31,764 nt of DNA from a virus. This document shows positions 1 through 31,764 of this stretch, one piece after another (positions within the stretch are counted from its first letter, which is position 1; every line of letters begins with the position of its first letter). The stretch spans positions 261 through 32,024 of IMG/VR virus record IMGVR_UViG_3300030116_002611; one strand, written 5' to 3'. The position numbers were made by a program, and so were the translations under genes. The notes under the pieces were generated by a model. That model searched no databases. It was not told the origin of the DNA and saw only the letters and a list, made by a program, of their open reading frames with translations.

Positions 1-18
1 CGGTTTATACATCCCCAT
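1..18 (-). CDS. 5' end of the next gene, cut by the window edge
   Basis: An ATG at 18 lies two bases after the stop of the gene ending at 21 and opens a reading frame starting M-G-M-Y-K-P before the window ends. The tight spacing matches the coupling used throughout this strand, so another gene of the neck/portal operon probably continues to the left. A second in-frame ATG lies at 12. Nothing can be said about its product. Confidence 0.35.
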
Positions 19-20
19 AA

Positions 21-533
21 TTAAAGAACCCAACTATGAAAGTTAACATCTTTGTCAGGATACATGTCTCCATCAGAGTTCGAATTATACTCTGGATATA
101 ATGTTGAATTATAACTCATATAATCAATAAACCTTCTAGTATAAAACTCTGCTGTTTCAGAAACCTTGTTAATTAACATAGCCATCTCTTCTTGTGAAAC
201 AGAATCAGAGTTCTCACTTCTGTGTTTAAATACACCACCATTACTAATCTGATACATAGCAAAAGGCATGTAATTACTTTGTGTAAACCATATTAGCATA
301 GGTTTTATATATTTTGTTAACAGTGTTTTATAATTAGCGTTGCCTGAGTCATCTATTTGACCATCTATAATTAAAGCCTGTAACTTGTTATATAAATCTG
401 TTCCTAAATAGTTTTGTATGTGCGTATCTTGTGCTACCTCAATAAACTGAATTACCTTGTCACTGTCTAGGTTTCCGTCTATTATAGACTTTCTTCTTAA
501 ATCTCTTACGCTAATAAATAGTGCTTTTGACAT
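21..533 (-). CDS. DUF6712-like virion or head-completion protein
   Basis: A 170-residue protein starting MSKALFISVRDLRRK. The helical N-terminal half, with segments such as DSDKVIQFIEVAQDTHIQNYLG and YNKLQALIIDG, resembles the DUF6712 family of Bacteroidota phages, which lies next to portal genes and is probably a head-tail joining component. I chose the ATG at 533, four bases after the portal stop; an upstream non-ATG start would run into the portal gene. Family assignment is from recalled sequence pattern. The joining role is inferred from position and size and is not shown by any motif. Confidence 0.55.
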   Translation of the reverse strand: MSKALFISVRDLRRKSIIDGNLDSDKVIQFIEVAQDTHIQNYLGTDLYNKLQALIIDGQIDDSGNANYKTLLTKYIKPMLIWFTQSNYMPFAMYQISNGGVFKHRSENSDSVSQEEMAMLINKVSETAEFYTRRFIDYMSYNSTLYPEYNSNSDGDMYPDKDVNFHSWVL

Positions 534-537
534 AATC

Positions 538-2265
538 TTAACTATTTGGATAAGCTCCTGCATTCGGCATATCTGCTGGTCTAACAGAAACCTCTGAAGG
601 GTTATTTGGTTCTACAAATCCGTCTTTTGCTGCTTGATTAACGCTAACCTTTGCATCATCAGATACTTTCTTTTTATACACTCTTAACTCCCAGTAATGC
701 TTACAGTTTTTACCACCCTTGTATTTAAACAGAGAATAGTTTCTACCTTTGTGTCCTAGCTTTTTATTCACACCTCTAAAACTCATTAGTCCAATATCCT
801 CTTTCCTAAATACAATATTATCTTGAGTATATAACTCCATTCTTTTACAAAACTCTCTACTGTTAGGAGATTGTCTTAAAGGCATGTAAGCATATCTTAC
901 CTTGAATATTCCTTTGTCTTGTTTAGACTTCTTGCTAGGAGCAGCATTTATATCGGCTAAATCAGCTAAATTAAAGTCCTTTTCCGAGTCTTTTACCTCT
1001 TCAGAATGTACAAGCTCCCAATCGTCAGAGATACGCTCTCCTAGAGCCTCTAATTGCTCTAACATGTCATCTCCTTCTTCATCAGTAAAGTCTGTAACTT
1101 CCTGTGAGCTTAATTTCTCTCCTGTTTCTTCTTCTCTCTTAACTCTTGTAGAGATGTTGTCTAGCTCTGTAAACTCAATTGGTTGTAGTGTTACAAAGTA
1201 TAAGTTCAAGTATATCTTGTTAAAGTTTAGTATGTCATTAATACCTTCAATAATCTCTTCCTGGAATGGTCTAATGACTATATTGTCCATCAATATAGAA
1301 GCAGTTCTTAACTCCTCTGCATTATTCCCAAACCCTGTATTGTCTTTTATCCCCAAAAGAATAGGAGATACAATACCATGACCTAACATAATCTTTTCTC
1401 TGCTCTCATCAGATAAGAACTGATATTGCGCATGAGCATCTGGTAAGTGGATAGGCTCTAGGTCTGCTTTAGTTTCTATAGATTCGTTGAATGCCAGTAT
1501 AAATTTGCCTGCATTAGAACTGCCACTAAACTTGTCGTATATCTTTCTTTCAATGATTTCTTGTGTCTCTTCGTTAGGGATACCATTGTTAAAGTTTATA
1601 AGTAAGCTAGGTTGTAATCCTTGCTTAATATTGCTGATATGATAATTACTTACTTCTTCTTCTAAAGAACAGTATTGTAAACATCCATGATAATCAACAG
1701 GAGCATAATAATAAAACCCACTTCTGTAAGGTTTAAATATATATAGCTCTGATGTCTCGCTTTTTCTACCATTACCAAAAGTAGGGATTCTCTTAGGAGT
1801 ATCACTAGGCTTTATCTCAGACCACTTAGGATGATAGTAGTATGCGTTTATTTTTCCTTTTGCATCACACTTCTCTGCTCGTAAGCACTCCATAGGAAAG
1901 TGTAGCACCTTTATTATTTTTGTTTTAGACTTATTGTAAACTACTTGCATAGCAGCTTGACCTAACATCTTGTAGTCATTAGCTACTCTTTTTATATCTT
2001 TAGGTCTTATCAATACTTTGAACTTAGCATACATTTCAGGAAACTCCTTACTGTCTGTAGCGTCTAAACCTCTACCATATACCATATCAACAATACCGTT
2101 AATACATCTACTGTTAGTAGGCGAACCTAAATATCTTTCAATAAGTATATCAAAGTAGTCATTGTTTTCTCCATAAGAAATCCATTCCTTGTTATATACC
2201 TCTTTTACCTCTGGTATTTCATAACCTGAAAGATTTACTACTCTTATTGAATTTTTATCATTCAT
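538..2265 (-). CDS. portal protein
   Basis: Dodecameric portal proteins form the DNA gateway at the capsid vertex and bind terminase. This 575-residue product has the Bacteroidota-phage portal pattern: an N-terminal segment with KEWISYGENNDYFDILIERY and GSPTNSRCINGI, a middle wing-like region containing ISNIKQGLQPSLLINFNNG, and the segment LGIKDNTGFGNNAEELRTAS, followed by an acidic C-terminal tail. The ATG at 2265 follows the upstream stop by one base and precedes the conserved N-terminus. ATGs at 2277 (overlapping by 11) or 2304 are possible. It lies far downstream of the terminase genes, whereas portal usually follows large terminase directly. Moderately high confidence; no head morphogenesis (gp7-like) gene is seen next to it in the window. 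Confidence 0.8.
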   Translation of the reverse strand: MNDKNSIRVVNLSGYEIPEVKEVYNKEWISYGENNDYFDILIERYLGSPTNSRCINGIVDMVYGRGLDATDSKEFPEMYAKFKVLIRPKDIKRVANDYKMLGQAAMQVVYNKSKTKIIKVLHFPMECLRAEKCDAKGKINAYYYHPKWSEIKPSDTPKRIPTFGNGRKSETSELYIFKPYRSGFYYYAPVDYHGCLQYCSLEEEVSNYHISNIKQGLQPSLLINFNNGIPNEETQEIIERKIYDKFSGSSNAGKFILAFNESIETKADLEPIHLPDAHAQYQFLSDESREKIMLGHGIVSPILLGIKDNTGFGNNAEELRTASILMDNIVIRPFQEEIIEGINDILNFNKIYLNLYFVTLQPIEFTELDNISTRVKREEETGEKLSSQEVTDFTDEEGDDMLEQLEALGERISDDWELVHSEEVKDSEKDFNLADLADINAAPSKKSKQDKGIFKVRYAYMPLRQSPNSREFCKRMELYTQDNIVFRKEDIGLMSFRGVNKKLGHKGRNYSLFKYKGGKNCKHYWELRVYKKKVSDDAKVSVNQAAKDGFVEPNNPSEVSVRPADMPNAGAYPNS

Positions 2266-2266
2266 A

Positions 2267-3946
2267 TTAGCTGTCATTTCTGTATAATATTCTGTGGTCA
2301 ACAATAACTCCTGTGTACTTATTATACTCTATTAATATTATTCCTTTATTAATTCTTATGTCAAAAGAAGCAGAATCAAAAATTCTATAACTTCTGTTAT
2401 CTAAATTACCGTTTATAGGCAAGAATGTAAACAAAGTTTCACCTGACTTATAACTTAAATCTATACTGCTACCATCTGGTAATGATATAGAAGTAGGTTC
2501 TGCAACAGCTGTTATATCATCTTTAAGCAACCTTAAAAAAGCGTTATATCCTACATCTCTTTTATACAGCGTTTCACCTGTAGCCCAAGGAGCTGTGTTG
2601 CTACTTCTAAAATCTAAATAATATCCTCTAAATGCATAATCACTATTCATTTTTTGTATAAAATAATCATCATCTAAAAGAGTTTGTATTTCAGTAGCTT
2701 TAGCTGTTATGCTAGATACAGTTGTTAAACTACCTGATACTGAATCTCCAACCCATTCTTTACCTATATGTGATACTGTAGTTACAGGATATATTGTTGT
2801 GTTGTTGTTTATATATTCTTCTTTGTGAAACTGTGCGCTAGTTCTGTCTACTCTATATCTTACAATACCTTCTGGCTTGTTTCTCCAGTCATATACATGT
2901 GTTACCACACCTGCTGTTACTTTTACAACCTTATCATTGTGGTAGAACCAGTATCTATTTTTTCTACCATTAGTAGTTCCAGACGCTAACATAGTCCCCT
3001 GATTATCTGCATAAACAGAATCTCCTACAGTAAATCCAGTCTTAGAACTGTCTATAAAAACGTTTACAGCTCTGCTGGCATTTGTGTTAGGAGATAAAGA
3101 AGATATAGTGTCACCTGCTGATGTTTGCACACTCTCCATAAAAAACTTAAGTGCTGCATTAGATAATATAGGGTCATGTCCTTGCGTATAGGAAACATAA
3201 CCATTTGTGTAATCAGCAAAACCATTTTGTGAGAACAAAGGCTGTGTGCCATAATCAGATGGATGAATAGTTGTTACTCTGTGTACAGAAACAGAACTGT
3301 ATGCACTTGCTGTTGCAAAAGTTCCGTATGCAGATTCATTTACAGTATATTCTCCTAAAATATTTTCTCCTTTATCTATTAAACTTGAACCTAATTGATA
3401 GAACTCACCATAACCATCATTATCAGTGTCATAGTTTGTTCCTGCAGGAACTGTAGTTCCACCACCAGACACGCTATCAGATTGCGAAGCATAAGCAGAT
3501 GAGTCTGTGTTGTAGCTGTAAGAACTTTCATCTTCAAATATTATAAACTCATCTGAAGCTGAAGGAGCTTCTGTATATGCCGTAGTAGGATTGATAGTGT
3601 ATCTTTCTTTAGGCTCGTATGGTGATTGTGAATCTGGAAGAACAAATAATTTATCTCTATATACTAAGTTTTTATCAGTATCATTTGTAGATATTGTCAT
3701 GTTGTAGTAATAACCTTCTCTAAAGAAATCATTTAATTGGTCAAACTTTAAATCTAAATAATTGTCATATCTACTACTTTCAGCGTTTGTAGCACTAATG
3801 TTAAGTCCTGTTCCATCTTCTACTAACTCTACAAGCAATGAGTCTGCAGGTAATGACCTTGGAGAACTAGTTCCTGTATAAGTAATATTAGATTCTCTAG
3901 GTATTATTCTTAAAGACTGCGACTGACTGCTGTTTGTAAGTATCAT
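2267..3946 (-). CDS. neck or tail-associated structural protein, unidentified
   Basis: A 559-residue acidic protein rich in Ser, Thr, Tyr and Asn, as expected for a virion surface protein. Residues 1-115 resemble a short stand-alone family found near portal genes in Bacteroidota phages: a start like MILTNSSQSQSLRIIPRES, then GYYYNMTI, then VYRDKLFVLPDSQ. Here that domain carries about 440 extra residues, including a beta-rich, Gly/Ser-containing middle and a C-terminal stretch ending DHRILYRNDS. No catalytic motif or signal peptide is visible. It begins a transcription unit: a hairpin terminator lies upstream and the CGTTATCATAGT motif abuts its ATG. The portal gene follows directly. A decoration, neck-fibre or adsorption role is possible but only inferred. 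Confidence 0.6.
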   Translation of the reverse strand: MILTNSSQSQSLRIIPRESNITYTGTSSPRSLPADSLLVELVEDGTGLNISATNAESSRYDNYLDLKFDQLNDFFREGYYYNMTISTNDTDKNLVYRDKLFVLPDSQSPYEPKERYTINPTTAYTEAPSASDEFIIFEDESSYSYNTDSSAYASQSDSVSGGGTTVPAGTNYDTDNDGYGEFYQLGSSLIDKGENILGEYTVNESAYGTFATASAYSSVSVHRVTTIHPSDYGTQPLFSQNGFADYTNGYVSYTQGHDPILSNAALKFFMESVQTSAGDTISSLSPNTNASRAVNVFIDSSKTGFTVGDSVYADNQGTMLASGTTNGRKNRYWFYHNDKVVKVTAGVVTHVYDWRNKPEGIVRYRVDRTSAQFHKEEYINNNTTIYPVTTVSHIGKEWVGDSVSGSLTTVSSITAKATEIQTLLDDDYFIQKMNSDYAFRGYYLDFRSSNTAPWATGETLYKRDVGYNAFLRLLKDDITAVAEPTSISLPDGSSIDLSYKSGETLFTFLPINGNLDNRSYRIFDSASFDIRINKGIILIEYNKYTGVIVDHRILYRNDS

Positions 3947-3958
3947 ACTATGATAACG
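3947..3958 (-). promoter_or_regulatory. CGTTATCATAGT motif abutting the start codon
   Basis: On the minus strand CGTTATCATAGT is followed immediately by the ATG of the 559-residue protein. The same 12-mer, with one or two changes, abuts the start codons at 7950, 15134 and 19535. An ACAAAAAA tract lies 17 bases upstream of CGTT. A transcription terminator sits just upstream, so this is the expected place for a new promoter. Confidence 0.5.
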
Positions 3959-3983
3959 TAAAATCTATTTTTTGTTTTATAAT

Positions 3984-4013
3984 AAAAAAGGGTAGACCTA
4001 AATCTACCCTTTT
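3984..4013 (-). terminator. Rho-independent terminator after the tail tube gene
   Basis: An 11-base-pair perfect inverted repeat (positions 3986-3996 with 4003-4013; core GGGTAGA/TCTACCC) with a six-base loop. Read on the minus strand it ends in a T run. It could act in both directions because its outer arms are A4/T4. It separates the tail tube gene from the next transcription unit. Confidence 0.85.
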
Positions 4014-4037
4014 AATTGAATAATAATAAAGGAAGTA

Positions 4038-4616
4038 TTATTCGTTGCTCATATTTGAAGTTTGTACATCAAATCCTGATGAACTACCTACTGCTACTAA
4101 AGTGTCTAGTATAAATAGAGCTGGAAGAATTTCTTTGCCCTCGAAAGAAATTGTATAACCATTTAAATCTCCCATAGCACCACCTGTAGATGTATTCACA
4201 GATACTTCTACACCATTTTGTGCGCCTGCTATTCTAAATTTACCATTGTAATCCTCTATAATAATATGAGGTCTACCATAAGATAACAATTTTAATTGCA
4301 TCATTGTCTCTGCATTCTGAGACTTAATCACAAAACTTCCTGATTGTGTCCAGAAAGATGTTCCATTGTCTCTTGAATTCTCATTAGTTTCTTCGTATGT
4401 GTTGTTGTCGCCTCTTACTTCAAATTTGAAAACATCTATAGAAGCAGTTAACGAATCTACCTGACCGTTAAATGCAGCACCTGTTGGAGCTACAGAAGCA
4501 GAATCAGCCATACCAGCAAACATAGCAGAGTTGTAATTAGCAATGTATAGGTTTTTTATACCACCTACAAACTCTTTACACGCCTCTAACCTTCCTTTTG
4601 ATATATCACAAGCCAT
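4038..4616 (-). CDS. major tail (tail tube) protein
   Basis: A 192-residue protein that polymerises into the tail tube through which DNA passes. It starts MACDISKGRLEACKEFVGGI, a hallmark N-terminus of tail tube proteins in Bacteroidota siphoviruses. The rest is beta-rich, with FEVRGDNNTYEE, a QSGSFVIKSQNAETMMQL segment and GYTISFEGKEILPALFI, consistent with the tube fold. It lies alone between two strong hairpin terminators, directly downstream of the major capsid gene, which suggests an abundantly expressed unit. It is unusually distant from the tail chaperone and tape measure genes, which in most siphoviruses follow it. Confidence 0.8.
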   Translation of the reverse strand: MACDISKGRLEACKEFVGGIKNLYIANYNSAMFAGMADSASVAPTGAAFNGQVDSLTASIDVFKFEVRGDNNTYEETNENSRDNGTSFWTQSGSFVIKSQNAETMMQLKLLSYGRPHIIIEDYNGKFRIAGAQNGVEVSVNTSTGGAMGDLNGYTISFEGKEILPALFILDTLVAVGSSSGFDVQTSNMSNE

Positions 4617-4633
4617 AATTTTATTGTTTTATT

Positions 4634-4663
4634 AAAAAAGGGTAGGTAGAAACCCACCTACCC
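4634..4663 (-). terminator. hairpin terminator or attenuator between capsid and tail tube genes
   Basis: Inverted repeat GGGTAGGT/ACCTACCC (4640-4647 with 4656-4663) with an eight-base loop, followed on the minus strand by six T. Only 17 bases separate its T run from the tail tube ATG at 4616, leaving no room for a separate promoter. It may therefore be partially read through, setting the capsid-to-tail-tube ratio. Confidence 0.8.
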
Positions 4664-4690
4664 CATTTTATGTTAATACTTATTTATTTA

Positions 4691-5617
4691 TTATGAATAA
4701 AGAACAATCTCTGCTCCTAGTCCATACTGTACAGCAGCTGTATATCTCATGATAATTCTTACATTTTGAGAACCATCAATGTCAGCCATGTCAATAACCT
4801 TAACTTCATTGTGGTCAGCTAATAATCCAGTTCCAAAATATAGGTTAGATTTTTGTGCAGCAAACATTCTGTTATCAGCTAATCCATTAGCTACGAATAC
4901 TTTTACTCCGTCAAAAGTTAAAGCGCCATTGTTCCACCATTGTGTACCTTGACTATTGATACCAGCAGCACCTAGTCCAGAAGCACCAAATCCACCTAAA
5001 GCTCTTACATAAGCTCTAGCTACATTTTGTGAAACATAAAGATATAAATCTTCTTTTCCGTAGATTTTGCTAGGAATAGCGTCTACTACAGCACCCATTT
5101 GTGCAATAACGTTAGCAGCAGTTACAGATGCAGCAGACACGTCAATAACGTCACTATCAGCACCAGCTAATGTTACTAATCCGTCAAACTCACCTGCGTT
5201 AGCGTTAACACCTTGCCAGATGTTTTGCTCATTCTTTTCAGCTACTTTTGCAATTACATGAGCTAACAAGAAATCTTGAAAGTTCTTAGGTAATGAGTCA
5301 AAAGCAGAGTATCCCATAGATACAGCTTCCCAGTCTGAGATGAAGTCTTGCTTACATAACTGTAAGTTTACTTGAAATTCTTCTGGCTGAATAATTCTTT
5401 CTGTTAATGTAACAGAAGAAGTAGCAGAAAAATCACAAGAAGCATTAGCAACTAAGTCTCCAGTAGCTAATTTCTTAATGACTTCTTTATATTTAATATT
5501 TGGTTTTACTTCGATTCCACCATTATCGATAGTAGAAGAAGAAAGAAGAGCTGCAGCAATATACTTGCCTGCAAATTCTCCTGCGTAAGTACTTGTTATA
5601 CTTGTTGTTGTTGCCAT
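4691..5617 (-). CDS. major capsid protein
   Basis: A 308-residue protein that builds the icosahedral shell, probably with the HK97 fold. Sequence features match Bacteroidota phage capsid proteins: the N-terminal TSTYAGEFAGKYIAAALLSS, the segment LTERIIQPEEFQVNLQLCKQDF, and later KNEQNIWQGVNA and GVKVFVANGLADNRMFAAQK. Its neighbours are as expected for a capsid gene: an acidic scaffold-like gene 10 bases upstream and a prohead-protease gene before that. A terminator follows. The codons are regular and the protein is Ala/Val-rich and low in Cys, as for a highly expressed gene. Confidence 0.85.
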   Translation of the reverse strand: MATTTSITSTYAGEFAGKYIAAALLSSSTIDNGGIEVKPNIKYKEVIKKLATGDLVANASCDFSATSSVTLTERIIQPEEFQVNLQLCKQDFISDWEAVSMGYSAFDSLPKNFQDFLLAHVIAKVAEKNEQNIWQGVNANAGEFDGLVTLAGADSDVIDVSAASVTAANVIAQMGAVVDAIPSKIYGKEDLYLYVSQNVARAYVRALGGFGASGLGAAGINSQGTQWWNNGALTFDGVKVFVANGLADNRMFAAQKSNLYFGTGLLADHNEVKVIDMADIDGSQNVRIIMRYTAAVQYGLGAEIVLYS

Positions 5618-5627
5618 AATTAATTAA

Positions 5628-6113
5628 TTAATTGTTAAATAATTTGTTAAATACTATTTGTTTTGTCGTCATAGGACGATTTTGAGAATATAAATTCATT
5701 GGTTTAGAATTTACCTCTGCTTCAGGAGAATGAGAAATTGCTTCAGTCTCTTCAGAAAGTTCAACTTTGTCTGAGCTTAACTCTTCAGGAGCATCAGCAG
5801 CTTCTTCTTTGCCAATACCATCCATCATTTGCTCATACATAGCTTTAAACTCAGCTACTACTTTATTTAATTCTTCTTTTGTAGCATAAAGTTCTTCTGG
5901 AGCTTCTTCAATTACTTTTTCTTCGCCTTCTTCTTCAGCTAATTCTTCTGCAGAATTCTCTTCTACTGTTTCTTCTTGAGCAAGTTCAACCTGCTCTTCA
6001 GTAACCTCCTCCTTAACTTCAGCAGAAAGCTCCTCTAATGCAGGAGTCTCTTCTTCAGTGTCAGCAGAAAGTAATACTTCTTTGAATTTTTTAATAATTT
6101 CTGTTGCTTTCAT
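5628..6113 (-). CDS. acidic capsid scaffolding protein
   Basis: A 161-residue, extremely Glu-rich protein with a predicted central coiled coil (about residues 70-100; KEELNKVVAEFKAMYEQMMD). Its C-terminal segment, SKPMNLYSQNRPMTTKQIVF plus KLFNN, resembles the conserved C-terminal tail of small proteins preceding capsid genes in Bacteroidota phages, where scaffolds contact the shell. Position between protease and capsid genes supports a scaffold role. The Glu-rich composition leaves little sequence signal for a firm family call. A CGTTATCA copy lies 13-24 bases upstream of the ATG rather than next to it. Confidence 0.6.
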   Translation of the reverse strand: MKATEIIKKFKEVLLSADTEEETPALEELSAEVKEEVTEEQVELAQEETVEENSAEELAEEEGEEKVIEEAPEELYATKEELNKVVAEFKAMYEQMMDGIGKEEAADAPEELSSDKVELSEETEAISHSPEAEVNSKPMNLYSQNRPMTTKQIVFNKLFNN

Positions 6114-6167
6114 AAATAACTATTTAATTTGATAACGATTGATAAAATATTTGTTTCATTTTCAAGA

Positions 6168-6314
6168 TTAAGGAGTAGTACCCTGTCCTGTTAAAGAACC
6201 TATTCCTTGCGCTTGCAAACTACCATCACAGCATTTACTGCTGTAAGTTCCGTTTTTACATAAACATCCCCTTCTTTTGCCTGTAGGGCTTGTTCTACTT
6301 GGTGTTTTTTTCAT
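6168..6314 (-). CDS. 48-residue Cys-containing basic microprotein
   Basis: Starts MKKTPSRTSPTGKRRG and has a short Cys cluster C-L-C-K-N-G-T-Y-S-S-K-C-C-D-G, then a Gly/Gln-rich tail ending GQGTTP. The same kind of small protein recurs next to prohead-protease or capsid genes in related phages, as I recall, so it is unlikely to be chance. Its ATG overlaps the previous stop (ATGA). The four Cys could bind a metal or make disulfides, or it could be a minor capsid component. The function is unknown. Confidence 0.65.
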   Translation of the reverse strand: MKKTPSRTSPTGKRRGCLCKNGTYSSKCCDGSLQAQGIGSLTGQGTTP

Positions 6315-6430
6315 CTTCCTTGTCCTTTGTATTTTTTCTTATATCCTCTTTTACCCTTGCTAGCATTCTTGCTATGTGGATGAGATTTTCTCTTACTCTT
6401 TCTGTATGTGCTTGCTGCTTTCTTTCTCAT
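6311..6430 (-). CDS. 39-residue very basic microprotein
   Basis: Encodes a peptide beginning MRKKAASTYRKSKRKS with further Lys/Arg/His and Gly, ending KYKGQGR; about half the residues are basic. Its ATG overlaps the protease stop (TAATG) and its TGA overlaps the next ATG (ATGA), forming a coupled chain protease - basic peptide - Cys peptide. A nucleic-acid-binding or packaged internal peptide is plausible from composition and its place in the head operon, but this is inference. Confidence 0.6.
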   Translation of the reverse strand: MRKKAASTYRKSKRKSHPHSKNASKGKRGYKKKYKGQGR

Positions 6431-7950
6431 TATTTAGATGATTTAGGGTGTTTTTTAGGTAACAAATCATAATCAGTTGTGTATTTAGCATTTTGTGGTC
6501 TACCATTTTTTATTAGATATAAAAAGGCATTCACTCTTGCAAACGCCCATTGAGATGGACTTTTTACGTTTGGACTATGTGAAGTATTAAAAGCTCCTAA
6601 GCCTCTTTGAAATACACTAGCTAACATACCTACAGTAACACCATAACCTAGCTTTTCTTTATATCTCTTGTTAAAGTCATTTGCCTTCTTTGTTAAAGTA
6701 GCTCTGTCTTTTGCAGAGACCTTAGCTCCTGTTTTACCTTTTGCACTACCACCTGCACTACCTTTGCCTTTTGGATTCTTGTTAGGTGTATCTGATTTTG
6801 GTGCTTTAGGAGACTTTCTTATACCACCTTTAGGTCCTACCTCTGCCATAGAGTGTTGTTCACATGGCATATACCATTTTTCATCTTCCATCTCGTGTAT
6901 ATGAAACCCTTTACATCCTATATCTTCTGCTCCTTTTTCTGCTTTTTCCTGTGTATTATATGCTAATCTTCCATTGATAATTGCATACTCATCAGAAACT
7001 CTAACAAAGTCTTTTGCTAATTTTTTCTTATCTATTTGTTTTAGTTTGCTAATAGCCCAATTCACACCAGAACTACCACCCCAAGCATCCCACATTAGAC
7101 CACCACATCCTTCTGAGTAAGGCACATCTTTGTTTTGTTGGTGTCTCTTAAAGCTCGCCATCCTAGCTATTGTTGAACGAGAGATACTAGCACCTGATGC
7201 TAATTGTGAAGCTCTTCTCCATCCTACAGGTGTTCCACAACTACTACCGTTTTCTTCTTTATACTTCAAAGCTCTTCTTGCATTGTTTCTTGCTGACTGT
7301 GGATAGTCAGAATAACTTTCTAGCTCTACATCTTGTATTTCTAAAATGATGTCTTCAAGTTCAAACATCTTAGCTAAAGCACTTAATTCATCTGTATCTA
7401 TTTCTTCCTTTACGCTTTCTCTTGGTCTTTCATCAAGTTTGTCTGTAAAAAAACCCTCTATGCTAAAGCCTTTTACTTTTCCTTCTTTTACAAACTCTTC
7501 CCATATCTGGTCGTTGTTTACCTTAACAGATACCATCCAAGTTCCTACAGGTAAATTAAGATTATACTTAGCAGACTTGTCTTTCTTTTCATCTTCTATA
7601 ATCCAACTTTCTACTACACTTAATCCTTCTAACTCTACATCATGCTCTAATGTCGAATTGTTTTGCTTGCCTTTAGACAGAAATAATTCAGATGCTTTTC
7701 TAACAGTGTCTTTAGAGAAGTATATAAAATATTCTTTATCGCCACTCTTTCTAAATATCTTTTTGTCAGGAACTAATGCAGCTCCCATCAATATTCTTTT
7801 TTCAGAGTCTACTTCTGCTAATTGTATTTGCTGTTCTTTAAGAGCAATAAAATCTTCTTCTATTGCTGGATATTCTACTATAGATATTGCTTCTATACCA
7901 GAAAAATCATTTTCTTCGTCTATAAATAGTTCTATAATATCTTGCTCCAT
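6430..7950 (-). CDS. prohead protease (XkdF-like) fused to conserved C-terminal domains
   Basis: A 506-residue multidomain protein. Residues about 1-175 match XkdF/S78-like prohead proteases: LMGAALVPDKKIFRK, then H103 in TLEHDVELEGLSVVESWIIE and S163 in KGFSIEGFF, the expected His and Ser of the catalytic site. Residues about 215-310 form a Trp/Cys/Gly-rich domain (RNNARRALKYKEENGSSCGT, then CGGLMWDAWGG). The C-terminal 110 residues are basic, with a Gly/Lys/Ser linker, and end TTDYDLLPKKHPKSSK. It lies just before the scaffold and capsid genes, whose products it probably cleaves during head maturation. The added domains recur in this phage group and their role is unknown to me. The regulatory 12-mer abuts its ATG. 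Confidence 0.75.
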   Translation of the reverse strand: MEQDIIELFIDEENDFSGIEAISIVEYPAIEEDFIALKEQQIQLAEVDSEKRILMGAALVPDKKIFRKSGDKEYFIYFSKDTVRKASELFLSKGKQNNSTLEHDVELEGLSVVESWIIEDEKKDKSAKYNLNLPVGTWMVSVKVNNDQIWEEFVKEGKVKGFSIEGFFTDKLDERPRESVKEEIDTDELSALAKMFELEDIILEIQDVELESYSDYPQSARNNARRALKYKEENGSSCGTPVGWRRASQLASGASISRSTIARMASFKRHQQNKDVPYSEGCGGLMWDAWGGSSGVNWAISKLKQIDKKKLAKDFVRVSDEYAIINGRLAYNTQEKAEKGAEDIGCKGFHIHEMEDEKWYMPCEQHSMAEVGPKGGIRKSPKAPKSDTPNKNPKGKGSAGGSAKGKTGAKVSAKDRATLTKKANDFNKRYKEKLGYGVTVGMLASVFQRGLGAFNTSHSPNVKSPSQWAFARVNAFLYLIKNGRPQNAKYTTDYDLLPKKHPKSSK

Positions 7951-7962
7951 ACTTTGATAACG
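7951..7962 (-). promoter_or_regulatory. CGTTATCAAAGT motif abutting the start codon
   Basis: Minus-strand CGTTATCAAAGT is followed directly by the protease ATG at 7950. An ACAAATAA tract lies 17 bases upstream of CGTT, the same spacing as in the copy at 3947-3958. It lies only 23 bases after the tape measure stop, at a boundary between tail and head genes. Confidence 0.5.
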
Positions 7963-7985
7963 TTTTTTATATTATTTGTTTTATA

Positions 7986-9776
7986 TTAATCACCAACAGA
8001 CGCTCCTGCTTCTATTTGTAAGTCTAACTCTTGTTGTGATGTCATCTCGCTACTTACTACATACGCTTGTACTGGTTGTTGGAATTGACCTCCTACAGCT
8101 TCAGCTAACTGATTTGTTCCTGTGCTTCCTACTAAATTAAAGTCAAAGGCTCTACCTCCACCACCTTCACCTCCTCCAGCTCTGCCACCACCACCTGATA
8201 ATGACCTAGATGTTAAAGTAGTTGCTAATATATTAGCAATTGCAATAGCTGCTCCTACATTATTTTTAGTAACTCTTTTGGCTGCTCCTGCCTGTGCCTG
8301 TGCTGCTTTACCTTCATAAAATGCTAATGCTCCTGGATTCAAAGCATTTACTGCTGCTGCAGCTTTATAAAATCCAACTTCAGTTGCGCTAGCAGATAAT
8401 ATTTGTGCATTTGCTTTTTGTGTCTCTATAACAACTCCTGCTACTGCAGCTCCTTTTTCTATAATTAATCCTACTTTTGCTAACTCTTCACTTTCTTTAC
8501 CTAAAGTAGAAAACACTTGACCAATGCCAGAAACAAAATCTACATACTCTAGTTGTGCTTGCATCCTTAAATCTAACAACATCATCTCATGTTCAAACTC
8601 TCTGTCTTGCAAATCCATCTTCATGTTAGCTAATTGTTGTTCTGCTTCCAATCTTTCTATTGTGCCTTCTTTTAACGCACTGGTCATAAGTTTTTGGTGT
8701 CCTATCTCTTCTTGTAGTAATTGTATGTTGCCTTCTGATGCTCTAATCGCAGCTTCTTCTCCAAGAGATGATATAGAGTCAAAAAATCTTCTTCTTACTT
8801 CTGCGTCTATCTCCATAGACCTTGTAAGCAAGTCTTCTCCTAAGCTTATTGGTTCTTGTGGACCTGTTTCTTTCCCTTCATTTCCTCCTTTAGAGCCACC
8901 AGTCTTAACAAAAGTGAAAAAGTTAGAAAGTTCATTCTCTCTTTTCAAAAGCTTTTGTATACTTACATTTAAACCATCTAACTGAAATGCTAAAGGATTT
9001 CTAGTAACCAAACCTCCAGACTTAATAAATTCACCACCACTTTCTTCTATTTCTCTTTGTAGTTCTATTGCTCTTTCTGTTTTCTTTTCAAGTTCATCTC
9101 TTGTTTTAATAAATTTCTCATATAATTTTACAAGTTTCATTACAGTAGCAGGGTCTTTTTTCTGTTCTTCTGAAAGCTTCTGAAATCCACCCCTAAAATC
9201 TTTGTATTTTTTATTTAATATCTCTACTGATTCACTTAATGTCAATACACCAGAATTTAATCCTTCTATTGCTCTTAAGTTTTCTCTTATGGGAAGTGTA
9301 AGAGCAGTAAGTTTTTCTAAAGAAGTTATTTGTCTTTCTATTTCATCTGTTGTTTCACTTGTTTTTTCTTTTGCTTTGTTTTGCTCCATACTAAACCTCT
9401 CTAGCAAAGCAATTACTCCTTGAAAAGCTAATATTAAACCAAGAGGACCCATCATAGCTGACCATATTTGTTTAAAACCTGCAGCAACTCCACCTGCTGC
9501 TCTAGTAGTAAATACTAAGTTTGAAACCAATTGAGAAAGGTTGTTAGCCATACCTCTAATACCATAGTTAGCATCAGATATAGTACGACCAAGTTCTAAT
9601 ACTGTTGCAGTTGCTCCTCCAGTAGCATTAGAAGTGCCTTTCATATTTGTCTGTACACTTTTAAGCTCTTGATTTAACTCTTTTGTACTTAGGGTAACCC
9701 CATCCATAGTTGCTTTAGCCTGATTTCCCTCTACAACAATTTTTATAACCTTTGTAACTTGTGAATTAGTTGCCAT
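7986..9776 (-). CDS. tail tape measure protein
   Basis: A 596-residue protein whose length sets tail length; at about 0.15 nm per residue it implies a tail near 90 nm (estimate). It has a helical N-terminal region, a hydrophobic segment (AAGFKQIWSAMMGPLGLILAF, about 98-120), long charged coiled-coil stretches in the middle (about 125-300 and 330-400), an Ala-rich hydrophobic segment near 430-520, and a Gly-rich stretch (GGGGRAGGGEGGGG) before the C-terminus. This mix of coiled coil and membrane-like segments is typical of tape measures. It is short for the class. Neighbours are tail-tip-like genes upstream, with head genes starting just downstream. Confidence 0.75.
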   Translation of the reverse strand: MATNSQVTKVIKIVVEGNQAKATMDGVTLSTKELNQELKSVQTNMKGTSNATGGATATVLELGRTISDANYGIRGMANNLSQLVSNLVFTTRAAGGVAAGFKQIWSAMMGPLGLILAFQGVIALLERFSMEQNKAKEKTSETTDEIERQITSLEKLTALTLPIRENLRAIEGLNSGVLTLSESVEILNKKYKDFRGGFQKLSEEQKKDPATVMKLVKLYEKFIKTRDELEKKTERAIELQREIEESGGEFIKSGGLVTRNPLAFQLDGLNVSIQKLLKRENELSNFFTFVKTGGSKGGNEGKETGPQEPISLGEDLLTRSMEIDAEVRRRFFDSISSLGEEAAIRASEGNIQLLQEEIGHQKLMTSALKEGTIERLEAEQQLANMKMDLQDREFEHEMMLLDLRMQAQLEYVDFVSGIGQVFSTLGKESEELAKVGLIIEKGAAVAGVVIETQKANAQILSASATEVGFYKAAAAVNALNPGALAFYEGKAAQAQAGAAKRVTKNNVGAAIAIANILATTLTSRSLSGGGGRAGGGEGGGGRAFDFNLVGSTGTNQLAEAVGGQFQQPVQAYVVSSEMTSQQELDLQIEAGASVGD

Positions 9777-9913
9777 TATCTATTTCGTTTTATTGCGTTT
9801 TTAAATTCTTTCCAATTTGTAGGAGCTAAGTATTTACCTTTGGCTATCTTTATGTCCTCATCATCTATATGCCAATCTGCTGCTCCTAATAAATCTATTA
9901 TATCTCTAATCAT
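9776..9913 (-). CDS. 45-residue protein between tail-tip and tape measure genes
   Basis: Starts MIRDIIDLLGAADWHIDDED and ends KNAIKRNR. The ATG overlaps the upstream stop (ATGA) and its TAA overlaps the tape measure ATG (TAATG), so all three are translationally coupled. It has an acidic first half and basic second half and no recognisable domain. Its placement immediately before the tape measure suggests a minor tail assembly factor. Confidence 0.6.
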   Translation of the reverse strand: MIRDIIDLLGAADWHIDDEDIKIAKGKYLAPTNWKEFKNAIKRNR

Positions 9914-12243
9914 AATACTTCATTCATTAATTCTAAATCAGCTTTACCTGTATTTATGTTTAGCTTTATCTTGTTTATTTTATACTTCTTTCCAGATATA
10001 ATTAACCTGTCATTTAGTTTTAACTTAGTAATGATTTTAGCTGGTAATGTTGCTTTGAACTTAGACAACCTAGATTTATTATCATATATTGCAGTTACAT
10101 ATCTAGAATAATAATTAGCAAACAAACTTTCTCCATTAGGTAAATTAGTATCATAGAAGTATTCATCATCTTCTTCTCCAAAATGTATGCTTTGTAAATT
10201 AGTAGTGGATGTTGTTAAAGTATTTGCTGGTCTTATGTATTGCGTTATTGTAGTATTATCGCTAGTCTTCATTTCATATTCTGAAGTAGTATAATGTTTG
10301 TGACAATAAAAAACTAAAGGTTTACCTAATACAGGATTTTCGTCTTCACTAACCATCCATCCTGATTGAATAGTAGTAAGCTCTTCATCACCAGATTGGT
10401 CGCTCATTCTTTCAAACATGATGTGTTCAAAACCTATGTCTACATCATACTTGCCACCATCAAAAGCAAGTGGGCTGTCTATCTCATCACTTCTATTGTT
10501 TAATCTTTCATTACCAAACTCATCACCTGTTATTTCATTACTGTGTATTATTGCGAAAGTAGAAGGGTCGCTATAATTAAAGTTAATCTCAGAATATATA
10601 TTTGCTTTACCAACACTATGCTTATCTGTATATAAGTATTCTGTTATATCGTAGTTGACTCCTTCAGAATAAAAATCATCTAAGGGCATAACTTTTATTT
10701 TACCAAAGTCAGTATTTGTATTTCCATTTGGCAATATTCTTCTGTCATCAAAAAAGGCTACTAGGTTAAACATCTTAAATATATTCATTAAGAAATCTAT
10801 AACTTTTATTTTAGGCATGTTAGCAGACATAGATATTCCTGAAGAAACAGAAAATGTGCTATTAGAGGTGTCTGGATTTGTTATCGTGTAATTAGCATCA
10901 TAATGAGAAGTGCTTATAGTATTTGGAGTTCCTGTAAAAGAAGATAATATTTCGTCTGTATATTTTTCTATGACTAGTGAATTTATTGTAATAGCTGTAA
11001 TACCTCCTACTGTTTTTACTTTTAGTATTGGTGTAAAAACTTGTACTTTTGGAAAAAGACTACTTTGATTTACTGCTATAAAAAAAGTAGCTTGTGTTTG
11101 GTTGTTGTTGCCATCTAATCCTGTAGTAATTGAAATTGGATTTATGGTTTTTCCTGTTTGAGAATCTAACATCTCTAAGTCATAAGTACTTCCAACTCCT
11201 CCAGTTGGAGTCACATTTACTATATATTTATAATAAACCCAAGTTCTTATATTGCTCGTAGTACCTGTTATACTAGAAACTAAATCTTTATTGTTTGTGC
11301 CACTTCTAGGGTCTGCCTCTCCTGTAGGAGAAGTATTTGTAAAAGTGTATTGGCTTAGATTTATAGCTAATTCGCTTTCACCCACCTGTGTTGCTAAGTC
11401 ACCTGCTTCTCTATGAAGCCAAAGATATAGATAGTAAAAAGCATTATTTGTTGTGTTAAAGAAATCTGTACTAAAGGTAATGTTATATTTTTCTTCTATT
11501 GCTTTTATAATGTGATATATTCTAATTGCAGGCTTAAAATCTATCATAGATAAAGCTTTACTGCTACTTCCATGTGTTTGTACATTTCTAGAGGGTGTAT
11601 CTGTTTTTGTTGTGGGAGGATTACTGTGTTGCGAATCGTAATAGTAATGTGATTTTCCACTTATAAAAGGATAGCATATATCGCCTGCTGTAGCCCCTAT
11701 ATTATTTACTAAACCTACGCTAAATTTATTTTTACCTGCTGTGAAAAATTCTTCTGCAATTGTATTAGAATAAGTATGATTAAATGCATTTAAATATGAA
11801 CCTACATCATCAGGCAGAGAACTTAACTCGTCATCACCAAACAATCTTTTCATGTTTATAGTTTTACCGTAGAAAACTACTTTATATGAAAAGGGTCGTT
11901 GTTTCTTCATACTAACATCATTTAGACTTATAAAACCAGTTCTATAGTCTTCTCCGTTTATCTTTATTAAGGCTTCTCTTTTTACTCTAGCATCAAAACC
12001 ATTATCTATATCAAAGTTGTAGTAATGTTTAAATATCTTGTTGTTGTTACTGCTAGCTGGTAAATTAAATTGTTGTGAGTAATCTGTAAATAACTTTGCA
12101 ATATCCTTTGCATCTTTTATAGTCATAGTTATATTTATAGATTCTTCCTCAAATAAATCCATTCTTTGATAGTAAGGAATCTCTAATAAATCTTCTGGAT
12201 TTATTTCTCTATTACTTATATATAACTCTATTTGTCTACGCAT
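9910..12243 (-). CDS. large tail-tip or baseplate structural protein
   Basis: A 777-residue protein starting MRRQIELYISNREINPEDLL. Residues 40-70 contain a segment characteristic of a large tail protein in Bacteroidota phages (TIKDAKDIAKLFTDYSQQFN, then LPASSNNNKIFKHYYN). A C-terminal beta-rich part ends LNINTGKADLELMNEVL. The middle is long, Thr/Asn/Ser-rich and beta-like. Size and place before the tape measure suggest a tail hub or distal-tail component. It shares overlapping stop/start junctions with genes on both sides. No enzymatic motif is seen. Confident as structural, less so as to exact role. Confidence 0.6.
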   Translation of the reverse strand: MRRQIELYISNREINPEDLLEIPYYQRMDLFEEESINITMTIKDAKDIAKLFTDYSQQFNLPASSNNNKIFKHYYNFDIDNGFDARVKREALIKINGEDYRTGFISLNDVSMKKQRPFSYKVVFYGKTINMKRLFGDDELSSLPDDVGSYLNAFNHTYSNTIAEEFFTAGKNKFSVGLVNNIGATAGDICYPFISGKSHYYYDSQHSNPPTTKTDTPSRNVQTHGSSSKALSMIDFKPAIRIYHIIKAIEEKYNITFSTDFFNTTNNAFYYLYLWLHREAGDLATQVGESELAINLSQYTFTNTSPTGEADPRSGTNNKDLVSSITGTTSNIRTWVYYKYIVNVTPTGGVGSTYDLEMLDSQTGKTINPISITTGLDGNNNQTQATFFIAVNQSSLFPKVQVFTPILKVKTVGGITAITINSLVIEKYTDEILSSFTGTPNTISTSHYDANYTITNPDTSNSTFSVSSGISMSANMPKIKVIDFLMNIFKMFNLVAFFDDRRILPNGNTNTDFGKIKVMPLDDFYSEGVNYDITEYLYTDKHSVGKANIYSEINFNYSDPSTFAIIHSNEITGDEFGNERLNNRSDEIDSPLAFDGGKYDVDIGFEHIMFERMSDQSGDEELTTIQSGWMVSEDENPVLGKPLVFYCHKHYTTSEYEMKTSDNTTITQYIRPANTLTTSTTNLQSIHFGEEDDEYFYDTNLPNGESLFANYYSRYVTAIYDNKSRLSKFKATLPAKIITKLKLNDRLIISGKKYKINKIKLNINTGKADLELMNEVL

Positions 12244-13400
12244 TATCTTACGCTATTTATTTTATCAAATGAAAACTCTACCTCTATAGTATAATTTATT
12301 AGTTTGTCGTTTAGTTTTGTTTGGAAAGAGAAGTCGCTAGACTTTACTGTAACAGGTAATGTTTTGTTGTTATATTCTATCCATACTCTTTCACTCAATG
12401 TAAACTGTCTAAACACCTCGTTATATTCTTCTGGATAAAAACCAGTGTTTAATGATAAACTTTCTTTTGCGTTTATATTAAATGTTTTATCCTGATGCTC
12501 AAAAGTGTTATATGTTCCTGTGATGGATAATAAAGTAGATGACCTAAATGTTTCGTCTTCTTTCTTTATAGATAAATCACTTCTCTTAAACATCCATAGG
12601 TCTTGTAAAGCACCATACTTATTCACAAACACTAGCTTATAAGGAGTAAACTTACATTCTTCTATATTTCTTATTTCTAGCTTTGTTACACCTTCTGTTG
12701 CATCTACATATACCGTATCTACGCCATACACACCAAACTGTGCTAAGAAGTTGTTTAGGCATTGACTGTTCTCAAAAGTACCTCCGTCTTCTAACACTCT
12801 ATCTTCAAATCCATCTGCTCCTACCTCTGACTCATTTGTTATGTATTTTACCCAGTCAATAGAATTTGTTTGGTCTGCTACATTTTGTGTATATATTTCT
12901 TGTCCTTTAGAGAAGAAAGATACAGATGTAGTATTGTTAGCATCTACAGGAAAACGCAAAGGAGCGTCATCTGGTTTTATAATAATCTTGTTGCTAATCA
13001 AGAGTCCTTGTACTAACTGTGGATTTGCGCCTTCTTCAAAATAACCATATCCATCAAATGCTCTTAATCCTAAAACTGCAGTTTCTACAGTGCTAGTATT
13101 ATTTGTTAATGTCTTTGTTACTTGATAATCTACATTTATAGTAGTGTAGATACTAGGAATAGGAGTATAGTCTCCGTCAAATCCTGTTGCTAGGTAGTCT
13201 TTTATTAAAGCACTTATCTCAAAGTTTACATAAAATCCAAACTGACCTGCTGCTGTAGAGGTTAGTGTGTAGGTTGGAGACAATGTATGCCCAGATGTAT
13301 GTGCTGTGCCTGTGTATATTTCTATGTCTAATTTTGCAGATGCTAAGTTTGCATCAAATATGTTTACAAAATATGGGCTTCTTACGTTTATTTTAGCCAT
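12243..13400 (-). CDS. tail structural protein, unidentified
   Basis: A 385-residue beta-rich protein with MAKINVRSPYFVNIFDANL at the N-terminus. A central FVNKYGALQDLWMFKRSD segment recurs in tail proteins of Bacteroidota phages and prophages. The C-terminus is TIEVEFSFDKINSVR. It is coupled (TAATG) to the following 777-residue tail gene and lies six bases after the preceding gp10-like gene. A tail-tip or distal-tail adapter role is an inference from context. Confidence 0.55.
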   Translation of the reverse strand: MAKINVRSPYFVNIFDANLASAKLDIEIYTGTAHTSGHTLSPTYTLTSTAAGQFGFYVNFEISALIKDYLATGFDGDYTPIPSIYTTINVDYQVTKTLTNNTSTVETAVLGLRAFDGYGYFEEGANPQLVQGLLISNKIIIKPDDAPLRFPVDANNTTSVSFFSKGQEIYTQNVADQTNSIDWVKYITNESEVGADGFEDRVLEDGGTFENSQCLNNFLAQFGVYGVDTVYVDATEGVTKLEIRNIEECKFTPYKLVFVNKYGALQDLWMFKRSDLSIKKEDETFRSSTLLSITGTYNTFEHQDKTFNINAKESLSLNTGFYPEEYNEVFRQFTLSERVWIEYNNKTLPVTVKSSDFSFQTKLNDKLINYTIEVEFSFDKINSVR

Positions 13401-13406
13401 TTGTTT

Positions 13407-13880
13407 TTATTTTATTTTATTTAATTCTTCATCTAAACCACTTACCCAAGCCGATAGTAAGTCGTCATCAAATTCGTTTAATACGTTGTTTATTGCTCTG
13501 TCTATAAAGTTACTACCAGAATAACCAAATCGCTTTATAGTACCTTGTTCATAAATACTTTCAGCAATAGCTTTAGCTGATTCTCTAATACTTGATTTTT
13601 GTGGGCTAATGCCTTTGAATCCCATCCAAGCTTCAATATCATCAGCAAATCCTTTAGGCACTTTAGCTCCTTGCCTTCTACCCTCATCTACAGTCATTGC
13701 ATAGTCAGCCATAAATATTTCTATGTTAGTGCCAACTATTTCATAATACATAGAATCATGCAGTCTGTTAGAAGCCCTTAGAGTTTTACCATTTTGTGGC
13801 TTACTTAAATTAGCTCTTAGCCTTTCTATGGCTTCAGAACCTAATCTTTCTAACACTCTTCTAACTAAATCCTCTTTCAT
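13407..13880 (-). CDS. HK97 gp10-like head-tail connector or tail-completion protein
   Basis: A 157-residue mixed-charge helical protein, start MKEDLVRRVLERLG. It has the pattern of gp10-like connectors: a central YAMTVDEGRRQGAKVPKGF segment, then a long helical C-terminus (NFIDRAINNVLNEFDDDL). The size is right for the family. The ATG at 13880 overlaps the preceding stop (TAATG), which I prefer to an upstream TTG at 13886. It sits with the adjacent 152-residue gene as a pair, as connector and tail terminator genes usually do. Confidence 0.45.
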   Translation of the reverse strand: MKEDLVRRVLERLGSEAIERLRANLSKPQNGKTLRASNRLHDSMYYEIVGTNIEIFMADYAMTVDEGRRQGAKVPKGFADDIEAWMGFKGISPQKSSIRESAKAIAESIYEQGTIKRFGYSGSNFIDRAINNVLNEFDDDLLSAWVSGLDEELNKIK

Positions 13881-14338
13881 TAGCAAGCACTTATGTTGTT
13901 AGACATCTTTATATTTATTTCTGCTTCCCATCCAGCTAGCTCGTTCTCAAATCTTTCCTTGAAAGGCTGGCAGCTTATGTCTTCATCAACCTGTAGTCCT
14001 GCTACTCTTAAACTACCTCTCTTTAATTTAGAGTAAATTAGATTGACTACTTGTAATTGTGTGTTTAGTATGTCTTGTAAGTTGTCATTACCATAAAAAA
14101 CATCCGTTCCGTAGTCTTCTTTATTGTAGTCTAGTATATCAGAGCATAATACTTGTAATGTAATTGTCATAAACCTTTCGTTTATAACTACGTTAGATAT
14201 ATTTAGGTGTGTTATTGGGAATATATCTGTTTTGTCTAAGTTGATTTGTGTAATATCACCAAAACTAACTGTGTTTACATGATTGTTAGCTCGTAACTCA
14301 TCCTTAAGCTTATCTAATAAGTCGTATACTTGTGTCAT
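13880..14338 (-). CDS. tail terminator or completion-like protein
   Basis: A 152-residue protein (MTQVYDLLDKLKDELRANNH) with alternating helix and strand character and FPITHLNISNVVINERFMTI in the middle. Length and position next to the gp10-like gene fit tail terminator proteins that cap the tail tube. There are no diagnostic residues, so this is a context call. It follows the frameshift extension of the tail chaperone by two bases. Confidence 0.4.
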   Translation of the reverse strand: MTQVYDLLDKLKDELRANNHVNTVSFGDITQINLDKTDIFPITHLNISNVVINERFMTITLQVLCSDILDYNKEDYGTDVFYGNDNLQDILNTQLQVVNLIYSKLKRGSLRVAGLQVDEDISCQPFKERFENELAGWEAEINIKMSNNISAC

Positions 14339-14340
14339 AT

Positions 14341-15134
14341 CTATTTTTTATATGCCTTTTTTATTAAAGCATTCTCTATTGTTGTTTTATCTTTTATATA
14401 CTCCAAATACATCATACAGGTATGTACTGGTAGTTTTGTAGCTTGGTCAATCTTTGCTGCATCTTCTTGAGCGATTGTAAATATTGACTGATACCAACCC
14501 CACTTTTTTCCAAAGTTTGCTTGAGCTGAGGTGGAAGTGCCTTCCGTTTCAATTGCTTCTGTAAATAATCCAGCGTATAGTTTGGTAATTTGTTCCCTAA
14601 ACGATAAAAAAAAACCATAGCTCCTATCGCTACATTTACTGGCATATCTAACATAACATCAGAATACTTGTGGCTGCCTTCATAATCCATAACCCTATAG
14701 AACTCATTCTTCTTAAAGATTACTGGTCTAAACAATACAGCCATTGCTTTATGCATCTTTTGCCAATCTGAGATATACCCATCTAAATCAATGAACTCTC
14801 CAAAGGTCATTTCATCTATTTTTGGTATAAAACCAAACTCAACAACCGTTTCTTCCCCATACTCATCTGTGGCTGACATACTAAATCTAGGTACAAGAGG
14901 TGTATTCTCCTCAAAACACTTATTTATTACATCAATAGCGAAATCAAAGTTGTTTAAGGGTATCTTAAACGTATCTTCTATTTCTAAACCACAGAATATC
15001 TGCAGCATCTTTGTCTTTATATATACCTCATCTTCCTTATCCCATTTATCTAGTATCTTTAGATACTGTTGATACTGTCTAAGGGTTATTCCTGCTAATG
15101 ATTGAGGTATAGACAGTTTATATTCCTTTACCAT
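14341..15134 (-). CDS. tail assembly chaperone, -1 frameshift product (GT form)
   Basis: A -1 slip on the A-run at 14504-14509 changes the reading frame after residue 210 and adds 54 residues before the TAG at 14341, giving about 264 residues. The added part is clearly protein-like: KWGWYQSIFTIAQEDAAKID, then QATKLPVHTCMMYLEYIKDK, then a Lys/Ala-rich end. It resembles the GWY...LA..D..KI..VT.L.V...L conserved C-terminal domain of tail chaperone proteins in Bacteroidota phages (recalled pattern). Siphoviruses typically make G and GT forms by such a shift, the T part binding the tape measure. A plain start at 14415 or 14412 would give only 24 or 23 residues of the extension. Confidence 0.7.
14412..15134 (-). 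CDS. tail assembly chaperone, unshifted product (G form)
   Basis: A 240-residue protein starting MVKEYKLSIPQSLAGITLRQ, the typical N-terminus of this family in Bacteroidota phages. It has a helical middle (CFEENTPLVPRFSMSATDEY; IPKIDEMTFGEFIDLDGYIS; KAMAVLFRPVI). The G form coats the tape measure during tail assembly and is absent from virions. Its last 30 residues after the slip site (SGVGISQYLQSLKKMQQRLT and on to YIPV) are read only without frameshifting. It is the first gene after the 600-base gene-free region, with a promoter-like element and the CGTTATCATAGT motif upstream. Confidence 0.7.
   Translation of the reverse strand: MVKEYKLSIPQSLAGITLRQYQQYLKILDKWDKEDEVYIKTKMLQIFCGLEIEDTFKIPLNNFDFAIDVINKCFEENTPLVPRFSMSATDEYGEETVVEFGFIPKIDEMTFGEFIDLDGYISDWQKMHKAMAVLFRPVIFKKNEFYRVMDYEGSHKYSDVMLDMPVNVAIGAMVFFYRLGNKLPNYTLDYLQKQLKRKALPPQLKQTLEKSGVGISQYLQSLKKMQQRLTKLQNYQYIPV
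14503..14511 (-). promoter_or_regulatory. slippery sequence for -1 programmed frameshift
   Basis: Minus-strand TTG GAA AAA AGT GGG GTT: the six-A run (14509-14504) lets tRNA-Lys on AAA re-pair one base back, after which AAG TGG GGT is read. The canonical X-XXY-YYZ heptamer is not in the zero frame, so single-tRNA (P-site) slippage is more likely than tandem slippage. The GTGGGGTTGG just downstream could take part in a pausing structure, but no clear hairpin was identified. Confidence 0.6.
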
Positions 15135-15146
15135 ACTATGATAACG
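15135..15146 (-). promoter_or_regulatory. CGTTATCATAGT motif abutting the start codon
   Basis: This copy is identical over all 12 bases to the one at 3947-3958 and is followed directly by the tail chaperone ATG at 15134. ACAAAAAACA lies 25 bases upstream of CGTT. Confidence 0.5.
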
Positions 15147-15236
15147 AAAATTAATGCTTTCTGTTTTTTGTTAATAAGTTGTTTACAGAAGTATAAAACA
15201 AAAATGAAAAATATCGTTATCTTTATATAGTAGTTG

Positions 15237-15264
15237 CAAATCTACATAAGTTGCCAAACTTCAA
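15237..15264 (-). promoter_or_regulatory. candidate Bacteroidota promoter for the tail operon
   Basis: Minus-strand TAGATTTG (15244-15237) matches the -7 consensus TAnnTTTG exactly, with TTG 17 bases upstream. It would give a leader of roughly 95 bases ending in the tail chaperone gene. The spacing is slightly short of the usual 19-20. Confidence 0.45.
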
Positions 15265-15312
15265 TACCCTAATAAATACGGACGATTGTTGGAACGTGTA
15301 ACCTAAATCTCC

Positions 15313-15375
15313 TTGTGAATGGCAATGCTAAATCCTTTGTTGTTTTCGTAGTCGCCCTAGCATTATTCCACACAA
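15313..15375. ncRNA. three-helix stem-loop, possible structured RNA
   Basis: Three successive complementary segments face each other: TTGTG (15313-15317) with CACAA (15371-15375), TGG (15320-15322) with CCA (15368-15370), and AATGCTA (15324-15330) with TAGCATT (15358-15364). They are separated by small internal loops and close a 27-base terminal loop. A single co-linear stem of 15 pairs is unlikely to arise by chance in a gene-free stretch. The transcribed strand is unknown. Confidence 0.4.
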
Positions 15376-15431
15376 CGAGTAAACTGCTAACCAAATATCT
15401 AGCAAATATTATTTAAAATAACATTTATTAT

Positions 15432-15496
15432 AGGTGGGCGAATAATACATTCTAAACTTGTTTTGGATGAATTCATCAGAATGGACAACTCCACCT
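15432..15496. repeat. nested inverted repeats around a 12-base palindrome
   Basis: AGGTGG (15432-15437) pairs with CCACCT (15491-15496). Inside it ATTCT (15449-15453) pairs with AGAAT (15478-15482), and within that lies the perfect palindrome GATGAATTCATC (15466-15477). Palindrome plus nested arms could be a protein-binding site or a folded RNA. Confidence 0.4.
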
Positions 15497-15731
15497 GCCA
15501 ATAATTCATTTTACGTCAAATTATCTAAATTAGTTAATTATATTATATTTAAATGCTATTTAAAGCTATTTAGAGACGATTTAAGACACTATCTATAATA
15601 ATATGTATATAAGTATTGATGAGGTTGTTATCTATGCTTAAATTGATTGTTTTTTGTTTGTTATTTACTGGACCTTTACAGGCTTTGTAAATCAAGCAAT
15701 TAAAAAAAAGGTGTATATATATAGATGACAT

Positions 15732-15765
15732 AAAAAAACCCCTAAAACATAGGTTTTAAGGGTTT
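15732..15765 (-). terminator. Rho-independent terminator ending the accessory operon
   Basis: A 13-position stem with one mismatch (AAACCC-C-TAAAAC with GTTTTA-A-GGGTTT) and a four-base ATAG loop, followed on the minus strand by seven T. It lies 36 bases after the 62-residue gene, the last of the small-gene operon. Confidence 0.85.
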
Positions 15766-15800
15766 CAAACTAACTAAAAATTAAAACTAATCAAACATAA

Positions 15801-15989
15801 TTATAAATCTTTTAGCCTATATTTTTCTATTGTATTAGCTAACAATGTTATATCTTTTTTAAATTGTTTGTCTGATATTATATTTTTCTTTAGATGTTTA
15901 CGCCACACACAAAAAAAGTGCATAACTTCCATTCTTAAATTGTAGCAGTCTCTTGCAAATTCGTTTCCTTTTGTAACTTCTGTTTTCAT
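15801..15989 (-). CDS. 62-residue hypothetical protein
   Basis: Starts MKTEVTKGNEFARDCYNLRM and is basic and helical, with FCVWRKHLKKNIIS in the middle and NTIEKYRLKDL at the end. No domain is recognised. Its start region (AATTCAAATATTTGGATAATGAAAA) is a near copy of the start region of the 33-residue gene at 16107, so both may have been placed behind the same duplicated initiation segment. It is the last gene before the strong terminator. Confidence 0.55.
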   Translation of the reverse strand: MKTEVTKGNEFARDCYNLRMEVMHFFCVWRKHLKKNIISDKQFKKDITLLANTIEKYRLKDL

Positions 15990-16012
15990 TATCCAAATAT
16001 TTGAATTAATTT
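15987..16012 (-). repeat. direct repeat copy 2 (translation-start region)
   Basis: About 26 bases match 16105-16129 with two or three differences. Both copies place AATTCAAATATTyGG directly before TAATGAAAA, spanning a gene junction. Confidence 0.55.
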
Positions 16013-16107
16013 TGTTCTTGTTCTTCTATATGGTCGCATATATCATTATAAATCTTTGGGTAATATAAATGTAATATGTCAACAATTTCTTTATCTGTTA
16101 TTTTCAT
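16006..16107 (-). CDS. 33-residue acidic hypothetical protein
   Basis: Starts MKITDKEIVDILHLYYPKIY and ends EEQEQN. Its ATG overlaps the stop of the upstream 78-residue gene (TAATG), which is the main support for translation. Acidic and helical; no family recognised. Confidence 0.5.
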   Translation of the reverse strand: MKITDKEIVDILHLYYPKIYNDICDHIEEQEQN

Positions 16108-16129
16108 TATCCGAATATTTGAATTAGTT
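16105..16129 (-). repeat. direct repeat copy 1 (translation-start region)
   Basis: This is the partner of 15987-16012. Here the repeat encodes the last residues (KLIQIFG) of the 78-residue membrane protein and the start codon of the 33-residue gene. Confidence 0.55.
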
Positions 16130-16343
16130 TCATTGAAAGAATAAATAACGTAATTAATAAAACTAAATAAATTAGTATTTCTCTTCTTTCGTTTTCTCTC
16201 TGTGTTTTCTTTATTCTTTTGTTTATTATTTCGTTAAACTCTGGTAAATTATAAACCTCAATTTGTTTGCCGTAATGTATCGCAACTTTGTTAGTCTTCA
16301 ATACTTTTATTTCTGTTATCTCTTTATTATAATTGTTATTCAT
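16107..16343 (-). CDS. 78-residue tail-anchored membrane protein
   Basis: The N-terminal two thirds are soluble and basic (MNNNYNKEITEIKVLKTNKV; NKRIKKTQRENERRE). A single hydrophobic helix follows at about residues 57-76 (ILIYLVLLITLFILSMKLIQ), ending near the C-terminus. This is the layout of a small inner-membrane protein. It could take part in superinfection exclusion or host take-over; no family is recognised. Confidence 0.6.
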   Translation of the reverse strand: MNNNYNKEITEIKVLKTNKVAIHYGKQIEVYNLPEFNEIINKRIKKTQRENERREILIYLVLLITLFILSMKLIQIFG

Positions 16344-16374
16344 GTTTAATTGTTTTTATGTTATAGACGCCTAA

Positions 16375-16473
16375 TTACTGATGAATCTCTGCAGAGAAAC
16401 CTATTTCGTTAAGCGTTTCGCTTATTAAAAGCTCTTCAGTATAACTCTTTTTAGAACTGAGAATAAAAGCCAT
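16375..16473 (-). CDS. 32-residue hypothetical protein
   Basis: Starts MAFILSSKKSYTEELLISET and ends GFSAEIHQ. It overlaps the 3' end of the upstream 48-residue gene by 23 bases in another frame. Nothing but frame, start and codon-like composition supports it, so it is tentative. Confidence 0.35.
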   Translation of the reverse strand: MAFILSSKKSYTEELLISETLNEIGFSAEIHQ

Positions 16474-16597
16474 TTAAACCCCATTGAACGATTACAGAAG
16501 CTAAGCCCAGCATAATTACACTAAATGTAATTAATTGAAATTTACTAAAGCTATCTAATTGTTTAAAGTTGTTTACTTGTGTTTTAATTGTTTTCAT
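16451..16597 (-). CDS. 48-residue small membrane protein
   Basis: Starts MKTIKTQVNNFKQLDSFSKF and carries one hydrophobic helix (QLITFSVIMLGLASVIVQWG, residues 21-40). It is the first gene after a promoter-like element at 16631-16662, and a purine-rich leader precedes its ATG. The family is unknown. Confidence 0.5.
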   Translation of the reverse strand: MKTIKTQVNNFKQLDSFSKFQLITFSVIMLGLASVIVQWGLNGFYSQF

Positions 16598-16630
16598 TGT
16601 TTTATTGTTTTTGTTGTTATTATTATAGTG

Positions 16631-16662
16631 TAAATATACACAATTTTGTTAATATACACAAA
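16631..16662 (-). promoter_or_regulatory. Bacteroidota-type promoter
   Basis: Minus-strand TTTG, a 20-base spacer, then TATATTTA (consensus TAnnTTTG, last base off). The spacer end, TTAACAAAATTGTG, is shared with the promoter at 17642-17672. It is positioned 34 bases before the 48-residue membrane protein. Confidence 0.6.
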
Positions 16663-16692
16663 TCTAAATGTTAAAATTTTGTTAAAGAAATG

Positions 16693-17022
16693 TTAAATTC
16701 TTATTGCGTTCGTGTATTGCCATACTCCAGATTTAAATATTGTTGCCTCTCTTCCGTTCCAGGCTTCTCCGTTTAAATACCAAACAAAATTCCTTTGCTT
16801 TATACCCTCATGACCTAAATATGATAATAAACCGTTTAACCTTTCTTTAGTTGTATTACTGAACCAGCCACAATTGTTGACAATTAAATTTTTATCATTA
16901 TCAAAATAAGCAATTAAATTGCCATGCAGGTAAAATTTCCCTGCTGCCGTTATTGTATTGCCTTTACTTAATGGGTAATTATTAAAAAAGGCATTTACTG
17001 TTTGTTTTGTAATTTTTCTCAT
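16693..17022 (-). CDS. DUF8033-like hypothetical protein
   Basis: A 109-residue protein of the type seen in many phages: an N-terminal VNAFFNNYPLSKGNT, a YLHGNLIA segment, NCGWFSNTTKERLNGLL, and a C-terminal FVWYLNGEAWNG. The pattern resembles domain DUF8033 as I recall it; the function is not known. The ATG overlaps the stop of the 56-residue gene upstream (ATGA). It belongs to the accessory operon expressed from the promoter at 17642. Confidence 0.65.
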   Translation of the reverse strand: MRKITKQTVNAFFNNYPLSKGNTITAAGKFYLHGNLIAYFDNDKNLIVNNCGWFSNTTKERLNGLLSYLGHEGIKQRNFVWYLNGEAWNGREATIFKSGVWQYTNAIRI

Positions 17023-17189
17023 TTTGTTGCTTTTATTAATTGATTAATAATTTTATCATATGTTTTTTTAGCGTCTTTGTCACTCAATTCTGTAAGCATT
17101 GACGCAATTAAACAAGATATAATTTGCTTTCTTTCGTATTCATAAAGATTCAAACAAATTTTTATTACTTCTTCTGCTTCTTTTGTCAT
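17019..17189 (-). CDS. 56-residue helical hypothetical protein
   Basis: Starts MTKEAEEVIKICLNLYEYER, has SCLIASMLTELSDKDAKKTY in the middle and ends INQLIKATK. It lies between the 137-residue gene and the DUF8033-like gene, with a four-base ATGA overlap to the latter, so translation is likely. It is all-helical and no family is recognised. Confidence 0.65.
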   Translation of the reverse strand: MTKEAEEVIKICLNLYEYERKQIISCLIASMLTELSDKDAKKTYDKIINQLIKATK

Positions 17190-17200
17190 TGTTTTAATTT

Positions 17201-17614
17201 TTAAAATGGGACTTTGTTTAACTCATTTTCTAGTGTGCTAAGATAATTTAACACTTCATTATCTATTTCATGTAATTCACCAAATGAATTAAATTTATGT
17301 TCTAGGTCATTTACTAAAATATGTGCATAATGATTAAATATAAAATTAACTACAAATTCAGAATTAATATTATCTGTTGGCATTGCTTCCCCTGTCATGT
17401 CCTTATATAATTCACTGGCAAAGCTGATGACATCCCAAACGTTACACCCTGAATCAATTATAAACTGGTTACACCTTGAATAATATATTATTGAATATAT
17501 TTCATCATCAATAATATAATTAAAATCTGTTGCCCCTTCGTAGTCATCAAGCGAATCAATAACGCACTCAATGACATGTTTTCCAAATTGTTTTTCTATG
17601 TTTTCGTAATACAT
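17201..17614 (-). CDS. 137-residue acidic hypothetical protein
   Basis: Starts MYYENIEKQFGKHVIECVID and is strongly acidic (many Asp/Glu, few Lys/Arg), with FNYIIDDEIYSIIYYSRCNQ and NFIFNHYAHILVNDLEHKF. Acidity at this size recalls DNA-mimic proteins, but no anti-restriction family signature is visible, so that is only a possibility. It is the first gene after the best promoter of the window and may be an early or take-over gene. Confidence 0.6.
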   Translation of the reverse strand: MYYENIEKQFGKHVIECVIDSLDDYEGATDFNYIIDDEIYSIIYYSRCNQFIIDSGCNVWDVISFASELYKDMTGEAMPTDNINSEFVVNFIFNHYAHILVNDLEHKFNSFGELHEIDNEVLNYLSTLENELNKVPF

Positions 17615-17641
17615 AATTTTTGTTTTTATTGGTTAATGATA

Positions 17642-17672
17642 CAAATATACACAATTTTGTTAATAAACCAAA
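17642..17672 (-). promoter_or_regulatory. perfect Bacteroidota promoter TTTG-N19-TATATTTG
   Basis: On the minus strand TTTG (17672-17669) is separated by exactly 19 bases from TATATTTG (17649-17642), an exact match to TTTG-N19-TAnnTTTG. It lies 28 bases before the ATG at 17614 and drives the accessory operon 17.6-15.8 kb. This element is also the best evidence for the host phylum. Confidence 0.75.
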
Positions 17673-17705
17673 TAAATATATAATTTTTTTTACACCTATA
17701 ATAAT

Positions 17706-17722
17706 TGCGCGCGCGCGTATAC
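17706..17722. other. alternating purine-pyrimidine GC run
   Basis: T-GCGCGCGCGCG-TATAC: 17 bases of strict alternation, 11 of them GC, in otherwise very AT-rich DNA. Such runs can adopt Z-DNA and contain several GCGC sites. It lies between the repeat array and the promoter at 17642. Confidence 0.7.
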
Positions 17723-17828
17723 AAAAAATATTTTACACTACAAAAATATATTTGATTTTGTTACTGGTTTTTTTTCTGGCTAAAATTGGGGAAAGTTTCG
17801 CAGGGATACAGGCGCAGAGTTAGACCCT

Positions 17829-17928
17829 CATGTTAAACAACCCCCCATGTTAAACAGCCCTCATGTTAAACAATCGTCCCTCCATGTTAAACAATCGACC
17901 CTTCATGTTAAAGGTCCATGTTAAACAA
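17829..17928. repeat. six-copy iteron-like repeat, consensus CATGTTAAACAA
   Basis: Copies begin at 17829, 17846, 17862, 17883, 17904 and 17917. Four are exact CATGTTAAACAA; the second ends CAG and the fifth is truncated at CATGTTAAAGG. The spacers are C/T-rich (CCCCC, CCCT, TCGTCCCTC, TCGACCCTT), making two units of about 21 bases. The array ends two bases before the large terminase stop. It resembles protein-binding iterons; candidates are an origin, a terminase packaging site or an operator. Confidence 0.85.
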
Positions 17929-17929
17929 A

Positions 17930-19144
17930 TCAGCGAATAACATATTTTCCAGAATTTACTCCTTGCACTAAATATTGCAGAGAATATCTGATGGCATCTA
18001 CAAAGTGATTGTATTTATCTATTGGCTTCTGACCTCTCTCGTGCCAGACATAATTATTAAACTCTCTTATTATATTGTGTGAGTTTCTCTCTACTATTAT
18101 CTCATAGTCTTGCATCAAAGCAATACCTGATAAGATACTACCCTTTCTTTTTATAGTTGGTCTAATGTTTAGACCTGTGTTCTTTAATTCTTTTATTAAT
18201 CTAGGTTCAGAACTATCACAGATTATCAAATCTGCCCCACACTCTTTTCTGTTCATAAACGCTATATCTGACGTAGAAAGCCCTGTTTTACCAAAAACCT
18301 CCTTTACATATACTTTTCTTACTTCTCTGTCTACAGACACCTTTACAAGCGTTGTCATGTCCATAGAGAACCCAAAGTCTTGCCCATAGCAAGTTAATTC
18401 TGTTTGTGCAAACTCTCCAACCTTCCAATTTCTAATTATTGTGCCTTCAGCTTTTTCCATCCAACCTCCTAAAATAATATGCTCAAACTTAGAAGGAGTT
18501 CTGCGTTTCATATCCATTATCTGACTTATAAATGAATCTGATAAATTATCTTTGTTGTCTTCATACGTTGTGTGTATGTAGGTTACATCATCTTTATTTC
18601 CATTGTAACCACCTTTTATATTTTTATATAAAAAGAATCTCTGATATATCCAATGCTCTTTTGTAGCTGGATTTAATATCAAAATACATCTGTTTTGTTT
18701 CCCTTGTGTTCTAATCGAGAAGTCAATCTTGTTAAACACATCCTCTTCTAAAAGCTCTTCAGCTTCATCTACAACGAAAGTAGTCACACCATTCAAGGAT
18801 TTAAGAGCTGCAGTTTGATTCCCTGATGAGGTCCTGATACCCTTAAACATTATAGAACTGTTTGTCTTTAAGTTTATTATCTCATCTTTAGTAATTCTAA
18901 AATCACCATGCACATCCATCAAATCAATCTTCTCAATAAACTCAGGAATAATAGAAGTGTTGGCTGATGTTAAAGTATACCTTGTAAATAGAATCTTATG
19001 CCCATGCTCATAGGTTAGATTCAGTAGAAACAAAGCTACACCAAAACTCTTCCCACTACCTCTACCTCCAGTAATCACAAAGTATCTACCCTTTGATTGA
19101 AACAAAGGTATGTATTTACTATGTAGATTTATATTGCTATTCAT
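17930..19144 (-). CDS. terL: terminase large subunit (PBSX/phage-type)
   Basis: Motor ATPase and nuclease that packages DNA into the procapsid through the portal. The 404 residues show Walker A GGRGSGKS (26-33), the SSGNQTAALKSLNGVTTFVV segment leading into Walker B VVDEAEE (124-130), the coupling segment LNPAT (157-161), and nuclease acidic residues in GQDFGFS (D256), IICDSSEP (D310) and YNHFVDAIRYS (D383). The length is typical of the PBSX family. It overlaps the small subunit gene by eight bases. Unlike most phages, no portal gene follows; a six-copy repeat array and small accessory genes come next. Confidence 0.95.
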   Translation of the reverse strand: MNSNINLHSKYIPLFQSKGRYFVITGGRGSGKSFGVALFLLNLTYEHGHKILFTRYTLTSANTSIIPEFIEKIDLMDVHGDFRITKDEIINLKTNSSIMFKGIRTSSGNQTAALKSLNGVTTFVVDEAEELLEEDVFNKIDFSIRTQGKQNRCILILNPATKEHWIYQRFFLYKNIKGGYNGNKDDVTYIHTTYEDNKDNLSDSFISQIMDMKRRTPSKFEHIILGGWMEKAEGTIIRNWKVGEFAQTELTCYGQDFGFSMDMTTLVKVSVDREVRKVYVKEVFGKTGLSTSDIAFMNRKECGADLIICDSSEPRLIKELKNTGLNIRPTIKRKGSILSGIALMQDYEIIVERNSHNIIREFNNYVWHERGQKPIDKYNHFVDAIRYSLQYLVQGVNSGKYVIR

Positions 19145-19535
19145 CTTCTGGAGTTACATCTATGATGTCATCCTCTACTTCAGTTTCCTTATTGTTAAAG
19201 AAGTTTATAACAGGAACTTGTATTTTATTACTCTTAGCAGAATCATTTATACTATCTGATGGTCTACCATAAGCATACTCCATTAGTAGTTTCATGTGAG
19301 TAAAGTTCTTCTTAGCAAGCTCAGCAAGGTGTTTAAACGCCTCTTTCTCGCTTCCAAACACTTCTTTCATAGCACTGGTCGCATAAGAAGAGATACGCTC
19401 TCTCTTGGCTTTATTTTGCCTCGCAGGTTGTAGCTTCTTTATTGTAGATATTGGCTTAGGTGCTAGTCTCTTGTTGTTCTTTCTTCCGTCTGTTCTCTTT
19501 ATTTCTGTAGACCTATTCTTTTTAGCTCTTGACAT
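19137..19535 (-). CDS. putative terminase small subunit
   Basis: A 132-residue protein with a very basic N-terminal half (MSRAKKNRSTEIKRTDGRKN; RQNKAKRERISSYA) suited to DNA binding. A helical segment (AFKHLAELAKKNFTHMKLLM, then EYAYGRPSD) resembles small terminase subunits of Bacteroidota phages. Its acidic tail ends DDIIDVTPEDE. It directly precedes and overlaps the large terminase. The ATG at 19535 is preceded immediately by the CGTTATCATAAT motif; an upstream ATG at 19604 would run through that motif and overlap the previous gene. Confidence 0.65.
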   Translation of the reverse strand: MSRAKKNRSTEIKRTDGRKNNKRLAPKPISTIKKLQPARQNKAKRERISSYATSAMKEVFGSEKEAFKHLAELAKKNFTHMKLLMEYAYGRPSDSINDSAKSNKIQVPVINFFNNKETEVEDDIIDVTPEDE

Positions 19536-19547
19536 ATTATGATAACG
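19536..19547 (-). promoter_or_regulatory. CGTTATCATAAT motif abutting the start codon
   Basis: Fourth copy, differing from the 3947 and 15135 copies at one base, directly before the small terminase ATG. ACAAAAAACA lies 24 bases upstream of CGTT, nearly the same spacing as in the copy at 15135. The upstream gene stops at 19549, so the motif fills almost all the gap. Confidence 0.5.
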
Positions 19548-19548
19548 T

Positions 19549-19767
19549 TTATTTTGTATTATGTTTTTTGTAAAGCTTGTCATGAACATCTGCAATTCCT
19601 TCATGCACAGTCTTTTTATTGTATTTCTCTTGCAATATCGCTCTCTTATTTCCTTTCTCTACAATTATGTTATAAGTCAAATTATCTTTTGTCACAGGAT
19701 ATATGTAGAAATCGTTTGCAATAGCCCACTGTGCAGCTTTCGGACACAATACTTTTATCTTACGCAT
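19549..19767 (-). CDS. 72-residue hypothetical protein
   Basis: Starts MRKIKVLCPKAAQWAIANDF, a small alpha/beta-like protein with NIIVEKGNKRAILQEKYNKK and a basic C-terminus. It overlaps the preceding DnaA-like gene by eight bases. No family is recognised. The next base block is the regulatory motif of the terminase unit, so this is the last gene of the replication operon. Confidence 0.65.
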   Translation of the reverse strand: MRKIKVLCPKAAQWAIANDFYIYPVTKDNLTYNIIVEKGNKRAILQEKYNKKTVHEGIADVHDKLYKKHNTK

Positions 19768-20209
19768 AGTTTTTTATTATGTCAACCATTGCCTTTACTC
19801 TAATCTTAGCACTATCTATATGTTTTTTAGGTATCTCTCTTACAATGCTAACAAGCTCCTCATGCTCATCATATGTTTTTAACTTTAATAGTTTTTCATA
19901 TTCATTACGCAATGCATAATAATTTTCTTTCAAGTAGTTTACATCATCTTCACTCTTAATCTTATTATATATTTCATATAACAAAGGCTCCTCTCTTTGA
20001 ATCACAGGAAATACATTGTTAATAGCATGTAAAACTGTAGCATGATTCACTTCTAAAGTATCAGCAATCCTTTGTAATGTAAATGTTGTCTTCTCTTTAC
20101 ACAGCTTAAAATAAATTGCTCTTGCATATACTAATTGTCTATTCCTACTTTTGACAGATAAGTCTTGTGATGTAGCTTCTTCAACTTCCTTTCTTATTTT
20201 CTTTATCAT
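19760..20209 (-). CDS. DnaA domain IV-like DNA-binding protein
   Basis: A 149-residue protein. Residues 20-70 resemble the DnaA C-terminal DNA-binding domain: SRNRQLVYARAIYFKLCKEK, then a helix-turn-helix with TLQRIADTLEVNHATVLHAI. The NHATVLHAI segment parallels the DHTTVLHA signature of DnaA that contacts DnaA boxes. The rest is helical and charged, and no AAA+ domain is present. It may bind DNA at an origin or act as a transcription regulator. It lies just before the terminase genes. Confident in the domain, not in the role. Confidence 0.75.
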   Translation of the reverse strand: MIKKIRKEVEEATSQDLSVKSRNRQLVYARAIYFKLCKEKTTFTLQRIADTLEVNHATVLHAINNVFPVIQREEPLLYEIYNKIKSEDDVNYLKENYYALRNEYEKLLKLKTYDEHEELVSIVREIPKKHIDSAKIRVKAMVDIIKNYA

Positions 20210-20453
20210 CTTTTATAAATTTTATATTATTTTTTATTTTATCCTCACCATACATTTTTGCTAAATCTACTGACAAGTTAAACTTGTATACTTCTAATGC
20301 TTGATGTATACCAGCACACTCATAAAACATTTCCCTCTGCTCGTATTCTTTCAATATTACTAATATCTCCTCAACACTCGTTCCTCTCTCTAACTCATAA
20401 GTTGTCAAAGCAAAATACTCTGCAATCTTAGAACTAGATAAATCATCCTTCAT
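20181..20453 (-). CDS. 90-residue hypothetical protein
   Basis: A helical acidic protein (MKDDLSSSKIAEYFALTTYE) with a basic C-terminal tail (KNNIKFIKDDKENKKGS). It overlaps the DnaA-like gene by 29 bases and the exonuclease gene by four (ATGA), so it is in the replication operon. No domain is recognised. Confidence 0.6.
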   Translation of the reverse strand: MKDDLSSSKIAEYFALTTYELERGTSVEEILVILKEYEQREMFYECAGIHQALEVYKFNLSVDLAKMYGEDKIKNNIKFIKDDKENKKGS

Positions 20454-21136
20454 TCTGTTCTTAGTCTAAGTAAATTATAACATTGTATATATTTTAATCT
20501 TGCTTTTTGTTTATATATTTTTCTAAATAACTCATATACTTTTTTAGTAAATTGATAATGCGTGACGCAATCTTTTAACAATTTGTTAGCATACTTTTTA
20601 CCATAACCTTTACAGTAATTTACATTATCAATAGTGTCACCTACAATCATTTGTGTGTAGAAGTTTTGTAATGCCTCTACTTCTGTTATATCATACATGC
20701 ACTGATGATTGTAATGATAGTTATATATTAAAGCTGGTAGTTGCATGTAGTCTTTGTCTAACGCTAAGATAATTACATTATCTCTACCTTTTTCTTGTGT
20801 CAGATGTTTCCAATACCTGGCAACTAAGTCATCTGTTTCTACACCACAAGTCTTTACACCATCATATTTATCTGTTACATAATTATGTAATTCCTTTAAT
20901 ATATTAGGAAGCTCACTACCCTTCCTGTTTGCTTTATAGTTATCATCTAATAGTTTGCGAAAATTTCCAGCACTATTATTAAAAGTAATAACTGTATCAA
21001 TATCATAATGACCATACAGAGTTGTTAATATGTTATCAAATGAATTGTCATATTCAATCTTAGCTTGTTCTAAATCATCTTGTGCTTTAAAACAAGAAGC
21101 CCATACTAAACTATCTGCATCAAATAAGACTATCAT
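20450..21136 (-). CDS. 5'-3' exonuclease (FEN/PIN-like)
   Basis: A 228-residue nuclease expected to remove 5' ends, RNA primers or flaps during phage replication and recombination. Acidic metal-binding residues lie in the family order: FDADS (D6, D8), VETDDLVA (E100, D102, D103), ALDKDYMQL (D127, D129) and GDTIDNV (D167, D170). A helix-hairpin-like DNA-binding segment GYGKKYANKLL follows. The layout fits phage T7 gp6-type and T5-type exonucleases. It overlaps the gene upstream by 17 bases. Confidence 0.85.
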   Translation of the reverse strand: MIVLFDADSLVWASCFKAQDDLEQAKIEYDNSFDNILTTLYGHYDIDTVITFNNSAGNFRKLLDDNYKANRKGSELPNILKELHNYVTDKYDGVKTCGVETDDLVARYWKHLTQEKGRDNVIILALDKDYMQLPALIYNYHYNHQCMYDITEVEALQNFYTQMIVGDTIDNVNYCKGYGKKYANKLLKDCVTHYQFTKKVYELFRKIYKQKARLKYIQCYNLLRLRTE

Positions 21137-21359
21137 ATTGCTCCTCTTCTTCCTTCATTCGCTCTACAGCTTTCTCTTCTAAATCATTCAAGGTGTCTTC
21201 GTCTAGTAAATCTATTATATCTTGCTTGCCACAATACACAGAATAAATATGAAACTCTGTAGGTTCTGGTGCATCTATATAAGTTCCTTCACATCCCTCA
21301 AAGTATTGACCTCTTAATACTAATGTGATGTTGTCATAAATTACTGTTATTTCTCTCAT
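21120..21359 (-). CDS. 79-residue acidic conserved phage-type protein
   Basis: Starts MREITVIYDNITLVLRGQYF and has GCEGTYIDAPEPTEFHIYSV, then an acidic helix ending EEEEQYDSLI. Small acidic proteins of this type are common in replication modules of phages. It is the first gene after a possible promoter at 21387-21418. The function is unknown. Confidence 0.6.
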   Translation of the reverse strand: MREITVIYDNITLVLRGQYFEGCEGTYIDAPEPTEFHIYSVYCGKQDIIDLLDEDTLNDLEEKAVERMKEEEEQYDSLI

Positions 21360-21386
21360 TGTTTATTATCTTTATTGTTAATAAGT

Positions 21387-21418
21387 GCAATATATAAACA
21401 ATTTTCTTAATTACCAAA
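21387..21418 (-). promoter_or_regulatory. weak Bacteroidota-type promoter
   Basis: Minus-strand TTTG, a 20-base spacer ending AAAATTGTTTA, then TATATTGC. The spacer resembles those at 17650 and 16640, but the -7 box deviates at two positions in the same way as the element at 26131. It overlaps the end of the DUF5664-like gene. Confidence 0.4.
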
Positions 21419-21742
21419 CGTTTCTAATTCTTTTTGCAGGTTAGCTAAAGCACGCCATGCAACCTTTGCACTATGCCTTACGCCATCAGTATCTATCTTA
21501 CCAGCTTCCATTAGGTGTCTTGTTAAAGCATCTAGGTCATCTCTGCTTTTATCTCTATCCCAGAACACGCCTTGGTCTGGATGGTGTTGCTTACTTCCAA
21601 TGTAACTTACTCTAGCTATCTCTGCTATCGCATCAGGAAAGTATTTAATTACTCCAGTATAAATAGGAATCTTTTTTCTCTCTTGACTATTCGTTGGTAA
21701 ACTACCAAACTCTTCTTCGTATGCTCTTCTACTATCACTCAT
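21407..21742 (-). CDS. DUF5664-like (dATP/dGTP diphosphohydrolase-like N-terminal domain)
   Basis: A 111-residue protein with the family core: KIPIYTGVIKYFPDAIAEIA, YIGSKQHHPDQGVFWDRDKS, then DDLDALTRHLMEAGKIDTDG and VAWRALANLQKELE. Pfam names this domain a dATP/dGTP diphosphohydrolase N-terminal domain, to my recollection. It would act on nucleotide pools during replication. Nearby genes are an exonuclease and a metallophosphoesterase. The domain assignment is strong on pattern; the activity is not demonstrated. Confidence 0.75.
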   Translation of the reverse strand: MSDSRRAYEEEFGSLPTNSQERKKIPIYTGVIKYFPDAIAEIARVSYIGSKQHHPDQGVFWDRDKSRDDLDALTRHLMEAGKIDTDGVRHSAKVAWRALANLQKELETFGN

Positions 21743-21884
21743 TTGTTTCTTCTTTTATTAATATCTTTTCTAGTTTCTCTATCCTTTCTCCAAAGGCTAC
21801 ATTTGTTAAATACATTTGTGTAAGCACCTTTTCCATCCTACCCATTCTTTGTGCAATGGTATGTTTCTTATCTTTTAGTTTCAT
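21735..21884 (-). CDS. 49-residue coiled-coil protein
   Basis: Starts MKLKDKKHTIAQRMGRMEKV and ends IEKLEKILIKEETNE, a single amphipathic helix with heptad-like hydrophobics. The ATG overlaps the metallophosphoesterase stop (ATGA) and its end overlaps the DUF5664-like start by eight bases. Confidence 0.6.
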   Translation of the reverse strand: MKLKDKKHTIAQRMGRMEKVLTQMYLTNVAFGERIEKLEKILIKEETNE

Positions 21885-22594
21885 AAATCCATTAATTCAT
21901 TAACAACTGTATGTCCTCCAAATACTACTGCACAACCTATAGCTGGTTTCTTTCCTGCCTTAGCATAAGCAAACGCATACTTCTCATGGTCTATGCCACA
22001 ACCTACTTGTGTAGCAAATACTTTAAACTTAGCACCAACACACCATTCACTATAACATTGTGTATGCAGGTGTCCTTGCACTGTAGACATCATATCTCCT
22101 TTAGCTTTTGTTCTAGCTGTTCCCCCTTCTCCATGTATGTATTGCACATTGTCTACAACTAATCTTTCTATAAAGGTCCAGTTAGGTGTGTTCAACACAT
22201 CAGAGTAATCTCTTATCCATCTACTAGGTATACCTCCTGTCTGTGCCTTCCTTGCTATAATTCTATCGTGATTCCCTATAATCACATGAGCTTTAGGAAA
22301 CGCATGATACCATCTAGCTATCCTATCTATAGCTATATCTAATTCATCTCCACCACCTAAACCATCTGCATCTGTCTCATGATAACTAGAATAATGATTG
22401 TCTATGACATCTCCTATAAATATTACTTTGTTGCAATTATATTTAGAATAAATATCTTTGCAGAACTTAAGGTAATTGTCTAAGCAAAAAGGCTCATGCA
22501 AATCTCCTATAACTAAAACTCTTGTTTCTCTTTTAGTTAAATTTAAAAATGCTTTGAGCTTATTGCCCTTTAGTCTTGGTCGAAAATCTTTCAT
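21881..22594 (-). CDS. calcineurin-like metallophosphoesterase
   Basis: A 237-residue hydrolase with all five dimetal motifs: GDLHEP (D31, H33), GDVIDNH (D62), GNHD (N108, H109), YIHGEGG (H154) and GHLHTQ (H175, H177). Such phage enzymes act on nucleic acids or nucleotides; the substrate cannot be told from sequence. It sits between the Cys-containing gene and the small coiled-coil gene in the replication operon. Confidence 0.9.
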   Translation of the reverse strand: MKDFRPRLKGNKLKAFLNLTKRETRVLVIGDLHEPFCLDNYLKFCKDIYSKYNCNKVIFIGDVIDNHYSSYHETDADGLGGGDELDIAIDRIARWYHAFPKAHVIIGNHDRIIARKAQTGGIPSRWIRDYSDVLNTPNWTFIERLVVDNVQYIHGEGGTARTKAKGDMMSTVQGHLHTQCYSEWCVGAKFKVFATQVGCGIDHEKYAFAYAKAGKKPAIGCAVVFGGHTVVNELMDL

Positions 22595-22595
22595 T

Positions 22596-22997
22596 TTAAT
22601 TGTATTGGTTAAACAAAACTTTTAGTTCATCTATCATTGTTTTGATACAAGAACCACAACTCGTTCTCTCTCTTCTTTGATTAAAAACTCTGTTGTATAT
22701 TGCAAGCAATTTGTTCTGGTCTGCTTGCTCCACTACGTTAACCTTCTTACTAAACCAATCAGTTAAGTAAGCATACTCCTCTTCTGTTAAACAGTTTACA
22801 TTTCTTCTTTTTAATAATGGAATCGCATTCATCTTTTGTTTGCGTTCTTCACAGCCACAGTCTTCTCCAGCAATAAACTTAACTGCCTTCTTAATTCCTG
22901 TAGCCTCTGTAACTTTCTCTACTAAGTCCCCTAAGCCTATAGTATTCTCCTTGTTAAACGATTCTTTCCATTTCTTGTAATTTTTCTTCTTAGCCAT
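22596..22997 (-). CDS. Cys-containing conserved phage protein
   Basis: A 133-residue protein with a basic N-terminus (MAKKKNYKKWKESFNKE). A segment GLGDLVEKVTEATGIKKAVK is followed by GEDCGCEERKQ, and later by SCGSCIKTMIDELK. Four Cys (CxC and CxxC) could bind a metal, although the two pairs are about 65 residues apart. The pattern recurs in Bacteroidota phages as I recall; the function is unknown. Its stop lies one base before the metallophosphoesterase start. Confidence 0.6.
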   Translation of the reverse strand: MAKKKNYKKWKESFNKENTIGLGDLVEKVTEATGIKKAVKFIAGEDCGCEERKQKMNAIPLLKRRNVNCLTEEEYAYLTDWFSKKVNVVEQADQNKLLAIYNRVFNQRRERTSCGSCIKTMIDELKVLFNQYN

Positions 22998-23001
22998 AAT
23001 A

Positions 23002-23565
23002 TTAAATTTTATCGTAATCTTTATTATAAAAATCTTCTACATCTTCTCTAAACTTCTCATAGATAATTTCTCTATGTCCTTTTACAGTATTGTATATACT
23101 GGACCTACCTATGTTTAATTCTTTTGACAATTTATCTAATGATAAGTCTGTAGTGAAATAAGCAATACATAGGTTTTTATTGTAAAAATTCCATGTATCC
23201 ATTTCATTTAAGATTCTGTTATAAATCTTTGTAAATGCTTTTTGCTCTTTCATATCCATACTAGCATAATAAGTAGGGTCTTCATATATTTCATCTACCT
23301 CATCATTTTCCATTATTTCAAAGAACGTATACTTGCTTCTTGCTCTTTTGTAATCTATATACATAGACTTCAATGTTAAATAGATATAAAATCTGTTAGC
23401 AGATTCTTTATTGTACATAACATTCTTTCCTTCTTTTAGCAACCTATCAATACGCACATACATCTGTTGAACAATGTCTTCTGCCATGCTAGGATTGCAC
23501 CCCATATTAAGAACCATCTTCAACCACAAAGAGTGATTCTTAGCAATCTTCTCTAATTCATTCAT
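23002..23565 (-). CDS. sigma-factor-like protein
   Basis: A 187-residue protein organised like a small (ECF-type) sigma factor. Residues 1-75 resemble region 2 (NPSMAEDIVQQMYVRIDRLL; YIYLTLKSMYIDYKRARSKY), followed by an acidic linker. Residues 141-165 form a region-4-like helix-turn-helix (LSLDKLSKELNIGRSSIYNT). Such proteins redirect host RNA polymerase to phage promoters. The candidate late motif CGTTATCAwart in this window is a possible target, but that is inference. It overlaps the RusA-like gene by four bases. Confidence 0.6.
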   Translation of the reverse strand: MNELEKIAKNHSLWLKMVLNMGCNPSMAEDIVQQMYVRIDRLLKEGKNVMYNKESANRFYIYLTLKSMYIDYKRARSKYTFFEIMENDEVDEIYEDPTYYASMDMKEQKAFTKIYNRILNEMDTWNFYNKNLCIAYFTTDLSLDKLSKELNIGRSSIYNTVKGHREIIYEKFREDVEDFYNKDYDKI

Positions 23566-23954
23566 ATACTTTTTATAAAAACTTCAACTCTCGGATTCTC
23601 TCTATCTACTTCTGTCGGCATTATTGTTTCTGTTTTTACAAAATCATCATTATCGTCTACCCAACAACCTAACTCTGTTATTGCATCTAATAAATATTTT
23701 GATGTTATACTTACGACATTCATCTTGTCTAGCTTAGTATTTCTAGCTTTATAAACTTTGTAAGTTATTTCTACTGGTGTTTTAATTGTAACACCTTTTA
23801 ATTGTTCTTTAACACTCTCTTTATATTTAATTTTCACTTTGTTATTTATATGAAAGTGTAAGTTCCTATATGTGTTCATGTTAACAAATATCTTTTTATT
23901 AGGTTTTGTTTTTCTCTCTAACATCACATATAAAGGACAAACAACTTTTATCAT
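23562..23954 (-). CDS. RusA-like Holliday junction resolvase
   Basis: A 130-residue protein with the RusA pattern: a basic N-terminal half (KVKIKYKESVKEQLKG) and the acidic active-site region KLDKMNVVSITSKYLLDAIT followed by LGCWVDDNDDF (the D-MN...LDA..DDD arrangement). RusA-like enzymes resolve recombination junctions in replication and packaging. The start overlaps the preceding stop (ATGA). Confidence 0.75.
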   Translation of the reverse strand: MIKVVCPLYVMLERKTKPNKKIFVNMNTYRNLHFHINNKVKIKYKESVKEQLKGVTIKTPVEITYKVYKARNTKLDKMNVVSITSKYLLDAITELGCWVDDNDDFVKTETIMPTEVDRENPRVEVFIKSI

Positions 23955-24103
23955 ACTATAGCGTTATCTATTCTCTGTATTAAGTAACGCAAATCTTCTT
24001 TCTCAAATACACCAGATATAGTTTCCTTATATGTTTTTAAGGTTAACTCATATCTAGTATCTTTTGTATTATCTAACTTATTTATTTTTACATCTATATT
24101 CAT
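23951..24103 (-). CDS. 50-residue hypothetical protein
   Basis: Starts MNIDVKINKLDNTKDTRYEL and ends IQRIDNAIV, with alternating beta-like segments. The ATG overlaps the ATPase stop (ATGA) and its stop overlaps the RusA-like start (ATGA), so the three are coupled. No domain is recognised. Confidence 0.65.
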   Translation of the reverse strand: MNIDVKINKLDNTKDTRYELTLKTYKETISGVFEKEDLRYLIQRIDNAIV

Positions 24104-24981
24104 AATTCATAATCTATTTTTCTATGTTTAACTTCCATTCCTTGTAGGTGGTCATATAAGTTTCCTATCACTACAGGATACCCATAATCGTTAACTTTAA
24201 AACTAAATGTGTCAAAAGGAAACCCTCTACTTCTTCTACACTTTACTGTTATCTGCTCAGTATGTACAGTATTTACCTCTAACTCTATTTGTGTTTCTGC
24301 TTTTTTCTCTAGTAAACTACCCAAGTGTCCTGTAGGTTTTGTAGTGCCGTAATTAGAATGTATTATCGTTACTATGTGACAATTGTAGACAGCTGTTAAC
24401 TGCATCAATTTTTGTACCACATTATTACTTTCTTCTAAATTATTTACATCACTTACTAAATCTGCTACACCATCTATAATAACAAGACCTGCTTTACCGT
24501 CATCTACTCTTTCTCTAAGCCAGTATTCTATAAATTCCAATCTGCTTTTATAACCTACTGTCCTTAAAGTAAAGGTAAAATAGTTGTCATCTTTTTCTGT
24601 ATTGTTCATATCTAAAACTCTTCTAAATACTTTTTGACAATGCCATTTACCTTGCTCTGTATCAAAGTGTAACAAGCATTTATTGCCTCTATGTCCTTTT
24701 ATATCGCCTCCAAATTTATTTGAGTCTGCAAGATAAACAGAAGCAAGTAGGCTAATAAAAAATGTTTTCTTTGTTTTAGGTGGTGCTTGTACAAAACTAA
24801 AGTTACCGTAAGTTCCTATCGGTATAGGATATGTTTCCGTTCCTTCTTTTGTAGTAAACTTTTTCTCCCCCATTGATATTGCAATAGGTGGATAGGATAT
24901 AGTTTCTGATGTGTCTAGGACGCACCCTTCCTCTAATGCCTCCATGACTATATTGTCTAGTGTTCTTTCTTCTAATGTCAT
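24100..24981 (-). CDS. RecA/RepA-like ATPase of the replication module
   Basis: A 293-residue ATPase. The P-loop is noncanonical: APPKTKKT (66-73), with Lys replacing the usual Gly before Lys-Thr, as in several Bacteroidota mobile-element ATPases. DTEQGK follows (108-112), then Walker B AGLVIIDGVADLV (D170) and a sensor segment VTIIHSNYG (His208). The helical C-terminus has basic residues. Between SSB/ERF and resolvase genes it probably acts as helicase or loader. There is no primase domain or zinc finger. It follows a terminator, so expression depends on read-through or on a promoter not recognised here. Confidence 0.7.
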   Translation of the reverse strand: MTLEERTLDNIVMEALEEGCVLDTSETISYPPIAISMGEKKFTTKEGTETYPIPIGTYGNFSFVQAPPKTKKTFFISLLASVYLADSNKFGGDIKGHRGNKCLLHFDTEQGKWHCQKVFRRVLDMNNTEKDDNYFTFTLRTVGYKSRLEFIEYWLRERVDDGKAGLVIIDGVADLVSDVNNLEESNNVVQKLMQLTAVYNCHIVTIIHSNYGTTKPTGHLGSLLEKKAETQIELEVNTVHTEQITVKCRRSRGFPFDTFSFKVNDYGYPVVIGNLYDHLQGMEVKHRKIDYEL

Positions 24982-24984
24982 AAT

Positions 24985-25010
24985 AAAAAAGGGAGGTCGT
25001 TAAACCTCCC
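24985..25010 (-). terminator. hairpin terminator between SSB and ATPase genes
   Basis: Perfect 7-base-pair stem GGGAGGT/ACCTCCC (24991-24997 with 25004-25010), six-base loop, and six T on the minus strand. It lies within 35 bases between two genes of the same module, so it may work as an attenuator that lowers ATPase expression relative to SSB. Confidence 0.85.
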
Positions 25011-25015
25011 AATTG

Positions 25016-25315
25016 TTAAAATGGTAAATCGTCTGTAGTTGCTGCTACTGCCTCTTTTTGAGGCTTGTCGCTAGTTGCTACTACGCAATTGCCGTCTGTC
25101 CAAACTACCTTTCCATTGCCAATATAGACTTTGTCTTTCTTAGCTTCTCTCTCTTCTTTTGTTTGGCTGTCAAACACTGCTACGTTCTGACCATACTGAT
25201 TAGTCTCGTCATTTACAGATAAAGTAAAGTTATAGTAAACTCCTTTTTTTCCTTCTACAAATTTCTCTTTCGGCAAATTCTGTAAGTTCAGACTAACGTT
25301 AATTAAACTACTCAT
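25016..25315 (-). CDS. ssb: single-stranded DNA-binding protein
   Basis: A 99-residue protein with an OB-fold-like N-terminal part (INVSLNLQNLPKEKF; YNFTLSVNDETNQYGQN) and the acidic C-terminal tip DDLPF, which in SSBs binds replication partners. It is shorter than bacterial SSB. It lies next to an ERF annealing gene and a helicase-like ATPase. Confident mainly from the tail and the context. Confidence 0.7.
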   Translation of the reverse strand: MSSLINVSLNLQNLPKEKFVEGKKGVYYNFTLSVNDETNQYGQNVAVFDSQTKEEREAKKDKVYIGNGKVVWTDGNCVVATSDKPQKEAVAATTDDLPF

Positions 25316-25333
25316 ATATATTAAATTTAATGG

Positions 25334-25783
25334 TTATAATAAATCAAATCCTTTAGCTTTTGTGCTAAAAGTTTTTTCTTTTCCATGCGTATTTGTCACA
25401 TCTGCATCTCTTGTATCGTCTATTAATAATAAACCATTGAGTGCATACTTTCTAGCATAGGAACTAGATGAGCCAAATGACTGTGATATATCCATACCCT
25501 TTCTATTAGGGTCTATACCAGCTTGTGCTGTTGCTTCCATCTTTCCTTCTGGACAATGTAAGACAGCTCTAGCCTGCACATAAGGTATACCACATACTTC
25601 TTTTACTTCATCTGTAATCATTAGTGACAAATCATATTTAGATAGCAATGGTTTTACTGCTTCTAATATATCTTCGCAACTTCTGTAATTGTATTTACCA
25701 AAGTTATTTCTTTGGTTTTTAGGAGCTTTAAGCTCTGTTTGTAAGAGAACTACTCTCTCATGAAATGTGAATTGTGTTTCCAT
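25334..25783 (-). CDS. ERF-family single-strand annealing protein
   Basis: A 149-residue recombination protein. The family segments are visible: FGKYNYRSCEDILEAVKPLL near residue 30, then IPYVQARAVLHCPEGK and SSSSYARKYALNGLLLIDDT with RDAD following. It anneals complementary strands, with SSB as its usual partner, which is encoded 18 bases downstream. The length is short for the family and there is no extended C-terminal domain. Confidence 0.8.
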   Translation of the reverse strand: METQFTFHERVVLLQTELKAPKNQRNNFGKYNYRSCEDILEAVKPLLSKYDLSLMITDEVKEVCGIPYVQARAVLHCPEGKMEATAQAGIDPNRKGMDISQSFGSSSSYARKYALNGLLLIDDTRDADVTNTHGKEKTFSTKAKGFDLL

Positions 25784-25991
25784 TATTATTATTTATTTGT
25801 TTATCATATTTAGCTTGCCACTTTGACAAGTTATCTTCTAACTCTCTATTTTCTATCCTAAGTGAATTAGCATAGAAATAGATTTCTGTTAATGCTTTCT
25901 TATATTTATTCTTGTTTTTAACACTATTGTTAATAAAGTACTTACTAACAAATTCAAAGTTCTTATAGAAATTAATTTCCTGCATTCTCAT
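25758..25991 (-). CDS. 77-residue hypothetical protein
   Basis: A basic, helical protein (MRMQEINFYKNFEFVSKYFI; KKALTEIYFYANSLRIENRE) with an Asn-rich C-terminus (NNNNGNTIHIS). It overlaps the ERF gene by 26 bases and the upstream coiled-coil gene by about 20. The start could also be the second Met (25985). No domain is recognised. Confidence 0.55.
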   Translation of the reverse strand: MRMQEINFYKNFEFVSKYFINNSVKNKNKYKKALTEIYFYANSLRIENRELEDNLSKWQAKYDKQINNNNGNTIHIS

Positions 25992-26103
25992 TTGTTAACT
26001 TTTTTATAGTGTTCTTAAGTTGTGTATTTTCTTTTTCTAGAATAGATATTCTTTCGTGTAGTGCTTCTATTCTAAGGTTTTTATAGTTTATTAAATCTTC
26101 CAT
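25972..26103 (-). CDS. 43-residue coiled-coil protein
   Basis: Starts MEDLINYKNLRIEALHERIS; residues 12-40 form regular heptads with I/L at core positions (ISILEKENTQLKNTIKKLTN), a short leucine-zipper-like helix. It is the first gene after the promoter at 26131-26161 and overlaps the next start. A small regulator or oligomer is possible. Confidence 0.65.
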   Translation of the reverse strand: MEDLINYKNLRIEALHERISILEKENTQLKNTIKKLTNENAGN

Positions 26104-26130
26104 TGTTATCTGTTTTTGTTAATATCTATT

Positions 26131-26161
26131 GCAATATACACAAAATTATTAATAAAACAAA
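26131..26161 (-). promoter_or_regulatory. Bacteroidota-type promoter of the replication operon
   Basis: Minus-strand TTTG, a 19-base spacer (TTTTATTAATAATTTTGTG), then TATATTGC. The spacing is exact and the GTGTATATT core is shared with the promoters at 17642 and 16631; the last two -7 bases deviate. It lies 28 bases before the first gene, directly after a terminator. Confidence 0.6.
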
Positions 26162-26166
26162 AAGAA

Positions 26167-26187
26167 GGGCAGAAAAATTTTCTACCC
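26167..26187 (-). terminator. terminator of the M15-like gene
   Basis: GGG-C-AGAAAA (26167-26176) faces TTTTCT-A-CCC (26178-26187) with one mismatch and a minimal loop; T-rich sequence follows on the minus strand. It lies 32 bases after the 126-residue gene and just before the next promoter. Confidence 0.65.
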
Positions 26188-26218
26188 TCCCAAAAACAAA
26201 AAACAATAATAAACAATA

Positions 26219-26599
26219 TCACCAAAGATACAATCCTCTTTCTTTCAAATCATCCGTATCATAATAAACCATATCTTTGGCTACTGCTATTCTCGTAACA
26301 CCTTCTAATATTAGAAGTCTAATTAAATCCATTCTCTTCTGTGGATTCAGTATTTTTATTCTTACGGCTCTACCTATTCTATGTGAATCTTTACTAGACA
26401 AGCCATATTTATTGGCATAAGCTGGAGTTGTATATCCTAGTAGTATGTTAAAGTTTCTTCTAGTTTTCTTAACTATTTTATCTAAAATATATACAGGTTG
26501 TCTTTCCATAAACTTATAGCCACTGCCTTTTTCATCTGGAGAATCAAACAAACTCCATTGCAAATAATCTAATCCTTCTATGTCTAAATCATCATGCAT
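26219..26599 (-). CDS. degenerate M15-peptidase-like protein, zinc ligands lost
   Basis: A 126-residue protein. It aligns by eye with the small phage M15 peptidases: FDSPDEKGSGYKFMERQ at the start, LLGYTTPAYANKYGL for the usual GYRTPEYN, DSHRIGRAVRI for SxHxxGxAxDI, and AKDMVYYDTDD for the final FxHxD. Only the first ligand His73 remains; Asp is Arg80 and the last His is Tyr112, and the GYRT Arg is Thr. It therefore probably lacks peptidase activity and may bind peptidoglycan or a partner. It is a single-gene unit between its own promoter and terminator. The ATG at 26599 follows a -7 box by three bases. Confidence 0.7.
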   Translation of the reverse strand: MHDDLDIEGLDYLQWSLFDSPDEKGSGYKFMERQPVYILDKIVKKTRRNFNILLGYTTPAYANKYGLSSKDSHRIGRAVRIKILNPQKRMDLIRLLILEGVTRIAVAKDMVYYDTDDLKERGLYLW

Positions 26600-26602
26600 A
26601 CT

Positions 26603-26610
26603 CAAATATA
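26603..26610 (-). promoter_or_regulatory. -7 box very close to a start codon, possible leaderless transcript
   Basis: TATATTTG on the minus strand matches TAnnTTTG exactly; then AGT and the ATG at 26599. Transcription would start at or near the ATG. The -33 region (CTTT) is weak. Confidence 0.4.
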
Positions 26611-26699
26611 CAAAAAAATAATTAAATAAAAAGTTGTTTAGTGAAAAATATTTTTTATAACTTAGCTTTTTATTAGAAACAAGATAAGTTTTCTAAATA

Positions 26700-26762
26700 G
26701 TTTGTGGTGTAGCCACACAGCGAAACCACAAAACACATAGCGTTATAAGTTCAATACGCTAT
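26700..26762. repeat. two inverted repeats with competing stems
   Basis: TTTGTGGT (26701-26708) pairs with ACCACAAA (26725-26732), but its TGTGG can instead pair with CCACA at 26713-26717. Separately, ATAGCGT (26737-26743) pairs with ACGCTAT (26756-26762) around a 12-base loop. They lie in the 168-base gap between holin and M15-like genes and could be operators or alternative RNA hairpins. Confidence 0.55.
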
Positions 26763-26773
26763 AATTATGTTCT

Positions 26774-27217
26774 TTATTTAATGGACTTAAATTTCTCTGC
26801 ACCTCTTGAACCATAATAAGCAACATAAACTGTAACAAGTAGAGATTTTAATAAGTCTACCCATGAGGTATCTATACTAAAGTCTATGTTAAAGCTATCT
26901 AATAATATTAAACATACCATAGATATAGTAAGAAAAATAAGTGTCATAGGTCTAGTATTCTTACTTAACCAGCTGTCACTAGCCATATCACTAGACCATC
27001 TTTTAGATACTTCTTGCATCTCTATAGAATCCATTTCAAGCAGTTTAAGAGCTTTTTCTTTGTCTTCTGGAGGTAAAGCATCATCTTTACTAATAACGTT
27101 CTTTAAAACGCCTAATAAGCCTTGATTTGGCAATGTATCACCTACTAAGTTTACTATGTCTGAACCTTTACTAGACAAGAACTGTCCTAATTTAGTATCT
27201 TTAAATTTTTTACTCAT
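26774..27217 (-). CDS. holin (3TM-type family)
   Basis: A 147-residue protein with a soluble N-terminal half and two clear membrane segments: PMTLIFLTISMVCLILLDSF (about 90-110) and WVDLLKSLLVTVYVAYYGSR (about 120-140), ending in a basic tail GAEKFKSIK. This is the layout of the phage 3TM holin family, which opens the inner membrane for the amidase. It lies downstream of the amidase in the same operon, coupled through the 47-residue gene. Confidence 0.75.
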   Translation of the reverse strand: MSKKFKDTKLGQFLSSKGSDIVNLVGDTLPNQGLLGVLKNVISKDDALPPEDKEKALKLLEMDSIEMQEVSKRWSSDMASDSWLSKNTRPMTLIFLTISMVCLILLDSFNIDFSIDTSWVDLLKSLLVTVYVAYYGSRGAEKFKSIK

Positions 27218-27353
27218 AATAAAATCTCCATTTTAGTTGTATAATAAACAAGTATATGTTTATTTCTTCATATTCATAATTTTCATCTGATGGAAAGTAA
27301 TTAAAACCTATGTTTAGACCATTAGGTAACAATAATATTACACTAAAATCCAT
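27210..27353 (-). CDS. 47-residue small protein between amidase and holin genes
   Basis: Starts MDFSVILLLPNGLNIGFNYF and contains NIYLFIIQLKWRF near the end; hydrophobic and aromatic. Similar short proteins occur in Bacteroidota phages as I recall. It overlaps the amidase stop (TAATG) and the holin start by eight bases. A membrane or lysis accessory role is possible. Confidence 0.6.
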   Translation of the reverse strand: MDFSVILLLPNGLNIGFNYFPSDENYEYEEINIYLFIIQLKWRFYYE

Positions 27354-27778
27354 TAGCACATATTACTTATATACTCATATTCTGCTTTCGCATCAAAACT
27401 TGGACAAGCTTTTGAACTAAAGTCTCTATGTCCATATATCTTAGCTTTTGGATATTGTTCTTTTAATTCATGTAATAAATCAACAATAGATTCTCTTTGT
27501 GCTTGTGTTCTAGTATCTTTAGGTTCTTTCATGTCTTTAGTCATCCCTCCTGAATAGGATAGACCGATAGAACAATAATTCTGACCTGAGCAATGTGCGC
27601 CTGTTCTTTCAATAGGTCTACCTTCTTGTAGTTCTCCATCTAGCTTTATATGAAAGTGATAGCCTACATCTGACCATCCTCTTTCTTCTACATGCCACTT
27701 TCTTATCTCCTCTATATCTACCTCTCTACCTTCTGGTGTAGCTGTGCAATGCACTATAATCTTTGTTATTTCTCTCAT
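27353..27778 (-). CDS. N-acetylmuramoyl-L-alanine amidase (endolysin)
   Basis: A 141-residue T7-lysozyme-like zinc amidase that cuts the glycan-peptide bond of peptidoglycan at lysis. Residues follow T7 lysozyme order: H10 in IVHCTATPEG, Y40 in VGYHFHI, H117 in YGHRDFSS, and K123 and C125 in KACPSFD; the zinc set is His-His-Cys. There is no signal peptide, so it needs a holin to cross the inner membrane, and one is encoded downstream. There is no separate cell-wall-binding domain. Its start overlaps the stop of the beta-barrel gene by four bases (ATGA). Confidence 0.9.
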   Translation of the reverse strand: MREITKIIVHCTATPEGREVDIEEIRKWHVEERGWSDVGYHFHIKLDGELQEGRPIERTGAHCSGQNYCSIGLSYSGGMTKDMKEPKDTRTQAQRESIVDLLHELKEQYPKAKIYGHRDFSSKACPSFDAKAEYEYISNMC

Positions 27779-28947
27779 AATCTAAAATTTAATCCTATAC
27801 TAGAGTTATATATCTTAGAATCCCAAAACTTGATATACTCTCCTTCCATAAACACTCCTAATGACCTAGACAACTTCCAGCCAAAAGATACACCAAACTG
27901 ATAATCTTCCCACTGCTCATGCTCAGAGTCATGTCTTAAACCACCTAATCCCCAGTTGTTTCTGTTAAGGTAGCTAAAATCTACATCTCCTTGTATATAC
28001 TTATGATAAGGTAATAAGTAACTACCATAAGCATGTAACCAAAAGTTCTTCTTATAATGATAAAAGTCAAAACCTACTACTGGTGATAACACACCAAAGT
28101 AATCTAACTCATCCCATGCCTCGTTGTTAAAGCGATTCATAAGACTTGCAAATACTGTATCTCTAAACTCTAAATCACTATTAGCAACTATGTGTCCTTG
28201 TGGATTTATCCAATACCAGTCAGATACTTCATTACCTAATTCGTCTACTTGATTGTAGTAGATGTCATCAAAGCCATATAAGAATCCTAACTCATACCAA
28301 TAATTAACTGGAAAACCATCTTCATCTGTTTCGTTTAGCCATATCTCTATAGGATTGTAACCATAGGGTCTTTGGTGTGTTCTATAGATTGCTCCTGCAG
28401 ATATACTAAACTTCTTTCCTAAAGGTAACTTAGCTCTAGCTTCTGCTGATTGATAATTAAAGTCTACTCTACCTTGCTTTCTACTCTCTACTTTTACCAT
28501 ATGGTATTTACCACTATGCTTGATAAAGTATCTGTGGTTGTTAAACACATCATCTCTAGACCTTTCTTTCTCAAAGTGAAAGGTGTACTCTAAACCACTT
28601 ACAGGAGAGTTACTAGCTGATAAACCTATGTTGTTTTCTGTGCCATCATAGTAATGCTTTCCTTTCATCTCATAATCAAACCTTGCAATTTTGCGAATAC
28701 CAAAGCCATAACGATAATCAAAGTCATAGTAGTCTGTTCCATCTACTACAACAGGAACATCATATAAACCACCATCAGGATTTGTTCTTACAAAGTAATC
28801 CTTAGGTTGTTCTTTAGGATTATCAATATCTCCTGCTATGTATATAGTACTATACTTAAATAAGTCTTTGTATATCTTCTCAAACAGGTTTTGGGATGTA
28901 GCTTGCGTTGCTACAAAAAATAAAATTAAAGCTATTATTGTTCTCAT
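27775..28947 (-). CDS. predicted outer-membrane beta-barrel protein with signal peptide
   Basis: A 390-residue protein with a signal peptide (MRTIIALILFFVATQATS, cleavage near residue 18-19). The mature part is rich in Tyr, Phe, Trp, Asp and Asn, with alternating strands such as LSASNSPVSGLEYTFHFEKE, VGFDFYHYKKNFWLHAYGSY and FGVSFGWKLSRSLGVFMEGE. The last residues (SSIGLNFRL) end in a strand with Phe, typical of outer-membrane barrels. It lies in the lysis operon directly upstream of the amidase. Possible roles are outer-membrane disruption at lysis or receptor masking. A soluble periplasmic beta protein is the alternative. Confidence 0.6.
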   Translation of the reverse strand: MRTIIALILFFVATQATSQNLFEKIYKDLFKYSTIYIAGDIDNPKEQPKDYFVRTNPDGGLYDVPVVVDGTDYYDFDYRYGFGIRKIARFDYEMKGKHYYDGTENNIGLSASNSPVSGLEYTFHFEKERSRDDVFNNHRYFIKHSGKYHMVKVESRKQGRVDFNYQSAEARAKLPLGKKFSISAGAIYRTHQRPYGYNPIEIWLNETDEDGFPVNYWYELGFLYGFDDIYYNQVDELGNEVSDWYWINPQGHIVANSDLEFRDTVFASLMNRFNNEAWDELDYFGVLSPVVGFDFYHYKKNFWLHAYGSYLLPYHKYIQGDVDFSYLNRNNWGLGGLRHDSEHEQWEDYQFGVSFGWKLSRSLGVFMEGEYIKFWDSKIYNSSIGLNFRL

Positions 28948-28949
28948 AA

Positions 28950-29279
28950 TTAAAATTTACTGTCTATTATTTCTTCTATTTCTTCCTCTATTTGTTGTAT
29001 TGTATCCTCTGGAAGTTTAAGAGATATGCCAGATTCTACTCGCATAACCTCTTCTTCATTGTAAAACAATATAATTGTAGGAATATATTTTATGTCATTC
29101 TTCTTAAAGTCTTGAGCATGCTTAGACATATACAATGTCTTTACATCATAGTCTTTAAATACCTTTAAAGATATTTCACTGTCTTTTACAAACTCTGCAC
29201 TATACTGAATGACTTGTATATCAGCTTGTGCAAATGTGGCACATGTCCACAAAAAAGCAACCATCACACATAATCTCAT
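28950..29279 (-). CDS. secreted thioredoxin-fold-like protein without CxxC
   Basis: A 109-residue protein with a signal peptide (MRLCVMVAFLWTCATFAQAD). The rest looks like a thioredoxin fold: a first strand QVIQYSAEFVKDSEI where WCxxC would sit, then KYIPTIILFYNEEE with the cis-proline of the fold, and an acidic helical end. The only Cys residues lie in the signal peptide, so redox activity is unlikely. It lies two bases before the barrel gene's start, so the two secreted proteins may work together. Confidence 0.55.
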   Translation of the reverse strand: MRLCVMVAFLWTCATFAQADIQVIQYSAEFVKDSEISLKVFKDYDVKTLYMSKHAQDFKKNDIKYIPTIILFYNEEEVMRVESGISLKLPEDTIQQIEEEIEEIIDSKF

Positions 29280-29590
29280 CTATTTTTACTTAATTCATAT
29301 AACCTCTGGTCAATCTTATCCAGTTGTTCTTTGACTTCTTTTACGTCACCACTCAATACATCAGTCTTCTCTTCAACTCTTTGTATTGTAGAACGAACAA
29401 GTTCATCTTTGTATTGAAACTCTACAGGATTTACACTATTACTTTTTAGACTTTGTATGTCTTCTGTGTTAGTAGTTACACTTGCCTGTAGTGTAAAATA
29501 TATACCAAACAAACTAGATAGTCCTATAACAGCTCCAATAATCTCTTTTAGAGATAAACTAAACTTGCTTTCTGGATTTAATTCTGCCAT
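29276..29590 (-). CDS. membrane-anchored coiled-coil protein
   Basis: A 104-residue protein with a hydrophobic segment at about 17-36 (IGAVIGLSSLFGIYFTLQAS) and a C-terminal coiled coil (VEEKTDVLSGDVKEVKEQLD, KIDQRLYELSKNR). The topology recalls small phage membrane proteins accompanying holins, or inner-membrane spanin-like proteins. No lipobox partner is seen. It overlaps neighbours by one and four bases. Confidence 0.6.
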   Translation of the reverse strand: MAELNPESKFSLSLKEIIGAVIGLSSLFGIYFTLQASVTTNTEDIQSLKSNSVNPVEFQYKDELVRSTIQRVEEKTDVLSGDVKEVKEQLDKIDQRLYELSKNR

Positions 29591-29955
29591 TACATCTTGT
29601 TTTCTTGGTAAGATACGCCCATAAATCCATGCATACCTTCGTTGTCAATATCTATTGCGTAACTCTTCCAACCATAAGGGTGGTCTATACTAACATTACC
29701 TTCTTCATCTACTTCTTCTAAGTCTTTCCAAAGAACATCTACATGAAATTTTTCTGAAAGTACAGGAGCTTTTATCTCTTCACCTTCTTCATCATACTCA
29801 CCTGCTTCTAATACAATATTGCCTAGCTTAACAATAGTATGCTTATGTGCAGGAACATCATTCCCTTCTTCGTCCTTAACGCTTGGTAAAGCATTTATCT
29901 TGCTTTCTGCTTGGTCAAGTGAGTCAAACTCATATTTACTTATTTTTATTCCCAT
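29590..29955 (-). CDS. acidic conserved phage protein, unidentified
   Basis: A 121-residue acidic protein (MGIKISKYEFDSLDQAESKI; EKFHVDVLWKDLEEVDEEGN; SYAIDIDNEGMHGFMGVSYQ). Similar proteins sit between tail-fibre and lysis genes in Bacteroidota phages, to my recollection. It begins two bases after the fibre gene and overlaps the next start by one base. It may be a fibre-assembly factor, but nothing in the sequence shows this. Confidence 0.55.
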   Translation of the reverse strand: MGIKISKYEFDSLDQAESKINALPSVKDEEGNDVPAHKHTIVKLGNIVLEAGEYDEEGEEIKAPVLSEKFHVDVLWKDLEEVDEEGNVSIDHPYGWKSYAIDIDNEGMHGFMGVSYQENKM

Positions 29956-29957
29956 TT

Positions 29958-31238
29958 CTATTGTGTTAATTGTGTTAATAAATTTGTTATTTCGGTATTG
30001 CTCATACCATCTGTATCATAGTATCTTACATCTTTTACTTTTGCTCTTAGCTTGTCAGAGCCATTAGATTGCTCAAAAGATAAATCGTTTAGTGTGTTTA
30101 CTGGAAAAGTAACACTTGTAGTTGTATTCTCTGCTCTTTTACTACCATCTACCCATAGTTCAATCCGATTAGCTTTATATAGTAAAGCCATTTTTCTAAA
30201 CTCTGTTACACTCAATCCTGTAAAAACTAAAGAAACTGATGTAGAAGGATGTATTGTAACTACACCTTTTATTTCGTTTGTTACTGTGCTATAGCCTAAT
30301 CTTACTGTATTATCTGCAGAACCATCATTTATGTTCACTCTTCTAAAACCATTGTCTGTTGTTATGTCTCTTTTCATTTCTGCGTATAATATGCCCTCTA
30401 CGGAATTAAAAGTGTTTACGTCTCCTGCTCCTGTGCAAGATTCACTTGCTCTTGATTGTGTAGAGCCAGAGGTAGGTATATAACTTGTAGCATAACTTTC
30501 TTCTTCCCATTGTGCGCCAAAAATAAATGTTCCCTTAACACCGTCTCCCACTACTAAAGCTGTGTCATCTGAACTTGCTAACTGTAATCTAACTCTACCA
30601 CTTCCTGTGCCTGTTGCTGTTCTTGTTGCTGAACATCTATACCAACCATTTCCATAATCTTCTATTTTAGCTGTAATACCTGATTCAACAGTTCCTAAGG
30701 TTCCATTATCTATATTATACCAAACACTTGCAGCAGTAAATACTCCACCTGTTGCTGTAAATCGTATATGAAAATAATCATAATCTAATTTTTTAACAAA
30801 ACAAGAAATTGTAACATCATCACCACTGGTTGTGCTTATAGTTGGATTTTGCAAATATTGTTCATTTGTCGCATTTGCTGAAATTAATTTATCAGCATTT
30901 AACATTCCTTGAGGTGAAGTAGTTTGATTTGCACTAACAGTTAGATTGTTAAATTTAATCCAACTTTGTGTAAAATCACTTGAATATGTAAAATTATTAG
31001 TGCTATTCATTTCCAATAATAAATGTGGGCAAGAATCTACAACACCATTAGTTACCTCGTAGTTTAGTCTTGGAATATCTGCATTTACACTTTCTATCAA
31101 ACCATCTTTATTGATTCGTGTAGCTGTGTTTTGGCTTCTGTCAAAGTCAAAATCTCCTACTCCAGATTCAGGAATAACAGAATATACTTTAGCTGTATTA
31201 AAGCCTGATGGTATTAATGCAAAACTTGGTTGTTCCAT
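29958..31238 (-). CDS. tail-fibre-like carbohydrate-binding protein (jelly-roll plus LamG-like)
   Basis: A 426-residue protein. The N-terminus, PSFALIPSGFNTAKVYSVIP and GVGDFDFDRSQNTATRINKD, is typical of phage receptor-binding or virion proteins. A jelly-roll domain follows (about 85-250: FTYSSDFTQSWIKF, DDVTISCFVKKLDYDYFHIR), then a LamG/concanavalin-like domain (about 270-426: SVEGILYAEMKRDITTDNGF, FRKMALLYKANRIELWVDGS). These beta-sandwich domains bind sugars, here probably host surface glycans. Its ATG overlaps the stop of a paralogous gene (TAATG). Confidence 0.7.
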   Translation of the reverse strand: MEQPSFALIPSGFNTAKVYSVIPESGVGDFDFDRSQNTATRINKDGLIESVNADIPRLNYEVTNGVVDSCPHLLLEMNSTNNFTYSSDFTQSWIKFNNLTVSANQTTSPQGMLNADKLISANATNEQYLQNPTISTTSGDDVTISCFVKKLDYDYFHIRFTATGGVFTAASVWYNIDNGTLGTVESGITAKIEDYGNGWYRCSATRTATGTGSGRVRLQLASSDDTALVVGDGVKGTFIFGAQWEEESYATSYIPTSGSTQSRASESCTGAGDVNTFNSVEGILYAEMKRDITTDNGFRRVNINDGSADNTVRLGYSTVTNEIKGVVTIHPSTSVSLVFTGLSVTEFRKMALLYKANRIELWVDGSKRAENTTTSVTFPVNTLNDLSFEQSNGSDKLRAKVKDVRYYDTDGMSNTEITNLLTQLTQ

Positions 31239-31764
31239 TATGAAGTTAAAGTTATTAATTGTGCATCTGTTAATTCTTCGTTATATACTGCTAAACCTTT
31301 TACTTTTCCGTAGAAAATATTACTGCCACCACCATTATTAAAAGCTATTTCTTGTAGCCCAACAGGTGCTGCTCCACTTGTATCTGTTGCCACCTCACTA
31401 CCGTTAATATATAAAGCATAATCATTTAATTTATATTTAACTGCAACTTTGTTAAATTGTGTAGCATCAGTAACAGAGCCTGTCATATTTGCAACAGTAC
31501 CACCTCCACTTGAACAAAAAGACCTTATTTGATTATTTGTACTTGTAAAATCAATAGATACTCGGTCAGAAGTTGAACTGTCGCTTATTGTTAATTGTCT
31601 GAATGTTCCATCATTTGCAAGTGCAGCTATCTCTGCATATAAAACACCCTCTGTACTATTTATACTTGGTTTAGAATTGTTACAAGTTTCAGCAGCTCTT
31701 GTGATAGTTGTTCCTGCTGTGGGTATGTGTGATGTAGCGTATGATTGCTGTTCTGTTTGAAAAC
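31238..31764 (-). CDS. paralogous tail-fibre-like protein, 5' end outside the window
   Basis: The frame stays open from the right edge through an internal ATG at 31486 to the stop at 31238. It reads QSYATSHIPTAGTTITRAAE, then STEGVLYAEIAALANDGTFR and a LamG-like end (FNKVAVKYKLNDYALYINGS; YGKVKGLAVYNEELTDAQLI). The first 90 residues visible here parallel the neighbouring gene (SYATSYIPTSGSTQSRASES; VEGILYAEMKRDI), so the genes are tandem paralogs. The ATG at 31486 is internal and not the start. Most of the protein lies outside. Confidence 0.7.
   Translation of the reverse strand, partial: FQTEQQSYATSHIPTAGTTITRAAETCNNSKPSINSTEGVLYAEIAALANDGTFRQLTISDSSTSDRVSIDFTSTNNQIRSFCSSGGGTVANMTGSVTDATQFNKVAVKYKLNDYALYINGSEVATDTSGAAPVGLQEIAFNNGGGSNIFYGKVKGLAVYNEELTDAQLITLTS

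Follow-up and report, generated by a model that had tools for sequence, protein, structure and literature searches.

Organization of the locus

The window, i.e., the whole stretch of 31,764 nucleotides that was analysed (positions 261 to 32,024 of IMG/VR virus record IMGVR_UViG_3300030116_002611), carries on its minus strand a gene whose product matches the profile of phrog_32199, a family of unknown function, over residues 6-198 (Table 1). The gene contains the sole homopolymer of nine or more nucleotides in the window, a run of nine T's (T9) in the context G GTT TTT TTT TAT. From its previous stop at 14661, the -1 frame runs on for about 105 codons without interruption, and its translation is protein-like from the T9 run onward: FFLSFREQITKLYAGLFTEAIETEGTSTSAQANFGKKWGWYQSIFTIAQEDAAKIDQATKLPVHTCMMYLEYIKDKTTIENALIKKAYKK. 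The conserved -1 protein starts at this run with FFLSFREQITKLYAGLF.

Ordinary decoding would yield a short form of 240 aa and 28.3 kDa, while a -1 slip inside the T9 run would yield a long form of 264 aa and 30.7 kDa, in which the first 176 residues are common to the short form and are followed by a mostly helical domain of 88 residues (LSFREQ...KWGWYQS...), with MVFF preceding LSFREQ at the predicted fusion junction. Predicted structural models are usable for the short form (pLDDT 78.8) and poor for the -1 extension (66). Read in this way, the gene is a putative two-product tail gene of a flavobacterial-type siphophage; from the sequence we infer that both products are made, and likewise their ratio.

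Table 1. Features of the frameshifted gene and of its surroundings (coordinates refer to the window).
Feature	Coordinates	Strand	Remarks
Zero-frame gene, short form ("G"-like)	15134..14412	minus	240 aa; ATG 15134, stop 14414-14412; phrog_32199 E=2e-19
T9 slip run	14614-14606	minus	zero frame GTT TTT TTT TAT (GTT = 14615-14613); T9/T10 in all relatives
Zero-frame slippery heptamer U_UUU_UUU (DNA T_TTT_TTT), canonical	14613-14607	minus	wobble conservation
-1 frame extension	14341..14607	minus	first codon TTA 14607-14605; stop TAG 14343-14341
Doubly read segment (zero-frame tail and -1 extension)	14412..14607	minus	~66 codons
Next tail gene	13880..14338	minus	152 aa; 2-nt gap after -1 stop
Tape measure protein candidate	7986..9776	minus, downstream	phrog_167 tail length tape measure E=9e-6
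A6 run, rejected slip site	14504-14509	minus	poorly conserved; -1 frame already conserved upstream

The original prediction had placed the slip at the A6 run, where the -1 frame was said to open, and had noted the lack of a canonical zero-frame heptamer. The 240-aa frame, the A6 run, the TAG stop and the extension KWGWYQSIFTIAQEDAAKID are all present as it described them, and its fused length of 264 aa is correct, being the same whether the shift is placed at T9 or at A6. However, the -1 frame is open and the encoded protein conserved well before A6, a canonical T_TTT_TTT heptamer does lie in the zero frame, and the true site is found about 100 nt upstream of the proposed one: a run of six or more A's occurs in only 47 of 161 relatives (9 of 49 diverse representatives), compared to T9 or T10 in 161 of 161.

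In most relatives the stop of the -1 frame overlaps the start of the next gene by 4 nt (ATGA type), the window having a 2-nt gap instead, and this overlap suggests translational coupling of the next gene to the extension. Directly upstream of the gene, about 665 bases of the minus strand (15135-15800) contain no open reading frame of 60 aa, and Rfam has no match anywhere in the window, this segment included. Elsewhere in the window (6430-7950), the head maturation protease is fused to further domains (phrog_2859-type region, residues 216-309).

Conservation of the T run

A first search of viral contigs returned 79 homologs (37-93% identical). In all 79, the run counts exactly nine T's and lies in the same frame, and both reading frames are open. 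With the extension of the isolated Nonlabens phage P12024L as query, 80 further viral loci were found, and a profile of the extension added one locus in a bacterial genome; each of these has 9 or 10 T's, and an unbroken single reading frame is absent among the loci from both searches. The resulting non-redundant set of 161 sequences has T9 in 157 cases and T10 in four. Two further searches, together with phage P12024S, provided 161 more loci (a set that includes some contigs already met in the earlier searches), again with T9 or T10 in every case. Taken together, the run is present in the matching frame in 322 of 322 homologous sequences, among them the isolated Nonlabens phages P12024L and P12024S.

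At the three wobble positions of the heptamer, T is found in 49/49, 49/49 and 47/49 diverse representatives, whereas Phe codons upstream in the same genes are TTC in 24% of cases. A slippery heptamer in the zero frame that is conserved in relatives, as known from chaperones of the G/GT type, is thus present. In some clades the T run is displaced by up to 3 nt against the reading frame, its length still being 9-10 T. The site was also looked for in exact T8 and T7 versions by targeted scans, which returned 2 and 7 stretches, respectively, compared to at least 120 for T9, and no sound homolog was among the T8 and T7 stretches. One homolog with a T7 run (L341, around position 5888) was set aside, since its gene is broken in several frames and the contig or its assembly is probably rich in errors. 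No published description of this T9 site was found in the literature searched.

Selection on the two reading frames

Selection was assessed by counting substitutions according to how they act in each frame, the adjacent stretch that is read in one frame serving as control. In the part that precedes T9, the ratio is 0.10-0.24 for the zero frame, which is constrained, and 1.45-4.1 for the -1 frame, which is neutral. Within the overlap, the -1 frame has a ratio of 0.24-0.80, and in five of the six groups bootstrapping places it below 1 (P<=0.004). For the zero-frame tail, the ratio is 0.37-0.85, i.e., a weak and mostly not significant constraint. Selection therefore switches frame at T9, which identifies the run as the point of coding changeover.

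The two overlapping reading frames joined by a -1 shift are also more open than expected: of codon shuffles that preserve the zero-frame protein of the window gene, only 0.2% leave the -1 frame open over the entire overlap, and of those that preserve the -1 protein, 1.3% leave the zero-frame tail open. Shuffles over 12 lineages of the main group gave P values of <0.001 to 0.04 for the zero-frame tail and of about 0.005 or less for the -1 frame. The -1 frame is thus clearly selected, and the zero-frame tail, on which the amino-acid constraint is weak, is probably maintained as an open frame rather than for its sequence. In P12024L, where this tail comprises only 28 codons, the test of openness does not reach significance (P=0.13). 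In each of the 161 relatives, the third (+1) frame runs into a stop no more than 9 codons from the T run (14597-14599 in the window).

Uninterrupted distant homologs

When the structure of the short form was compared to viral models, Flavobacterium phage 6H was found, and this phage in turn pointed to the Duneviridae, Leef_1 and a Microcystis phage, all of which encode the counterpart of the gene as a single reading frame of 259-301 aa. These proteins belong to the Duneviridae family phrog_25418 (Flavobacterium phages FPSV-F7 and 23T, laban6-1 and Cellulophaga phage Ingeline_1, with Leef_1 and the Microcystis phage as distant members), which is homologous over the entire shifted product but differs in encoding the long form without a frameshift. 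In single pairwise profile comparisons with hhalign, the profile of the predicted fusion proteins aligns end-to-end with the Duneviridae-type proteins over 247 columns (99.3%, E=3.6e-19), and the extension alone matches their C-terminal part (72%, E=4e-6), while the zero-frame tail alone has no match to them (0.1%). A profile comparison gave no support for synteny of the next gene with Duneviridae (0.8%), and no viral contigs were found with the Microcystis phage protein as query. Phage 6H itself was considered as a second case of frameshifting and rejected, as its split gene (KC959568, 10352-10927) differs by 2 nt from that of near-identical phages with one reading frame; phages 23T, 2A and FPSV-F7 have one frame of 293 aa, and the split in 6H is either a sequencing error or a recent mutation.

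All single-frame relatives are distant, and every phrog_32199-type member examined needs the shift. As the distant relatives encode the long form only, the short form is dispensable for some members of the wider family.

Two annotated families as one gene

Among the relatives, the extension corresponds to phrog_38404, another family of unknown function, the profile of which matches it in 21 of 45 (best E-value 6e-44); the extension of the window gene itself has no match. Going by these profile matches, phrog_32199 and phrog_38404 are the two halves of one, presumably frameshifted, gene. The closest isolated counterparts are direct homologs in the Nonlabens phages P12024L and P12024S. They share the T9 run and the -1 extension with the window but differ from it in the short zero-frame tail of only 28 codons and in that the halves are annotated as two separate hypothetical proteins (CDS 40 and 41 in P12024L; 38 and 39 in P12024S). 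The annotated small genes, P12024L_41 (12525-12692) and P12024S_39 (1125-1292), are an internal part of the -1 extension.

Taken at face value, this annotation makes the -1 region an independent gene that has a start codon of its own, and an ATG does lie inside the P12024L extension, where a 55-aa gene is annotated. However, the -1 frame has no ATG at or before T9 in any of 161 relatives, and in 149 of 161 the extension is free of ATG, GTG and TTG until codon 30. Conservation reaches back as far as the T9 run, ahead of any start codon, and the extension continues a single protein in the distant relatives; an independent gene is accordingly a most improbable reading. Similarly improbable is an origin of the break in an indel, a sequencing error or a decayed gene. 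Homopolymers are error-prone, and homologs with a single reading frame are known from Duneviridae, Leef_1 and a Microcystis phage, a kind of relative which, according to the original prediction, would point to an indel in the window. Yet such relatives occur in distant families only, the same T9/T10 break recurs in 322 sequences that come from many separate studies, and two isolated phages have it as well; both frames are open, and purifying selection acts on the -1 frame. As all 322 phrog_32199-type sequences retain the slip run, an indel is practically excluded. The two signs that the original prediction had named in favour of a shift were both found: an uninterrupted homolog across both parts (hhalign 99.3%, 247 columns) and a conserved slip site in relatives, the latter at T9 (322/322) instead of A6. 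Conservation, the selection tests and the distant homologs with one reading frame thus give strong support to the programmed -1 transition that it proposed as the source of a short and a long form, and the frame transition at T9 is, judging from these comparisons, almost certainly real and used.

Slippage by ribosome or RNA polymerase

The site at which the frame changes leaves two ways of changing it. No conserved RNA structure was detected downstream (mean z 0.02, 49 representatives), and an upstream Shine-Dalgarno-like stimulator of the AGGAG type is present in only 24 of 161 relatives. As no stimulators are conserved, both ribosomal slippage and slippage of the RNA polymerase come into consideration. 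In the latter case, the polymerase would slip on T9, giving mRNA with U10 or U8 in place of U9, and the same two products would arise by ordinary translation. Several observations are in line with this possibility: the run has 9 or 10 T's in 322 of 322 sequences and never 7 or 8, the T8 and T7 scans being without a sound homolog; a homopolymer of this length falls into the range of T runs >8 reported for transcriptional slippage (PMC3711429); displacements of the run against the frame, of up to 3 nt in some clades, leave its length at 9-10 T; and ribosomal stimulators are not visible. Moreover, U8 transcripts would be cheap, because the +1 frame stops within 9 codons in 161 of 161 relatives. 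A similar run length without stimulators is known from transcriptional slippage of the mxiE type in Shigella at T runs >8 (cited in PMC3711429), although mxiE is a bacterial gene and not a phage tail gene, and slippage in the window gene is predicted from sequence.

On the other hand, any run of nine T's contains an in-frame ribosomal heptamer, and the flanking T's can be explained by coding constraints, with a hydrophobic codon before and Tyr or Leu after. As a ribosomal site in E. coli, U_UUU_UUU is surpassed by A_AAA_AAG, but the slips of tail chaperones studied so far are ribosomal, and certain tailed phages shift without stimulators (PMC5009743). Because the constraints on flanking codons could also account for a floor of nine T's, a slip of the ribosome on U_UUU_UUU is mildly favoured, and transcriptional slippage is regarded as a serious but somewhat less probable candidate.

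A putative role as tail assembly chaperone

Gene architecture and the position upstream of the tape measure gene are the reasons to assign the gene a chaperone role. In the window, the gene lies on the same strand as the tape measure candidate (phrog_167, E=9e-6) and upstream of it, with four genes between; in Cellulophaga phage Ingeline_1, the homolog lies three genes upstream of the annotated tape measure gene, with two genes between. The two forms would act like gpG and gpGT of phage lambda, the long form adding a second binding domain and acting on the tape measure protein before the tail tube polymerises. The slip site of lambda is GGGAAAG. Lambda gpG/gpGT and the equivalents of other long-tailed phages resemble the present pair in the common N-terminus, a -1 slip at a low-complexity site, the position upstream of the tape measure gene and the lack of an obvious stimulator (PMC5009743). 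In contrast, the window pair has no clear sequence or fold homology to them, uses a T9 run, has about 66 doubly read codons and is not adjacent to the tape measure gene.

Direct matches to known chaperones are marginal. The N-terminal region resembles Phage_TAC_7 (PF10109), the P2 gpE type, in a weak profile match of 3 of 44 relatives that stays below the cut-off (best E=0.022, 15.2 bits vs. a 25-bit cut-off), the window protein itself being without a match, and a few relatives weakly match the phrog_166 tail protein (E=0.005); as the best among the 44 relatives scanned, these matches are leads rather than proof. For the short form, no fold match to solved chaperone structures was found in the PDB at E<=0.001, and a BFVD match named tail assembly chaperone reaches only E=0.2. 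Sequence searches of solved structures gave nothing relevant. The label of the original prediction thus stands as plausible by architecture and position, while its sequence support is marginal. This marginal homology, the placement in Ingeline_1, where the homolog lies two genes after the adaptor gene, and the several genes between the gene and the tape measure gene would also fit a genuine frameshift in a different protein, e.g., one of the neck, the connector or another structural part of the tail, with a short and a long version. This is considered unlikely, since a conserved -1 shift upstream of the tape measure gene is a hallmark of tail chaperones, and the weak profile matches seen include tail proteins. 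By analogy, the window gene probably encodes a tail assembly chaperone.

Implications

The finding is probably a known trick of tail-building chaperones in a previously unannotated family. It corrects the annotation of a gene in a widespread group of marine phages, where two PHROG families to which no function had been assigned can be merged into one frameshifted gene with a likely role. If the RNA polymerase is indeed what slips, polymerase slippage on T9 or T10 would set the two chaperone forms across many marine phages of the flavobacterial type, and the ratio of the two chaperones would depend on how long the run is rather than on a ribosomal signal. P12024L is an isolated phage in which ribosomal and transcriptional slippage can be told apart. 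Moreover, the family and its distant relatives provide a natural comparison between slip-dependent and single-frame versions of one protein.
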